In this document: piece by piece, positions 1 through 64,000 of the stretch
Layout of the letters: each line of letters opens with the position of its first letter
How positions within the stretch are numbered: position 1 is the first letter of the stretch
Assembly (NCBI GenBank): GCA_022448265.1
Contig: JAKVCC010000018.1
Coordinates: forward strand, 32,060 to 96,059
Direction of reading: 5' to 3'
Source of the DNA: Pirellulales bacterium
Lineage (GTDB): Bacteria > Planctomycetota > Planctomycetia > Pirellulales > Lacipirellulaceae
DNA: 64,000 nt
Made by a program: the position numbers and the translations under genes
Notes under the pieces: generated by a model
What the model was told of the DNA's origin: nothing
Database searches by the model: none
What the model saw: only the letters and a program-made list of their open reading frames with translations

Positions 1-336
1 CATTCTACACCCACATCACCGAAAAAAAACGTCTCCTAAAAAACGGCTTTTTTGCACCCTGTTCTTGCCAATTGGCGTCGTATCGCCAGGAGATCTGTCT
101 GGTAGCTTTGCGGAGCAGAACCCACCGAAGGGTGGTGCGCCCTGCAGGCAAACAGCGCCATCGCGGGCTCGACCGCTAGTTGTAAGTTTCCCTCTATCTG
201 GGTGCCGGCATCCTGATTTGCCACTACTGGTTGTAGCTTTGGCCTTGCTGGCGTCTTAAGCGAACTTGACGCGAATCGCCATCGGTAGTATTTACGGGCT
301 CCGCATTTTTGGATAGGGCCGGTTTTACTCCATGAT
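1..336. other. left-edge non-coding stretch
   Basis: No convincing gene is visible. The short open frames on both strands have no recognisable protein features and overlap one another. The stretch probably holds the promoter of the beta-barrel gene that follows, but I cannot point to a clear -35/-10 pair. Confidence 0.4.
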
Positions 337-1548
337 TTGAGGCGGAGCGTGTTTCACAGATTTCTATTGGCTGTGCTGATGCTGCCTGCCTGGGTTGGAA
401 ACACTGAGGCGCTGGCGCAGCGGGTTCAATTTCCTTCTGCTGCGCCAACCTATGCCGCTCCTGCGCCAACCTATGTCGCTCCTGCGCCCAACTATGCCCC
501 CACGCCTCAGCCCGTTCTGCCCGGGCTCGGCGCCTCGAGTTTCGATCCCTATGGAAACCCGCTGCTCGGCACGCCGCCGGCGGATGTGCCGTACAATGTT
601 TCGCCCCAACTGGGCCAGCCGATTTTGCCTCAAGCCAATTCATTGGCAGCGCCTGCAACGCCCCAACAAGGCACATCTCTATTCCCTGGTGGACTACCAT
701 TTCAATACGAGTCGGGGGCCTATCAACACCAGAATACAGATGGCAACTTCGCTCGGATGCAAAGGCTGTTGCAGCAGATCAGCTTTGAACACACTTGGCT
801 TTATGGCGGTACCGGTATCGATAAATTGGAAATCAATCGTACGGAGTTTTCGGCTACTTTCGGTATCCCGATATTTTACAATCCAGACACGCCCTTACTG
901 CTCACGCCGGGGTTCGCTTTCAACTGGTTGACTGGTCCAAGGAATGGGGGAGCCGGCTTGCCCCCGCGCGTGTACGATGCTTACCTCGACTCCGCGTGGC
1001 ACCCCCGTTTGACGGATTGGTTGCGTGCCGACCTGGGATTGCGTACAGGCGTGTGGACCGATTTTGATGTAGTGAATAGTGACTCACTGCGAATATTGGG
1101 GCGAGGTTTGGGCGTGCTTGCTTTTACTCCGCAACTAGATTTTCTCGTTGGCGCCTGGTATCTGGACCGCAATCGAGTCAAGCTGCTGCCTGCCGGCGGT
1201 ATGCACTGGCGACCGAGTGCCACCTGGGACCTATATCTGGTGTTTCCGAATCCGAAAATCCGCAAGCGATCAGTCAACATAGGCTCTAGCCAATGGTGGA
1301 TCTACTTTGCGGGCGAATATGGTGGTGGTCGTTGGACCGTCGCTCGGCCGATGGGAGCTAGTGATGATATCGACTACAACGACATTCGCGTGGTTTACGG
1401 TATCGAATGGGAAACGCAAACGCAGGCCCGCGGCCATATCGAAGTCGGATATGTCTTTGACCGTGAAATACTCTATGACTTAAGCAGCGCACCTTCCAAG
1501 TTGAACCTCAACGATACGGTCATGGTGCGCGCTGGAGTTGATTTTTAG
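337..1548 (+). CDS. outer-membrane beta-barrel protein, hypothetical
   Basis: About 403 residues. An N-terminal signal peptide (MRRSVFHRFLLAVLMLP, likely cut after ALA-Q near residue 28) is followed by a low-complexity Pro/Ala/Tyr segment with three near-repeats of the type APTYxAPAP at residues 37-55. From about residue 125 on there are alternating aromatic/polar strands such as EINRTEFSATFGIPIFYN and HIEVGYVFDREILYDL, and the chain ends in Phe (VRAGVDF), typical of an outer-membrane barrel. It resembles the planctomycete barrel families (DUF6268-like), but the exact family is uncertain. The start is a TTG at 337; a GTG at 349 preceded by GAGGCGGAG is an alternative and gives a shorter n-region. 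Function unknown; a porin-like or structural role is an inference. Confidence 0.7.
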   Translation: MRRSVFHRFLLAVLMLPAWVGNTEALAQRVQFPSAAPTYAAPAPTYVAPAPNYAPTPQPVLPGLGASSFDPYGNPLLGTPPADVPYNVSPQLGQPILPQANSLAAPATPQQGTSLFPGGLPFQYESGAYQHQNTDGNFARMQRLLQQISFEHTWLYGGTGIDKLEINRTEFSATFGIPIFYNPDTPLLLTPGFAFNWLTGPRNGGAGLPPRVYDAYLDSAWHPRLTDWLRADLGLRTGVWTDFDVVNSDSLRILGRGLGVLAFTPQLDFLVGAWYLDRNRVKLLPAGGMHWRPSATWDLYLVFPNPKIRKRSVNIGSSQWWIYFAGEYGGGRWTVARPMGASDDIDYNDIRVVYGIEWETQTQARGHIEVGYVFDREILYDLSSAPSKLNLNDTVMVRAGVDF

Positions 1549-1953
1549 TTCTTGGTGCACACCACGGTCTTGCCTTGCACCGCTTCGTGGTCGCGCTCAG
1601 TGCGGCTTTCGTGCGCGGGCAAGACGCATAGCCTCTTCGGCCGCCAGCTCCAATTTTCCAGCGCGACGGTTCTGGTTGCACTGGACGACACGCTTTCGTC
1701 CGCGCCGGCCTGACGTATTAGCCTTGATGTCGTACCACGAGCAGTGAAGCCCGAACAAAGGGCTTGGGGGGCCGCGATCACAGCGATGGGAACCGAAAAA
1801 TAGCGGCCGTGGCGGAATAAGAGAATAAAATCGTCGCATGCTAGACAGGGAGGTGTGTGCGAGGGGGGGGGGATTGGTATAACAAACATGTCGAGCTGGG
1901 ATCGGCTCCAGGCTTAACCCAGAATCGGAAATGTCAGTTTCAAAGGCCAGCGG
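1549..1953. other. intergenic stretch with a G10 run
   Basis: No supported gene. The small open frames on either strand look random. A run of ten G residues lies at 1863-1872, about 80 bases before the next start codon. The promoter of the DUF1559 gene is probably here. Confidence 0.4.
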
Positions 1954-3021
1954 ATGAACCCTAAGTCGCGCGTTCGAAGAACGTACTGCCCCTGGCGCCG
2001 CTCGATGTTTGCGCCGAACGTCATCTTGCATCGCGTTGGCGGTTTTACATTAGTCGAATTGCTGGTAGTGATCGCGATCATCGGCGTTTTGGTGTCGCTG
2101 CTGTTGCCGGCGGTACAGGCTGCCCGCGAAGCGGCGCGGCGGATGAGCTGTAGTAACAGCCTGAAGAACATGGTCCTGGCATGTCACAATTACCACGATG
2201 CGTCGAGAGTTTGGCCGACCGCGGCGCACACCGTGCTTCCAGGGGAGGCGAGTGGAGGTCTACACATGGACCTACTGGCCTATATTGAGCAATCGAACTT
2301 AAGCAACAACGTCAAAGCTATGTTGCGCGAGGCGAATACGGACAGCATCGGGGCAGCTGAATTTTTGCCAGCAGTATTTATGGCCCTGTACCGGTGCCCC
2401 AGCTCTGAAATGGGCCCTGGAGATTGGCTTTCCAGCGGGACTGCTGCGACGACCTATTACGGCGTAATGGGCGCGGCGCGCAACGGGGACTGCTGGAATG
2501 GGAAGGCTCATGGCGGAACAGGCAGTCTGGAACTCAGTCACTGCGGCGCCGTTGCCTTGGACGGAGTGATACTCCCCTTTGATAAGAACGTGCGGATGGG
2601 CGATATTACCGATGGCACGAGCCAAACGCTCGCCATTGGCGAGCGAATTGTTCAGTTGCGACAGTTCTTCAATGGCGCCTGGATTGGTGGCCGTTTGCCG
2701 GATCGATTGACCAAGGCCTGCATCTACTCGGCCAAGAACATGCGGTGGGGCATTACGACCCCGGAGGAGACCGGCTGGTATGTTGCGGGAAGCGCGCCGC
2801 CCGGCGCCAAGAAAGATATCCTCTTTAACGACCTTTTCTGGGGTTCCGATCACCCGTCGGTCGCACTGTTTGCCTTCGCCGACGGCAGCGTGCACACCCT
2901 CGCCGACGACACCGACCTAGAAGTACTCAGGAGTATGGCCACGCGAAACGGTCAAGAAGTTGAGGGCCAGTTCGTATTCGACAACGCCAGCTGTTTCGGC
3001 GCGCCTCCTCCTCAGCGTTAA
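1954..3021 (+). CDS. DUF1559 domain protein with prepilin-type N-terminus
   Basis: About 355 residues. The type IV pilin-like cleavage/methylation motif [18 protein letters not shown] lies near residues 29-46, continuing into [14 protein letters not shown], the hallmark of planctomycete DUF1559 proteins. The C-terminus has the family motif FADGSVHTL. The ATG at 1954 is preceded by AAAGG; a second in-frame ATG at 2005 would shorten the leader to a more usual length. These proteins are thought to be exported through a type II/IV pilus-like machinery, but their function is unknown. A small lipoprotein gene follows 35 bases downstream, a pairing seen again at 53 and 55 kb in this window. Confidence 0.9.
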   Translation: MNPKSRVRRTYCPWRRSMFAPNVILHRVGGFTLVELLVVIAIIGVLVSLLLPAVQAAREAARRMSCSNSLKNMVLACHNYHDASRVWPTAAHTVLPGEASGGLHMDLLAYIEQSNLSNNVKAMLREANTDSIGAAEFLPAVFMALYRCPSSEMGPGDWLSSGTAATTYYGVMGAARNGDCWNGKAHGGTGSLELSHCGAVALDGVILPFDKNVRMGDITDGTSQTLAIGERIVQLRQFFNGAWIGGRLPDRLTKACIYSAKNMRWGITTPEETGWYVAGSAPPGAKKDILFNDLFWGSDHPSVALFAFADGSVHTLADDTDLEVLRSMATRNGQEVEGQFVFDNASCFGAPPPQR

Positions 3022-3056
3022 CTGCAAAGGCCTCCATCTAGGATGCGAACAGGGGC

Positions 3057-3494
3057 ATGGGATTTTCTATAATGCGGTTGAAAGTGTACGCAGTCTTGGT
3101 AGTTGCTCTGCTAAGCACGGCACTGGTCGGCTGCTCCGACGGTGGGCCGGAGCGATTCCCGGTCAAGGGAATCGTCTCTTTCAATGAGGAGCCGGTGCCG
3201 CGAGGCTGGGTAGTCTTCCTCGCTGAGAACGATGAAAAAGAGACCGCAGTCATCGGCAGCGACGGCATGTACGAAGTGTCTCTGCCCGCGGGTCAGTACC
3301 GCGTTGGCGTCTCGGCGCCACGAGAAATGGAAGAGACGGGCCTGGACGCCTTCATGGCGGAAGCGCCGCCCCCTTACGTACCGGTGAGATTCTCGATGCC
3401 TGAGAATTCGGGCGTCGTCGCCACGGTCGAGGCGGCTGACGAAAACAAGATCGACTTTCCCCTGGTCCTCAAACGTTCTAGTCGGCGACGGTAA
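3057..3494 (+). CDS. small lipoprotein, carboxypeptidase-regulatory-like
   Basis: About 145 residues. A hydrophobic leader ends in the lipobox LVGC, with the lipidated Cys at residue 26 from the ATG at 3057. An in-frame ATG at 3072 gives a more compact signal peptide. The mature part has the pattern FPVKGIVSFNEEPVPRGWVVF followed by DGMYEVSLPAGQYRVGV, a single transthyretin-like/carboxypeptidase regulatory beta-sandwich common in planctomycete lipoproteins. Probably co-transcribed with the DUF1559 gene 35 bases upstream, suggesting a shared cell-surface role. The true function is unknown. Confidence 0.8.
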   Translation: MGFSIMRLKVYAVLVVALLSTALVGCSDGGPERFPVKGIVSFNEEPVPRGWVVFLAENDEKETAVIGSDGMYEVSLPAGQYRVGVSAPREMEETGLDAFMAEAPPPYVPVRFSMPENSGVVATVEAADENKIDFPLVLKRSSRRR

Positions 3495-3703
3495 AATTAC
3501 ACGACTGCTGTTCAGCGTCCCTGGATCTTTGCCCGAATTCGCCCACAGCATCGGCGCATCCGCGCCCAGCGCGAGCGGGTCAACGGTCTTGCCATCGAAG
3601 CGTTGAGTGGTGCGCGCATTTGGCCGGCAGCGAAGCGAAACGGGTCGCATTATGCGTGGCAGCCATTTAACAGGCCGACAGGAATTGTTTGAGACGTGGG
3701 CTT

Positions 3704-4609
3704 TTATTTGGCCCTGGCCAGCGCCCGCTGGATCGCGGTGCCCATGTCGGCGGGACTCGCGGCAACTTCGATTCCGGCGTCTTCGAGCGCAGCAATTTTC
3801 TCGGCGGCAGTGCCTTTGCCTCCCGAGATGATTGCCCCTGCGTGTCCCATTCGTTTTCCAGGCGGGGCAGTGCGACCTGCGATAAACGCGGCAACCGGCT
3901 TAGTGACGTGATCCTTGACAAAGGCAGCAGCCTCTTCTTCGGCGGATCCGCCAATTTCACCGATCATCATGATCGCTTCGGTTTGGTCGTCTACCTGATA
4001 CATCTCCAGCAGATCGACAGGCGTTGTGCCCACGATTGGGTCACCACCTAAGCCAACGCAGGTGGATTGGCCGAGACCCAGTTCCGAAAGCTGCCAAACA
4101 GCCTCATATGTGAGGGTGCCGCTTCGGCTCATGACGCCGACCGACCCCTTCTTGTGAATATAGCCGGGCATGATGCCGATTTTGCATTCGTCTGCCGTAA
4201 TCACGCCAGGGCAATTCGGGCCGATCAGGCGGATCGCAGCTGCAGAATCTCTGATGCCGGCATTGATGTCTTGCAATCGTTTGCGCACCCGCACCATGTC
4301 AAGTACAGGGACGCCTTCGGTGATCGCGACGATCGTTTTGATGCCGGCATCAATGGCCTCCAAGATTGCGTCTGCTGTGAAGGCCGGGGGCACGAAAATC
4401 ATGCTGGCGTCGGCCCCTTGTTTTTCCACGGCTTCGACGACGGTGTCGTAGACTGCCACGCCAAGCACTTCCTGGCCACCTTTGCCAGGGGTTACGCCAG
4501 CGACCAATTTTGTACCGTAGTCGAGGCAGTTCTTACTATGGAACTCACCCGCCCGGCCGGTGATGCCCTGACAAACGAGGCGTGTGGTTTTATCGATCAA
4601 AATGCTCAT
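3704..4609 (-). CDS. sucD: succinate--CoA ligase, alpha subunit
   Basis: 301 residues, the usual length. It forms the CoA-binding, phosphohistidine half of succinyl-CoA synthetase, which interconverts succinyl-CoA plus NDP and succinate plus NTP in the TCA cycle. The N-terminal Rossmann domain starts [19 protein letters not shown], the family signature GPNCPGVI is at residues 130-137, and the phosphorylated His lies at residue 256 in [10 protein letters not shown]. It sits 112 bases downstream of sucC on the same strand, so the two are one operon. Its end faces the end of the lipoprotein gene at 3494. Confidence 0.97.
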
Positions 4610-4721
4610 TTATTCAATTCTTTTTCGCATCCCAAAAGACAGGCCGAGCATACCGAGCAATAGGCGTGCTCGCCATTTCTTTCTGCCTTCTGTTAGTCAT
4701 TTATGGTTGATCCAAGTGCTT

Positions 4722-5906
4722 CTAGATCACGGCAGCCAACACCTTATTAGCGGCATCCGTTAGATTTTCCGCTGCTACGATGTCCACATCGCTTTCCGCT
4801 AGGATCTTGCGGCCTTCTTCGACTTCGGTGCCTTCCAGCCGTACGACCAAGGGCACATTGAAGCCCACTTGTTTGTAGGCTCCGACAATCGCATTGGCGA
4901 TGGTCGTGCACTGCATGATGCCGCCAAAGATGTTAACCAGCACTGCCTTAACGTTTTTATCGGCGAGCAGAATACGGAATGCCTCGGTGACCTGCTCTAC
5001 ATTGGCGCTGCCGCCTACGTCGAGGAAATTGGCTGGCTCGCCGCCGTGCATCTTGATTAGATCCATCGTGCTCATAGCCAGCCCCGCGCCGTTTACCAGA
5101 CAGCCAATGCTGCCTTCGAGCTGCACGTAGCTTAATCCGGCCTCACCTGCGCGGACTTCGGCCGGATCCTCTTCGCCTACATCGCGGAACTTTTGAATTT
5201 CTGGATGCCGGAACAGGCTATTGTCGTCGAAGTTCATTTTTGCATCGAGCGCAACAAGTTCGCCGTCTCCTGTAACGACGAGAGGGTTGATCTCGGCGAG
5301 GCTGCAATCAAGGTCTACAAACAATTTGCACATCGACCGCATGAACCGGTCGGCCGATCGGGTGGTTTTTCCGCTAATGCCGAGTCGATGGCACAGCTTA
5401 CGCACTTGATAGGCCTGGAGGCCCGCATTGGGATCGAAGGCTTCTTTGTAGATCAGTTCCGGGGAATTGGCTGCAACTTCTTCAATGTCCATTCCGCCTT
5501 CACTCGAAACCATTAATACGGGTAGCCCGCGCGCTCGGTCGACGACCAGTCCGAGGTACAATTCACGGGCGATGTCGCAACCAGCCTCTACCAGAACTTG
5601 ACGAACTAATTGTCCTTCTGGGACGGTTTGAATTGTCACAAGCTGGTGGCCTAGCAGGTTCGTTGCCACTGTGTTTGCTTCAGCGGCCGACTTTACGAGC
5701 TGGACTCCGCGCTGCTGGGGATTCGTCGCGACGGTGCCCTTACCACGACCGCCCGCGTGGATTTGCGCTTTGATGACGGCGACCGATCCGGCAAGTTGGG
5801 CGAATGCGGCAGCCGCTTCGTCGCCCGAGCGAGCAACGATACTCTCAGGCACGGCGATGCGAGCATCGCGGAGGAGTTGTTTGGCTTGGAACTCGTGGAT
5901 TTTCAT
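4722..5906 (-). CDS. sucC: succinate--CoA ligase, beta subunit
   Basis: 394 residues, normal length. The start [17 protein letters not shown] is typical of the ATP-grasp beta subunit that binds nucleotide and succinate. The C-terminal domain holds [20 protein letters not shown], the conserved GGI loop that meets the SucD phosphohistidine. First gene of the sucC-sucD pair. The 320-base region to the divergent nqrA start must contain both promoters, coupling a TCA-cycle gene and the respiratory Na+ pump back to back. No strong Shine-Dalgarno is seen before its ATG. Confidence 0.97.
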
Positions 5907-6193
5907 CCGTTATTTCATCCGAATTTTCAGCGGGATTTTGTCCGGAGTTGATTTGTAGCAGCCGCCTGAGCGATTCGTGTTTGCAGCGGCGCCGGGTCGG
6001 TTGCATTGGTAACCCCTTGGACCGGGAATGGGGCGAGTATAGGGCTCTGTGTAGAAGCGGGTCAACCGGCATAACACCTGTATTGATAGGCTGTTATTGA
6101 CTTGAGTTGCCATTTGTGAAAAAATTCACAAACTGCCGCTTGGCGGGCGTTGATGGGTGGCGTGTGGTTGCGCTGATCTCTTTCCATCGACAC

Positions 6194-6217
6194 TTAATCA
6201 TCTGTTTAATCATCTGT
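6194..6217 (+). repeat. tandem 12-bp repeat just before nqrA
   Basis: TTAATCATCTGT occurs twice in perfect tandem, ending 9 bases before the chosen nqrA ATG. It lies in the place where a Shine-Dalgarno sequence would be expected, and none is visible there. It may be a regulatory or translation element or a chance duplication. Confidence 0.6.
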
Positions 6218-6226
6218 TTTGGCACT

Positions 6227-7630
6227 ATGGCCAGCGTGACTCGAATCAACAAGGGACTGGATTTGCCCATTCAGGGTGGGCCTGCGCAGACGATTTCGGC
6301 GGGTCCGGCCCTGCGGCAGGTTGCTCTGGTGGGCGACGATTATATTGGCATGAAGCCGACGATGCTGGTCGGCGAAGGCGATCGGGTCCGCTTGGGTCAG
6401 GCCGTCTTCACCGACAAGAAAACGCCTGGTGTTCAGTATACCGCTCCCGCCACCGGTACGGTCGCTCGCATCAACCGAGGATCCAAGCGAAAATTCGAGT
6501 CGCTGGTGATCGAGTTGGCGGATGGCGTTTCGCAGGAGGGCTTGGCGGAAGTCGGCGAGCAAGAAACGTTCGACAGTTTTCCGGGTGTGAATCTTGCCAA
6601 GCTTGACCGGCGCCAAGTGTGCGCTCAACTCGTGGCATCCGGCTTGTGGACCGCGCTGCGGACGCGACCCTATAGTCGAGTACCGCCGCTTGAGGCGGTT
6701 CCCAAGGCCCTCTTTGTCACCGCCATTGATACCAATCCGCTGGCAGCTGATCCGGCCGTAGTTTTGGCGCGGTCGCCCGCCGAATTCATTGCCGGTCTCG
6801 AGGTGCTTAGTACGCTTACGGAGGGATACGTACATGTGTGCCGCAGGGCGGGCTCGGACATTCCGGGCGACGGCAAAACGCCCACCCAATTCCACGCCTT
6901 CGATGGCCCACACCCGGCGGGCTTGGTGGGTACGCATGTTCATCTTTTGGAGCCGGTTTGCCACGACAAAAGCGTGTGGCATATTGGCTATCAAGATGTC
7001 GTGGCGGTCGGACATTTGTTTCTTACCGGCAGGATTGCGACCGCCCGGGTCGTCTCGCTGGCAGGCCCCATCGTTAACAAACCACGGCTCGTGTGGACGC
7101 GACTCGGCGCATCACTCACCGAGCTTACCGCGGATGAGTTTAGCGTGGCCGAGGGCCAAACTGCCCGGGTGATCTCCGGTTCGGTGCTGTCTGGGCGGGC
7201 GAGTCTTCCGCCGGCCGACTTCCTGGGCCGCTATCACTCACAAGTTTCCATCCTGGCCGAAGGCGGGCGGCGAGAACTTTTGGGTTGGCTCAAGCCGGGA
7301 ACGGACAAGTTTTCGATTCGCCGCATATTTGCTTCTGGTTGGAATAAGGGCACCGACGTTCGTCAAGTATTTCCCATGACCACCAGTATCGAGGGGAGTC
7401 CTCGCGCAATTATCCCTATTGGCATGTACGAAGATGTATTGCCCCTGGATATTGTAGCCACACCCCTCTTGAAGTCGCTGCTCACCCACGATACCGAATT
7501 CGCCCAGCAACTCGGCGTGCTCGAACTGGACGAAGAAGACTTGGCCCTGTGTACATTCGTATGTCCGGGCAAGGTTGAGTATGGGCCATTGTTGCGGGAG
7601 AGCTTGACAACCATTGAACGGGAGGGTTGA
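6227..7630 (+). CDS. nqrA: Na+-translocating NADH:quinone reductase subunit A
   Basis: 467 residues from the ATG at 6227, which matches the usual NqrA start ([19 protein letters not shown], compare the family pattern KGLDLPI.G). The open frame reaches back to 6107, but the added residues would be an unlikely hydrophobic leader. NqrA is the peripheral cytoplasmic subunit near the quinone site. The motif PSMLVGEGD-like [17 protein letters not shown] is at about residues 41-57, and a lipoyl-like hairpin region follows ([14 protein letters not shown]). The Na+/NADH signature region [14 protein letters not shown] is near the C-terminus. First gene of the nqr operon, 73 bases before nqrB. Confidence 0.95.
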
Positions 7631-7703
7631 GGCGTGCCAAGCAACGGATTAGGAGCAAGGAATTCGGGGTAAGGGTTGGCCGCTAATTGGGAAGGGGTTT
7701 TTC

Positions 7704-8948
7704 GTGTTGCGGAAATTTTTGGATCGGTTGCATCCGGCTTTTGACAAGGGTGGGCGCTTGGAGCGTTTCTACCCCTTGTACGAGGCGCTGGACACGTTTC
7801 TGTACACGCCCTCCGAAGTGAGTGCCGGTGCCGCGCATGTGCGGGACGGGATGAACCTCAAGCGTATGATGTCGCTGGTGGTCGTGGCACTGGCCCCATG
7901 TTTTTTTATGGCCATGCACAACACGGGTTATCAGGCGAACTACGCGGTCGCCCAAGGCCTGGGCGAGCAAATGGACACTTGGCGCGAGCCTGTTTTGGCT
8001 GCACTCAGCTTGGGGCACGACCCTGATAGCTTCCTCGACAACTTCGTGCTGGGAGCATTATTTTTCTTGCCTGTCTACATTGTTACGATGACTGCCGGTG
8101 GGCTATGGGAAGTGCTGTTTGCGACGGTGCGCGGTCACGAAATCAACGAAGGTTTCCTGGTGACAGGTGCGTTGTTTCCGCTGACGCTGCCGCCGACAAT
8201 TCCGCTCTGGCAGGTGGCAATTGGCATATCTTTTGGCGTTGTGGTTGGCAAAGAGATCTTTGGTGGGACGGGCAAGAACTTTTTAAACCCCGCCCTGACC
8301 GGCCGGGCGTTTTTGTATTTTGCGTATGCCTCGGAAATCACGAGCGAAACCAACCAGTGGGGAGAGGGCGTTTGGGCGGCGGCTGATGGGATCACTGGAG
8401 CAACGCCGCTGGGGGCCTTGGCGGCGGCAAAGTTTGAGTCGGTCGCGCCGACCGTCACGGCACTTACCGACCTTAGCTGGTGGGACTGTTTTTTTGGCTA
8501 CACGCAGGGTTCCATGGGTGAAACATCGACCCTTGCCTGCTTGCTTGGCGCTGTGATCTTGATCGGCGTGGGTGTGGGCTCTTGGCGAATCATGGTGGGT
8601 TGTGTTCTGGGTGCGTTGGGTATGGGAAGCTTGCTGTGGATGAGCAGCACGGGCAGCGACAATGGATTGGTGCACCTTTATCCGCACTGGCACGTGGTGA
8701 TTGGTGGCTTTGCGTTTGGCGCGGTATTTATGGCGACCGATCCTGTCTCGGCGGCCATGACTGATACCGGTCGTTGGATCTACGGAGTATTGATTGGGGT
8801 CATGACGGTGCTGGTCCGCGTGATCAACCCTGCTTATCCAGAGGGGATCATGCTGGCGATTTTGTTCGGCAATGTGATGGCGCCGCTCATCGACTATTAC
8901 GTGATCCAAGCCAATATTAAGCGGAGGACAGCCCGTTATGAAGCGTGA
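7704..8948 (+). CDS. nqrB: Na+-NQR subunit B, FMN- and Na+-channel subunit
   Basis: 414 residues, about ten transmembrane segments. The GTG start is preceded by GAAGGGG. NqrB forms much of the Na+ path and carries riboflavin plus a covalently bound FMN. The FMN-threonine motif TGAT is at residues 231-234 ([10 protein letters not shown]), so Thr234 is the expected attachment site. The conserved [12 protein letters not shown] is at 188-198. Its end overlaps nqrC by 11 bases, indicating translational coupling. FMN would be placed by the ApbE domain encoded at the end of the same operon. Confidence 0.96.
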
Positions 8949-9732
8949 CTCTATTTTAGGCACGATGACCGTGGCGTTGGTGCTATGCGTCGTCTGTTCG
9001 GTCATCGTTTCGAGCGCTGCAGTGCTGTTGCGTCCTAGGCAGGAAGCCAATAAAAAACTCGACCAGCAGCGAAACGTCCTGGCCGCGACCGGTATGGACA
9101 TCGAATCTATGACTGCCCAGGAGATCAAATCGTTTTTTTCAGATGCAACCCGCGTGCGGCCGGTGTTGGTTGATCTTAGTACCGGCGAGACGGTCGAGGG
9201 AGAGACAGTGGGCATCGATCTGGCTGTCTACGAACCAAAAAAAGCGGCCAAGTCTTCCGAGTTGAGTCAGTTTGTGATGACCGACGGGCCCACTCCGGGT
9301 GTTTCGCGCCGCGAAAAATACTGCGTCGTTTACGAATTCTTGAAAGACGACCAAATCGACCTCTACGTGCTGCCCATTTACGGCAAGGGGCTGTGGTCGA
9401 CACTGTACGGTTTTTTGGCCCTCGAGAGCGACACACGTACGGTTCGCGGAATCACGTTTTACGAACATAAAGAAACGCCGGGCCTTGGCGGAGAAGTCGA
9501 CAATCCAAACTGGAAACGCTTGTGGCCCGGCAAGCGAGTCTTTGACGATGAGGGTAACGTGGATTTTCGCATCATCAAGGGGCGAGTGGCCGCCGATGCT
9601 GCTGACGCTTCGCACCTAGTCGATGGACTATCCGGTGCGACCATAACCTCTCGCGGGGTTTCCGACAGTGTGCAGTATTGGGTCGGCGACGACGGTTTTG
9701 GCAAATACTTGAAGCGGCAACGATCGCAGTGA
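8938..9732 (+). CDS. nqrC: Na+-NQR subunit C, covalent FMN subunit
   Basis: 264 residues. One N-terminal transmembrane helix (residues 7-31) is followed by a periplasmic FMN-binding domain. The flavinylation motif SGAT lies at residues 232-235 ([15 protein letters not shown]), so Thr235 should carry [13 protein letters not shown] at 178-187 is the other family motif. The start overlaps the nqrB end by 11 bases. The adjacent nqrD begins 11 bases after its stop, with the nqrD ribosome site GAAGGAG lying right after the nqrC stop. Confidence 0.96.
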
Positions 9733-9743
9733 AGGAGCCGATT

Positions 9744-10373
9744 GTGGCAGAATTGAAACCCAAAGAAGTATTGCTCAATCCGTTGTTGAACAATAACCCC
9801 ATCGCCTTGCAAGTGCTGGGAATTTGTTCTGCGCTGGCGGTGACCACACAGCTCAAGACTTCTGTCATCATGGCCCTTTCGGTGATTTGCGTGCTTGGGC
9901 TATCCAATGCGGCGGTCAGTTTCATCCGTGAGTACATTCCCAGTAGCATCCGAATCATCGTACAGATGACAATCATCTCTTCTCTGGTAATTGTCGTCGA
10001 CCAATTTTTGCAAGCCTTTGCTCCAGGGGCGAGCAAGACCATGAGCGTGTTTGTCGGATTGATAATCACCAATTGTATTGTGATGGGCCGGGCGGAGGCG
10101 TTTGCTATGAAGCATCCTCCGCTGGTCAGTGCACTGGATGGAATTGGCAATGCACTGGGGTATAGCCTGATCTTGATTGCCGTCGGTTTCTTTCGCGAAC
10201 TGTTTGGCTCTGGCAGACTGTTTGGCTACCCGATATTGTCGCTGCGGAGCGAAGAAGGATGGTACGTGCCCAATGGATTGATGCTTTTGCCACCGAGTGC
10301 ATTCTTTTTAATTGGTTTCTTTATTTGGGCACTACGCACCTTGAAGCCAGAGCAAGTGGAGGCCGAAGGGTAG
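9744..10373 (+). CDS. nqrD: Na+-NQR subunit D
   Basis: 209 residues, matching the family length, from a GTG start at 9744 with GAAGGAG six bases upstream. The frame is open further back into nqrC, but those residues are not NqrD-like. Six transmembrane segments are predicted. Cys28 (GICSALAV) and Cys111 ([12 protein letters not shown]) are the two cysteines that, with two of NqrE, hold the intramembrane iron centre in known complexes. NLLLNNNPI-like [13 protein letters not shown] at the N-terminus and the half-repeat relation to NqrE are typical. Confidence 0.95.
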
Positions 10374-10377
10374 TCCG

Positions 10378-11190
10378 ATGAGTCACTATCTCAATATCTT
10401 TTTGAATGCCGTGTTCATCGAGAATCTGGCGTTGGCATTTTTCCTTGGGATGTGCACATTTTTGGCCGTCTCGAAGAACGTGAAAACGGCCGTGGGTCTT
10501 GGTTTGGCGGTGATTCTTATCATGGGAGTGACGATACCGGCAAATAATTTGCTACTCCAACATCTTCTCAAAGAAGGGGCGCTGGCAACCTGGTTGGGTG
10601 GAGATCTCGCGACAGTGAATCTGGAGTTTCTGTCCCTGATCACGTTCATTGGTACGATTGCCGCGATGGTCCAGATCTTGGAAATGGCCCTGGACCGGTT
10701 TTTCCCGCGTCTCTACAACGCGCTGGGAGTCTTTTTGCCATTGATTACCGTCAATTGCGCCATCCTGGGCGGCTCGCTATTCATGCAGGAGCGCGACTAT
10801 GGTTTTTATGAAAGTGTCGTCTATGGGTTAGGATCTGGGTTCGGCTGGGCGTTGGCGATCGCCTGTCTTGCGGGAATTCGAGAAAAGTTGAAATACAGTG
10901 ACGTGCCCGATGGCCTCAAGGGTCTGGGAATTACGTTTATGACTGTGGGCCTGATGGCCATGGCCTTTATGTGTTTTGGGGGAATTGATCTTTCAGAAAA
11001 CCGAGTCGAGTCGGGCGCAGTCGCCGAAGCCGGCCCACTGGCATCAGCGACTATGGGCTCGTCGGAGGAATCTGGGACTTCAAGAAATGCGGTGTCTCCT
11101 GGAGACGGGCAGCCACTTGCCAATCGGACGTCCCCCATGCTGCCCTCGAAGGGCGGGGCAGAAACTCTAGCCAAACCAGGTAAAAAGTAG
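10378..11190 (+). CDS. nqrE: Na+-NQR subunit E with a long C-terminal tail
   Basis: 270 residues, against about 200 for the family. Residues 1-205 are a standard NqrE with six membrane segments and the iron-centre cysteines Cys26 (GMCTFLA) and Cys127 (VNCAILGG). The core ends in the usual FGGIDL at residues 200-205. Residues 206-270 are an added polar tail rich in Ser, Gly, Ala, Pro and Glu (for example [20 protein letters not shown]) with no recognised domain. It stays in frame and stops 2 bases before nqrF. There is no sign of frameshift within the core. The tail may be a disordered extension; its side of the membrane depends on NqrE topology. Confidence 0.94.
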
Positions 11191-11192
11191 CC

Positions 11193-12419
11193 ATGGAAGC
11201 TCTTACAATATTCTTCGGCGTTTCCATGTTTACGGCAGTCGTCTTGGCGATGGTTGTCATTATTTTGTTTGCCAAGTCACAGTTGGTGGCGAGCGGTAAA
11301 ATAAAAATTGAAATCAACGAACAAAAAACGATTACTGTTCCGGCTGGAGGCAAACTGCTGGGGGCTCTGGCAGATGCTGGGGTTTTTGTGTCCTCTGCGT
11401 GCGGAGGAGGTGGGACGTGCGCGCAGTGTGAGGTGAAGGTCCTTGCGGGTGGTGGGGATATTCTTCCTACCGAGAAATCGCATATCAACAATAAAGAAGC
11501 TCGCGAAGGCTGTCGGCTCTCCTGCCAAGTGGCGGTGAAGCAAGACATGCGCATTGAAGTGCCTCCCGAAGCCTTTGAGACCAAACAGTGGCAATGCAAG
11601 GTCCGTTCGAACAGAAATGTCGCAACATTTATCAAAGAACTTGTCCTCGAACTTCCTGCAGGCGAGGAAGTGGGATTCAAATCCGGCGGCTACATTCAGA
11701 TTGAGTGCCCCCCGCACCAGATCGCCTACAAAGATTTCGACATTGACCCGGAGTATCACGGCGACTGGGATAAGTTTGATGTGTGGCGCTATGTCTCCAT
11801 AGTCGATGAACCGGTTATCCGCGCATACTCGATGGCGAATTTTCCGGGTGAGAAGGGTGTTATTATGCTCAATGTGCGCGTGGCTAGCCCTCCCCCGCGG
11901 CTGCCCGATGTGCCGCCAGGTAAAATGTCGTCGTACATGTTTAGCCTCAAGCCTGGGGACGATGCCACCATTTCCGGCCCCTACGGTGATTTTTTCATCA
12001 AGGACACGGACGCGGAAATGGTTTACATCGGCGGCGGGGCCGGTATGGCCCCGCTACGCAGCCACATTTACGAATTATTTAAGAACCTTCAGACCGACCG
12101 GAAGGTTACCTATTGGTACGGCGGTCGTAGCTTGCGCGAACTGTTTTACATTGAAGAATTCCGAGAAATCGAAAAAGAGTTTCCTAATTTCAAGTTCAAC
12201 ATTGCTCTTTCCGATCCGCAGCCCGAAGACAATTGGGACGGCTATACCGGATTTATTCATCAGGTTCTGCACGATAATTACCTCCGGGATCATCCAGCGC
12301 CGGAAGATGTCGAGTACTACATTTGTGGCCCGCCAATGATGAATGCTGCCGTTTTCAAAATGCTCGACGATCTAGGCGTCGAAAAGGAAAACATCGCGTA
12401 TGACGACTTCGGCGGCTAA
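11193..12419 (+). CDS. nqrF: Na+-NQR subunit F, NADH dehydrogenase
   Basis: 408 residues. It takes electrons from NADH. There is one N-terminal transmembrane helix (residues 3-27), then a 2Fe-2S ferredoxin domain with cysteines 70, 76, 79 and 111 ([12 protein letters not shown] and LSCQVAV), then a ferredoxin-NADP reductase-like domain. FAD is bound by RAYSMAN and NADH by [11 protein letters not shown] and [10 protein letters not shown]. The start lies 2 bases after nqrE, and the end overlaps the next gene by 20 bases, so the maturation gene is translated as part of the same operon. Confidence 0.97.
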
Positions 12420-13767
12420 GCCGGCAGGCGGGTTCGTCTGGATCGGGCTCGCATTTTCAATTGGGGTCGCCACGTCGGGGCTGTCGGTTGCCTGCGGGAT
12501 GGAGGCGGGGATTGTCTCCTTTTTCGGGCCTACGATGGGCACGCGCTATCGGGTGAGTTTGGCCGTGCAAGCCGCGAATTTGGACATGCCCGAATCCACC
12601 GGCCCACTTCAAAAAATGGGCCAGCCATCGATCCAATCACGTGTCCAACCATTGGTGGAGGGGCTACTTGCCGAAATCGAAGGCCAAATGTCGACATACG
12701 ATCCCGAGTCGGAACTGTCGCAATTCAATCGATCCGAGTCGACCGAATGGTTCACGGTTTCGGCGGGCACGGCCCATTGTGTGGCCTACGCGCTGGAGAT
12801 TGCGGAAAAAACGGCTGGCGCATTCGATCCCACGGTGGGCCCGATCGTGAATCTTTGGGGATTTGGACCGCATACACGTCCGAGGGAGCCGCCCGCCGAT
12901 GAGACGATTGTACAGGCGCTGGATCGGATTGGTCATCAATACGTCGCCGTCCGCGCCCATCCACCTGCGCTCCGGAAAATGCGGCCGACAGTGAATCTTG
13001 ATCTTTCGGCAATCGCGAAGGGCTTTGCAGTTGACCAGGTGTCGACGCTGCTCAAGGCGCAGGGATTCCGAGCGGCAATGGTTGAAATTGGCGGCGAGGT
13101 AAGAACTTCGGGAACCAAGCAGGGTAGCGCGCCCTGGCGAATCGCTATCCAAAAACCGGCGACTGGGGCTGGGGAGTTTCAAGAGATTCTCGACCTTACT
13201 AGTGCCGCAATAGCAACCTCAGGCGATTATCAAAATTATTATGAGTACGATGGGGTGCGCTATTCACACACGATTGATCCGCAGACTGGCCGACCTGTCC
13301 AGCACCAGTTGGCCGTTGTTTCGGTGCAGGCCGACACCTGCATGGAATCCGATGCCCTGGCGACAGCCCTGTTGGTGATGGGTGAGCAGCGCGGTTATGA
13401 TTGGTGCGTTCGACAGGACGTAGCTGCACTATTTCAAACCCGCCAAGAGGACAAAATTGTTTCGGTGGCGACACCTCGTTTCGAGCAACTGCACCGCGCC
13501 CCACTGCGAGAACCAAGAAAGCAAGAATCCATGATTTGGCAGACCTTTCTCCTAGCCGGCGCCGTATTTCTTGTGGCCATACTGGGGATGGCGGTCGGCG
13601 TTATCGTGAGTCATCGCCGGCTCAAGGGGACCTGTGGCGGCCTAGCAAATCTGCGCGACAAACAAGGCAATCCTGTGTGTGACGCATGCACTGACCCTGC
13701 GCCCGATTGTGATGGGGTTGGTTCGAAAGCCTCAGCCAATTTCTCATCGCAGGACGGTCCCTATTGA
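12400..13767 (+). CDS. apbE: ApbE FMN transferase fused to NqrM maturation factor
   Basis: 455 residues. Residues 1-360 are a flavin transferase of the ApbE family, which attaches FMN to the Thr of the SGAT/TGAT motifs of NqrB and NqrC outside the cytoplasm. It has a hydrophobic leader that may end in a lipobox (LSVAC), then [45 protein letters not shown] and [10 protein letters not shown]. From Met378 the protein becomes a complete NqrM (former DUF539): one membrane helix, then the cysteine motif CGGL and [12 protein letters not shown], which in NqrM is needed for iron delivery to the NqrD/E centre. These are normally two genes. No good ribosome site precedes Met378 (13531), so a real fusion is favoured. 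The ATG at 12400 lies inside nqrF. Confidence 0.93.
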
Positions 13768-13875
13768 AGAACGATTGGCGCCCAATTAAGCTGGTTTGAT
13801 GGGTTGGCTAATCGTTTACAGCTGCGTAAGTGAGGTTTCTGCTTCCGAGTTTTTTGCAGCTGGTGAAGTTGGTGC

Positions 13876-13909
13876 TGCTCGCGCTTATGCGAGCATGGCA
13901 TTGTTTTTT
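13876..13909 (+). terminator. possible terminator after the nqr operon
   Basis: A 7-bp perfect stem TGCTCGC/GCGAGCA with a 6-base loop (13876-13895) is followed, after 8 bases, by a run of six T (13904-13909). The gap before the T run makes it weaker than a standard intrinsic terminator. Confidence 0.35.
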
Positions 13910-14024
13910 AATGATCTGCAGATTAGGTGTCCGTTCGTTTTCTAGTGAGGGTGGGTGCGGGCTGCGGCAGACGAAGCTCTGACACTTTAGTACTGATTTG
14001 CGTTTTTTATATTTTCTCTGACTC

Positions 14025-14444
14025 ATGCCTTCTGTTTCTGACCTACTGAAACTGCAGCAGCGAGTTGCCGCAGAAGTTGGCGTTTCCGTTGCCGAGCGAC
14101 ATATTTTTTTGTGCTGTGACCAGACGAAGCCGAAGTGTTGCGAACGCGAGCGATCCCTGGTGGCTTGGGATTATCTCAAGCGGCGGCTGAAAGAACTGGG
14201 GCTGAGTGAGCAAGGCGGCATCTTGCGGAGCAAAGCCAATTGTTTGCGGGTGTGTCAGGGCGGCCCCATCGCGGTTGTCTATCCGGAGGGGGCCTGGTAC
14301 GGCGGGTGTGATCCCGAGGTGCTCGAACAGATTATCCAGGAACATTTGTTGTTGGGGCAGCCGGTTGAGCGGTATTTAATTTCGCAGCGGCAACTGGCAG
14401 GCTCCACCAGCGCAGACAAAAACAGTGGTGGGAAACCTCTCTGA
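14025..14444 (+). CDS. (2Fe-2S) thioredoxin-like ferredoxin
   Basis: 139 residues. Matches the small thioredoxin-fold 2Fe-2S ferredoxin family: [12 protein letters not shown] at residues 28-39, then [18 protein letters not shown] at 72-89, giving Cys30/31, Cys38/39, Cys73 and Cys77 as candidate ligands. Soluble, presumably cytoplasmic electron carrier; partner unknown. It lies 257 bases after the nqr operon on the same strand and may be transcribed separately. It ends in a polar tail of about 20 residues. A good intrinsic terminator follows at 14509. Confidence 0.88.
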
Positions 14445-14508
14445 AATAGCAGGTCTACCGTTTTTCTCTAGTTTTTGCTTGACAGAATCGAAGCACTTCT
14501 TAAACTGG

Positions 14509-14529
14509 GGCGATTGGGTCGCCATTTTT
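14509..14529 (+). terminator. intrinsic terminator after the ferredoxin gene
   Basis: The stem GGCGA/TCGCC with loop TTGGG (14509-14523) is followed by ATTTTT. It sits 65 bases after the ferredoxin stop and on the same strand. GCCATTTTTGGC just overlapping it could form an alternative small hairpin. Confidence 0.55.
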
Positions 14530-14645
14530 GGCGGGTTGGTTGTTACGGTTGCGGCCCGATCGGCGGCGATCACGCCGTGAGAGTCGTCCCGTAATGGTGT
14601 ATTTCCAGCTGGCGACTGATATTTCGGATTAAGTTTAGAATTCTA

Positions 14646-14738
14646 GGTAGTGCTAATAGAAGCGACTTTCAAAATCTTTCCCCCGGGGTGACCAAGTTGG
14701 GTTGCCGTTTGGAGAAGGTTTTGGAGGTCGCTTTTTTT
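14646..14738 (+). ncRNA. candidate small RNA, unit A of three tandem units
   Basis: Starts with the box GGTAGTGCTAATAG (14646-14659), then the arm AGCGACTTTCAAAATC (14661-14676). It pairs, allowing G-U, with GGTTTTGGAGGTCGCT (14717-14732), directly followed by seven T (14732-14738). About 40 bases between the arms contain CCCCGGGG. A TAGAAT box at 14636-14641 could be a -10 element placing the RNA start near the box. The layout is that of a short structured RNA ending in its own terminator. No match to a known RNA family is recognised. Confidence 0.5.
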
Positions 14739-14862
14739 CGTTTTTGTACTTGTTTTCTGCAGTTATTGATCCACGAGTGGGCTGTGCAACGTTTGTTACG
14801 GCCAACTCGCCTAATTTCACCAGGTCAAGATCTAAACAGATAAATCCCGCTCGAATTTTTAC

Positions 14863-14955
14863 GGTAACGCCAATAAAAGCGACGTCCAAAATCATCATCT
14901 AGTGTCGGCTCCACTCGGGGCTGCTGCCTAGACGGATTTTGGAGGTCGTTTTTTT
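14863..14955 (+). ncRNA. candidate small RNA, unit B of three tandem units
   Basis: Starts with GGTAACGCCAATAA (14863-14876), matching the box of unit A. The arm GCGACGTCCAAAATC (14879-14893) pairs with GATTTTGGAGGTCGT (14935-14949) with one mismatch and a terminal G-U, followed by seven T (14949-14955). Inside, TCTAG/CTAGA forms a second stem and GGCTCC-ACTC-GGGGCT a third. The outer arms are nearly identical to unit A while the loop differs, so the outer stem looks like the conserved part. Confidence 0.5.
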
Positions 14956-14991
14956 ATTTTCTGTCTGCTGAAAAAAGAGCGATTCCTTTTA

Positions 14992-15094
14992 GGCAACGCT
15001 AATTCACTAGTCCGCTAGACGGCGCTTTCAATCTTTCTGCTTTGGCACCCTTTGAGGTGCTGGGGGCCGAGGATTTCTGAGCGTCGTTTTTTTT
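14992..15094 (+). ncRNA. candidate small RNA, unit C of three tandem units
   Basis: Starts with GGCAACGCTAATTC (14992-15005), again the shared box. A diverged outer stem follows: CGGCGCT (15020-15026) pairs with AGCGTCG (15080-15086), AATC with GATT, and eight T run from 15087 to 15094. An inner hairpin GGCACC/GGTGCT with a 6-base loop (15044-15061) is perfect allowing one G-U. Sequence changes in the outer stem relative to A and B keep pairing on both sides, which suggests that the fold matters. Confidence 0.45.
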
Positions 15095-15179
15095 GTGGGC
15101 ATACATGTTTTTTGAGATTGGGTTTTGTGCAATTAGCGGCAAGGAGGCCGGTAGAGATCGTGTGAGGAAGGGTCGTTGT

Positions 15180-15205
15180 CAAGCACCTAGGTGCTTGTTT
15201 TGTTA
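15180..15205 (+). terminator. perfect palindrome with T-rich tail
   Basis: CAAGCACCTAGGTGCTTG (15180-15197) is a perfect 18-base palindrome followed by TTTTGTT. It can act as an intrinsic terminator closing the array of hairpin units; an operator-like protein site is an alternative reading. Confidence 0.5.
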
Positions 15206-15751
15206 GTCAAGGGGCGGAGCAGATTGGTTTCTTTCTTTGGTGCTACTGACGATGGCGTTGGAGAAGAACCAATGATTAGAAAAGAGGGCAGATTGGTCGT
15301 TTTTAGTAGTTGCCGGGCTGGAGTAGTTGCTGTCAACGATACCTCGTCTTTCGCTGTCTGCTCACGCGATGTTGGCTCTCCGGTAATTTCTTCGTTGGAT
15401 CAGGATTTTGCTCAGCGGGGCGCGGCCTCCCATGCGATGACGACCTTTGGAGTTGTGCTGAGTTTCTCAATCCCAAGCTTGGTTTTTTCTTCCGCAGAGC
15501 GTGGCTTATCTGCTCTGAAACGCGAAAGCAGGGCATGGGGATACGCAAATCAGGGGCATCGGGATTGGGAAGGCATCGCACATGCGTTGTGGGTCGAGGT
15601 GGGTGATCAGCCCTGGTCTGGCAGCAAATCGCTTCCAGGCAGAGAACCCCAATGGCGTGAACGTACTGGGAATGGTGGCCTTCGCGTGGAGCTGTTGGGC
15701 CGTGCCGAAGCCTGGAATCTTGAGGACAGGCTGCGCAAGAATCCGGGCTGA
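15191..15751 (+). CDS. doubtful open frame, unknown
   Basis: 186 codons from a GTG that lies inside the palindrome at 15180-15197. No signal peptide, domain or ribosome site is visible, and other frames over the same bases are also open for about 100 codons. It is included only because it is the longest frame in the 1.4-kb gap. More likely non-coding or a decayed gene. Confidence 0.12.
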   Translation: MLVLLVKGRSRLVSFFGATDDGVGEEPMIRKEGRLVVFSSCRAGVVAVNDTSSFAVCSRDVGSPVISSLDQDFAQRGAASHAMTTFGVVLSFSIPSLVFSSAERGLSALKRESRAWGYANQGHRDWEGIAHALWVEVGDQPWSGSKSLPGREPQWRERTGNGGLRVELLGRAEAWNLEDRLRKNPG

Positions 15752-15958
15752 TGCCCTATTGGAGGCGGTACAGGGACACAGGAGTTTTTGAATGGTTTCT
15801 TGCTAAGTAAAACGTTGCCAAATGAGTGGAGGCAACACAAACGGATGTCGAGACTGGGGTGCTGAAGAGCAGCCCCCGATTTGCCAGCTCTGTGCTGTGG
15901 TTATACGCATGAGTTTAACACTATTTGTGGGCTACTAGAGAATTTTGGAGAGGAACTA

Positions 15959-16801
15959 ATGATGCGGCTATCAAATAGACGGCGTCCAAATGGATTAGCC
16001 GTGGCCCTGGCAATCGCCACGATCTGGCTATGGCAGAGTTGGGCCATTTTTCCAGCCCAGGCGGGGTTCGTCAGCTTTAACGGCATGACGCAGTCCGGCC
16101 AGGGGCCGAGTGATCCGCCCACTCCTTTTGGGGCGCCTACCATTGCAGGTAATTCATTGATCTTCGTGGGTCCGAGTGCTTTTGCTGCTACGTCAGCCAA
16201 TGGTGATTTTGACATCATGGATAGTTTCACGGATGGCCGCATTTCGTTTTCTGTCGAGGCAGATGACGACACTTGGATTACCGGGATGCGGTTCAAAGAT
16301 GTTGGATTGCGCAACCTGCTGGAAATACTTCCTGGCTCGGGAACGGCAGCTACGAGGGTGCGCGTGATAGCGTTGGGAAGTATTTCTGTGACAGAACTGG
16401 ACCATGGTAACACCCCGCTGACTGCAGCCGCAGCTCAACCCATGGATATTGGTTTTGATCTTAGCTGGAATTTCGACACGAATCCTGAAGTTGCTCTTTG
16501 GACTGGCATGGACGAGCGCGATATCGAAGATGAGCTGAATGCCCGTGGCGTTGCATTTGATAACGGTGCTACTGCGTTCGACTTCTTTATGAACAACCAA
16601 TTGCTTGCTATTAGCGAGCAGGACACGTTTGCCTTCATAGACAAAAAGCGTGTTGATTTTGAGGTCTATACGGATATGATTGTGCCCGAGCCAGGCACAC
16701 TCCTGTTCGGTTGGATGGCAGCATTTGCCGTAGCGACCGGACGATTTCGGGTTCAAGTTGGCGAACCAAGAAAGATACAAGACCCGGCGGTCCGGGCTTG
16801 A
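15959..16801 (+). CDS. exported PEP-CTERM-like protein, hypothetical
   Basis: 280 residues from the ATG at 15959, chosen because GGAGAGGAA precedes it; the frame is open further upstream without support. A Sec-type signal peptide with an Arg-rich n-region (RLSNRRRPNG) and a hydrophobic core ends near PAQAG. The body is acidic and beta-rich. Near the C-terminus VPEPGTLLFGWMAAFAVATGRFR has the Pro-Glu-Pro motif, a hydrophobic stretch and basic residues of a PEP-CTERM sorting signal, although about 20 further residues follow, which is longer than usual. Such proteins are anchored or released by an exosortase. Function unknown. Confidence 0.75.
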   Translation: MMRLSNRRRPNGLAVALAIATIWLWQSWAIFPAQAGFVSFNGMTQSGQGPSDPPTPFGAPTIAGNSLIFVGPSAFAATSANGDFDIMDSFTDGRISFSVEADDDTWITGMRFKDVGLRNLLEILPGSGTAATRVRVIALGSISVTELDHGNTPLTAAAAQPMDIGFDLSWNFDTNPEVALWTGMDERDIEDELNARGVAFDNGATAFDFFMNNQLLAISEQDTFAFIDKKRVDFEVYTDMIVPEPGTLLFGWMAAFAVATGRFRVQVGEPRKIQDPAVRA

Positions 16802-17005
16802 GCGAGGAAGTGTGTGGTGGTGGCCCAGAGGCCGTAACTCCTTTGTGAGCTGTAGTTTGTGGGCAGAATGTGGCGCGGGGGTGTAATCTAGCAGGGTCGC
16901 CCTCCGGAAATTAGATCAGTGTTCAGCCGGCCTTCCTCTTGCGATTTGCTTCGCAGGGAACTGCCAACAGGAAAGCGGGCTGGCTCTCCCTCCGAAACTA
17001 GTCGC

Positions 17006-18733
17006 ATGACCAACCAAGAGATTTCCGCAGTGTTTGGGCGGATTGCCGATATGTTGGAGTTTCAAGGGGCAAATCCATTTCGAATTCGCGCGTATCGCAA
17101 TGGCGCTCGCAGAATTGCCGATCTGCGCGAGTCGCTCGCAACGATTGTCTCCGAGCCGTCACGGAGTCTTACGGATATCGAGGGGATCGGTAAGGATCTT
17201 GCCTCGAAGATTGTTATGCTCCTGGAGAGCGGCAGTTTTCCGATGCTTGATGAGCTATTGGCCGAAATCCGGCCGACGACTCTGGCACTTCTTCGCGTGC
17301 CCGGTTTGGGGCCCAAGAAGGCGGCCTTGTTACATCGCGAATTGGGTGTTGCTTCGCTCGACGATCTCCGCCGGGCCTGCGAATCCCAGCGCGTCCGAGT
17401 GCTGAAAGGTTTTGGCCCGAAGACTGAAGAGTCCATTATGCAAGGGCTGGACATTGCGGCGGCAGCCGAGCGCCGCACCCGTTGGGCCGATGCCGACCTG
17501 GTCGTAGCAGAACTACTTGCACATATGCGTGCGGTGGACGGTATCCGTCAGATGGAGATAGCGGGTAGTTACCGGCGCGGCTGCGAAACGGTTGGCGATC
17601 TCGACTTGTTGGTGGATGGGAGCGATTCGGCCAGCGTGATGGATCGCCTCGGCAGCATGCCTCAAGTTGCCCTAGTCATCGCCCGTGGCGATACAAAAAT
17701 GTCGGTGCGTCTTAATAGCGGAATGCAAATCGACCTGCGCGTGGTGCCTACCGAGTCGTTTGGAGCCGCCTTGCAGTATTTTACCGGTTCAAAAGATCAC
17801 AATGTCCTTGTGCGACGTCGGGCAAAGCAGCAGGGATTGAAAGTCAATGAATGGGGTGTTTTTCGCATTGAGCCAGACGGCAAAGAATCCTATCTGGCCG
17901 GTCGTAACGAGGAAGAAGTGTACGCCGCAGTGGGCCTGCCTTGTTTTGCCCCGCCGCTGCGCGAAGCGCGTCAAGAATTCGAGTGGGCTAAAACAGATGC
18001 AATTCCCGAGTTGGTGCAACTGGCAGACATTCGCGGCGACTTGCACATGCACACAACGGCTACTGACGGAAAGTCCTCGCTGCGAGAGATGGTTGACGCT
18101 GCCCGCGCGCGCGGTCTGGAATATATCGCGATTACCGATCATTCACAGCGTGTGTCTATGGCGCGCGGTCTAAATCCAACGCGACTGCGCGCGCAGTGGG
18201 TGGAAATTGAACGCATGCGCAAAGAGGTAGAAGATATTGCGATACTTAAAGGAATCGAGTGCGATATTTTGGAAAAGGGTGGTATGGATCTGCCCGACGA
18301 TGTACTTGCCGAGGCAGACTGGGTGGTGGCGAGCATTCACTACGGTCAGAAACAATCGGCAGAACAGATCACGGATCGGATTATGGGCGCTTTGGAGAAT
18401 CCGCATGTGCACATCATCGCACATCCCACGGGGCGACTTATCAATCGCCGCAATCCTTATGCTGTCGATATGAATCAGGTATTTCTTGCTGCGGCAAAGC
18501 ATGGCAAGTTTCTTGAACTCAATGCCAATCCGGCGCGGCTTGATTTACACGAGATTCATTGCGCGACCGCCCAGCAGCACGGCATCCCCATCGTTATTAG
18601 CACCGATGCACACAGCAGCGAGGGCCTGGATGTGATGCGCTACGGGATTCTCCAAGCCCAACGCGGCGGTTTAACACCTGCGGATGTTGCCAATACGATG
18701 CCTTGGCAGGAATTTTCCAAACGGCTTAGGTAG
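17006..18733 (+). CDS. polX: DNA polymerase/3'-5' exonuclease PolX
   Basis: 575 residues from the ATG at 17006, matching the family length; earlier in-frame codons would add an unlike leader. Domains in order: helix-hairpin-helix DNA-binding segments (about 55-150, with IEGIGKDLASKI and VPGLGPKKAALL), the pol-beta nucleotidyltransferase palm with GSYRRGCETVGDLDLLV at 187-203, and a C-terminal PHP domain starting at GDLHMHTTATDG (344-355) with ITDHS and a late STDAHSSEGL. It is a base-excision repair gap-filling polymerase with PHP-dependent 3'-5' exonuclease. Metal-binding His/Asp residues appear intact. Confidence 0.96.
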   Translation: MTNQEISAVFGRIADMLEFQGANPFRIRAYRNGARRIADLRESLATIVSEPSRSLTDIEGIGKDLASKIVMLLESGSFPMLDELLAEIRPTTLALLRVPGLGPKKAALLHRELGVASLDDLRRACESQRVRVLKGFGPKTEESIMQGLDIAAAAERRTRWADADLVVAELLAHMRAVDGIRQMEIAGSYRRGCETVGDLDLLVDGSDSASVMDRLGSMPQVALVIARGDTKMSVRLNSGMQIDLRVVPTESFGAALQYFTGSKDHNVLVRRRAKQQGLKVNEWGVFRIEPDGKESYLAGRNEEEVYAAVGLPCFAPPLREARQEFEWAKTDAIPELVQLADIRGDLHMHTTATDGKSSLREMVDAARARGLEYIAITDHSQRVSMARGLNPTRLRAQWVEIERMRKEVEDIAILKGIECDILEKGGMDLPDDVLAEADWVVASIHYGQKQSAEQITDRIMGALENPHVHIIAHPTGRLINRRNPYAVDMNQVFLAAAKHGKFLELNANPARLDLHEIHCATAQQHGIPIVISTDAHSSEGLDVMRYGILQAQRGGLTPADVANTMPWQEFSKRLR

Positions 18734-18793
18734 CGCGGCCGGCTGGGGAAGCGGAGTGAGCAGGGGCAGTTCCGGATGCCAGTGTGTGTTGTC

Positions 18794-21700
18794 CTACCAG
18801 GATTGAACGGCGTTCCGGACAGCTCCGGGCAGGCTGTATGCTACGCTATAGGCGACGGGAATCACGAGCAGCGTGAGCGCTGAGGCAAAGGCCAGGCCGA
18901 ATACGACGGCCGCAGTTAGCGGTTGCCAGAATTCGGCGCCTCCAGAAATATTCAGCAGCAGCGGCAGGAGGCCGCCTATCGTGGTTACGGTGGTCAGTAT
19001 GACCGGGCGCAGCCGGTTGACACCTGCTTCCAAGATGGCTTCGCGCAGCGCGTGTCCGCGTTTCCGAGCCCGATTCATAAAGTCAACCATCACAATTGCG
19101 TCGTTCACAACGATTCCCGTAAGACTCACCAGCCCGATGAACGAGGCCAGGCTGAAGGGGAAGGAGCAGGCCCACATGCCAAGAACCACACCAATAAAAC
19201 TAAGGGGCACGGTGAACATCACGATGAAGCTTTGTCGAAAACTGTTGAACTGCATGACGAGTATCCCAAAAATCAGTATGACACCCAGGGTCATGCTATA
19301 GAGCAGGTGCTGAAAGTTTTTGTCGCGTTCCTCGTTTTCACCTGTAAACTGAGCCTTTATGCCTTCCGACGGCGTGGTTGGCGTGCCGAGAAACACCATG
19401 GATTCACCTTGGGCCGGGCGAAAGCCGAACTCCGGGAGTACTTCATTTTCCAACACCTGGAACACCTCATCCGGCAAAGTTGATTTTACAACGTCGCATT
19501 TGGCAACGACGGCTCGGTCGCGCTCGTGCCGATTAATGCTGTACAAGTTCAAGCCTTTGCGCAGATCAGCCAATTGAGAGATGGGCGCGCGGCGCCCGTC
19601 GGGAGCTGCGATCATCAACCGTTCTAGACTCCGGTGCGAACGTTGATGCTCGGGCGCCAGTTGCAGTCGAAGGGTGATCTCTTCGTCCTCCATCGTGAGG
19701 CGAATCTGCGAGTCTCCGGCAATTGCCAGATGCACTGATTGGGCGATCTGCGCTTCGGTCAAACCATACATACCGACCACATCGGGCTTGGGTTCAATCA
19801 CCAGTTCAGGATTGTCTGGGCGATAATCCGTGCTGGCATCCACCGTGCCGCGAATGTTCTTCAGCCGTTCCGCGATGGTGAGTCCCAGATGACCTAACCG
19901 GTCGAGATTATCTCCGGTCAGTCGAACTGCTACATCTGAACCGCCGGGGGGGCCGTCTTCAACTTCCTTGATAGAGTACTTCATGCCCGGTAGCGGTACG
20001 ATCTCGCGCCGCAACGAGCTGATGACCTCCTCCTCGTGGATCTGACGATCGAGGGGCGACAGTAACTCGACCATTATTTCGCAGAACTCAGGCCCATTGG
20101 CGGGGTCGTTTTCAAGACGCGACGCCAGGCCCCCCGCTGAACCCACGGCAGTTACGTAGTGCTTGAGAATTCCTCGGTCTTTCCACTTTTGTAGGGGGCC
20201 GGTGAAGACCCGTGAGGCGGCTAGTGTTTCCTCAATACTGTAACCCAGCGGCAATTCATATTTGATGGTGAATTGACCCCGGTCGCTGGGAGGAAAGAAC
20301 TCAAAACCTAGCTTTAGAAATAGGGTATTCGTTGCGACCAGTGCTGTGGCGCAAATGAGGAGTACGTAGTAGCGGTTGCCGAGAGCCAGACGTAATACAC
20401 TTGCATAAAGCCGCGTCCCAACTCCCAGATTTGGCCGCACTTGGCCAAGAAGCGACGGATCTTTTTCGGTGACCTGAGAAACCGCCGCAAAAACCGCCGA
20501 CGCATCTTGGGCCGGTTGACGTTTGCGGTACCAGCGCGCGGCCACGGCTGGAATCACAAAGTGGTCCACCAATACCGAGCCCAAAAGGGCCACGCTTACC
20601 ACACGTGGCATGACACCCATGAAGTCTCCCATAATCCCGGGAACAAGCACCATGGGTAAAAAGGCTGCAATGGTTGTCAAGTCAGCCGAGATTACCGGCA
20701 GGCCGACCTCGTCAATGCCCGTTTTTGCCGCGGTGACTGGATCTTCGCCGCGCTCGATATGACGGTGAATATTTTCTGCGACGATAATGGCGCCATCTAC
20801 GACCATACCAAGCACCAGGATGAAGCTGAACACAACCATGTTCGAAATTGGTATTTCTGCGAAGTATAAAAACGTCAGGCCAACCGCTGAGCTAAATGGT
20901 ATGGCGATCAAGACCAAGATCGAAATCCGCAGCCCCATTGTCCAGGCAAGAATCACAAGCACCAGCATTGCGCCGAACAGGGCGCTCGATCCGAGCACGC
21001 GAAACATAACCCATATTTCTTGCGACGTGTCGCGGCTGGTGGTAAACGTTATGTCGGGATACTGCTGACGTATGTCAATCATCAATCGGTTTACAGAACG
21101 CGCGGCACCTAGCGTATTGATATCGGCTTCCTTGTTGACAAGAATCGTCGCACAGTCGCGCCCATCAAACTGGGCGATATTGAGGGGGCGGCGATTCAAG
21201 TCCAGGACTTCGGCAATGTCGCGAAGGTAGATAACCCGTCCCTCGACGCTGCTTACGACGGCTTCGCGGATGTCGTCTAAATCCCGAAACTTTGATTCGT
21301 TGCGCGCTGTCCGGTCGATCATCGACGTATCGAAGGCGCCCGCTGGCACTTTGGCGTTGAAATCGACGAGCGATTGCCGGAGTTGCCTAAACGTGATGCC
21401 GTACTCGGTCATCAAGTCCGGGTTAACGTTTACGTGAATCTCGCGCTCCTTGCCGCCAAAAAGCTGCGTATTGGCCACACCATCCACTTCAGCAATAGTT
21501 TCTTCCACTTCTTCAGCGATTTTCTTGAGCGCCCTTTCGTCGAATCCGGGTGGGCCGGCGAGAGTGACGAGCATCAGCGGAGCGCTATCAAAATCGATGT
21601 CTGTTACGCTCGGTTGCACTTCGCGGCCTAGAGGCAACTCATTGCGGATGCGATCGATCAGGTCTTTGACCTCGCGCCGGGCTTCATCTGGGTCGACGCC

Positions 21701-21991
21701 GTCAAGAAAGATGACCTGGGTGATGGAGGCCCCTCGCAAGCTTGTGGACGCGATAAAATCAACGCTCTGTAGTTCGGTGAGTGTTTCTTCTACCTTGCGC
21801 GTAATCTCGTTTTCCGCTTCGCTCGGCAGCGCGTCGGGGTAGGGAATGGCGACCAGAACCACCGCCTTGGTAATCGCCGGAGTGCGCTGCACAGGCGTAA
21901 ACGTTGCCGCATAGAGGGCCATGAATAGCACCAGGATGACGCCAATCAATACGAATCGCGGATGATCGACGGCCTTGGAGCTAAGCGACAT
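18794..21991 (-). CDS. RND family efflux permease
   Basis: 1065 residues, the normal length of an AcrB/MexF-type inner-membrane pump. It has the N-terminal helix ([18 protein letters not shown]), two large periplasmic loops, and two blocks of membrane helices. In TM4 the usual Asp pair is [11 protein letters not shown], so one proton-relay Asp (about residue 399) is kept and the second position is Gly, as in several RND subgroups. [20 protein letters not shown] marks TM10. The adaptor gene lies 127 bases upstream on the same strand. No outer-membrane channel gene of the TolC type is in the window. The substrate cannot be told from sequence. Confidence 0.93.
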
Positions 21992-22118
21992 GGGGAAGCC
22001 AAATGTGAATGGTAAAAGCGAAACGAACGAGTTGGGCCCAAGTTTTAGGGCGTAAAAAATGGGACATTCTACTTTTTTCTGCAGGTCCTATTAAAGTAGA
22101 ATTGCGATTTCTCTGCTC

Positions 22119-23477
22119 TCATAGGTCGCTCTTGCCGGGCGCGATCTTGGCTTGCGGAGAGGGCATGCTGAAATGCAGGTCACCGGCAGGAATAGTGCCA
22201 AGGTTGACGACGCGGAGAAGCTGCCTGTCGGCAAGTCGAAAATGGCCTCTGACGACAACCGAGCTGAGCGACACCTCTTCGGCTGGTACGAAAACAGTCT
22301 CGCCCTGATCAATCCAACGCTTCAAGGGGACTCGCTGGGCCCTATAAATGTAGCTCTCGCCGAGCGTCCAGTACAGCATCTCCATACTGGCAGGCTCTCT
22401 AGTTACACTAAACAGGTGAGCGCCGTCCTGCCGAAATAAAACGGCCGATTCGGGAACCCGGTAGCCTGACAGGCTGGCGGTAACCACATCAGCCGTCGCA
22501 ACCATGCCTGGCCGCAGCAGCCTCTCCTGGTTAGACAGACGAATTTCTAAGGGAAATAGCCCCGTTCGAGCATCGGAAACCTGGGGTATGCGGAAGACTT
22601 CTCCTTCTAAGGTTGGCCAAGGGGCGCCAAAGCGGTCGCGTCCTTCTAGGTGGACGTGCGCGCGAAAAACGGACTCTTCTACGACATGGTCTGGGGGTGG
22701 TGCAAAAGCGGCAGATTGACTGGAGAGAGTTTTTCGGAAAGGATGCTGCTCAACCTCCCGCATCCGCTCCTCCAGCTCTCGAATATGCGTTTCCGGTACA
22801 TTGAGGACCAACAAGACATCCTCATTTTCGACCAACTCAAAAACAGTATTGTTGGGACTTACCGATTCGCCCGATTTGATCAGGCGTTTGGATATTGTCG
22901 CTGCGATGGGAGATTTCAGGGTGGCGTCGTCCAGATTCTTGAGCGAGATATCGTATTGGGCTTTCGCTAAGGCGAGGTTGGTAACGAGCCCTTCGAGTTC
23001 AGATTCTGTAACAGCTGAGGGGCTATTGCGTCGAACCCGCTCAGCTCGCTGTAGCTCAGAAGTAGCCCGTTCAATCTGTGCGGACGCTTCGCTTTTTTGC
23101 GCACGAAAAACTCGGTCGTCAAGCGTTGCCAATACCTGGCCAGCCCGGACACGATGGCCTTCATCTAGGGGAACGCCCGCTTCGTTGGTGCCCAGCGCGA
23201 TCACCCGTCCGCCGACTGAAAATCCGACCTGATACTTTTCCCAAGGTTGAATTTTGCCCGCATACGTGTTGGTGATTTCACAGATTTGCACATGGAGCGG
23301 GCTGATTTTGACGGGAGCCTTAGGCGCTGCCACCACGGCCAACGGACGGACGTCGCCTCCATCCCGCTTTGCGCTAGCTTGGTCTTTCGCACTAATTTTC
23401 CACATCACACCCATGCAGAAAAATGTGATGACAATCAGCAGCAGGTAGTGGAGGAGTTTTTCGGTCAGGGGCTTCAT
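22119..23477 (-). CDS. RND periplasmic adaptor (membrane fusion protein)
   Basis: 452 residues. One N-terminal membrane anchor (LLHYLLLIVITFFCMGVMW) is followed by a beta-barrel/lipoyl half (SVGGRVIALGTNEAGVPLDEGHRVRAGQVLATLDD is split across the hairpin), a coiled coil of about residues 120-180, then the returning lipoyl half (TLKSPIAATISKRLIKSGESV) and C-terminal beta domains. It is the HlyD/AcrA type that links the pump to an outer-membrane channel. First gene of a two-gene operon with the RND permease. Confidence 0.92.
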   Translation of the reverse strand: MKPLTEKLLHYLLLIVITFFCMGVMWKISAKDQASAKRDGGDVRPLAVVAAPKAPVKISPLHVQICEITNTYAGKIQPWEKYQVGFSVGGRVIALGTNEAGVPLDEGHRVRAGQVLATLDDRVFRAQKSEASAQIERATSELQRAERVRRNSPSAVTESELEGLVTNLALAKAQYDISLKNLDDATLKSPIAATISKRLIKSGESVSPNNTVFELVENEDVLLVLNVPETHIRELEERMREVEQHPFRKTLSSQSAAFAPPPDHVVEESVFRAHVHLEGRDRFGAPWPTLEGEVFRIPQVSDARTGLFPLEIRLSNQERLLRPGMVATADVVTASLSGYRVPESAVLFRQDGAHLFSVTREPASMEMLYWTLGESYIYRAQRVPLKRWIDQGETVFVPAEEVSLSSVVVRGHFRLADRQLLRVVNLGTIPAGDLHFSMPSPQAKIAPGKSDL

Positions 23478-23704
23478 CTCGTGTCTTCGCCTACTGGGTT
23501 ATTAGGCAGTGCCTGTGGGGTTCCTAGATATCCATGATAGATGCCACAGTTGGCATCGGCAATGTTGGCGCTTCGGGCGGCCAGACAACAAAGAGTACAG
23601 GCCCGCGAGGGCTGGTCCAATTTCCGATCAAACCGGTTGTTTGGTGTCTAGGCGTACAAGCAGAAAACTTGGACCTGATCCCCTTAGTCCCGCAATTGGT
23701 GCGG

Positions 23705-24409
23705 TCAGACAACTCCTTCGACTAACAATGAGCCAATGCGCACAATCGTTGCCCCTTCGTGGATGGCGACCTCGAAGTCGTGGCTCATGCCCATGGATAG
23801 CTCGGTTAGCTTCACTTCGGGCGGGCACTCTGCTGCAACGTCGTCGCGTAGAGTGCGTAGGGTGGCGAAATTCCGCGTGGCAACCTGCTCGCTACCGCCG
23901 CGCGCTGCCATGGTCATCAGTCCGCATACTTCTGTTGCCTTGTATTCGGGCAGTTGCGGTAGGAGAGCTTTGAGCGAATTCTCAGTCATGCCATGCTTTT
24001 CGATGTCGCCCGAGCAGTTGACTTCCAGCAACACGCGTGCTTGCTTGCCCTGCTGCTGGGCGCTCGTATCGATCGCTTTGAGCAATCGCAAACTGTCGAC
24101 GCTGTGAATCAAATCGACATGCGGCAATGTTGCTGCGACCTTGTTGCGCTGCAAATGCCCGATCAGATGCCAATGCGCTCCGGCAAGTTTGGGGGCAGCG
24201 GCCTTGGCCCATAATTGCTGGGGCCTGCTTTCACCGACCTCTCGACAACCGGCGGTGAGTAGGGCGCTGGTCACGGTGGTGTCGACGTACTTGGTTACTC
24301 CTACAAGCTGCACCGAGCCCATCTCGCGGCCTGCGTTCTCGGTGGCTCGGGCGATCCGCTCCCGCACGCGGTTCAGGTTGTCGGCAAGAATGCTTTGAAT
24401 ATCTACCAT
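23705..24409 (-). CDS. YggS/PROSC family pyridoxal phosphate homeostasis protein
   Basis: 234 residues, normal length. Single-domain alanine racemase-like TIM barrel. VGVTKY at residues 37-41 carries the PLP lysine (Lys40), followed by GESRPQ (usually GENRVQ), WHLIGHLQRNK, IHSVDS, and the C-terminal SMGMSHDFEVAIHEGATIVRIGS. These proteins buffer PLP in the cytoplasm and have no known strong catalytic activity. It lies 186 bases downstream of the cofactor operon on the same strand and probably has its own promoter. Confidence 0.95.
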   Translation of the reverse strand: MVDIQSILADNLNRVRERIARATENAGREMGSVQLVGVTKYVDTTVTSALLTAGCREVGESRPQQLWAKAAAPKLAGAHWHLIGHLQRNKVAATLPHVDLIHSVDSLRLLKAIDTSAQQQGKQARVLLEVNCSGDIEKHGMTENSLKALLPQLPEYKATEVCGLMTMAARGGSEQVATRNFATLRTLRDDVAAECPPEVKLTELSMGMSHDFEVAIHEGATIVRIGSLLVEGVV

Positions 24410-24595
24410 TGCCAGGGTGTTTCAGGAAGGGATCTGTAGTGGAAGGCCGCCGGGTCGTTGGCGCCCTTTGCCTTCACGCGATAGGATAACTGATCCAATG
24501 ACAAAAATCGCCAACGATCTTGATCTCAATTGTTTCCTTCGTCGTACCATAGGGAAATATAAACCACGACCTGCGTCCGTTGGATAACGGACCGA

Positions 24596-25570
24596 TTAAC
24601 GGGACGAGTCGGCTATTGTTTCGACTTGCGCGCCGCAATTGTCGGGAGCTGTGAGTAGGATTTTTGCTTGGGAAAACTCTTTTAGTCCAGCCAGTCGGCC
24701 GGCCAGTTCTGCAGCCTCACGCTCCGCCTGGCAAAACGCAAATAGGGTGGGACCCCAGGAGGACTGGCCAACGCCCGCGACGCCCAAGCGGCGCAGCCGA
24801 TCAATGCAGCGGGCGATTGCGGGCGAGGCATAGGGCCCTCCCTGAATTTGGCGGAAGCAATTGCCAGCCAGGTGGCCATATTGAAATATCGAACGGGCGA
24901 ACGCGTCGAAATCAGCCCGTTCGGCGGCGGGTAATATTTGCGTTTCCGCGATCTGCTGGAGCTCGGCACTCACCTCAGCCGGAACGGGTGTGAGTTGGTC
25001 GAAGGTCTCCGCCTCGCTATCGCCATGCAAGCCAGGTGGGCTATGCGGTAAAATCAGCACCAGACGCCAGGAGTCAGGTACCGCCAGCCGTCGGGACAGG
25101 TGCCCCAGTGGCTCGCCTGCGCGGTAGCCCGTTTCCCAGATCAGTCCGCCGCGCTCAAATCCGTAGCTGCCTACGGCACTGCGCTTCCCGCGGTTAGTAG
25201 CGGAGACAATCGCCTCGAGACTCACCGGGCCGCTTCCGCTGAGGGTATGCATACCGAGGGCCAACGCCAACGCAAGCTGTGTGCCGCTTCCAAAGCCAGA
25301 GTGGGGTAAGGGCGATTCACAAATCTGAATGCGCAATCCGTTGCCTTGGGGTCTGCGCCATTGTTCTTGTATTTTCCGGGCGGTCGCCAGAGCCTGATCG
25401 GCCATGGGGCCCGCGGCCTGCCATTGGTCGCTCTCTTGGATTTCGACGACCAGCCGTGGCTCCTTAATCATCATTCCCAAACCGCCAAAACTGCGGCCTT
25501 GTGCTTGTGCAAAACGCAACAGCCCAAAATGGAGCCGACTGGGAGTCGTGATTCGCAGTACCTCGTGCAT
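24596..25570 (-). CDS. beta-ribofuranosylaminobenzene 5'-phosphate synthase
   Basis: 324 residues. Belongs to the GHMP superfamily branch that condenses para-aminobenzoate with phosphoribosyl diphosphate, the first committed step to tetrahydromethanopterin. The start RITTPSRLHFGLL is a family marker, and the GHMP loop PLPHSGFGSGTQ is at residues 88-98. Last gene of the operon, 42 bases after the DUF447 gene. The presence of pabA and pabB upstream, which make its substrate, strengthens the call. Tetrahydromethanopterin-linked C1 genes are known in planctomycetes. Confidence 0.9.
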   Translation of the reverse strand: MHEVLRITTPSRLHFGLLRFAQAQGRSFGGLGMMIKEPRLVVEIQESDQWQAAGPMADQALATARKIQEQWRRPQGNGLRIQICESPLPHSGFGSGTQLALALALGMHTLSGSGPVSLEAIVSATNRGKRSAVGSYGFERGGLIWETGYRAGEPLGHLSRRLAVPDSWRLVLILPHSPPGLHGDSEAETFDQLTPVPAEVSAELQQIAETQILPAAERADFDAFARSIFQYGHLAGNCFRQIQGGPYASPAIARCIDRLRRLGVAGVGQSSWGPTLFAFCQAEREAAELAGRLAGLKEFSQAKILLTAPDNCGAQVETIADSSR

Positions 25571-25612
25571 GGTTAGCGGGGCCCCTGGCCAGACAATAAA
25601 CGTTTGTGAAAT

Positions 25613-26227
25613 TTATGTCTTGTCCGTGGCAATCTGGGATCGGATGTGTTCGCACAAAAAATCAAATGTTTCACGCTCGACGTGGCTGGCTGTTTTTTTT
25701 ACGGGGGATTCTAAGCGGTTGAGTTCGGCCAGAATATCCTCGGCTTGCAGCAATTGGATGCGGGTTGCCAGAATAGCCGCTTCCAGCACCGCATGTTGGG
25801 CTCGATTGTAGCCCAAGAAATCGCGCAGCCGGCCTTGGTCCACACATTTTGCCCGAATGTGGGTCCGCTCCGAGTCATCGTCGAGCGCCGTGACCTGCAG
25901 CGCATACCAGCGGCATGCCGCAGTGAGTATTTGCCCTTCGATCCGGCCGGCGGATCGCATGCTGGGTAATGGGCTGGGTGTTCCTAGGGCCGCCTGGGCA
26001 AACAGGCGGACATCGTCGGTAATGTGGAACACTGCCTGGCCGGTCCGTTTTAAGTTTTGATAGGTTGTGGATGTGCGAAAAGGTCGCAGTACGAAATAGC
26101 TAAACTGTGGATCAATAATCGGTCCCATGGGCGAAATATTTGTGGAGCGATCCCTGTTGATCGTGGTGATAATTCCTTCCACGATGCGGCCATTGGTTCC
26201 AAGTTGTGGTAGGTCGGGGTCGGGCAT
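25613..26227 (-). CDS. DUF447 domain protein
   Basis: 204 residues. The N-terminal IVEGIITTINRD..TNISPMGPII and the FRTSTTYQNL..GQAVFHITDDVRLFAQAALG pattern fit the DUF447 family, a split-barrel flavin-binding-like fold found in archaea and in bacteria with methanopterin-type C1 cofactors. The C-terminal half is helical and Glu/Arg rich. The exact reaction is not known to me. It sits between pabA (61 bases) and RFAP synthase (42 bases), so a step in the same cofactor route is likely. Confidence 0.87.
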   Translation of the reverse strand: MPDPDLPQLGTNGRIVEGIITTINRDRSTNISPMGPIIDPQFSYFVLRPFRTSTTYQNLKRTGQAVFHITDDVRLFAQAALGTPSPLPSMRSAGRIEGQILTAACRWYALQVTALDDDSERTHIRAKCVDQGRLRDFLGYNRAQHAVLEAAILATRIQLLQAEDILAELNRLESPVKKTASHVERETFDFLCEHIRSQIATDKT

Positions 26228-26288
26228 AGTCTTGTTTGCCGGAGGCTTCTAATGCGAAAAACGCGATGCGAGCAAGCGTTGCCCCTCG

Positions 26289-26954
26289 TTAAAATGTGAC
26301 CGGACGCTGGAGTGCTGGCGGCTCGATCTTGGGCGCCGTCCGGTATTCGTCCGCCATAAGCGGGTCAACGGCTTGGGTACAATCGCATCCCGCCAACGTC
26401 AGAAAATTTCGGAGCAGCGGATAGCCATATTCGGTCAGTACGGCTTCGGGATGAAACTGGAGGCCATAAACGGGCAGGGTTGCATGTTCCAGCGCCATCA
26501 CAGTACCATCCGCGCTTTTCGCCGTCACAGTGAGCGACGTGGGAACCGAAGGGGGCTCGACCACCAGCGAGTGATACCGGCACACCTGTAATGGATTGGG
26601 GACTCCTTGGAATAGCCTCGTTTCCTGGTGTGTAATCATGGAGGTCCGGCCGTGCATTGGCGCCGCTGCGCGGCCAATTTTAGCTCCGAGAGCGGCGGCG
26701 ATCGCTTGATGTCCCAGGCAGACCCCCAGCATGGGCAGCTCAGTGTGTAACTCCCGCGCCACTTCGAGCGAGCAGCCGGCGGCCTCCGGCCTGCAGGGCC
26801 CTGGCGAAAGGACAATTGCGTCCGCGCCCGTGCGCCGAATGGTGGCCACATCGATTGCATCATTCCGTACCACTTCAGTCTCCTGCCCCAACCGCTGGAA
26901 GTAGCGGGCCAGATTGTGAACGAAGCTGTCGTAGTTATCGATCAGTAAAATCAT
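26289..26954 (-). CDS. pabA: aminodeoxychorismate synthase glutaminase component
   Basis: 221 residues from an ATG that overlaps the pabB stop as ATGA, a sign of translational coupling. It is a class I glutamine amidotransferase: MILLIDNYDSFVHNLARYF at the start, the nucleophile Cys in LGVCLGHQAIAAALG, and the His/Glu pair in QFHPEAVLTEYG. It supplies ammonia from glutamine to PabB. The family also serves anthranilate synthase (TrpG), but the partner here is a PabB type. The last 25 residues are an unremarkable extension. Confidence 0.93.
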   Translation of the reverse strand: MILLIDNYDSFVHNLARYFQRLGQETEVVRNDAIDVATIRRTGADAIVLSPGPCRPEAAGCSLEVARELHTELPMLGVCLGHQAIAAALGAKIGRAAAPMHGRTSMITHQETRLFQGVPNPLQVCRYHSLVVEPPSVPTSLTVTAKSADGTVMALEHATLPVYGLQFHPEAVLTEYGYPLLRNFLTLAGCDCTQAVDPLMADEYRTAPKIEPPALQRPVTF

Positions 26955-28366
26955 AAAGCATCCAATATGCCCCGCGCCTTGTGCCAAGTCTCGCGGTACT
27001 CATCGCCCACTTGCGACTGGGCGACGATTCCGCCGCCAACGGGCAACTGCCACCAGCCCCTGCCGGCGGTGACCGTTCTTATCAGAATACTACTATCCAT
27101 ATGCCCGTCAAAGCCTATGTAGGCGAGCGAGCCGCAATAGGCACCGCGAGTGGTGGGTTCGAGTTCGGCGATAATCTCCATTGCTCGGATCTTGGGTGCC
27201 CCGGTGATCGAACCGCCTGGAAAGCACGCCCGTAGCAAATCAAAGACATTGAATTGCGGGCGTAGCCGGCCGCGGACGGTCGAAACGAGATGCTTAACAA
27301 ATGCGTAATCTTCCAGCTGGAAAAGCTGCTCGACGCAAACGCTCTCAGCCGTACACACGCGCGAAAGATCGTTGCGCAACAGGTCGACAATCATAACGTT
27401 TTCGGCACGGTCTTTTTCGCTAAGCTGCAGTTCATCTCCCGCAAAAAGGTCTGCTTCGGCTGAGTCGAGACGCCCACGCGTACCCTTGATCGGCCGGGTC
27501 TCGACCTGACCATCACGCAAAGTAAGAAAACACTCGGGCGAAGTGCTGCAGATCTGCCAGTCGCCCAGGTTGAAATAGCCTGCGTAAGGTGCTGGATTGT
27601 TCGTTCGCAGTTTGAGATACAGCTCAGCGGATGGGGAGCGGGCAGGGCAGAGCAGTCGTTGGGCCAGATTGACCTGGAAAATGTCGCCAGCGTGAATGTA
27701 TTCCACGGCCCGTTCGATCATCTCTCGATAGGAGGCGGCTGGAAAGTTACTGGTGACTCCCTCCAGGCCGACATCAAATTGCGGTGCCAGTTCGGTCACT
27801 GGTACGTGCTGGTGGCTGTCCAGACGCGGTCGATTGAGGGGGCCCTGTAGCCAGTCACGCATTTGCGCCAGCCTCGCCCGCGCCCGTTTTCGTCGCGCGC
27901 GCGCCGCCATTTCCGGAAAACCTTGAGACAGAATCCAGGACCGCTTCTGGTAGTGGTCGAAGGCGACGACCACATCGTACAACCCGGCCGCGAGTGTGGG
28001 CATCGCCAGATCGTTGATGCGAGCGGATGGAATATTTTCCAGGCCGCGCGCAAGCTCGTAGCCGAACAGTCCTGCGGCACCTCCTTGGAAAGGCGGCAGA
28101 CCTTGGCGCGACTCTGCCGCAAAGAGACGGTGGGCGGCCTCCAAGTCTGCTAGCGCGTCCTGGTCGGGTGTGCTGCACTGGATCCATTGGAATGGATCGG
28201 CGGCAATAAACGAATAGCGTCCAAGCAATCCGGCGCGACTGGCGCTATCAAAAAACACGACATGTGGTAAATGTGCCAGGCGGCCAAAGACGTCAGTGGC
28301 CGAGAGGTCTGCCGGAAGAGCTTCGATCAACGGCCACTCAGCCGGCTGGATATGGTCTTCATTCAT
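26951..28366 (-). CDS. pabB: aminodeoxychorismate synthase component I
   Basis: 471 residues from the ATG at 28366, which overlaps the DUF6513 stop by 8 bases; the frame is open further upstream but in the neighbour's coding sequence. It converts chorismate and ammonia to 4-amino-4-deoxychorismate, the precursor of pABA. PIKGTRGR at residues 292-299 has the Lys typical of aminodeoxychorismate synthases where anthranilate synthases have Ala (PIAGTR). FQVNLAQRL and GGSITGAPKIRAMEII are the other chorismate-binding motifs. No aminodeoxychorismate lyase (PabC) domain is attached. Confidence 0.94.
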   Translation of the reverse strand: MNEDHIQPAEWPLIEALPADLSATDVFGRLAHLPHVVFFDSASRAGLLGRYSFIAADPFQWIQCSTPDQDALADLEAAHRLFAAESRQGLPPFQGGAAGLFGYELARGLENIPSARINDLAMPTLAAGLYDVVVAFDHYQKRSWILSQGFPEMAARARRKRARARLAQMRDWLQGPLNRPRLDSHQHVPVTELAPQFDVGLEGVTSNFPAASYREMIERAVEYIHAGDIFQVNLAQRLLCPARSPSAELYLKLRTNNPAPYAGYFNLGDWQICSTSPECFLTLRDGQVETRPIKGTRGRLDSAEADLFAGDELQLSEKDRAENVMIVDLLRNDLSRVCTAESVCVEQLFQLEDYAFVKHLVSTVRGRLRPQFNVFDLLRACFPGGSITGAPKIRAMEIIAELEPTTRGAYCGSLAYIGFDGHMDSSILIRTVTAGRGWWQLPVGGGIVAQSQVGDEYRETWHKARGILDAL

Positions 28367-29786
28367 CGGGGGCGGTGCCCCTGCGCTGGGATATAAGGCG
28401 ATGTCGCGATTCCGGCCGCGTGGCCAATCCCCAGTCGAGCGATTCGTCCTGCTGGTAGGTCTTGCCAAGCGTCAACGCGGTTCGCGCCTTGCACATTTCA
28501 TAGCCCAGGTAAAATGCGTGGCCCTCATCAAGATTGTCTGGCAGGCCGCCGTCGGGACCACTGCTCTGGAGCTTGTCCATAACGACGAACGGATCAGCGT
28601 GGTGTAGATGCAGTTGGCGACTCACGAGGTGCACTTCGCCATCTGCTGCAAAGATCCTGTAGTTGTGGTCGCGGATTTCTGCTGCCAAGCGCGCGAGCTG
28701 TTTCTGGTCGGGTGCCACCAGATCCTCATCACGCAGCATGAGTAGCCGAGGCTCCAGGTGTTTGGGCAATACACGGTTGTGGACCGCGTGATACATAAGC
28801 CTCCGCGCCAGGTCGCACTCGCGAACGCTGCTGCGGGTCCAGTTGATGACTTGCGTTGTCAATATGCTGTGGATGCGAAGCTCCTGACAAAACCCCAACA
28901 GCATTGCGTTGGTGCCTGCGGAGTCGACGTCGGTCAGTTCGGTCAGATTACCGATACCCATCATTAGTTCTGCGTCGGGATAGCGGTGCCGCACGTCGAG
29001 GTACCGGGCCAAACTGGCAGCAAAGCCAAAGGCAATTGGTTCCAGGACGGGATCGATTCGCATCGGGACATTGGCTTGGGCTAGTCGTTCGATCGTGGTG
29101 TCTAGTTCGGCCAGAGACACTGGGTCGTCAGGAATCGCCACCACCTCAACACCCCAGTCGACGGCCGCCTCGCGATTCGAGCTATTGACGCTGAGTACCA
29201 ATTCCGCGCCCGCCCGGATTGCTGGCTCGATTTCACGCGGATTCAAGCTGTCGATTGACACGCGATGCCCGTCGTCGCGCAAAGCACGGACCACGCTTTC
29301 CACACCCGTCCAGGCTGGGCCCGGCTCGCAGCCCACATCAATCCAATCCGCTCCGCTGGAGGCGAGTGCCTGGGCGGTTGCTAGTATTTCGGTCAGGGAA
29401 AGGCGAGGGCAGTGGTTGATTTCGGCAATGATCTCAACATCGTAGTCCCCGTAGTCGTCGGGGATTGGCTCGCGGGAGAAGAATCCTGCCAGTTGCCGCA
29501 GATCGCGAGGCCCCACCTCCACCGGTGCGCAGACCACGGCCGACAGGGGTGCCAGATCACCATCACAGTAGCCCGGTATAATCACGCGCGATGTGTTTTC
29601 CGGCGCGCGAATGTGTTTGGCAATCCAGGCCGGGCTCATCAATGCCGCTACCGTAATCGGAAGAACATCGATCGAATATTGAAATCCTACGTCCGCCGCC
29701 AGGGAGGGTAATGCCTGTTGCAGGGCAGGGGCCGCTAGCCGGCCGGTCACAAAATGGAGATGTTCCGCAGGCACGGGATGGGTCAC
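28359..29786 (-). CDS. DUF6513, dihydropteroate synthase-like protein
   Basis: 475 residues from a GTG overlapping the SDR stop (GTGA). The frame upstream belongs to the SDR gene and is not used. The N-terminal 110 residues are specific to this family (LHFVTGRLAAPALQQAL). Residues 115-360 form a TIM barrel like dihydropteroate synthase, with GADWIDVGCEPGP and VSIDSLNPREIEPAIRAGAELVLSV. The C-terminal part is unique. Such proteins occur in methanopterin-type C1 gene clusters of bacteria and archaea; DHPS-like chemistry joining a pterin and an aryl amine is an inference. Second gene of the operon. Confidence 0.88.
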   Translation of the reverse strand: MTHPVPAEHLHFVTGRLAAPALQQALPSLAADVGFQYSIDVLPITVAALMSPAWIAKHIRAPENTSRVIIPGYCDGDLAPLSAVVCAPVEVGPRDLRQLAGFFSREPIPDDYGDYDVEIIAEINHCPRLSLTEILATAQALASSGADWIDVGCEPGPAWTGVESVVRALRDDGHRVSIDSLNPREIEPAIRAGAELVLSVNSSNREAAVDWGVEVVAIPDDPVSLAELDTTIERLAQANVPMRIDPVLEPIAFGFAASLARYLDVRHRYPDAELMMGIGNLTELTDVDSAGTNAMLLGFCQELRIHSILTTQVINWTRSSVRECDLARRLMYHAVHNRVLPKHLEPRLLMLRDEDLVAPDQKQLARLAAEIRDHNYRIFAADGEVHLVSRQLHLHHADPFVVMDKLQSSGPDGGLPDNLDEGHAFYLGYEMCKARTALTLGKTYQQDESLDWGLATRPESRHRLISQRRGTAPDE

Positions 29787-30547
29787 CTTGACGAGCCGCC
29801 GTTGACGCAAAAAATTTGGCCCGTGATAAATGATGCCCGTGGTGAGGCTAGATAACAGGCCGCCTGGGCCACATCTTCCGGTGTTCCCCAGCGCGCGACA
29901 AGCGACTCTTGGACAGCTCGCCCTTGCCATTCGGCCGAAGCCGTTTCTCCCCAGGCAGTCTTGATCCAGCCGGGCGCGAGGCAATTAACCCGCACCTCTG
30001 GCGCTAAAGATTTTGCTAGGCTACTAGAAAACGCCATGATGGCCCCTTTTATGGCGGCAAACATCTGGCCACTATCACCGGCCATACCCGTGGTCGCTTG
30101 ATCCCAACCCATGTTGAGGAGGACTCCCTGGCCTCGCTGCTTCATCTGCGCTCCGACCGCTCGCGACAGATGCAGCGTTGCCGCCACGTCCACTTCCCAA
30201 AGACGCTTTAGCTTCTCTGCAAATGATCCCTGCGACGCAGCGCCGGTCAGTACGTCTGCGCCAGCATTGTTGATCCAAATGTCGATGGGTGCGATCTGCC
30301 AGGCCTGCTCAACCAATCGGGTACGTTCCTCCGCCAGGGAGAGATCAGCGAGGAGCATTCGTGCTTCGCAGGCATTCTGGGAAAGTGTTTCAGTTAGCCG
30401 AGCGGCGGCTGCGCGTTTTTGGAAACCGTGTACGATTAAATTGGCACCCGCCAATGCCAGCTCTTTGGCAATTGCCTCTCCAATGCCGCTGGTGCTACCG
30501 GTTACCAGTGCCCACCGACCGTCAAGTTCAAGTGTACGGTTTGCCAT
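29783..30547 (-). CDS. SDR family oxidoreductase with altered active site
   Basis: 254 residues from the ATG at 30547 (MANRTLELDGRWALVTG); upstream codons are unlikely. It is a classical Rossmann SDR with the cofactor loop TGSTSGIG (16-23), NNAG (93-96) and a C-terminal NGGSSR. The catalytic YxxxK is replaced by FAAIK: Phe163 stands where the proton-donating Tyr belongs, with Lys167 kept. The preceding Ser is also absent (NMGWDQATTG). First gene of the six-gene operon and translationally coupled to DUF6513. Its place suggests pterin reduction, but the changed residues make ordinary alcohol/ketone chemistry doubtful. Confidence 0.9.
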   Translation of the reverse strand: MANRTLELDGRWALVTGSTSGIGEAIAKELALAGANLIVHGFQKRAAAARLTETLSQNACEARMLLADLSLAEERTRLVEQAWQIAPIDIWINNAGADVLTGAASQGSFAEKLKRLWEVDVAATLHLSRAVGAQMKQRGQGVLLNMGWDQATTGMAGDSGQMFAAIKGAIMAFSSSLAKSLAPEVRVNCLAPGWIKTAWGETASAEWQGRAVQESLVARWGTPEDVAQAACYLASPRASFITGQIFCVNGGSSR

Positions 30548-30736
30548 GTAATAATCTTCACAACAAGAAAGAGTGGTTATGATTGCCTTTGTAGACCGCC
30601 TTCCGCCCCGCCGCAAGTTGTCTGTACCAAGTGTCCGAGGTGGTGTCGAATAAGTCCAGCTTGCCATAAAATGAGCCGCAATCTAGGATTAGCGGCCTTA
30701 GATCGATGTCAGGTGTTGGCAAGCAGGTGTCCTTCC

Positions 30737-32401
30737 ATGTCCGAATCCTCGTCCGAGACCTCTTCGCCACGGGGAGCTGCCACGCACAACTCGGCACCCA
30801 AGCACGTGGGTTGGCTGGTGGGATGGATTGCCGCCTTGGCAGCGATGGCGATTTTGCTTGCCCGAGGCAATTTGGATCCTGGCATTGGCACCATCGCATT
30901 CAACGCAGCGCTCATCTTGAGTGTCATCAGTTTTGCTGTTTGGGCGGCCCTGTGGAGCGGCCGGATCGTGCGGACTAGGTGTCTGATCTCGGCGGCATCG
31001 CTTGTTTTGCTGGCCGCCTTTTATGCTCAGCTAATGCCATTTCAACTGATTAATGATGGAGATGCGGGCATTGTTGGTGTGAGATGGCGCTGGAATCAGC
31101 CCGACAAACTTCTGGCAATGCAAAAAAGCGAAACTGATTTACAACTCGATTGGCGCGAGAAGGTACACGACTACCCGCGTTTTCTGGGTAGCGGCTATTG
31201 GGCCGAAGTGCCTGGCGTGGCACTGGAGGTCGACTGGAAGACGAGCCCACCACGGGAGGTGTGGCGGACGAAGATCGGCGCCGGCTGGTCTGCCTTTTCA
31301 ATTGTCGGCAGCTATGCGGTCACTCAGGAGCAGCGGGACGAACAAGAGCTGGTGACATGTTACGAACTGTCCACCGGCAAGATCGTCTGGACGCATGCTG
31401 ATCCGGTTCGTTGGGACCCAAGGGGTGGCGGGAGCTTGGGTTATGTCGGACCTCGGGCCACGCCGACCATTCACCAGCGCCGCGTATATGCACTGGGAGC
31501 TACGGGAATACTGAATTGCATCGACGGTCCGAGTGGAAAACTCCGCTGGTCGCACGACACACTCCGTAAGCACTCTGCCGATAACGTTGTATGGGGGAAA
31601 GCTTGTTCGCCGCTCATTGTTGACGATTTGGTTGTCGTTAGTGTTGGCGGTCGCAATAACCAGTCGCTAGTGGCTTACGACATGGACTCGGGCGACGTGG
31701 TGTGGGCGGCGGGAAGCTACCCGTCATCGTATGCCTCTCCCGTGTTGGCAGAGTTTGCCGGCCAGGCACAGGTGATTTCGGTGAACGCTGGCTTTGTCAC
31801 CGCCCACAAAGTCGAGGATGGCGAGCTGCTCTGGGAATACGAGTGGCCTAGCGATAGTGGTTCAGACGCGGCTACGTCACAGCCGGTCCCTCTGGAGGGA
31901 GACCGGCTGTTTCTGTCTAAGGGTTATGGTCTCGGTTCGGCCTTGGTGCAGGTGACGTGCAGCGAGACGGGTGTCTGGGAAACCACCCCCCTTTGGAAAG
32001 GACGCCAGTATGGTCAACTTCCCGTCATGAAAACAAAAATGGGGAACGTCGTCATTCGCGATGGATATGTTTTTGGCCTGGATAATGTCAGTCTGCAGTG
32101 CATTGAGTTGGAGTCGGGCAAGCGGCTCTGGAAGAAACGGCGCAATCCAACGTTTGGGCATGGACAGATTATGTTGATTGGCGACGTCATTCTAGCGTTA
32201 ACAGAATTTGGCGAAGTTGTGCTTGTGGAGGCGTCGCCCGACAAATACCGCGAGTTGGCCAGCATACGCGTCTTTTCGGACGACCAGGTTACCTGGAACA
32301 ATCCGGCATTTGCGCCCCCGTATCTACTGGTGCGAAATGCTGAGGACGCAGCCTGCTATGAGCTGCCGCTCAAAGAGCCCATAGCGGGGTCCGTCGATTG
32401 A
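30737..32401 (+). CDS. membrane-anchored PQQ-like beta-propeller protein
   Basis: 554 residues from the ATG at 30737. The N-terminal 110 residues hold about three membrane helices (VGWLVGWIAALAAMAILLA, IAFNAALILSVISFAVW, LISAASLVLLAAFYAQL). The rest is a WD/PQQ-type eight-bladed-like propeller with blade ends such as GKIVWTHAD, GKLRWSHDT, GDVVWAAGS, GELLWEYEW and GKRLWKKR. Such planctomycete proteins are annotated outer-membrane-assembly BamB-like or PQQ-dependent, but nothing shows an enzyme active site or PQQ ligands. It is divergent from the cofactor operon with a 189-base gap. Confidence 0.88.
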   Translation: MSESSSETSSPRGAATHNSAPKHVGWLVGWIAALAAMAILLARGNLDPGIGTIAFNAALILSVISFAVWAALWSGRIVRTRCLISAASLVLLAAFYAQLMPFQLINDGDAGIVGVRWRWNQPDKLLAMQKSETDLQLDWREKVHDYPRFLGSGYWAEVPGVALEVDWKTSPPREVWRTKIGAGWSAFSIVGSYAVTQEQRDEQELVTCYELSTGKIVWTHADPVRWDPRGGGSLGYVGPRATPTIHQRRVYALGATGILNCIDGPSGKLRWSHDTLRKHSADNVVWGKACSPLIVDDLVVVSVGGRNNQSLVAYDMDSGDVVWAAGSYPSSYASPVLAEFAGQAQVISVNAGFVTAHKVEDGELLWEYEWPSDSGSDAATSQPVPLEGDRLFLSKGYGLGSALVQVTCSETGVWETTPLWKGRQYGQLPVMKTKMGNVVIRDGYVFGLDNVSLQCIELESGKRLWKKRRNPTFGHGQIMLIGDVILALTEFGEVVLVEASPDKYRELASIRVFSDDQVTWNNPAFAPPYLLVRNAEDAACYELPLKEPIAGSVD

Positions 32402-32542
32402 TCTTTGTACGGCTCATAAGCTACCGTCGCAATTGGTTCTCAGTGACTAAGTAGTCCAATTGCCACGGTCACACCGGTCGATTTGTCGCGCCATGATCAA
32501 GACGTAGCCACTTGAAACAGAGAAACTTAGACGGCCCGGACC

Positions 32543-33361
32543 CTATGGTTTTGTGTTTTGCGTCTTTTCCTTTTTCAACTTGGGCTTCAGCACCAGCCGG
32601 ACTGGCGTGCCTAGCGGAGGAATCTTGGCGGTGTTGGCCTCAAACATGAGCCCCTCATTGACCTGGCTGCTCTCGGTGGGGATGTCGAGGGTGGCGGTCG
32701 AAAAGTTTGAAACGCAAATGAAGTCGCCCGATTCAGCCATGTAGTGCTTTGCGCCTGTTTCTTCATCCTCCCAAAAAAAGCTGCCGGCAAAGACCCACTC
32801 GTGTGTCATTGGTTTCCCGGTTGTCAGATCCCGCACCCACTGTTGGGCTGCTAATTTTTGCCACTTACCGGCATCATCTTGCCAGTGTGCTTCGATGGCA
32901 ATCTCAGTGCCGGTGGGGGGGGCGAATACAGGATCCCACTTCACTGGATGTCCAGTCTCGGCGCCGAGCACTAGCAGCGCTGCGTGGACAACCTGCGCCC
33001 GGCTGTATACCGCGACGACCGATTCGTGTTGTTTGGTTCTATTCGGGCAGGCAAGCATCTCGAGCATCCCCTCGCGGAGCGAAATGTAGCCGTCCACTAT
33101 CACAATGCCTTTTTTTTTGTCGACCCAAACTCGATGAGGTTTGGGCATCGCCACGGCCTCGGAGGGGGGCGGCAAGCGGGGCGGATCCTGAAGGGTGACG
33201 GTTGGTGGGGAGGCGACGTTTTGTGTTGTCGCGGCAGCAGTTTGCCCTGCGCCCTCTTGATTGATTCTATCATCCGCTGAGATCGCCGTGCAGTGGCAAG
33301 CCACCATCCAGGCTCCCATCCATAACCATGTTACTCGTATCATGAAGGCTTGGGGCAACAT
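32543..33361 (-). CDS. YdjY-like exported protein
   Basis: 272 residues. A signal peptide (IRVTWLWMGAWMVACHCTAISA) is followed by a Pro-rich linker and a domain with YISLREGMLEMLACPNRTKQHESVV..VHAALLVLGAETGHPV, the pattern of the YdjY domain. The second half has WEDEETGAKHYMAESGDFICVSNFSTA. The C-terminus is Lys-rich (KPKLKKEKTQNTKP). It follows a DUF1559 gene by 21 bases on the same strand, so they form an operon. Function unknown; exported or periplasmic location. Confidence 0.75.
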   Translation of the reverse strand: MLPQAFMIRVTWLWMGAWMVACHCTAISADDRINQEGAGQTAAATTQNVASPPTVTLQDPPRLPPPSEAVAMPKPHRVWVDKKKGIVIVDGYISLREGMLEMLACPNRTKQHESVVAVYSRAQVVHAALLVLGAETGHPVKWDPVFAPPTGTEIAIEAHWQDDAGKWQKLAAQQWVRDLTTGKPMTHEWVFAGSFFWEDEETGAKHYMAESGDFICVSNFSTATLDIPTESSQVNEGLMFEANTAKIPPLGTPVRLVLKPKLKKEKTQNTKP

Positions 33362-33382
33362 GCTTCTCTTTCCTGATCCGGA

Positions 33383-34441
33383 CTAGTACTGATCAGTCGT
33401 CATAACTTCCCCATCGGCGCGGTCACCCAGATTTCGGTGTACTTCCGGATCCACCGAAAAGCTGATCCGCTGCACCGACCCGTCACAGAAGGCCATATGG
33501 AAAGCGTCGGAGTGCGGGCCACCAAAGGACAGGTACGAAGAAAATCCCGCCCTGTCACGGTAAGGCTCGACCCCTGTCCATCGATGGTTATCCATGTCGT
33601 AGCCGATCAGAATTGGCTGCGCATCGTCTGGACCGACTGGCTCGATATAAAAGTCCGTGTTTAGGAACTTTTCGCCGTACAAGTAGGTATGCGTAGAACC
33701 ATCCAGCAACTGCCGCATACCAACTGTGCTGCGCGAATAGGTGACCCCGTTGAGCAAGCTCAGGTCTAGCCACGGGTAGTCCGGTTCCTCACTGAGGGTT
33801 TCTGGTCCAGGCTGGATCCCATAATTACCCCCTCCAGCGCCAATGGTGGCCGAGCCTGCGTTTGCGGCGTAGTCACCCATGGCAACCTTTCCCATCGTGT
33901 CGGTGCGGACGCCATCAAAACCTGGATTGTAGGGGCGATTGCTGACAGCGCTGGCGGGCAGGTGATCATAAAGTTGCACCGGTCGCTTGCTAGGACAGTG
34001 GATGAATGGCAGCGGGGTTGCGACTAAAGTGTGTGCGGCAGCTTTCTTCGCCTCAGCCGACGTCCCGGCGCCCAGTGAATGGAGGGGCTGCATTTCAATA
34101 TACGGCAGTAGACTGTAGATCCATCCGCCAGGTTGTGATTCTCCGAAGCCAAGATCTGGGTCACCGACCCATCGAAAACCCCACCCGCCGGAGGGCAGCG
34201 ACCCGTGCGCTGAATCATGACTCAGCGCCGCAAGACCCATCTGTTTCAAGTTGTTAAAACATTGCGTCCGCCGTGCAGCCTCACGCGCCGCCTGGACTGC
34301 TGGAAGAAGAAGGGCTACAAGAACGCCAATGATGGCGATTACGACTAATAGTTCAACTAGGGTGAACGCGGTCCTGGCGCAGCAACCGTTTATTCTAGGC
34401 GTACAGTATCGATTGCAAGTCATCGAAGCCTTGGTGTGCAA
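33383..34441 (-). CDS. DUF1559 domain protein with prepilin-type N-terminus
   Basis: 352 residues. The leader with many Cys and Arg (residues 1-25) precedes [20 protein letters not shown] and [27 protein letters not shown]. The C-terminal motif is [12 protein letters not shown] second in-frame Met at residue 7 is possible. Unlike the other three DUF1559 genes here, its downstream partner is a YdjY-like protein rather than a small beta-sandwich lipoprotein. Confidence 0.9.
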
Positions 34442-34658
34442 GAAATGGCTTTAAAAAACATGTGGACACCGCTTAGCATACAGCAATGGCATTGTGAAAC
34501 AAGGTAAGTCGGTGGTGGATTAGGGGCTTAGACTGCTAAGATGCAGAGTGGAGTGATCGTTGTTGCATAACAGCTGCGGATTCTTGGTTTGCGATATGAC
34601 CAAACTGGGTTGGATCGCGGATTTGCAACTACAAGATTGTGCAGAAAGGAGTTGGGGA

Positions 34659-37600
34659 GTGAAAGCGTTTTTTGCACGTACACGCAGACGTGTTGCTGCC
34701 GTCGCGGTCGCGTATCTTTTTGTGTTGGGCGCGTCCGACAGCGCATCAGCGCAAGAGCACAATTGGTTTTCCTTGTGGGACGCAGGGGGCTCGGATCGCC
34801 TTTGGAGTACGGCGGAAAACTGGGAGGACGACCAGATTCCTCCCAGCGGCAATCGGGGAGTCGAAATCATGGCTCCCGCCGCCGGGGCGCCAAATGGCCC
34901 GATCATCAATTCAGATGTCGGGTCGATCCAAGCATTTTATTTAGGTCGCATGGCTCACCGGCACACTCCAACCTGCACGATGACCGATGGCAGTCTCACT
35001 GTAACAGGCACCCCGTTATTGGGTCACCAGGAGGGCGCAAGTGCCATCCTGATTATCCGCGGCGGCGTGATGACCTTTGAAAAAAAAATTAACAACACCT
35101 TTGGCGCCACCACCATCAAAATATCGGGTAGCGGTAAGCTCAACTGTTTGAGCGGGATCTCGCTTGGCACAAATGGGCGGGGCGCGTCGAGGATCCAGAT
35201 GACAGGCGGTTTCCTCAACACGGCGTCTCTTGTTCTTCCGGTGGGGCCTGGGACGCGTAAGGCGTTTGTCGATCTGCACGGTGGGACAATTTATGTGAGT
35301 TCGGCACTAAAAATGGGGCCTGACAGCCACATAGATATTAGGAATGACGGTGCGCTGAAACTTACTGGCGACGCCCGCAATACCATCCGCCCATATGTCA
35401 CCGCAGGCTGGATCACGGGTTACGACAGTTCAAGCCAGGTACGTATGGTCTTTGACGGGACGCATACCATGGTTTCCGCTACGAAACCGCTATTGGCTTA
35501 CAATGGGCTGCCCGAGTATGGAGCCACGGGTGTCGACCCCGACGTGAGTCTGAGCTGGACCCCCGGTTCGGAAGCTGCCTCGCACGACGTGTATTTCGGA
35601 ACAATAGCATCGCCTGGGGCAGCCGAGTTTCGGGGCAACCAGTTGGAGACGCGCTACGATCCGATGGCGGGGCCGCTGTCGCATGCAACCACTTACTATT
35701 GGCGGATTGACCAGCGCAATAGTGCCGGCCAGTTAGAGTGGGGTCCGGGTCGGGTACGCATGTTTACTACACGATCCCCTCGGCCTTCGATCATCGTGAC
35801 GGAGGATGAATTCGATGGGCTTCGCTCTCGGGCATCCCGGTCGCCCTGGCGTGAAATGAAAACCGCCGCCATCAGCGACGCAGAAACCCTAGCGTATTCG
35901 GCGAGTCTGACGCCCTATGGGAAGGGCAAGTGCATGCGGCTCCGCGATATTGTGAGTTCTAATGCGCTGGCCTACATTCTGGACCCCGCCAACAGAACCA
36001 CGTACAAGAATAAGATCCGCGATCAGTTGAACATTGGGCTGGATGATCTAATGGCGACCTTCCCCGGTTCCTGGGACAGTGTGCCTTTGGGTTGCCTGCT
36101 GTTTAACGCTACGCTCGCACTCGACATTGTTTTTGACGACCTAACACCAGATGAGCGAAGGACCCTAGAAAAGAAGATTGAGTCTCTCGTCCGTATGATC
36201 AAGGAGTGGTGGTTTCCGGCGCCCCAGGCCGTTCGAGGAATTTGGGCTCTTTACCAGGGGGATACAGTCGCTTTTGAGTCAAACCGTACGAGGTACACCA
36301 GCCAGATCGACGCGTTTTTTACTGACGACGGGGTGTTTACCAGTGGCAATGGCTACGCTGCCGCCCGGCTGGGGTTTCACGAACGCCAGCAGAAAAGCCT
36401 TTTCCTCGACGTCCTTGAATATCACGGATACCACGACTTCTACTCCAATGACAAGATTCGCAAAGGACATGAATATTTGTACGGCTACTCGGTCACGCCG
36501 TTTGGCAGGTGTGTTCCCTTCGGCGATACATCGCCTAACGACAGGCTCTGGCACTACACGACCTCGCACTACCCGGACAACGCCAGTACACAAATATATC
36601 GTGCGGGTCGATTTGGAAAAAAGGCGGGCCGGTACGCAGCCTGGCAGTTGAAAAACAACGTCCCCTGGGGCCGATTGCTCGCCTACATTCTGACCGAGCA
36701 AGAGCCTTCTTCCACTCCGGAACTGGCACCTAGCCGAATCTTTTCCGATGGGGGCGCGTTTTTTGTAGAACGGGCGCAGTCGACGCGCGCTCTGTTTTGT
36801 GGCCTATGGAATCCGACCTTTCATGACGACAACCATGCGCACAAAGAAGTCAACGCCATCGCCATGGCTGCTTACGGCGAGCACGTGCTGCGCAATGCCG
36901 GCTATCAGGGTTGGCGCAGCGCTTCGCATGGTTTTTCGTGGGACTACATCAACCAGTCAGCTCATTCTGGTAATACTGTTACGATTCAGGGCGAGGACCA
37001 TGTGTCGAAAGACGGGGCTGGCATTGCCGAGGGATTTACGGGATTGGGCGTCGACTATGCCAGTGGCGACTCCGGTAGTGCTCTGCCCAACGGCTGCCAC
37101 CAGCGCAATCTCGTCTTTGTCCAGCCGCAGGACGGTGCTCATGGGTACTGGATACTTTTTGACGAAGTGCGTGCCCATGATTCCGGTCAGCATGTCCGCC
37201 TGAACTTGCATCCCAACTCAGATGTCATGTACGAATCGTCGGCCGAACAAGAATATCGTTCGTTGATTGGGCCGCATACATACAGCGGGCATGAAGTACT
37301 GTTGACTATCTTCCTGGGCACCAAGCCGATTCGTATTCAGCAGCAAGACGGACTCTTGGCGAGTTGGAACGGCGAGAGTTTCTTGGGCAAGGTTCTGATT
37401 CCTGTCTACCAAACAGGGGCACAAGGCCGTTGCGCAGTCGTCACAATCTTGTTTCCGCACGATGCGGCACATGCCAAGGCCGGCTTTGAGCGGTTATTCC
37501 CAGAGAACGCCACCGGAGCAAGCATTACTCAAGGATCGGTTGTGGATGTTGCGCTGGAGTCTTCCGGCGCCGGGGTGGCGACCCACGGGAACGTTGCCTT

Positions 37601-37940
37601 CCAAGGGCTTGCCTGCTGGTATCGAGCGAATCTCGGCAGCAGCGATGCCTACTTTGTCAGGAAAGGCACAAGTTTTGACAACGGCTCTGGAGATCGGATC
37701 GGTTTCGAGTCGAGCCGCGCGGTGAGTATTTATTTTGAAGGCCCCAGAGCCAGGATAATCTCGCCAGGTACCGAAATAACTTTGTACTGCCCGTCGATTA
37801 TCGGAGTGAAACGCAAGCAGGTAGGTGAAGACAGCCCCGCTCAGGATATGCCGATTGTCGCTGCGGCGGCAGGCTGGGTGCGGGTCATGGTGCCAGTAGG
37901 CGTGCACGAAATTGAAGCGATCCTAGATGAACTGCACTGA
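34659..37940 (+). CDS. large exported heparinase II/III-like protein
   Basis: 1093 residues from a GTG at 34659 with AAAGGAG seven bases before; the frame is open upstream to 34560 without support. Signal peptide (VKAFFARTRRRVAAVAVAYLFVLG..ASAQ). Residues about 35-250 look like a beta-helix of the autotransporter-associated repeat type (WSTAENW, GSLTVTGTPLLG, GTIYVSSALKMG). About 255-340 resembles a fibronectin-like domain (SWTPGSEAASHDVYFG). From about 370 on, an alpha/alpha toroid and C-terminal beta domain resemble alginate lyase/heparinase II/III (residue strings CGLWNPTFHDDNHAHKEVN and WILFDEVRAH). Likely a secreted uronic-polysaccharide lyase; the substrate is not decided. Confidence 0.78.
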   Translation: MKAFFARTRRRVAAVAVAYLFVLGASDSASAQEHNWFSLWDAGGSDRLWSTAENWEDDQIPPSGNRGVEIMAPAAGAPNGPIINSDVGSIQAFYLGRMAHRHTPTCTMTDGSLTVTGTPLLGHQEGASAILIIRGGVMTFEKKINNTFGATTIKISGSGKLNCLSGISLGTNGRGASRIQMTGGFLNTASLVLPVGPGTRKAFVDLHGGTIYVSSALKMGPDSHIDIRNDGALKLTGDARNTIRPYVTAGWITGYDSSSQVRMVFDGTHTMVSATKPLLAYNGLPEYGATGVDPDVSLSWTPGSEAASHDVYFGTIASPGAAEFRGNQLETRYDPMAGPLSHATTYYWRIDQRNSAGQLEWGPGRVRMFTTRSPRPSIIVTEDEFDGLRSRASRSPWREMKTAAISDAETLAYSASLTPYGKGKCMRLRDIVSSNALAYILDPANRTTYKNKIRDQLNIGLDDLMATFPGSWDSVPLGCLLFNATLALDIVFDDLTPDERRTLEKKIESLVRMIKEWWFPAPQAVRGIWALYQGDTVAFESNRTRYTSQIDAFFTDDGVFTSGNGYAAARLGFHERQQKSLFLDVLEYHGYHDFYSNDKIRKGHEYLYGYSVTPFGRCVPFGDTSPNDRLWHYTTSHYPDNASTQIYRAGRFGKKAGRYAAWQLKNNVPWGRLLAYILTEQEPSSTPELAPSRIFSDGGAFFVERAQSTRALFCGLWNPTFHDDNHAHKEVNAIAMAAYGEHVLRNAGYQGWRSASHGFSWDYINQSAHSGNTVTIQGEDHVSKDGAGIAEGFTGLGVDYASGDSGSALPNGCHQRNLVFVQPQDGAHGYWILFDEVRAHDSGQHVRLNLHPNSDVMYESSAEQEYRSLIGPHTYSGHEVLLTIFLGTKPIRIQQQDGLLASWNGESFLGKVLIPVYQTGAQGRCAVVTILFPHDAAHAKAGFERLFPENATGASITQGSVVDVALESSGAGVATHGNVAFQGLACWYRANLGSSDAYFVRKGTSFDNGSGDRIGFESSRAVSIYFEGPRARIISPGTEITLYCPSIIGVKRKQVGEDSPAQDMPIVAAAAGWVRVMVPVGVHEIEAILDELH

Positions 37941-38215
37941 CAGCATATGGCGGAACTGCCACGCACGCTGCAGAAAATATAGGGTTCTCGTCGCTTCTAG
38001 CTCTTCTGTTTTGGCTTTCCTTTTGAGGTTTTGATTTTCTCGGGTGCAGGCGTGTGTTGTGCCGTTTTGCGCTGCCTTCGCGAAGTGTTCATAATGTTTT
38101 CAGGCGATTGCCTCTGGGGTGCCGAGCCGCGCACCGCCAATTGGGGAGGGGTAGATTAGTCTGGCGCATGACGGGCCGTTGTCGTCGCCATGCCGGCGCT
38201 GCAGATCCACAGGAG

Positions 38216-38917
38216 TCACTTCTTCAGGTTCAGAATATGGCCGGTCTCTACGGTGGCTGAATCAAGCGAGACTTCTGCGCCAAGTATTGTTTTGTTGTTG
38301 TATTTTTCAGGAATCTCAGCGTTGGTGCTGGAGATCTTGACACGGTATAAGCCCGGCGCGCAACCTGGGAGGTTATCGATCGAGCCAGGGATCTTGAGGC
38401 GCACATTGCCCTCAGCATTGGTCTTGCCAACGCAGGCCTGGATGGAGTCACCCAGGAATTCTTCCGGCTCAAACGTTACCGTCGCGCCCGCCAATGGTCT
38501 ACCATTGAAAGTGATCGCGCACGGCGTCGTGGTCAAACCTACCTTGGACTTCTGCCACGCTTCGATTCTGGCTATGACCTCCTCGGCCGAGACGGCACCG
38601 TCGCCGCTGGTGTCGAGGTTCCCAAGGGCCACCCGCAATGCTGGAGCGGATTTCAACTCTTCGGGCCCAATCGTACCGTCTCCATCGGTGTCGTACTGCG
38701 TAACAGCAGCAAGTGCGGCCGCGCCGGCGTCGATGGAGGGAGGATTCACACGATCGGGTGTTTTTGAGCAGCCACTGAGTGTTACCCCGACCAGCATCAA
38801 GGCCGCCGCGACCCAGCCTGTGACAAGGCTGAAGATGTCGAATCTGCATCGGAATGTGTGGCGCCTTTGGAGCGGACTGGTTTGTAAACAGGGGAGGTCA
38901 ACAGAGGGCATAAACAT
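38216..38917 (-). CDS. EF-hand lipoprotein with beta-sandwich domain
   Basis: About 233 residues from the ATG at 38917 (AGGAA upstream); the frame extends to 39064 with an unlikely leader. A basic n-region and hydrophobic helix (LVTGWVAAALMLVGVTLSGC) end in a lipobox. Two EF-hand loops follow, DTDGDGTIGPEEL and DTSGDGAVSAEEV, then a carboxypeptidase-regulatory-like beta-sandwich (CAITFNGRPLAGATVTFEPEEFLG, CAPGLYRVKISSTNAEIPEKY). The last part is the same type as the small lipoproteins beside DUF1559 genes. Joining calcium loops to it is unusual. No DUF1559 neighbour is adjacent. Confidence 0.75.
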   Translation of the reverse strand: MFMPSVDLPCLQTSPLQRRHTFRCRFDIFSLVTGWVAAALMLVGVTLSGCSKTPDRVNPPSIDAGAAALAAVTQYDTDGDGTIGPEELKSAPALRVALGNLDTSGDGAVSAEEVIARIEAWQKSKVGLTTTPCAITFNGRPLAGATVTFEPEEFLGDSIQACVGKTNAEGNVRLKIPGSIDNLPGCAPGLYRVKISSTNAEIPEKYNNKTILGAEVSLDSATVETGHILNLKK

Positions 38918-39253
38918 GTGTGGAATTCCTATGGACTGTCGGAGTTTTGAGCAACAGCAACTCGTCGTGTTAACGCATTTTCCAGATGGAAAAAATCTTA
39001 GTAGTAAGGAAAGTAACACGTTGGGGGCCGGCATGGCAAGCCGCTGGGCGGATTGGTTCATCACGCAGAATGGGTAATCACTCTTTTAAGCCGTGATGAT
39101 TGTCCTGCGGAACGCATCGCAGCAGACATTACTGCGGCGATGACAAACATAGCTCCAATCGTGGGTGGTGCGGTTGTCCTTCTTATAGATTATTGCAGGT
39201 GTTTTTGTTGGGCGTTGACGACCACGGGGCGTTTTGTTTTGCCGTTAATACTT
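38918..39253. other. intergenic stretch, nothing recognised
   Basis: Between the giant cytochrome end and the EF-hand lipoprotein start on the minus strand. It should hold the promoter of the lipoprotein gene. No clear hairpin-T-run is visible in either direction. Confidence 0.35.
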
Positions 39254-42200
39254 TTAATCCTCTGGAAATTTGCGCTGTTGCGATTTTACTTGCTCAGGGC
39301 TGGCGAGGTACAGGAGCAGGTCACGCACCTCCGGGTCGGTCAACGTCTGGAGCATGCCTTCAGGCATCATTGACTTGGTTGATGTCATGACCTGCTCCAC
39401 GTTTTGCATTTTCAGACGAATGTCGGCATCTGGCGTACGCAGAACGATCGAATTGTCGTCTTGCTGCACAATCACCCCTGAAAATAGTCGACCCGTGTTG
39501 GTCATGACCCTCGTTAGGCGGTAGGCAGGGTCCACTGCGGCATTGGGGTCAACCAGGTTGGTCACAATGTAGTTGGTTTTCGCCCGCCCAGATCCGGTCA
39601 AATCAGGGCCAATGATGCCGCCTTCGCCGAATAGACGATGGCACCTAGCGCACGTCTTATGGAAGAGGGCTCGGCCGGCAAGAGCACTACCGTTTGCAAG
39701 GTATTCCGCATCCATTTTTTTCAAGTACCGTGCGATTTGATCCGATTTTTTGGGCGTGTGGTAATCCGTGGACCAAAGTTTGTGGACCTGGTCCTTTAGC
39801 TTGCGGCCAGGGAACGACCGTAGTTGCTCAAGGCAAAACAGCGACACATCCTCCTGTGCCACAACGCCTCTGGCAATAGCTATGACAAGCTGCTCAGCGA
39901 AATCCTGGCGACTTGTCAGCACGCTCATGGCTGCCTGCTTGCACGAGTCGTCGAGTTCGCGGTAGTGGTTCAGAAGAAAAGCAGAGGTCGAATCATCATT
40001 GTTGAGTGCCAATGCGCGAATCGCGTCGAGGCGCAACTCTGAATCTTGACGGGACAACACATGAAGTGATTCTACAGAAATGCCATCCTTAAGCTGCAGT
40101 AGGGCTTGCAACGAGGCGCGGCGTTGAGCCGAGGGCAGATCGTTTCGCATGACCGACTTCATCAGTTGTGCCCTAGCAGTCTGGTCGCCAAATAGGGTGG
40201 CGAGTCGAATGGCGATGGATCGGTATTCGCTGTTTTCTACAGTAGCGACTTGGTCATACAGTTTTTTCCACTGGGCGGGGGCCGTAGAAATATCCTTGTC
40301 TGCGAGAGCCTGGAGCATGCCTCGCAATATGTCAAAACGTGCGTCAATCTTGTCGAGTTCTAATGCGGCCGCAACTATTGCGTCTAGGTCGGGCGATACA
40401 ACGTCTACGGCACGCCTGGCGATAAATTGCCGGATTAAGGGGATCTGTGATTGGGCCGCGAGTTGCAGCGAGCGCTCCCGGTTGTAGTGCACCAAGGGTT
40501 CCACGCCATACCAAGTGATCAGCGGGATCAATGGTTCGTCGGTATCCTCAGCATGGGTGACGAGTGCCTCGGCAAGACCCCATCGTTCATCGAGTCCAAC
40601 TCGACCCAAGGCAACGGCCAGCGCGAGGCGTGCCTTGGGCGATGTCTCGACCCGTGCGCGCCGCTCCATTGCCGACATGGCCGCACTTCCGGGCACTTGT
40701 TGATCGACAAGCATGCGCACCGCCCAGCGGCGAACGTGCTCGTTGTCGTGTTTCAGGAGGCCTATCCTTCGGGAGTCGTCCAGGTTTCCCATCAGGTGCA
40801 GTGTCCACAGCGCCTGGAGCTGAAGAATCGCGTCGCCGGTAGCTCGAAACTGGCGACTCAGGATTTCTGTAGCGGTCTGCAGGTCCTCGCCTGCCACGGC
40901 ACGTTCATGCAGGATTCTCCGGGCATGCCGTACGAACCACTCATTCTTCTGCTGATGCCGCGCGGCAAGCTCGGCGGATGTCTCAGCTCTTAGATCGACG
41001 TCGCAGCCGGCTGGACTTCCGTAGGTGATTTTGTACATTCGGCCCGAAGTGCGGTGGCTGCCGTCGATATCGTGGCATTCGCCAATTTCATGCCAGTCGG
41101 AAACGAACACGCCCCCGTCTGGTCCATACTTGATCGACAAACCGCGGAACCACGGGTCGTGGGCCCATAAAAAGTCTTCAGAGTGGTTGGCAACATAACT
41201 GGACTTTTTAGCTACAAGCACATCGTTATTGATTCGATTTCCGTGCAAGTTATAAGTGAACAGCGTACCACGATATTTCTCGGGCCAGTTGTCCCCATAA
41301 TAGATCATCGCTCCGCAGTGGGCATGTCCGCCACCGGCGACCGAATGACTCTCGGTTGTTTGTCGCGAACTATGCCATGGACCGCCACCCCAGTGCAGAT
41401 GGTCGTTGATTCCCTGGATCCTCGCATAGGCAAACCGGTTGTCAGCTTCGCCCGCCCGGCGCTGGCAGTAGGCACCAGGAACAATATGCCACAGATGGGC
41501 TGTGGTAGTGTTCACAGTAAAGTGGTCGCCCACCTCGCTAAAATCAGCCCCCCAAGGATTGACCATTCCGTTTGCCACGACCTCAAATGCATGGGTCACC
41601 GGATGAACTCTCCACAGGCCACGAGTAATTACCGTTCTCTGTGGTTGTGGGGTTGCTGGTTTACCGACGAACGACTTGGCAGCGATACCAATGGCGCCGT
41701 AGAGCCATCCGTCGGGACCCCAATGGAAATTATTTAGATTGTTATTATTGCCATCGTGATCTCGAAACCCATCCAGTACCGCTATCGCGTCGCCGTCGGG
41801 TGTGCCATCCTGATCCGCATCGGGAATAAACGTAAGGTCCGGAGTGTTGCCAAGCCAAACGCCGCCATGGCCTACCGCAATGGCTGTCAAGAAACGTCCC
41901 TGATCCCAGAACACCTTACGCCGGTCGAATTGGCCGTCATGGTCTGTGTCTTCGAGAATAACGACTCGATCGCGCGTGCTCTTTGGATCCAGCACCGGGT
42001 GCGAATAGTTTTCGACCACCCAGAGCCGTCCCCGATCGTCGAAATCAAACGCGATAGGTCTCCGCAAGTCGGGCTCACCAGCGAAGAGCGTGACCTGGAA
42101 TCCTTGCGGAGTCCGAATGCGGTTGAGCGATTGCTGCGGCGTAAGCGAAATATCCTGAGGATTTTGCGTGTTGACGACACCCTCGGGGAGGTCATCGGTG

Positions 42201-42358
42201 GGCCTTGTGTGGTCGGCCGCGAAGCCAACCAGCGGAATCCACGTTGCAAAGAACGCCCCTCTTGCAACCCACCACGTTGCAATCCAGCAGGCAGAGTAGA
42301 TTTGAATCGTCCTGCTAGATGGACCAACCATCGCGGCACTCACGATCCACAAATGCAT
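39254..42358 (-). CDS. PVC-type giant cytochrome c with propeller and HEAT region
   Basis: 1034 residues. An exported leader (SACWIATWWVARGAFFATWIPLVGFA) is followed by a six-bladed propeller of the membrane-bound dehydrogenase type (FQVTLFAGEPDLRRPIAFDFDDRGRLWVVENYSHP), a helical repeat region of roughly residues 480-860, and a C-terminal monohaem cytochrome c domain with CARCH at 903-907 and the likely axial Met in MMPEGM. Typical of planctomycetes and verrucomicrobia. Its start overlaps the end of the Gfo/Idh/MocA gene by 44 bases (Met10 at 42331 is an alternative), so the two form an operon. Substrate unknown; sugar oxidation is a common guess. Confidence 0.9.
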   Translation of the reverse strand: MHLWIVSAAMVGPSSRTIQIYSACWIATWWVARGAFFATWIPLVGFAADHTRPTDDLPEGVVNTQNPQDISLTPQQSLNRIRTPQGFQVTLFAGEPDLRRPIAFDFDDRGRLWVVENYSHPVLDPKSTRDRVVILEDTDHDGQFDRRKVFWDQGRFLTAIAVGHGGVWLGNTPDLTFIPDADQDGTPDGDAIAVLDGFRDHDGNNNNLNNFHWGPDGWLYGAIGIAAKSFVGKPATPQPQRTVITRGLWRVHPVTHAFEVVANGMVNPWGADFSEVGDHFTVNTTTAHLWHIVPGAYCQRRAGEADNRFAYARIQGINDHLHWGGGPWHSSRQTTESHSVAGGGHAHCGAMIYYGDNWPEKYRGTLFTYNLHGNRINNDVLVAKKSSYVANHSEDFLWAHDPWFRGLSIKYGPDGGVFVSDWHEIGECHDIDGSHRTSGRMYKITYGSPAGCDVDLRAETSAELAARHQQKNEWFVRHARRILHERAVAGEDLQTATEILSRQFRATGDAILQLQALWTLHLMGNLDDSRRIGLLKHDNEHVRRWAVRMLVDQQVPGSAAMSAMERRARVETSPKARLALAVALGRVGLDERWGLAEALVTHAEDTDEPLIPLITWYGVEPLVHYNRERSLQLAAQSQIPLIRQFIARRAVDVVSPDLDAIVAAALELDKIDARFDILRGMLQALADKDISTAPAQWKKLYDQVATVENSEYRSIAIRLATLFGDQTARAQLMKSVMRNDLPSAQRRASLQALLQLKDGISVESLHVLSRQDSELRLDAIRALALNNDDSTSAFLLNHYRELDDSCKQAAMSVLTSRQDFAEQLVIAIARGVVAQEDVSLFCLEQLRSFPGRKLKDQVHKLWSTDYHTPKKSDQIARYLKKMDAEYLANGSALAGRALFHKTCARCHRLFGEGGIIGPDLTGSGRAKTNYIVTNLVDPNAAVDPAYRLTRVMTNTGRLFSGVIVQQDDNSIVLRTPDADIRLKMQNVEQVMTSTKSMMPEGMLQTLTDPEVRDLLLYLASPEQVKSQQRKFPED

Positions 42359-43721
42359 TGACTTGCGGCACGTTGGTACTCTTCAGGTTCTTGGCATCCC
42401 ACTCGATGCGCTGACCTTCCGAGCTGCGCATGGCCAGATTGCCGACCAGTATGGTCTCCGTCAAGCGACCTGCGTAGCTGAAGTTTGCCATCGGGCCAGG
42501 CTCGTACTCACCTTTGATTGAGCTGACGAATTCCCACTTCTGCCGCTGGTCGCCACCAGCCTTGAACGGGATGCGCGGCAGCGACTGCGCGGGTTTGACA
42601 TAGTCTTTGTAGTCGTCTTCGGGCAGCAGAACGTATTGAGAGCCGTAATCATTGGGTGAAAACAGCATGCCCTTGCTGCCGATCAGCAGCGCGCCACTCG
42701 ATTTGCCCGCTTTCGGATCTTTCTTCTGTGTCTCAAGCCGCTTACGGAAGCGGTCGGGAAGCTGGCTGATCAATTCGTCGCCGGGCAAATTACCCCCATC
42801 GTACCAGTAAAAGTCGCACGCCGGCAGATTGGCCCGGCTGGGGAATTCAAACTTGATCGACGAGCTGCCGGGATAAGTTTCGCCCTCAAAAATACCAGGA
42901 TTCTTGATCGCGGTCACGGCGATCGGATCCCACAGGTTGAGCGCCATGACAGGCATGTTGGTCGTGTGACAAGCCATGTCGCCAAGGGCTCCCGTGCCAA
43001 AATCGACCCATCCGCGCCAATTGAATCCGTGGTAAACGCCCCTTTTAAAGGGCCGCATGGGTGCCGGTCCGATCCACGCATCCCAGTTCAGTCCTTCCGG
43101 AATTGGGTCTTCGCCCGTAGGGCGACCAACGCCCTGCGGCCAGACCGGACGATTCGACCAGATATGCACTTCGGAAACATCGCCAATTGCACCCGCTTGA
43201 ATCACTTCGACGGCTTCACGAAGACCGTTTTCTGAAGTGCCTTGGTTGCCCATTTGTGTGACGACGCCCATTTGTTCGGAGACCTCACGCATTGTGCGGG
43301 CTTCGCGAATCGACCAGGTCAATGGTTTCTGACAGTAAATATGCTTTTTCATCCGCATTGCCTTGACGGCAGCAGGGGCGTGATTGTGATCGGGTGTGCT
43401 AACGGTGACAATATCGACCTTGTCACCCAATTGGTCGAGCATTTCGCGATAGTCTGTGAATTGCTTTGCGTCAGGAAACTCCCGCCCTTTTTGCGTCAAA
43501 TATCCTGGCTCTACATCGCATAGGCCCACAATCTTGACGCCTTGCTCCGCGATATGGCTGCAGTCGCTGCTGCCTTTGCCGCCAACACCCACGCAGGCAG
43601 CGGTCAACGACTGGGCCGGCGTATCGATGGCTCGCGAAATCCCCGGACTTCCGATCCAGACGCCGGCACCTAGTGCGGCAGACTGACCAATGAAATTGCG
43701 ACGGGTTGTCCTGTTAGCCAT
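42315..43721 (-). CDS. Tat-exported Gfo/Idh/MocA oxidoreductase
   Basis: 468 residues from the ATG at 43721 (MANRTTRRNFIGQS), preceded by GAGG; upstream codons are not protein-like. The twin-arginine signal TTRRNFIG leads to a Rossmann domain with VGVGGKGSSDC, and EKP-type QKPLTWSIREA follows in the sugar dehydrogenase domain. The C-terminal half (GSKGMLFSPNDYGSQ) is the planctomycete variety. NAD(P)-dependent sugar or inositol-like oxidation or epimerisation is the family role, and cofactor folded in the cytoplasm would explain Tat export. Upstream of the giant cytochrome in an operon. Confidence 0.92.
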   Translation of the reverse strand: MANRTTRRNFIGQSAALGAGVWIGSPGISRAIDTPAQSLTAACVGVGGKGSSDCSHIAEQGVKIVGLCDVEPGYLTQKGREFPDAKQFTDYREMLDQLGDKVDIVTVSTPDHNHAPAAVKAMRMKKHIYCQKPLTWSIREARTMREVSEQMGVVTQMGNQGTSENGLREAVEVIQAGAIGDVSEVHIWSNRPVWPQGVGRPTGEDPIPEGLNWDAWIGPAPMRPFKRGVYHGFNWRGWVDFGTGALGDMACHTTNMPVMALNLWDPIAVTAIKNPGIFEGETYPGSSSIKFEFPSRANLPACDFYWYDGGNLPGDELISQLPDRFRKRLETQKKDPKAGKSSGALLIGSKGMLFSPNDYGSQYVLLPEDDYKDYVKPAQSLPRIPFKAGGDQRQKWEFVSSIKGEYEPGPMANFSYAGRLTETILVGNLAMRSSEGQRIEWDAKNLKSTNVPQVNAFVDRECRDGWSI

Positions 43722-43988
43722 GAAAGGTACCTCAGGAGGATGAATTGGTTTTTGGGGGAAGCAAAGATAGGACGGGATAGGTATGAATCGTCGAAGTTCC
43801 AGCACCATGGGCGCGATGACAAGGACCGGCCGGTTGCACACGGCATCAGAAATCCCTAGAAACGATAGGGCAGCAGCATAACACGCACGTTTTTTGTAGG
43901 CAATCGAGGATTGCCTTTGGCGGGGTCCAGATTTTGTGCCCTGGCAGCGGGATGCTGGGTGCATGGCTTTTTTTGGAGTGCTCCTGGC

Positions 43989-45395
43989 ATGATGAATCTG
44001 CAGAAATCACTATCCTTGTCGCTGGCCTGTTTGTTGGGGCTGGCTGCAAGCGGATGTCGTCGTGACGCTGGTTTGTTGCCAGTAGACCAACCCGCGGCTG
44101 CCCTTCCTGCTGGCAATCCGGTTGCACCGGCTGCTGCGGCCGGGAAAGCGGTAGCTTCGACCGTGATCGAAGCCGCCCAGCCCAAGGGCGAACCTGCCCA
44201 GCCCAGTGGCGATGATCCGGCAGCGGTGGCGGCTTTGTCTGCAGCGGGCTTCCTGCTTGTCCGGGACGCCCATGGGACGGTGACTGAGGTTTCCGCTACG
44301 AGCGAAGACGATATCTCGGCGGCCCTATCACATCTCGCCGGAGTACCGAGAGTGCGCGTTGTCCGCTTTTCGGGGCCCGGCGTGACTGACAAAGGAATGG
44401 GAGTGCTCGCCCATCTGGCGCAGCTAAGGCGAATCAATTTCACCGATAGTGCGATCGGTGATGCGACGTTGCAGGTGATTGCTAAGCTGAAGAATCTCGA
44501 TGTCCTGATTTTGCGCCGCACGGGGGTTACCAATGCAGGCTTGGCATCTCTGGTGGGACTGTCGAAACTTCGTGCTATTGATTTGCGAAACAGCAGTATT
44601 TCCGACGAGGGGCTCGACCATCTCGTCGGCTTAGGATCACTGGTAGACGTTCAACTTGAAAAGTCAAACGTGACCGACGCCGGCGTGGCAAAATTGGCGG
44701 GCCTGAAAAAACTTAAGTCGATTAACCTCAATTACTGTACTTCGGTGAGCGATGCTTCGTTGGAAGTACTCGGCCGTTTGCCATCGCTCGAATCAGTTCA
44801 GCTCGATGCCTCGAGAATTACCGACGCGGGTATGCCGGCCATTGCTCAACTCACAAGGCTTAAACGGCTTCGCATTCGTGGCACTGACGTGACGGGCAAA
44901 GGGTTTGCACATATCGCCAAGCTGTCCAAATTGTCGCGACTTGAATTGCGGGGGACGTCGCTAGACGACACGGGGCTGGCAGTGATTGCCGGTCTTTCAG
45001 GGGTGACCTACCTCGATATTAGCGAATGCCGTTTGGCGAGTTCCGAGGGAATCAAACAAATAGGCCAGTTGACGGGCCTTACCTATCTGGGGCTTTGGGA
45101 AACGAAACTCAATGACGATGCCTTAGCTGCGTTTTCGGAGCTTACCAATCTGGAAGAACTGAACCTCAAATCCGCGCGCGTCGGCGACGCATCTGTCCCC
45201 ACACTGTTGAAGTTTCAAAAGTTGCAGAAGCTGAATATTGCGGGTACTCAATTCAGCGACGAAGGATTCCGACAACTCGGCACGCTTCCCAATCTCAAAT
45301 GGCTGGGCGTCGCCAACACAAACATCGGCTATGATCTTATTGACGAGCTGAGCGAGTCCCGCGATGGGCTCGAAATTGTGGACTACGGGAACTAG
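43989..45395 (+). CDS. leucine-rich repeat lipoprotein
   Basis: 468 residues from the paired ATGs at 43989/43992 (the frame upstream is spurious). The lipobox LAASGC puts Cys at residue 23. An Ala/Pro-rich linker of about 50 residues is followed by a short region and some twelve or more leucine-rich repeats of about 24 residues, for example LAQLRRINFTDSAIGDATLQVI and LAGLKKLKSINLNYCTSVSDA. The repeats resemble the type with a DxGL/DAGL turn (SDEGLDHLVGL, TDAGVAKLAGL). Surface-attached and perhaps protein-binding. No enzyme domain is present. It is divergent from the Gfo gene upstream. Confidence 0.88.
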   Translation: MMNLQKSLSLSLACLLGLAASGCRRDAGLLPVDQPAAALPAGNPVAPAAAAGKAVASTVIEAAQPKGEPAQPSGDDPAAVAALSAAGFLLVRDAHGTVTEVSATSEDDISAALSHLAGVPRVRVVRFSGPGVTDKGMGVLAHLAQLRRINFTDSAIGDATLQVIAKLKNLDVLILRRTGVTNAGLASLVGLSKLRAIDLRNSSISDEGLDHLVGLGSLVDVQLEKSNVTDAGVAKLAGLKKLKSINLNYCTSVSDASLEVLGRLPSLESVQLDASRITDAGMPAIAQLTRLKRLRIRGTDVTGKGFAHIAKLSKLSRLELRGTSLDDTGLAVIAGLSGVTYLDISECRLASSEGIKQIGQLTGLTYLGLWETKLNDDALAAFSELTNLEELNLKSARVGDASVPTLLKFQKLQKLNIAGTQFSDEGFRQLGTLPNLKWLGVANTNIGYDLIDELSESRDGLEIVDYGN

Positions 45396-45504
45396 ACACG
45401 TCGGCGAGGCGAAGTGCGTGGGCACGCCGCCCCCCTCCAGATTGCAAGGTGCGGGCTCGAAGCAGAATCGTGGTGAAAAATGCGGGCTCGCGACCAGGCA
45501 GAAT

Positions 45505-46866
45505 TTAGATCAGTTGCGTCTTTCCTGGGACGGCATGTCCGGGCTCGGGCAGGCTGCTGTCCGCTCGCAGATCCTTCGGGAATAGATCGAGCTTCGACTC
45601 TTGGGTGACAAAATCCCATGTCACTTTTTGGCCCGTGTAACAGGCCATGCGGCCCATTACGGCCGTTAATGAACTGTTGGCCGTGTCCAGTAATTCCACA
45701 ATAGGCTTTGCATCGCGAATTGAGTCGACAAGGTCTTTGTGTTCCTGCTTGTAGGCGTCTGCGATATTCCCCTCTTGCGCCCAAACTTGATTGCCATTGC
45801 GATCAACGATTCGCGATCCACCATTCATCGCTTCAATGGTGCAAGTTCCCTTGGTGCCGTAGATGACGTTGCCGTTGTCGCTCTTGGTGCGAGGAATCTG
45901 GCGGCACATGAACGAGACAACCCGGTCGCCAGGGTAAACATAGTCGACCGCCATGTTGTCCCACATTTGGCTGTCTTGCTGTCGTGTAAACCGACCGCCG
46001 GAACCATAGGCGGATTCCGGTGGCGAGCCCATGACCCAGTTCATCGCATCGATATTGTGCACGGCCTGCTCGACGATCTGATCGCCGGAAAGCCAAATGA
46101 AATGCATCCAGTTCAGTAGCTGGTATTCAACAGTGGTCATGTTTTCGAGTCGCGGCCGGTACCAGACACCACCCGCACAATAGCGGGTCGTTGCACTGAC
46201 AATATTGCCAATGGCACCGTCACGGATTTTGTTAACAGCACCAATGTAATTTGCCTGCCGTCGGTACTGTGTTCCCGTCACAATGGCCGTGCCATTGGCT
46301 CGCGCCTTTTCGTGGGCGGCGACACACACGTGGTAGCCGGCGGGGTCGACGCAAGTTGGTTTTTCGGCGAACACGTGTTTTCCCGCGTCGACAGCCTCGT
46401 CAATATGATAGGGCCTAAAACCGGGTGAGGTTGCAAATATAACCAAATCGACATCCTTATTGCCAAGTATCGCCTTGTAAGCGTCTAGTCCTTCGTGCAT
46501 GTCGGAGTCTTTGATTGCCGCCGCCTCAGGGAACTCTGTCTCGACAAGTTTCTTTGCCGATTCGCATTTGCCCAACTGCAGGTCGGCCAACGCGATCACG
46601 CGCATGTTTGCGTTGACCGTCAGGTTGTCTTTCAACGCGCCCTTGCCACGGCCGCCGCAGCCTACCAAGCCAATATTAATCGAATCATGGGACCTGCCGC
46701 TTTTTCCGGAACGAAGTGCGCCTGGATCCGCAGTGGCAGGTTTTCCGACACCTGTCACGGCTACTGCAGCTGCAGCGGCTCCTACTTGAAGAAAGCCACG
46801 TCGGTTTCGGTTGTCGGATCCTACGGATTTCAAAGCAACCTCCTCTTTCAGATGACGACGTGTCAT
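45505..46866 (-). CDS. Tat-exported Gfo/Idh/MocA oxidoreductase
   Basis: 453 residues. Twin-arginine signal NRRGFLQVGAAAAAVAVTGVG at residues 21-41, then NIGLVGCGGRGKGALKDN (nucleotide-binding loop), FAEKPTCVDPAGYHVCV (the EKP lysine) and the C-terminal barrel with GSPPESAYGSGGRFTRQQ. The family oxidises or isomerises sugars with tightly bound NAD(P). It is only partly similar in layout to the other member at 42.3 kb and stands alone. A 454-base gap lies before the divergent sulfatase gene. Confidence 0.92.
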   Translation of the reverse strand: MTRRHLKEEVALKSVGSDNRNRRGFLQVGAAAAAVAVTGVGKPATADPGALRSGKSGRSHDSINIGLVGCGGRGKGALKDNLTVNANMRVIALADLQLGKCESAKKLVETEFPEAAAIKDSDMHEGLDAYKAILGNKDVDLVIFATSPGFRPYHIDEAVDAGKHVFAEKPTCVDPAGYHVCVAAHEKARANGTAIVTGTQYRRQANYIGAVNKIRDGAIGNIVSATTRYCAGGVWYRPRLENMTTVEYQLLNWMHFIWLSGDQIVEQAVHNIDAMNWVMGSPPESAYGSGGRFTRQQDSQMWDNMAVDYVYPGDRVVSFMCRQIPRTKSDNGNVIYGTKGTCTIEAMNGGSRIVDRNGNQVWAQEGNIADAYKQEHKDLVDSIRDAKPIVELLDTANSSLTAVMGRMACYTGQKVTWDFVTQESKLDLFPKDLRADSSLPEPGHAVPGKTQLI

Positions 46867-47320
46867 AGCATGGTCCTCAGGTTAAATGTTTCGAATTAGA
46901 TTGGCCCGGTAGGGCCGCAGTAATGTAAGTGGTGTAGGTGCTGCCAACCAGCGCGTCTTCGCCTACCTCCGAGGGCCATCGACCGTCACGATGTTGGCCA
47001 CTAAGAATCTCTACAGACATGTTCCTTGTAGAACCTTTGCCTGTCAGATCGCTGCAGCCAATATGTCGTGTTCTACTCAAGGTGGGGTTGGGACTCGCGT
47101 CTAGCTCGCGCTGGGCCTAATGGGAAAATATGTTTTTGCATGGCCGGCTGCAAGCCCCACCTCTGTTACGAGCTAGCCCGCCTTTATCGCTGGAGAAGAG
47201 CTACCCACGACGGGCTGGTGCGACCGATGCCGTAGTTTGGTAGAATTTCCAGCTCGATCGGTTCCGCGGACTCGCACTGGTTGAGATGGAACGAAACGCG
47301 TACTGTGAAAGGGAGAGGGT
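46867..47320. other. divergent intergenic stretch, nothing recognised
   Basis: Lies between the starts of an oxidoreductase gene (minus) and a sulfatase gene (plus), so it must contain both promoters. No gene or clear operator repeat is visible. GGGAGAGG lies just before the sulfatase ATG as its ribosome site. Confidence 0.35.
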
Positions 47321-48766
47321 ATGAGAACGAGGTTTATTGCAGCGCTGGCCTGGATCGGCCTGGTTTTTCTGGGGAGCCCATTCCACGGGACGGCAGCAAC
47401 GTCGAGTTACAATATTCTGATGATCGCCGTCGATGATCTGCGACCGGCACTCCGTTGTTACGACGACCCAATTGCCCAGACGCCCCACATGGACCAACTG
47501 GCGCTGCGCTCGCTGGTTTTTGACCGTGCCTATTGTCAGATGCCGATATGTATGCCTTCGCGAGCGAGTTTGCTGAGCGGCTTGCACGCCCAGCGAGGTC
47601 ACCAAAAACTTCGCGCGCTCGCACGGCCTGGCGAACACTCTTTGCCTGGATGGCTCAAAAAGAATGGCTACGAAACGGTGTCGATCGGCAAGATCTACCA
47701 CTTTCCTGACGATGACAGGCCCTCGTGGAGCAAGCTCTATGGGGGATCTGTCGAGCGGCGGCATGCAAATGGGGAGCTGTTCGACGAAGTTGTTTCCGGC
47801 TACAAGAGCGGCTACCAACTTTCGCAGAACGTCGGGCTGTTTACTGGGGATCAAACGTGGCCTGCCTCACCCTCATTCGAGGTCGCTGCTGCTGACGATG
47901 TGTCGTATCCCGATCATCTGATTGCCCGCTCGGCCGTCGCAGAGTTGCAGCGCTGCGCCAAGCTGGATCGCCCCTTCTTCTTGGCTGTTGGATTCTATCG
48001 CCCTCACTTGCCGTGGACGGCGCCGCAGCAGGACTGGGATCTGTACGATCCGCGCCATATCGGTCTTCCTGAGATTCGCACCTTGCCGCCGGGCAGTCGC
48101 GAAGGGCGAGGGCCGCACCGATTTGGCGACTTGAGGTCCTATGGCGATATTAAGTCCGCCGGACAGGTAATTGATGATGCGATGACCATTGATCGGAGGC
48201 GCGCCTACTACGCGACCGTCACTTTTGTCGATCGGCAGATCGGCTTGGTGCTTGACGCGCTGAAAAAGCAGGGCCTGTCCGATAACACAATCGTTTGCCT
48301 TTGGTCCGACCACGGGTACCATCTTGGCGAGCAGGGTTGCTGGAGCAAATGTAAGTCCTTGGAATTGAGTTTGCGGGTGCCGCTGATGATCGCCCACCCG
48401 CAGATGAGCGGTGCGGGGCAACGGACGGCGTCGTTGGCTGGACTTATTGACCTGTACCCGACCATGTGTGATCTGGCGGACCTTGATAAGCCCGATCATC
48501 TGCAGGGCGTCAGCCTAGCTCCCTTGCTCGAGACGACCGACACCGCGGTTCGCGATGCCGTGTTTCACAGTTGGATTGACGTGCACAGCATTCGTACCGA
48601 CCGCAACCGCTTGAACTACTACCCGGCTGACAACCATGTGGAACTGTACGAGTATTCTGATTCTCTGATAGAGGTGGACGACATCGCTGGTCGTTCGGAC
48701 CAGCGAGAGGTGGTCGAAGAATTGAAAGCCCGACTGCAGCAGGAGATGAAGACCTGGAGGAAGTGA
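47321..48766 (+). CDS. sulfatase, iduronate-2-sulfatase-like
   Basis: 481 residues. A signal peptide (RFIAALAWIGLVFLG..GTAA) is followed by NILMIAVDDLRPALRCYDD, with the metal-binding Asp pair, and CMPSR at residues 77-81, whose Cys is converted to formylglycine. FYRPHLPWTAPQ, and WSDHGYHLGEQGCWSKCKSLE with the further metal and catalytic residues, match the iduronate-2-sulfatase branch (S1_7-like by general look). Presumed periplasmic or surface hydrolysis of sulfate esters on polysaccharides. The sulfatase-modifying enzyme is not in the window. Confidence 0.93.
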   Translation: MRTRFIAALAWIGLVFLGSPFHGTAATSSYNILMIAVDDLRPALRCYDDPIAQTPHMDQLALRSLVFDRAYCQMPICMPSRASLLSGLHAQRGHQKLRALARPGEHSLPGWLKKNGYETVSIGKIYHFPDDDRPSWSKLYGGSVERRHANGELFDEVVSGYKSGYQLSQNVGLFTGDQTWPASPSFEVAAADDVSYPDHLIARSAVAELQRCAKLDRPFFLAVGFYRPHLPWTAPQQDWDLYDPRHIGLPEIRTLPPGSREGRGPHRFGDLRSYGDIKSAGQVIDDAMTIDRRRAYYATVTFVDRQIGLVLDALKKQGLSDNTIVCLWSDHGYHLGEQGCWSKCKSLELSLRVPLMIAHPQMSGAGQRTASLAGLIDLYPTMCDLADLDKPDHLQGVSLAPLLETTDTAVRDAVFHSWIDVHSIRTDRNRLNYYPADNHVELYEYSDSLIEVDDIAGRSDQREVVEELKARLQQEMKTWRK

Positions 48767-48919
48767 TGCGGATTCAGGCTGACCTTGCGCCGGTTGTCGT
48801 GGGGAATCCGACAGGCCCAGGTGTTCGTTTTTTTGGTCAACTGTCGTATCAATGCGGCAGGTTGAACTCGGCATTCAAAAATTGCCGCGGCAGTGTAGCA
48901 CGGTAAGGGTGTGATAATT

Positions 48920-49807
48920 ATGTCCGAAATTCGCGTCAATCGTGTCCTGGAGGTCAGGGCCAATCTGGGCGAGGGCCCCATTTGGGACGCCGATGCCAAG
49001 GTGCTCTGGTGGTTGGATATCCTGGGAAAAAAGCTGCACCAATTTCATCCGGATTCCGGACGCGACGAGACTTGGGATTTGGGCCAAATGCCGGGTACGG
49101 TCGTCTGCCGTCAAAAAGGGGGAGTGGTGCTGGCCGTGGAAGACGGTTTTGCCGAATTTGATTTCAAGGCTGAAAAGCTCATTGCCCTCGCAAATCCGGA
49201 GCACGACAAACCGGAAAACAGATTCAACGATGGCAAGTGCGATCCCTCAGGCCGGTTTTGGGCTGGCACCATGCACAAGGTCGATGCCCTCACAAAGTCG
49301 AGCGGAGCCCTTTACAGCCTCGATGCAGATCACCGCGTTGCGAAGCACGTCGATTCGGTTGGCGTCTCCAACGGCATCGTTTGGACGCAGGATGCCAAGA
49401 CCATGTACTATATCGATACCGTGTCGGCGGCGGTCGATGCTTTCGATTTTGACAATGGTGCGGGAAAGGTGTCGAGGCGCCGCACGGTTTTCCAAGTTCC
49501 CCAAGGAATGGGGCTTCCCGATGGAATGGCCATCGATGATTCAGGGAAGCTATGGGTTAGTTTTTGGGACGGGTGGCAGGTAGCCCGCATTTGTCCGATC
49601 GAAGGCAAAGTTATCGGAAAGATCGAATTGCCGGTGGCCAACGTTACGGCTTGCGCTTTTGGCGGAGCTGCGCTGGATCAGTTGTTCATCACCACTGCCC
49701 GCGCTGGAGTGAGTGACGAGGATCTTGAGAAACAGCCGCTTGCCGGCGACCTGTTTATGGCGCAGCCCGGCGTCCATGGAGTGGTTTCGGCAAAGTTTGC
49801 CGGGTGA
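48920..49807 (+). CDS. SMP-30/gluconolactonase/LRE family protein
   Basis: 295 residues from the ATG at 48920; a GTG at 48911 is a possible alternative. Six-bladed propeller of the SMP-30 type: ANLGEGPIWDADAKVLWWLDI (metal-binding Glu in GEGP), NRFNDGKCDPSGRFWAGTMH with the Asn/Asp metal ligands, VGVSNGIVWT, GLPDGMAIDDSGKLWVSFW, and FITTARAG near the end. Members open sugar lactones such as gluconolactone or xylonolactone with a divalent metal. No signal peptide, so cytoplasmic. It starts a likely operon with the GH2 gene 52 bases downstream. Confidence 0.94.
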   Translation: MSEIRVNRVLEVRANLGEGPIWDADAKVLWWLDILGKKLHQFHPDSGRDETWDLGQMPGTVVCRQKGGVVLAVEDGFAEFDFKAEKLIALANPEHDKPENRFNDGKCDPSGRFWAGTMHKVDALTKSSGALYSLDADHRVAKHVDSVGVSNGIVWTQDAKTMYYIDTVSAAVDAFDFDNGAGKVSRRRTVFQVPQGMGLPDGMAIDDSGKLWVSFWDGWQVARICPIEGKVIGKIELPVANVTACAFGGAALDQLFITTARAGVSDEDLEKQPLAGDLFMAQPGVHGVVSAKFAG

Positions 49808-49859
49808 GGCTTGGCATTGGCGGGCGAGCGACCTTGAAAAATTGTCAGAGGAGCTGTCA

Positions 49860-52646
49860 ATGCGTGTTCTTGTGATATGGCTGGTCGGGACGATGATCGT
49901 TAGTGCGCCGGCGCCCCTCAAATCGGTTGCGCGGGACACGGGCCTGCAGGAGGCGACCCGACAAGATACCACGCAGCGCGAAGCGGTCGACTGGGAGCCT
50001 GCCAAAGATCAACTCATGACGCGCTGGGCGAAGGAGGTAAGCCCTGACAACGCGCTTCCCGAGTACCCGCGCCCGATCATGGTGAGGCCCCAGTGGATGA
50101 GCCTCAACGGGCTTTGGGAATTTGCGGTAACATCAAAAGTAGTTTCCACCTCATTGCCAACCTCTGAAAAACACCGCAGGGCCTGGCGATACACGACGGA
50201 CAAACCGCCCCCAGGTTGGCAAGACCCTGCTTTCGATGACAGCCAATGGAAAACGGGCAAGGGCGCTTTCGGCACAACAATGACTCCCAACGTTCGCATC
50301 GGAACGGTGTGGGACCAGCCCGATATATATGTTCGCAGCAGTTTTGCCTTGGAAACAATTCCCGCGGCAGCGGGCCTCCGTATTTATCACGATGAAGACG
50401 CTGAGGTTTATGTCAACGGGCGCCTGGTGCAGCAATTTAAGGGCTTCACCACCTACTACACGGATGTATTGAACGACAAGGTAGCTGGTCTGCTCAAAAA
50501 GGGCGAAAACACGATTGCTGTCCACTGTCACCAGACGGGCGGTGGGCAGGCGATCGATGTCGGCATCATCGAAATGCACAGCGAGACGCACTGGGAGTTG
50601 AAGCCCGACAAGTACGACGGGCATATCCTGGTCCCGTATTGCATTGAGTCGCCTTTGTCCGGCGTTCACCAGCGTTTCAATGGAGATAAGGCCCTTTGGT
50701 ACCGGCGTTCGTTGACAGTGCCCAAGCAATGGCAAGGACAGCGCATTTTGCTTCATTTTGGCGCCGTTGACTGGCATTGTCGCGTGCTGCTGAACGGCAA
50801 GGAGGTTGGGTCACACCAAGGCGGATACGATCCATTCCATTTTGACATCACCGACTTTTTGACGGACGGGGCTAATGAACTGGTTGTCATGGTCAAGGAT
50901 CCTACAAGTTCTGGAAATCAGGCGCGTGGAAAACAGATGGATGCCGAGGGTGGGATATTCTACACCTCCACCAGCGGTATCTGGCAGACCGTCTGGCTCG
51001 AGCCGGTGCCTTCGGACTCGATTGAGGAACTGATTATTGTTCCCGACATCGACAACGCGACCCTTCGGGTCACTGTCAACATACGGGGAACCGGCGGCAC
51101 CGACGAGGTGCGGATCGCCGCGAAAACAGGTGAGACAAAGATTGCGTCGGCAATGGGAACTGTGGGTGACTCCATCGAACTGAAGATAAGCAGTCCCAAG
51201 TTGTGGTCGCCTGACAATCCTTTTCTTTATGACCTGACGGTCGAACTTCTGAAAGATCGAGAGGTGGTGGATAGCGTCAAAAGTTACTTCGCCATGCGCA
51301 AGATATCGATTGGCAAAGACGCGCGTCGGATTCCTCGCATCATGCTTAACAACAAGGCGATTTTTCAATATGGTCTGCTCGACCAAGGTTACTGGCCCGA
51401 CGGCATTTACACCGCCCCAACCGACGAGGCGCTGCGCTACGACATTGAAGTAACCAAATCACTCGGCATGAATATGATCCGCAAGCATGTCAAGATCGAG
51501 CCAGCCCGCTGGTACTATCACTGCGACAGACTGGGGATCTTGGTGTGGCAGGACATGCCCAACGGTCCTACGGCGGCGAGCGAAGCATCAAAACGGCAGT
51601 TTCGCGCAGAGCTTAAGGCCATGGTCGACTTTCTGCGAAACTATCCCTCGGTCGTTGTATGGATACCGTTTAACGAGGCGTGGGGACAGCATGATTCTGT
51701 GGAAATCGCCAATTGGATCAAGAAGTACGACACCTCGCGGCTCGTTACCGAGGCGAGCGGTTGGAGCGATCATGGCGCGGGCGACATCAAGGATGTTCAC
51801 AGTTATCCGGGCCCCAACTTTAGCGAGATACCCCATAGCCGGCTTATGCCTGAAGCGGAGTCCGAGCGCGCGATTGTTATCGGTGAATCCGGAGGGATGG
51901 GAATCAATATTCCGGGCCACCTGTGGAAAAACGGTGTTGGCTGGGGCTGGCTCAATTTGAAAGACTCAGCAGCGCTGACCGATTTTTATCTGGTCTTGTT
52001 GGAGCGTCTGGAGCAGCTCATTCCCAAAGGTCTGTGCGCCGCCGTTTATACGCAGACAAGCGACATTGAAACCGAGTGCAACGGCCTGATGACGTATGAT
52101 CGGGAAGTGATCAAGCTTGAAATGGAAAGGGCCGTTGCAGCGACCCACAAATTGTACAACCATTCCGGGACAACGTTTCAGGTATTGGTCGCAACGTCCC
52201 TCGAGCAGCCCCAGGAGTGGCAGTACACCACGGCGACACCGGCCGCAGGTTGGCAGGGCGGTGGATTTGACGACCAGGACTGGCAAACGGGGAAGGGGGT
52301 ATTTGGATCGGAAAGAATGTATAAAAACATCTCAATCGGCACGGCATGGACGGAAAAGCAAATCTATCTGCGCCGGACGTTTGTGCTACGGCGCGTTCCG
52401 GAAGAATTTGGCCTTCGCATTTATCACGACGAGGAGGCGGATATCTATATCAATGGTCGCCTTGTCAAGAAAATCGAGGGCTGGGTCGAACGGGACGGGT
52501 ACCTCACCGCATTGAAAGATGTTTTCGTTGGCAAGGCCAACGGAGTGCTTCGCGAGGGAGAAAATACCATGGCCGTTTACTGCCGCCAGACAACCGGCAG
52601 TCAGGCCATTGACGTCGGGGTGCTGGAAGTGCTGAGGTCGAGGTAG
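49860..52646 (+). CDS. exported glycoside hydrolase family 2 protein
   Basis: 928 residues from the ATG at 49860 (GAGGAGCTGTCA before it). Signal peptide at 1-16. A GH2 sugar-binding domain (about 65-380), an Ig-like domain (about 385-480) and a TIM barrel (about 480-770) carry the acid/base Glu606 in WIPFNEAWGQHD and the nucleophile Glu676 in AIVIGESGG. A jelly-roll-like segment at 108-239 is inserted inside the sugar-binding domain, and a second copy lies at the C-terminus (786-924): both read GLRIYHDE..A..Y.NGRLV..G and share GWQ..FDD..W.TGKG.FG. Beta-galactosidase/glucuronidase-type family, substrate unknown. Confidence 0.93.
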   Translation: MRVLVIWLVGTMIVSAPAPLKSVARDTGLQEATRQDTTQREAVDWEPAKDQLMTRWAKEVSPDNALPEYPRPIMVRPQWMSLNGLWEFAVTSKVVSTSLPTSEKHRRAWRYTTDKPPPGWQDPAFDDSQWKTGKGAFGTTMTPNVRIGTVWDQPDIYVRSSFALETIPAAAGLRIYHDEDAEVYVNGRLVQQFKGFTTYYTDVLNDKVAGLLKKGENTIAVHCHQTGGGQAIDVGIIEMHSETHWELKPDKYDGHILVPYCIESPLSGVHQRFNGDKALWYRRSLTVPKQWQGQRILLHFGAVDWHCRVLLNGKEVGSHQGGYDPFHFDITDFLTDGANELVVMVKDPTSSGNQARGKQMDAEGGIFYTSTSGIWQTVWLEPVPSDSIEELIIVPDIDNATLRVTVNIRGTGGTDEVRIAAKTGETKIASAMGTVGDSIELKISSPKLWSPDNPFLYDLTVELLKDREVVDSVKSYFAMRKISIGKDARRIPRIMLNNKAIFQYGLLDQGYWPDGIYTAPTDEALRYDIEVTKSLGMNMIRKHVKIEPARWYYHCDRLGILVWQDMPNGPTAASEASKRQFRAELKAMVDFLRNYPSVVVWIPFNEAWGQHDSVEIANWIKKYDTSRLVTEASGWSDHGAGDIKDVHSYPGPNFSEIPHSRLMPEAESERAIVIGESGGMGINIPGHLWKNGVGWGWLNLKDSAALTDFYLVLLERLEQLIPKGLCAAVYTQTSDIETECNGLMTYDREVIKLEMERAVAATHKLYNHSGTTFQVLVATSLEQPQEWQYTTATPAAGWQGGGFDDQDWQTGKGVFGSERMYKNISIGTAWTEKQIYLRRTFVLRRVPEEFGLRIYHDEEADIYINGRLVKKIEGWVERDGYLTALKDVFVGKANGVLREGENTMAVYCRQTTGSQAIDVGVLEVLRSR

Positions 52647-52648
52647 GG

Positions 52649-53089
52649 CTATTGAGCGGGGACCTTTAGGTCAAAGGCACCCGATTGTTTGGGCAAATCG
52701 ACTTTGAGTTTTGCGTCGGCCACGAGCGCACCGCCGGCTGGGTTGAACTCCGGACCGCTGCCAGCCGCTTTGCCGTCGAAGCCGGTGACGCTGACCACGT
52801 GTGGGCCGCCGACCGTGCCGCGACCCTCCCTCGTCCGGTACTGGCCGTTTTCGATGTTGGCGTGCGCGCCCGGGCCACTGTTGCCCTTGCTCTTGTCGGG
52901 CGCGAAGGTTACGAAGCCGTTCGGGATCGGCCTGTCTTGATAGGTGATCGTGCCCCACAGGTCGTAGCGCTCGGGCCCAGACTTTTCATTGCATCCGGCG
53001 CACATCAGCAATCCCAGCAGGGCCACGGCGGAGAGAGTCCTTCCATTAACCGGAAGAGGGGGGACGATGAAAGAAAGGAAGGGAGACAT
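52649..53089 (-). CDS. small lipoprotein, carboxypeptidase-regulatory-like
   Basis: 146 residues. The leader (LSAVALLGLLMCAGC) gives lipidated Cys33. The mature part starts RYDLWGTITYQDRPIPNGFVTFAPD, followed by a GGPHVVSVTGFDGK strand, typical of the single beta-sandwich lipoproteins paired with DUF1559. It lies 29 bases downstream of the DUF1559 gene on the minus strand. Its stop nearly touches the stop of the convergent GH2 gene (2 bases). Confidence 0.8.
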   Translation of the reverse strand: MSPFLSFIVPPLPVNGRTLSAVALLGLLMCAGCNEKSGPERYDLWGTITYQDRPIPNGFVTFAPDKSKGNSGPGAHANIENGQYRTREGRGTVGGPHVVSVTGFDGKAAGSGPEFNPAGGALVADAKLKVDLPKQSGAFDLKVPAQ

Positions 53090-53118
53090 GGCAGGCTCCT
53101 ACGTTGTCTGGTGATCAG

Positions 53119-54114
53119 TTATAATTCATCCAGGTGGAGCACCTCGCCGTCGTCGCGGGAGGAGAATCGCTTGAAGGCATCCAGATCGACATCAAAGGAA
53201 ACGGGCCGGACCGATCCGTCGCAAATCGCCGCCATGAAGACGCCGGGGTGCGACGAGCCGAACGCGGCGTGCATGCTGACAAAGCCGCTGTGGGCTACGT
53301 CAGGGTCGTCGTTGAACCAGTCGGGCTCCGGCTGGAAGTAACCCCAGCGTATGCTGTCCCAGTCGAAGCCGTCGACAAAGCCGGTGTCGTCGTCGGTCTG
53401 GCTTATCCCCAGTAGTGCTACATTGACGCACTTTTCGCCCAAGAGCATCGTGTTGGAGGTGCCGTCGGTGATCAATGCCGTGGTGACGGAATTGCTCCGC
53501 ACCTCGTTAGTCTGTCCGTAAGTGGAGTATGGTGGGCGATTTGGCCGTCGGGCCACGGGGCCGTCTAGACCGTGGCCCAAGTCGCAGCCCCAGCCAGTGA
53601 ATCCAGTTCTGTCTGTGCCCGCGTTGCCTGCGTAGTCGATCATGGCGCGGGGTCCGTCGCCGCCCGGCTTGAGGAGGAATCTCTGGGGTACGAGCATCGG
53701 GCCACGTCGCGAGGGGCAGAAGAAGGTGGGGATCAGGCTGCCGAAGACGTCCCCCATCACCGGGAGCTCCCATACGGCTTGTTGCTCTATGTAGGGCAGG
53801 ATCTGATAGCCCCAACCCCAGTGTTGATGGGGCGCAGTCGCCGGCCTACCACCCGACATGGTCCGAGCTAACCAGCACCGCTCGCCCCCGTCGGGAAAGA
53901 TCCGCTGGGCGCTGGCATGTAATTGAAATCCCAGGCCAAGTTGCTTCAGATTGTTTCCACACTGGGATCGCCGGGCCGCTTCGCGCGCTGCCTGGACGGC
54001 CGGCAGCAGCAGCGCGACCAAGACGCCGATGATCGCGATGACGACCAGCAGCTCGACCAATGTAAAAGCGAGTCTTCGATTTCTTGCAACCGGATTCAGA
54101 AATGCAATCGCCAC
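53119..54114 (-). CDS. DUF1559 domain protein with prepilin-type N-terminus
   Basis: 331 residues. [18 protein letters not shown] at residues 9-26, then [33 protein letters not shown]. The C-terminal motif is [11 protein letters not shown]. Followed by its lipoprotein. It is divergent from another DUF1559 gene 224 bases away. Confidence 0.92.
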
Positions 54115-54300
54115 TGCTTTAGTCTGCCTCTCTTATTATAGAATTCCAGCCAGTTGTATCATGCTATCTAATAACCTACCGATACTAAATCCTGCCCCGC
54201 GGGGACGCAAGCCCTGAGAGGCCTTGAAAGCCTATGGGCGCGGAGGCGAATGCTATAGTAGCTATGGCGTTGTTTTTTTGTTACAATTGGCTTCGTCAGG

Positions 54301-54352
54301 TGATGATTACCAATGATGATTACCAATGATGATTACCAATGATGATTACCAA
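54301..54352 (+). repeat. 13-bp tandem repeat, four copies, over a start codon
   Basis: TGATGATTACCAA occurs four times in perfect tandem. The last copy supplies the ATGATG start of the following DUF1559 gene (54339). Because 13 is not a multiple of three, start codons in the other copies are in other frames; one copy opens a 9-codon frame that stops inside the repeat. Slippage would move the start relative to any ribosome site. Confidence 0.85.
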
Positions 54353-55334
54353 GGCTGCATGGCGTCGCTCCCCAACTTCCGCTTTCCGCGGTCCGCTTCC
54401 CGCGTTTACATTGGTCGAGTTGCTGGTCGTCATCGCGATCATCGGCGTCTTGGTCGCGCTGCTGCTGCCGGCCGTCCAGGCAGCGCGCGAAGCTGCTCGG
54501 CGCGCGCACTGTCAGAATAATTTCAAGCAGCTCGGCCTCGCCCTGCAGAACTACGTGTCGGCCCACGGCAGCTTGCCGCCGGGCAACCTCGGTTCGGGCG
54601 ATGGAAAGCCGCGTACTCCGCTGTTGGTCTTTATTCTGCCACATATCGAAGAGGGGACACGGTTCGCCCTTTACGATTTTGAGTTGCCTTGGTACCAACA
54701 ACCGCAACACGTGATCGACCAAATTAATGCTCCCATTTCCACTTATCAATGTCCGAGTGACGGGTCCTTCCGAATGTGGAATGCGTCCGGAGATATATTC
54801 CACGATCCGAAAGGGAATTACGGAGTGAACTGGGGTTCAGATGCTTTCTTGGATCAGGAAGATGAGCGGGCATTGGGCGAGGTAGCGCGAATCTACCAAC
54901 CCATCGAAGACGGAAAAAAGGCACCCTTTTGGTTGAGTTACGGGGCCAGGCTGGCGGAGATCGTCGATGGCACTTCCCATACGCTTGCAATGATGGAATT
55001 AATCCAATCTCGTTCGAATCAGGGAGACCCCATCGATCGGCGGGGCCGCATTTGGAATGACGGCTCGGCCTGCTACCAGGTGATGACCGCGCAGACACCC
55101 AACAGCGCTCAAAAGGACGTAGGCCGCTGCGTCGATCAGTCCGAGTTGCAGCTACCCTGCCGCAACTCTGGCTACGTGAACCAGCACTCGCTTACCTCGC
55201 GTAGCCGTCATGCGGGCGGCGTCAACAGTTCGTTTTGCGACGGCTCCGTACGATTTGTCTCAAACGACGTCGATTTGGTCACGTGGCAACTGTTGAGTAT
55301 GCAAGCGGATAACATGCCGGTTTCACTCGATTGA
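54339..55334 (+). CDS. DUF1559 domain protein with prepilin-type N-terminus
   Basis: 331 residues. [19 protein letters not shown] at residues 20-38, followed by [14 protein letters not shown], and the C-terminal FCDGSVRFVSNDV. The start lies in the fourth copy of a 13-bp repeat; no normal Shine-Dalgarno is near it, since the repeat fills that space. A lipoprotein gene follows 46 bases downstream. It forms a mirror arrangement with the pair on the other side of the 224-base divergent region. Confidence 0.92.
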   Translation: MMITKAAWRRSPTSAFRGPLPAFTLVELLVVIAIIGVLVALLLPAVQAAREAARRAHCQNNFKQLGLALQNYVSAHGSLPPGNLGSGDGKPRTPLLVFILPHIEEGTRFALYDFELPWYQQPQHVIDQINAPISTYQCPSDGSFRMWNASGDIFHDPKGNYGVNWGSDAFLDQEDERALGEVARIYQPIEDGKKAPFWLSYGARLAEIVDGTSHTLAMMELIQSRSNQGDPIDRRGRIWNDGSACYQVMTAQTPNSAQKDVGRCVDQSELQLPCRNSGYVNQHSLTSRSRHAGGVNSSFCDGSVRFVSNDVDLVTWQLLSMQADNMPVSLD

Positions 55335-55380
55335 TCGGCCCCTTTGTGCCAACATAGTTGAGACAAGGAGAATCCATCTG

Positions 55381-55812
55381 GTGAAAGATGCAAAACAAGT
55401 GCTTGTTGTATTGCTTCTATTGTTTTCTGTAATCAGCTTGGGGTGCCGCAATAATCCCGCCGGACGACAACCGGTGGAAGGTCGTGTCACTTTGGACGGT
55501 ACTCCCTTGCAAGACGGGGACCTCGCACTGCGCCCTGTCGGCAAAGGGCCCTCGGTGGGAGGGCGAATCGCCAACGGACGCTTCAGGATTGCCCGAAAAT
55601 ACGGTCCGTTGCCGGGTTCGTACCACGTACTGATCACCTCGCATCAGGAAACAGGTCGTGAAATGGATTTGTCCGACTACTCAAACGAAAAAGTGAAAGT
55701 CGCGGAAACCCGACAGATTGTTCCTGCGCAATATAATGAATTGACTGAACTCAAGATGGAGGTAACTAGCGGTGGCGAGAATAAATTTGATTACAGCTTA
55801 GACAGCAAGTAG
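55381..55812 (+). CDS. small lipoprotein, carboxypeptidase-regulatory-like
   Basis: 143 residues from a GTG with AAGGAG upstream. The leader VLVVLLLLFSVISLGC gives Cys22. Then QPVEGRVTLDGTPLQDGDLALRP and LPGSYHVLITSHQETG, the same single beta-sandwich lipoprotein type as at 3.1 and 52.6 kb. Co-directional with the DUF1559 gene. Role unknown, probably outer-membrane or cell-surface. Confidence 0.8.
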   Translation: MKDAKQVLVVLLLLFSVISLGCRNNPAGRQPVEGRVTLDGTPLQDGDLALRPVGKGPSVGGRIANGRFRIARKYGPLPGSYHVLITSHQETGREMDLSDYSNEKVKVAETRQIVPAQYNELTELKMEVTSGGENKFDYSLDSK

Positions 55813-56265
55813 GTTTATTCTTTGTGTCGCCATCGATCCAGGCATGTGTTGTCTCGATCTCGTGCGGGCGTAAGTTGGCACGTTCTCGTGCTGCTGGCTC
55901 GTGAGGCTGGGGCGCGAATTTCGGGTGAAACTAGGGGCCGAGCAGCTTGCCGTGCTGGTGGTGCTTCCGGACACCGAGTCTGTCGATGGGCAACTCCTTG
56001 TGGATGGCATTGTGGTGGACTACCACGCAATAATCACTCCCAGTACCGCTTGGTACTATTTTATGAGCCATCTGTGCCGCCACTTGTGTATGGCCTTTGC
56101 TATACGTAGTCGGGCCGCAAGTTGCCACTTGGTATTTTGTGTGTGTGCTTGATAGAATTTCAGTACGCTCGACCTAGACTCGAACGGTTCCTCTGTCAAT
56201 TGTCGTCTCCAATGATTTGCAACGGGGATTTCAGATCCGCAGGCGTTTGCCCCTCTCAGACAATC
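55813..56265. other. intergenic stretch, weak small open frames
   Basis: No supported gene. One plus-strand frame starting with GTG at 55901 (about 83 codons, VLVVLPDTESVDGQLLVDGIVVDYH) has a coding-like start but ends in unlikely composition; I do not call it. The stretch probably holds the promoter of the adenylate cyclase gene. Confidence 0.35.
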
Positions 56266-57570
56266 ATGCTCACAATCGTTCAAGCTGCAGTACGCGTTGT
56301 TCGAGATACGCTGGCAGTTGCATTTTCCGCCCCTCGCAGCGTCGACCGGTACGATCATCGGACCTACTATTCGATGCTCATGGCGAGTTTGATGGCGCTG
56401 ATACTGCACTTGTCGTGGATTTTCATCTTCTATGGTCTTCAGTGCACACCGCTTAGTCTCATCAATGTGGCCAGCGTGCTAATCTGGAGTCTCAATATTG
56501 TCATTTTGTGCAGATGGGGTGCCGTGCTCACCGCTGTTGTGATCGGATCGACCGAGGTTGTCGGGCACCAGTTTTTGGCAATTTATTACCTGGGATGGGA
56601 GTACGGATTTCAATACTTCCTGCTGGTGATTGTCGCCTTTGCATTCATGATGAATTTCAAGTCTATGTTGGTGCCGATAGCGATGTTTTTCGTGTGCCTT
56701 CTGTCTTTTTTGGGGTTTTATTATGGAGCTCAGTATTGGCTTGAACCTCATGTCACGTTTGGGAATTCTGGCAACGTGAAAGAAGTATTCCTCATTGCCA
56801 ATGTGACCAGCGTCTTTACGATTCTCGCGATCATGTCGTATGTCTATAGCGAGGCAGCGCGCACAGCGGAAGCAAAACTGGATTTGGAGAGGCAAAACTC
56901 CGAAAAATTGCTTCTGAACATTCTGCCAGTTTCGATCGCCCAACGGCTCAAGGAAGAATACACGATTATCGCCGATCACTTTGAGTCGGCTACGGTGTTG
57001 TTTTCGGACATTGTTGGCTTCACGGCCCTGTCCGAAAAAGTGACGCCTACGGAATTGGTGGGACGCCTAAATCGCATATTTTCGTCGTTTGATGATTTGG
57101 TGGAACGGCATGGACTGGAAAAGATCAAGACCATTGGTGATGCCTACATGGTTGCGGGTGGATTTCCGGAGCTGAAAGACGGCCATGCCCAGGATGTTTC
57201 GAAGATGGCCCTCGACATGCTGGATGTGATTTCCTCGTGCAACCGTGAAACAGACGATCCGGTTAGCATTCGGATCGGAATCCATACCGGGCCCGCGGTG
57301 GCGGGTGTCATTGGCTTCAAGAAGTTTGCTTACGATGTATGGGGCGATACAGTCAACACCGCCAGCCGCATGGAATCGAGCGGCCTGCCGGGCCGCATTC
57401 AGATCTCTGAGCAGGTCGCCAAGCTCCTCGGCGACGACTTTGTGATCGAGGAGCGTGGGACCATTGATGTTAAAGGGAAGGGCCGTATGAAGACTTATTG
57501 GCTGGTCGGGCATGGCCCGACTCCCCATGAGTTGCCGCCAGGGATAAACGCCAACGGTTATCAGCAGTGA
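56266..57570 (+). CDS. membrane class III adenylate cyclase
   Basis: 434 residues from the ATG at 56266; the frame upstream is open to 56122 but gives an unlikely start. About six membrane helices (roughly 38-58, 65-82, 86-105, 115-130, 136-155, 175-195), a short coiled linker (EAKLDLERQNSEKLLLNIL), then a class III catalytic domain. Metal-binding Asp248 (LFSDIVGFTALSE) and Asp292 (TIGDAYM), the adenine-selecting Lys288 (KIKTIGD) and Asp357 (AYDVWGD), and Asn364 in TVNTASRM are present, so ATP rather than GTP is the likely substrate. The membrane part may sense an unknown signal. Confidence 0.9.
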   Translation: MLTIVQAAVRVVRDTLAVAFSAPRSVDRYDHRTYYSMLMASLMALILHLSWIFIFYGLQCTPLSLINVASVLIWSLNIVILCRWGAVLTAVVIGSTEVVGHQFLAIYYLGWEYGFQYFLLVIVAFAFMMNFKSMLVPIAMFFVCLLSFLGFYYGAQYWLEPHVTFGNSGNVKEVFLIANVTSVFTILAIMSYVYSEAARTAEAKLDLERQNSEKLLLNILPVSIAQRLKEEYTIIADHFESATVLFSDIVGFTALSEKVTPTELVGRLNRIFSSFDDLVERHGLEKIKTIGDAYMVAGGFPELKDGHAQDVSKMALDMLDVISSCNRETDDPVSIRIGIHTGPAVAGVIGFKKFAYDVWGDTVNTASRMESSGLPGRIQISEQVAKLLGDDFVIEERGTIDVKGKGRMKTYWLVGHGPTPHELPPGINANGYQQ

Positions 57571-57990
57571 GTAGAAAAATTGCGGAGGCAATTGTGCTAC
57601 AGCGTCCCCAGGTTTAGTCCTTTTTGTAGCGGATTGCGCGATCGACGACCGTGGGGTCTGGCGCTGGTACAAGGAACAGGCAGCGATCAGTATGGGCTTG
57701 CGGGCTCCGAGGTATTTTGATGTTGTTGCGGCAGCGCGAAGGTCGCGACTTTTTGCGTCGGGACTGCAAAATATACCTCGCAGCGCCGTTTCCACTTGGA
57801 TGAATCACGCCGCTATGGTGCTATTTTAAATTTAAAGGACTCGATGACCAATATGCCGATTACGGCAAGGTACGGATTGTACTATCCTATCAGCAATGCA
57901 TTGGCGATACAGTAATACAAGATAATCAAGTAACACACGAGAGCTCATTTCGGGCCATTTGCCGGGGGCAGTTGTGACCCCAGGGGGACA
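57571..57990. other. intergenic stretch with an AT-rich leader
   Basis: A perfect short hairpin AATTGC-GGAG-GCAATT (57578-57593) lies right after the cyclase gene but has no T run. An AT-rich patch near 57825-57835 (TTTTAAATTTAAA) precedes a possible 23-codon frame. The rest shows nothing. Confidence 0.4.
57844..57915 (+). CDS. possible 23-codon leader peptide
   Basis: ATG preceded by AAAGGA at good spacing, reading MTNMPITARYGLYYPISNAL and ending at a TAA (57913-57915). It is 107 bases upstream of the sulfatase frame. It could be a leader peptide or chance; no known match. Confidence 0.2.
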   Translation: MTNMPITARYGLYYPISNALAIQ

Positions 57991-58022
57991 AGGTCATAAA
58001 ACAATACAGTTGTCTGGTTGTC

Positions 58023-59795
58023 TTGGTGGTCGGTCTGGGCGCGGGTGCGACATGCGCGGACGAGCCCCGAGCGCTTCCCAACGTCATCGTGTTTCTTTCG
58101 GATGACCAGGGATGGGGGGATTTTAGTTTCGTTGGAAATCCCAATCTATCCACGCCAAACATAGATTCCTTGGCCGCTGGTGGCGTGCTTTTCGAGAACT
58201 TCTTTGTCTGTCCGGTATGCTCGCCCACGCGGGCTGAGTTTTTGACGGGACGATACTACGCTCGATGCGGCATCCAGGGGACCGGGGGCGCTGGAAAGGA
58301 GCGTCTCGATCTGGATGAGCGGACGGTCGCCGAGGCATTTCAGGCCGCGGGCTACAAGACGGCCGCATTCGGAAAATGGCACAATGGGACGCAGGCGCCC
58401 TACCATCCCATCTCGCGAGGTTTCGATTATTTTTACGGGTTTTGTTCAGGCCATTGGGGAAACTACTACAGTCCTATGCTGGAAGAGAACGGCGAAATCG
58501 TTCGTGGGCAGGGATTTGTTACCGATGACTTCACGCGTCGCGCGATCGAGTTCATCGGGGCCAATCGGGAAAATCCGTTTTTCATTTATCTGCCTTATAA
58601 TACCCCCCACTCGCCCATGCAGGTGCCCGATGAGTTTTGGAAACGGTTTCAAAACAAGTCCCTTGCGCAGGCGGATCGCGGTGCCGACCGGGAGCAACTG
58701 GACCATACGCGAGCCGCGCTCGCGATGTGCGAGAATATCGACTGGAATGTGGGGCGCGTACTCCGCACGCTGGACGAGCTCGAGCTGGCGGACAATACGA
58801 TCGTTGTCTATTTTTGTGACAATGGCCCCAACGGTCCGAGATGGAACGATGGACTCAAAGGAACCAAGGGTTCGACCGATGAAGGTGGTATTCGTTCGCC
58901 CCTATTGATGCGCTACCCAAGACGTTTGGTTGCGGGGAAACGCGTCAAGGGCTTGGCCAGCGTCCTCGACTTGCATCCGACGCTGTTGGAACTTACCGGT
59001 GTGGGTCATGATCGGCACGGTTCGTTCGATGGGTTGAGCTTGATGGGGCTCCTCGCCGAGGCAGACCTGGAGGCTGGCGACTCGGCGGAGACCGGTCCCG
59101 GCCCCCGGCGGCAGCTCTTCTCGCATTGGGGCGGCCGTACTAGCGTGCGTACGGAGCGATTTCGGTTAGACCATCAGGGTCGGTTGTTCGATCTAGTGGT
59201 GGACCCGGGCCAGCGAACGCCGGTTGAGGATTCGCACCCGCGGGTGGCTGTCGAGCTCCGAGAGGCCGTCGGCAGGTGGCGGAGCGAGGTGTTGTCAGAA
59301 TTGGATGGCAGAACGAAGAGCCCGTTCACCATCGGTCACAGGAGTCTGGCTGTAACGCAGCTTCCCGCGCGCGACGCCACGACGACCGGTGGCATAAAGC
59401 GTTCCGCTGGCTACCCAAACTGCTCTTACTATACTGGCTGGACAAACACGGCTGATACGATCGGCTGGCCGGTTAACGTGCTGGTAGATGCGGATTACGA
59501 AGTCGAAATCTATTACACCTGTGCCTCCAGTGATGTAGGCGCCCTCATAGAATTGTCCGGTTCCGGAGGAAGTATTGCCAAGCGAATTGATGAGGCGCAC
59601 GATCCGCCGGCCACCGGTGCTGAGTACGACCGATTCTTGCGGAGAGAATCTTATGTCAAAGATTTCAAGTCGACGAAGATGGGAAACTTGCGATTGCACC
59701 AGGGAGAAGACCAATTGGTGCTGAAAAGTGTCGAAATACCTGGCGACGCGTCGATCGAATTCCGGCTGTTGACATTGCGGAGAATCGAGCCGTAG
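58023..59795 (+). CDS. arylsulfatase, exported
   Basis: 590 residues from a TTG at 58023. The family core has PNVIVFLSDDQGWGDF with the metal Asp pair, CSPTR at residues 66-70 (formylglycine Cys66), FGKWHNG and VYFCDNGPNG. The last 150 residues add a beta-rich domain (RSAGYPNCSYYTGWTNTADTIG, DADYEVEIYYTC). With the TTG start the leader is only VVGLGAGATCAD; a full signal peptide (KQYSCLVVLVVGLGAGATC) lies in frame back to 57996 but begins with ATA, after a good AAGG site. The true start is therefore unsure. Polysaccharide sulfate ester hydrolysis. Confidence 0.9.
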   Translation: MVVGLGAGATCADEPRALPNVIVFLSDDQGWGDFSFVGNPNLSTPNIDSLAAGGVLFENFFVCPVCSPTRAEFLTGRYYARCGIQGTGGAGKERLDLDERTVAEAFQAAGYKTAAFGKWHNGTQAPYHPISRGFDYFYGFCSGHWGNYYSPMLEENGEIVRGQGFVTDDFTRRAIEFIGANRENPFFIYLPYNTPHSPMQVPDEFWKRFQNKSLAQADRGADREQLDHTRAALAMCENIDWNVGRVLRTLDELELADNTIVVYFCDNGPNGPRWNDGLKGTKGSTDEGGIRSPLLMRYPRRLVAGKRVKGLASVLDLHPTLLELTGVGHDRHGSFDGLSLMGLLAEADLEAGDSAETGPGPRRQLFSHWGGRTSVRTERFRLDHQGRLFDLVVDPGQRTPVEDSHPRVAVELREAVGRWRSEVLSELDGRTKSPFTIGHRSLAVTQLPARDATTTGGIKRSAGYPNCSYYTGWTNTADTIGWPVNVLVDADYEVEIYYTCASSDVGALIELSGSGGSIAKRIDEAHDPPATGAEYDRFLRRESYVKDFKSTKMGNLRLHQGEDQLVLKSVEIPGDASIEFRLLTLRRIEP

Positions 59796-59863
59796 CCACC
59801 TGCATCGCTACCCGGCTAGGCGTTGTGAGGCCGGTGGTACGGGTGTGAAGCTGCTCTGCCAGG

Positions 59864-62800
59864 TTAAGGGGCGTCTTTGGAGTTGGTCGCCAAGTATTCT
59901 ATCAGGTCTCGCAGCTCGCTATCGCTGAGCGATTTGACAAGATGTTCTGGCATGCCCGAGATGCCCTTTCGACGTGTCTCGATGTCTGCCTTGCGCACGG
60001 TTATCCGATTGGCCTGGCCAGGCTCAGTGGAACTGGTGGAAAGATCCAGCGGTAATTCAAGGATGACGCTTTCTTCCGTCTCGCTACGCAGGATGCCTTG
60101 CTGGGTTGTACCGTCGGACAGCTGAAGGACCGTTGTCTCAAAGCCTTCAGCAATCTTGGCATTTGGATCCAAGAGCGCTTCCAGCAGATAGGTCCGGTCC
60201 CGCTTTGCGCCGATTCCGGTCAAATTAGGTCCCACTTCGCTGCCGGCTTTGGCTCCGGCCCGATGGCAGCGGGAACACTGCGTGGCGGAGTTGTTGAAAA
60301 ACACCTGGCGACCACGATCCCGGTCGCCCCCGGCCAGCGCGATCGAGCGCGGGCCAAACTTGCGCTGCTGCAGCGCCGTTTGGAAAGCCTGCAGGCTGTC
60401 GCGAACTTTTGCATCATCCGGCTGGCTCCCCTGCGCCGCTAGGAGAATATCCAGCTCCAGCTCTGGTGGCGCCGTGCCAAGTGCCAGCTTTTTTGCCCAC
60501 TTGCGCGTCAGCCCGGCCGCAATTTCGCGGTCCAGGCCCCCGAGCGTCTCCAGCGCCGTCCGCTTATCGCGCAGGTCGCCGCTGCGCAGCGTCGTCTCAA
60601 GTCTTGGAACGGCCGCTGCCGGGTCGAGGATGGCGAGCTGCCGCAGGCCGGCGCGGCGGAGCGTTCCGTCCGGCGACGCCCATGCCGAGTCGACGGCCGT
60701 CCGGGCATGCTGCGAACCGCTCTGAACCACGTACCGCAAGGCTTCGGTGCGCGTGGCCGTGTCCGCATCTTCGTTGGCAAGTAGATCCAGAAATACTTCC
60801 GGCTCGAGTGTCAAACCGTAGTCGGACGCGAGCTTTGCCGCCCTGGACTGGATCGACCCGGACGGATCTTGGAGCAGTCGGCGGACCACGGCCTCGACGG
60901 CAGTCGCCCCGATGGTTGGGTCTCGTTTGGATCGCTGCCGGTAATAGCCCACCACTTCGTCCAGCGGGTGGGGCTCCGTCCACTGTCCAAGTGCGTCCAG
61001 GGCAAACTGCCGAGAGTCGAGGTCGACAAGCGGGCTGGCGGCAAAGCGTGCGACCCGCGCGGCGGCATCGGCGTTGCCGAGACGTAGGTTGGCATTGACG
61101 AGACGTCTCAGGTGCCAATTGGCGCCATCTTCGCTGAGGCCTGCAGGATTCCCTGGCGCCGAGATCGTGCGGTCGTCGCTGGCGATGCTGGCTGCAGCCA
61201 GCGTTTGGGCCAGCGCGGGCAGTGCCCCGTCGATTTCAGTATCGTGAATTGCGCGTGCACATTCTTTGACGATGGCCTGGTCGGGATCGTTCAAAAACGA
61301 GGCGATGCGCGCGTCGCCATGCCGCCGTAGGGCGAGCAGCACGCCGAGCCGGACATGGGGCGAGCGGTCGCTGGCGTGGACGGCCAGAGCATCGCCCGGC
61401 ATGCCCGACAGGCCAGACACACATGCACTGCGGAGCCATGGATCGTTTCCGGCGGATTTGTCCAAGGCGCTTAGTAGGGCAGGGATCGCCTCCGCTCGCG
61501 CGAGCTTGCCAAGTGCGATCGCCGCTTGTGCCTGCACGCCCGGCGCCGAATCCGCGAGCAGATCGACCAGCGCGTCGGCGCCAAGCTGCCAGCGCGCGTC
61601 GCCGACAACTTTTGCCAATTGGGCCCGCACCTCCGCGTCGGGATCTTTCGCTAGCGGCAGCACGCGTCCTAGCACGTCCGGGTGATCCATCGCAAGCTGA
61701 CCCAGCGCCCAGATCGCGTGCAGGCGCGCCAGGCGGGTTGCCGATTTCGCTGCCACATCCGCCAGTGCGGGTCCGTGAATCGGGCCCCGCTCGGCCAGTA
61801 CGAACTGGGCTCGCAAACGGACGCGCCGATCGGCGTGAGCGAGCAGTTCCAGGCAACGGCTGGCATCGAGCTTTTCGATGCCTTGAGCGAAAAGGGCCTG
61901 CATCTCTTTGACGGCGGGCGCATCGACTGCTGCGGGCGAAAAGGCTGTGTACACGCGCCCCTTCTGCGAGTTTTCGCCTCCCAGGTAGTCGGCAACATAC
62001 ATCCGGCCGTCGTAGCCAAATGCCATGTCGGTGGCCACGATATTCCAAAAGAAGCGGTGTTCGTCGATCATCTCGAAGCCCGCGCCCCGCGACTTGGTTG
62101 CAAAAGCAATCAGGCCTGAGTTGGCCGGATTGTAGCGATAGTCGCACAGGAAGAAATAGCCTTTATATTTTTCGGGCAGGCCCAGCCCCGGATAGTTCGA
62201 GAATCCGCAGGGACCGTGCGCGACGTTGGCGACCGGTGGTACCATGAAGTGGGGCTGCGCGGCATTCTGCGGTTCGCTCATCCGCTCGCCGATCCACGGG
62301 CCCCGGCCGTTCCTGTACTGGTAGCCCTGGTTCCAGCCGCTATCGGCATCTTCCATGCAGTACACCAGACGGGCCCGATCGCCCCCGTCGGCATTGTTGT
62401 CACCTGCAAAAAGATTTCCAAAATCGTCGAACGCAAGTTCCTGGGGATTGCGCAGTCCATGATGGTAGACTTCGAGCTGGCGGCCGTCTGGGTAGCAGCG
62501 AAAGACGGCGCCGCGGCCGGGGGCAAGCAGCCGCTTGCCTTCCTTTGTGACGACATTATAGCCACGGTCGCCAATCGAAAAGTAGAGCTTTCCGTCAGGG
62601 CCCCAAACGAGCCCGTGCAGGTCGTGCCCGACATAACCTACTCGGATTCCAAACCCGTAAGCGAGCGATTCTCGCGTGTCCGCGACATCGTCGCCATCGT
62701 TGTCGCGCAGCTGCCACAGATGCGGAATGTTTGTGTACCAGACGGTGCCATCGCGGACGATGACCCCTGCGCCCAGACCATCTAAGGGCTCATCGAATCG

Positions 62801-63985
62801 ATCAGCGAAAACAACAGATCGATCGGCGCGCCCATCGCCGCTGGTATCTTCCAGAATCCGGATCCTGTCGGCGCCGCTGCGGTACCATCCCAGGTCGCCC
62901 TGGGGCCGGCCATGCGGGTGACGCCCGTACATGGCCAATCGATCCTCGACAGTGGTCGAAGCCATGTCTTCGTGCAGGTCGGGTGTGCCATCGACGCCCG
63001 CGCGCAGGCGGCCGACTTCTGCTGCGTAGAGACGGCCCCGCTCATCCATGTCGATGGCGATTGGATTCGAGAGCATATCCTGCGTCGACCAGAGCTCAAC
63101 CCGGACGTCTGCGGGCACGGCAAATGTGGCCAGCGCACTCAGATCAACCTCCGGAGGAGTTGACGCGGTGGCTTCGAATCCCTGAGTCGGATTGCCCTGG
63201 TCATCCAGCTTGCCCGCGGCCCACAGAATGCCCCGCGTGACCATGCCGAGCCATTCGGGTGTTTTCATCGTCAAGTTGTGATGACCGAGGGTCGTGCCAA
63301 ATACGCGTGTCTTTTTTTTGCCGTACAGGTTGGTCCAAGCGACCGGATGATCTTTTTGTGTGTCTTCGCCCCAAGCCTTGGCGAGCGGCTTGGCGGTGGG
63401 GTAGACGCGGTCGATAATGTAGAGTTCGCCATTAGGCGTTTTCCACGAAGGGGGAAAGTCCTTCATGATAGGGTGTCGCGCGTCCAGTAGTTTGACGGTT
63501 ACCGGTCGATGTCCTTCGTGACTCCATGAACTTACGCCCAGAAATTCGTGCCAGGCGGCGGCCTTATCCTCTGGGGTTCGGTAGCAGTGCATGCTGCAGT
63601 GAATGGCAACTGCCGGTATGCCTCGTTTGTGTTCGGCCAGGATTTTTTGCACAAAATCCCGGTCCTTCATTTCGGCGAAGCACTCGTTGTGGACGACAAC
63701 ATCGTAGGGTTCGGCCCAGCGTGGATGGTCGTAGATCGAGACCTTATGATCAAGGCTGCTGCCTCCTTCGTGGACCACTGTCCAGTCAATGGCCGCGCGG
63801 CGCGACGTACCCGCTGAGATAATATGCTTTTGATTCCCGTAATCGTGGCAGCAGCCGCCAGTGATCAGAAGTGCGCGGATTTTCTCAGCCGCGAAAGTCG
63901 CTGGCGCGGCGACCTGAAAACAGGCCACTGAGAGTATCCATGCGATGCAAATGAATTGCGGCCGGACTTGGAGGATTGGACTCAT
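59864..63985 (-). CDS. ThuA domain plus PVC-type giant cytochrome c
   Basis: 1373 residues. A signal peptide (FICIAWILSVACFQVAAPATFA) leads to a ThuA-like glutamine-amidotransferase-fold domain (about 35-265, ALLITGGCCHDYGNQKHI, GIPAVAIHCSMHCYR, VAWTNLYGKKKTRVFGTTLGHH). Then come a membrane-bound-dehydrogenase propeller (about 290-690), a long HEAT-like repeat region with Ala/Leu-rich helices (about 700-1190), and a cytochrome c with CSRCH at 1237-1241 and the likely axial Met in GMPEH. ThuA domains are linked to disaccharide (trehalose) use. The start is 15 bases from the window edge. Confidence 0.88.
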   Translation of the reverse strand: MSPILQVRPQFICIAWILSVACFQVAAPATFAAEKIRALLITGGCCHDYGNQKHIISAGTSRRAAIDWTVVHEGGSSLDHKVSIYDHPRWAEPYDVVVHNECFAEMKDRDFVQKILAEHKRGIPAVAIHCSMHCYRTPEDKAAAWHEFLGVSSWSHEGHRPVTVKLLDARHPIMKDFPPSWKTPNGELYIIDRVYPTAKPLAKAWGEDTQKDHPVAWTNLYGKKKTRVFGTTLGHHNLTMKTPEWLGMVTRGILWAAGKLDDQGNPTQGFEATASTPPEVDLSALATFAVPADVRVELWSTQDMLSNPIAIDMDERGRLYAAEVGRLRAGVDGTPDLHEDMASTTVEDRLAMYGRHPHGRPQGDLGWYRSGADRIRILEDTSGDGRADRSVVFADRFDEPLDGLGAGVIVRDGTVWYTNIPHLWQLRDNDGDDVADTRESLAYGFGIRVGYVGHDLHGLVWGPDGKLYFSIGDRGYNVVTKEGKRLLAPGRGAVFRCYPDGRQLEVYHHGLRNPQELAFDDFGNLFAGDNNADGGDRARLVYCMEDADSGWNQGYQYRNGRGPWIGERMSEPQNAAQPHFMVPPVANVAHGPCGFSNYPGLGLPEKYKGYFFLCDYRYNPANSGLIAFATKSRGAGFEMIDEHRFFWNIVATDMAFGYDGRMYVADYLGGENSQKGRVYTAFSPAAVDAPAVKEMQALFAQGIEKLDASRCLELLAHADRRVRLRAQFVLAERGPIHGPALADVAAKSATRLARLHAIWALGQLAMDHPDVLGRVLPLAKDPDAEVRAQLAKVVGDARWQLGADALVDLLADSAPGVQAQAAIALGKLARAEAIPALLSALDKSAGNDPWLRSACVSGLSGMPGDALAVHASDRSPHVRLGVLLALRRHGDARIASFLNDPDQAIVKECARAIHDTEIDGALPALAQTLAAASIASDDRTISAPGNPAGLSEDGANWHLRRLVNANLRLGNADAAARVARFAASPLVDLDSRQFALDALGQWTEPHPLDEVVGYYRQRSKRDPTIGATAVEAVVRRLLQDPSGSIQSRAAKLASDYGLTLEPEVFLDLLANEDADTATRTEALRYVVQSGSQHARTAVDSAWASPDGTLRRAGLRQLAILDPAAAVPRLETTLRSGDLRDKRTALETLGGLDREIAAGLTRKWAKKLALGTAPPELELDILLAAQGSQPDDAKVRDSLQAFQTALQQRKFGPRSIALAGGDRDRGRQVFFNNSATQCSRCHRAGAKAGSEVGPNLTGIGAKRDRTYLLEALLDPNAKIAEGFETTVLQLSDGTTQQGILRSETEESVILELPLDLSTSSTEPGQANRITVRKADIETRRKGISGMPEHLVKSLSDSELRDLIEYLATNSKDAP

Positions 63986-64000
63986 GAGATTTTCAACCAG

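Follow-up and report, generated by a model that had tools for sequence, protein, structure and literature searches.

A tyrosine-less SDR in a planctomycete tetrahydromethanopterin operon is a candidate dihydromethanopterin reductase

Main finding

A six-gene operon in a Pirellulales bacterium begins with the gene for an SDR that follows the tetrahydromethanopterin (H4MPT) gene fae through the phylum. The SDR, overlooked in an earlier note on this DNA, is the more informative member of the operon. Its sequence and distribution lead us to give about even chances to the reading that it performs the last step, dihydro- to tetrahydromethanopterin, by a DHFR-like hydride transfer. The window analysed is a stretch of 64,000 nt on contig JAKVCC010000018.1, and the genome holding it is called G000 below.

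A six-gene operon tied to H4MPT

The genes for the SDR, a DUF6513 (DHPS-like) protein, PabB, PabA, a DUF447 protein and an RFAP synthase form one operon on the minus strand (30547-24596), all six with open frames (Table 1). The SDR and DUF6513 genes share a four-base GTGA overlap, DUF6513 and pabB overlap by eight bases and pabB and pabA by four (ATGA); gaps of 61 and 42 bases separate pabA from DUF447 and DUF447 from the RFAP synthase gene. These coordinates bear out the operon, with its overlaps and gaps, that the earlier note had described. The gene names are backed by Pfam and NCBIfam profiles, several below strict NCBIfam cut-offs. The DUF6513 protein scored 152.4 bits against TIGR00284 (cut-off 256.65), and the RFAP synthase-like protein, matching over its full length, 112.7 bits against TIGR00144 (cut-off 113.5) and 137.9 bits against NF040726 (cut-off 328). 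The Methylobacterium RFAP synthase also falls outside conserved group 1 (PMC6787355, in excerpt).

Table 1. Genes of the operon, in order of transcription (positions in the window).
Gene	Coordinates	Strand	Length	Assignment or support
SDR	30547 (ATG) to stop 29783	-	254 aa	candidate NADPH-dependent dihydromethanopterin reductase
DUF6513 / DHPS-like	29786 (GTG start) to 28359	-	475 aa	PF20123 and PF00809 above cut-off
pabB, aminodeoxychorismate synthase component I	28366 (ATG) to 26951	-	471 aa	PIKGT motif
pabA, glutamine amidotransferase	26954 (ATG) to 26289	-	221 aa	PF00117 and TIGR00566 above cut-off
DUF447 protein	26227 to 25613	-	204 aa	PF04289 and PF20766 above cut-off
MptG-like RFAP synthase (GHMP family)	25570 to 24596	-	324 aa	GHMP_kinases_N and _C above cut-off

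The earlier note had also linked the operon to H4MPT, and the rest of the genome agrees. Other methanopterin genes are present in G000: two copies of fae, an Mpt_N dehydrogenase gene directly beside one of them, mch, and a RimK-type ligase adjoining mch for which MptN gives the best NCBIfam score, short of its cut-off. We sampled 40 genomes of the family, 28 of them good, and 75 genomes of the phylum, 55 with fae and 20 without. In five of the 28 good family genomes fae, mch, DUF6513 and SDR are all missing together. This joint absence, with fae, mtd and mch in G000, supports a link of the operon to H4MPT. DUF6513 co-occurs with fae.

From the observed gene content, order, co-distribution and residue pattern of the operon we infer its catalytic assignments, how the SDR would work and that it would use NADPH. 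The product of the operon would be the H4MPT-type carrier for Fae, Mtd and Mch, whose genes lie elsewhere in the genome. PabB and PabA would provide aminodeoxychorismate and hence pABA, the same pABA also feeding folate, and MptG would join pABA to PRPP. The DHPS-like DUF6513 protein would probably couple the MptG product, a pABA-riboside, to the dihydropterin, while DUF447 would carry out some further step of the route. The SDR would then reduce dihydro- to tetrahydromethanopterin with NADPH. Further H4MPT steps are without an assigned enzyme, which weighs against the last-step reading of the SDR.

The gene order, which the earlier note proposed to check in other planctomycetes, is widely kept. 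SDR and DUF6513 match starts lie at most 1.2 kb apart in all 27 family genomes having both, and pabB comes next after DUF6513 in 23 of the 26 relatives' operon loci (in one of the 23 as a partial gene at a contig end); the layout is therefore beyond chance. Of the remaining three loci, two end with the contig and the third, in G031, is rearranged. Conservation weakens in the distal half: pabA was found in 16 of the 26 loci, DUF447 in 17 and mptG again in 16, some loci being cut short. A neighbouring divergent PQQ-type propeller gene is conserved as well, so gene order by itself says little.

Co-occurrence of the SDR with fae

The SDR profile matched (E 3e-116 or better) in 27 of the 40 family genomes, and DUF6513 is found in these 27 and no others. 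In the phylum sample, the SDR is present in 54/55 genomes with fae versus 1/20 without, and in 24 of 53 genomes the association with fae holds although the SDR lies apart from DUF6513. The SDR gave no match to plasmids at E 1e-30.

All 28 good family genomes carry DHFR, and as five of them have neither fae nor DUF6513 nor SDR, the SDR is not needed for folate. Since fae-less relatives lack the SDR but keep DHFR, we set aside a role as a folate enzyme like FolM. A methylene-H4MPT dehydrogenase role was likewise set aside, because G000 and the three relatives examined all have an Mpt_N (PF09176) gene no more than about 2 kb from fae; with Mtd and Mch both present in G000, those roles are taken.

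Several genomes count against the last-step reading. G161 carries fae, DUF6513 and mch, yet it lacks the SDR as well as any AfpA above cut-off. Its DUF6513 island carries ftr, a GXGXG (fhcC-type) gene, mch, RimK, CitG, ATP-grasp and hydantoinase-like genes, a pterin carbinolamine dehydratase and an amino-acid-kinase-like gene that narrowly misses its cut-off. No obvious reductase (Dmr) was seen beside DUF6513 among the ten island proteins scanned. Conversely, fae and DUF6513 are both missing from G293, which has the SDR. Seven family genomes with fae, all under 90% complete, lack both SDR and DUF6513. In 26 loci where no SDR adjoins DUF6513, crude ORF calling judged by eye revealed no recurring substitute reductase; a divergent M20-peptidase-like gene recurs in nine (two scanned).

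Residue pattern and proposed reaction of the SDR

The SDR matches PF13561 and PF00106, and the window protein carries the TGxxxGIG motif of a classical SDR Rossmann domain. Its predicted model (pLDDT 93.3) has SDRs as fold matches. In an alignment of 95 rows (numbered as the SDR of the window), the catalytic Tyr position is Phe (Phe163) in all 95 and Tyr in none, the catalytic Lys167 is kept in all 95, and Trp148-Asp149 is invariant. Thus, of the Ser-Tyr-Lys catalytic residues, only Lys is retained, with Phe replacing Tyr and no conserved Ser. HMMER, MAFFT and a by-eye strand register disagree on whether Trp-Asp falls at the position of the catalytic Ser. That placement was therefore dropped, and our claim goes no further than the lack of a conserved Ser there.

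The same Tyr-to-Phe change breaks the Asp-Tyr-Lys triad of PTR1 and FolM. An invariant Asp stands where PTR1 has the pterin-stacking Phe113 (matched by eye) and FolM has Trp, and position 42 is Arg in 59/95 rows, as in FolM, and Phe in the window SDR. The protein scored 124.7 bits against the pteridine reductase model NF006598 (cut-off 288). Its 50 best PDB folds listed include no pteridine reductase, being FabG-like and other SDRs in a search that does not separate SDR subfamilies. By score and fold list it is thus not a recognised pteridine reductase, which weighs against the last-step reading.

PTR1 uses Tyr in its first reduction; its second resembles that of DHFR, the proton coming from water (PMC8996148, PMC1618733, in excerpt). 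We propose that the SDR lost its Tyr because its sole job is the dihydro-to-tetrahydropterin step, with water as the proton source. Phe at the Tyr position would fit a reaction protonated by water, a feature shared by DHFR and the second PTR1 reduction, and Lys167 would position the nicotinamide. Counting against a Tyr-less SDR as reductase, PTR1 triad mutants lose much activity (PMC8996148, in excerpt).

Reductases of the last step have been swapped for unrelated families, with planctomycetes a stated gap (PMC5020050; PMC6193120, in excerpt). Methylobacterium has DmrA and most other proteobacteria Afp (same excerpts), and Afp is not recognised in planctomycetes (PMC5020050). Complementation of a Methylobacterium extorquens dmrA deletion by afpA, with growth on methanol as the test, is reported in PMC6193120. 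Excerpts of PMC6193120 place planctomycete DHFR homologs with DfrA and report little or no H2SPT reduction by DfrA and DfrB. Here, the AfpA/DmrB flavoprotein model TIGR02699 was over cut-off in 0/76 genomes, and G000 had no match at all. Titles and abstract openings in the literature yielded no planctomycete dihydromethanopterin reductase and no SDR described as such. That planctomycetes evolved a third, unrelated bacterial dihydromethanopterin reductase family from SDRs, dropping Tyr as water protonates, is a proposal we place just short of even.

Other roles for the SDR are less probable. It is unlikely, though worth weighing, that the operon serves H4MPT while the SDR does another of the unassigned steps, for instance reducing the ribofuranosyl ring so that it opens into the ribityl side chain. 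Ring opening is also a hydride transfer that needs no Tyr acid, and the co-distribution of SDR with fae would be the same. An estimated seven proteins for methanopterin were unidentified as of 2011 (PMC3087415, in excerpt). However, every H4MPT organism needs ring opening and G161 has no SDR, and the last-step reductases are the known replaceable ones, planctomycetes being the stated gap (PMC5020050; PMC6193120, in excerpt). We consider it improbable that the SDR keeps the pterin pool reduced, recycling oxidised H4MPT like FolM or dihydropteridine reductase, and takes no part in synthesis. The SDR fold, the FolM-like Arg at position 42 of many rows and the location outside the operon in some genomes agree with recycling; the near-obligate pairing with fae suits an essential step better, and the Tyr that FolM retains is Phe in every SDR row.

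pABA supply is probably shared with folate

The operon PabB fell below the cut-offs of TIGR01824 (351.3 bits; 408.55), TIGR00553 (320.3; 328.4) and the trpE model (364.1; 517.7). RPIKGT is found in the window PabB and in 22/26 relatives' operon loci, pabB being absent or cut in the other four, and RPLAGT in 30/30 TrpE-side loci; we take the Lys of PIKGT to mark PabB, TrpE having Ala there. The operon PabA scored 203.2 bits against TIGR00566 (cut-off 121.05), fits PabA/TrpG and may serve anthranilate synthase as well.

The earlier note suggested that this pabAB pair is a private pABA source for H4MPT, which the genomes do not support. No second pabAB was found: G000 has two chorismate-binding genes, and the one outside the operon is TrpE (TIGR00564, 584 bits versus cut-off 518), leaving the operon pabB as the only one found beside trpE, with about 3% of the genome missing. 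Folate genes are present (a FolP-like gene outside the operon, DHFR and ThyA), so the sole pabB must also serve folate. Five good relatives without fae keep pabB, with PIKGT in 5/5; in four of them, all of one genus, pabB-pabA lies beside the same divergent propeller gene as in the operon loci, with SDR, DUF6513, DUF447 and mptG absent nearby. Seven other planctomycete loci have SDR-DUF6513-DUF447 without an intervening pabB. The succession of pabB after DUF6513 in 23/26 loci speaks for a private supply, which is very improbable all the same.

Lineage synteny alone, with pabAB and SDR unconnected to H4MPT, would suit the conserved propeller gene (21/26 loci) and is scarcely credible, since the SDR follows fae through the phylum in unlinked cases too (24/53) and is missing from the otherwise retained propeller-pabB-pabA locus of four fae-less genomes.

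Comparison with known systems

Methylobacterium H4MPT gene islands also combine RFAP synthase with H4MPT-linked C1 genes, and a cluster there mixes H4MPT and folate synthesis genes (PMC2680597, in excerpt); they differ from the present operon, where an SDR comes first. DmrA and AfpA/DmrB carry out the reaction proposed for the SDR with different folds, DmrA being DHFR-like and AfpA/DmrB an FMN protein (PMC6193120, in excerpt), whereas the SDR would be a third, unrelated fold. PTR1 and E. coli FolM share with the operon SDR the fold and the catalytic Lys, and its proposed reaction is like the DHFR-like second PTR1 step. It differs from both in the Phe for catalytic Tyr, the Asp at the pterin-stacking aromatic, the invariant Trp-Asp in the Ser loop and the score below the pteridine reductase cut-off. 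The Bacillus subtilis folate operon holds pab, an amphibolic trpG, a third pABA gene and DHPS (from a title cited in PMC8305020). There, too, pABA synthesis genes adjoin a DHPS-type gene; here that gene is DUF6513, the product would be H4MPT, and the FolP-like gene lies elsewhere.

Significance

The H4MPT-type carrier resembles a vitamin, transfers one-carbon units and is known above all from methane microbes. Planctomycete H4MPT genes matter in debates over the origins of methanogenesis and methylotrophy. The enzyme for the final step of H4MPT synthesis is not recognised in planctomycetes, and the SDR appears a good candidate. As it is a single gene, found in cultured strains too (among the cultured relatives with an orthologue are Lacipirellula limnantheis and Adhaeretor mobilis), with a clear prediction, the question is directly testable. 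If the proposal is true, a Tyr-less SDR reducing a dihydropterin would be an SDR converging on DHFR chemistry.

Operon layout and gene identities

The six genes that an earlier note had joined into an overlapping operon were confirmed at their positions, with their overlaps, on the minus strand of the window, which lies on contig C10 of a 3.64-Mb genome (87 contigs, 97.3% complete). Their family assignments are listed in the table. Names such as RFAP synthase, PabB and DHPS-like lean partly on context, since the NCBIfam cut-offs were missed, narrowly or clearly. At the sequence level, the identity of PabB is supported by its RPIKGT motif, as opposed to RPLAGT at the same place in 30/30 TrpE-side loci; we take the lysine of RPIKGT to be the mark of PabB at this position. 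A divergently transcribed PQQ-type beta-propeller gene adjoins the SDR.

The note called for a check of the gene order in other planctomycetes. The SDR and DUF6513 genes are same-strand neighbours in all 26 relatives' loci of the family, followed by pabB in 23, with pabA in 16, DUF447 in 17 and mptG in 16. Across the phylum, we considered the 80 best-scoring named planctomycete DUF6513 loci among the matches listed, family members included. The SDR lay within 1.5 kb in 34 of the 72 with more than 900 bases upstream, and pabB within 1 kb in 45 of the 71 with more than 1500 bases downstream; seven of the 80 showed the order SDR-DUF6513-DUF447 with no pabB between. Since pabB is not always near DUF6513, pabAB is an optional neighbour. 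A divergent M20-peptidase-like gene was common at loci lacking the SDR beside DUF6513 (9/26 by eye, two of them scanned).

Features and their locations (L, loci cut from this genome and from relatives' or sampled genomes; C, contigs of the genome holding the window)
Feature	Location	Family or context
SDR	operon, minus strand	PF13561, PF00106 (family scan)
DUF6513 protein	operon, minus strand	DUF6513 family and Pterin_bind stretch (family scan)
pabB	operon, minus strand	chorismate-binding component I (family scan)
pabA	operon, minus strand	class I amidotransferase (family scan)
DUF447 protein	operon, minus strand	DUF447 family (family scan)
mptG	operon, minus strand	GHMP protein, RFAP synthase match across full length (family scan)
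PQQ-type beta-propeller gene	window 30671-32401	
fae, two places	C2:142239; C45:78410	
mch run	L247:5718-10932 (C56)	mch, RimK/MptN-like ligase, AMP-binding ligase, 3-beta-HSD/epimerase gene (scanned)
mch run, relative G018	L255:7720-12452	same run, matched by eye
SDR of G293	L225:2932-3753	adjoins pabB
DUF6513 region of G161	L226:181-9302	beside pterin-4a-carbinolamine dehydratase and compact ftr-mch-RimK-CitG-ATP-grasp-hydantoinase island, without SDR
M20-peptidase-like gene	L163:7728-8855; L136:7742-8887; seven further loci	divergent gene beside DUF6513 where the SDR is not

The SDR follows the H4MPT pathway

H4MPT genes in planctomycetes and RFAP synthase are already known. The methanopterin-type route suggested for this operon is borne out elsewhere in the genome by two Fae, an Mpt_N dehydrogenase encoded directly after fae on C2, and Mch. 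A RimK-type ligase adjoins mch, its best NCBIfam match being MptN, under the cut-off (212 of 350 bits). The two Fae differ clearly in score (237 vs 195 bits), a pattern like that of a number of relatives.

Among 40 family genomes, this one included, Fae was found in 33, Mch in 34, and DUF6513 and the SDR in 27 each. Each of the four occurred in 23 of the 28 good genomes (at least 90% complete, at most 5% contaminated), and all four were missing from the same five (G004, G006, G019, G025 and G030). Eight genomes below 90% completeness lack both DUF6513 and the SDR, and seven of them carry Fae; as the two genes adjoin, one lost contig takes both, so that the family counts do not by themselves amount to independent evidence. 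The family search gave a single SDR match per genome past E 1e-60, each at 3e-116 or better.

In a phylum sample, 56/294 genomes carried DUF6513. We searched the 55 others than our own, along with 20 listed genomes of the 238 without DUF6513 (not a random draw), with an SDR profile. The SDR was present in 53/55 of the former vs 2/20 of the latter, and in 54/55 genomes with Fae vs 1/20 without (Fisher p 1.4e-15, without correction for relatedness). Considering that the SDR and DUF6513 are not neighbours in 24 of the 53 genomes having both, this association does not rest on synteny. The SDR tracks H4MPT rather than pabB or folate.

Four genomes depart from this pattern. The DUF6513 of G153 is diverged (36% identity to that of the window), and the genome has no Fae or SDR. 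G293 has no Fae and no DUF6513 match; its SDR, of the same family, differs at several otherwise nearly fixed columns. Both genes look like remnants. G309 contains the SDR and a lower-scoring Fae with no DUF6513 match. The distant lineage G161 carries Fae, DUF6513, ftr and mch and yielded neither the SDR nor an AfpA over the cut-off; it is a real, unexplained counter-example.

A candidate dihydromethanopterin reductase

The residues of the SDR were compared in 95 rows, the window protein and 94 distinct matches (at least 44% identity, at least 225 residues) from two collections, in which genes may repeat. Phe163 occupies the Tyr position of YxxxK and Lys167 is retained in 95/95, as are Trp148, Asp149, Asp98, Asp120, Trp194 and Trp199; the alignment has no conserved Ser in the catalytic loop. 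AlphaFold models the protein with confidence (pLDDT 93.3); the 50 fold matches listed, at 24-32% identity, were FabG-like, hydroxysteroid and other SDRs.

In the pteridine reductase PTR1, also an SDR, Lys places the nicotinamide and, in the first reduction, the substrate is protonated by Asp and Tyr; the second, from dihydro to tetrahydro, is DHFR-like with a proton from water (passages of PMC8996148 and PMC1618733). Both proteins have the Lys, but the planctomycete SDR has Phe where PTR1 has Tyr, the pattern one would expect of an enzyme performing only the second step. By such chemistry, the SDR would reduce dihydro- to tetrahydromethanopterin, and we infer that it is a candidate dihydromethanopterin reductase. 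The main alternative is that it performs the ring-opening step of H4MPT synthesis instead.

Passages of PMC6193120 describe two bacterial reductase lineages, DmrA and AfpA/DmrB; all planctomycete homologs in its tree fall with DfrA, and DfrA and DfrB showed little or no reduction of H2SPT. According to passages of PMC5020050, Afp was not recognised in planctomycete genomes, and DmrA replaces it in Methylobacterium. AfpA passed the cut-off in 0/76 of our genomes, with weak partial matches in 20/76. Among the papers listed, titles and abstract beginnings named no SDR as dihydromethanopterin reductase.

A probably shared pabAB, kept in fae-less relatives

The suggestion that pabAB gives H4MPT a private pABA supply did not hold, as the genome has two chorismate-binding genes and the other is TrpE. 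Exactly two were found in 26 of the 28 good family genomes; G005 also has a short third fragment, which contains a stop, and one gene was found in G031. Since a FolP-like gene, DHFR and ThyA show a folate pathway, one PabB probably feeds both cofactors. Other Pterin_bind matches in this genome were, on C67, a MetH-sized frame of 1251 residues and, on C36, a methyltransferase-like gene.

The five fae-less genomes likewise have two chorismate-binding genes each, one with RPIKGT. In four of them, of one genus (G006, G019, G025 and G030), pabB and pabA lie side by side, adjoining the same divergent propeller gene that flanks the window operon, with no SDR, DUF6513, DUF447 or mptG within the 10 kb examined around pabB. 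In G004, pabB alone was detected in its 10 kb. The propeller gene is present in 21/26 relatives' operon loci and 4/5 pabB loci of fae-less relatives. That the neighbours stay together by lineage, with pabAB and the SDR unrelated to H4MPT, was already highly improbable and is made slightly more so by these propeller-pabB-pabA loci. The four-genome locus suggests that H4MPT loss cut the SDR and DUF6513 out between the propeller gene and pabB, sparing pabAB, in what may have been a single event.
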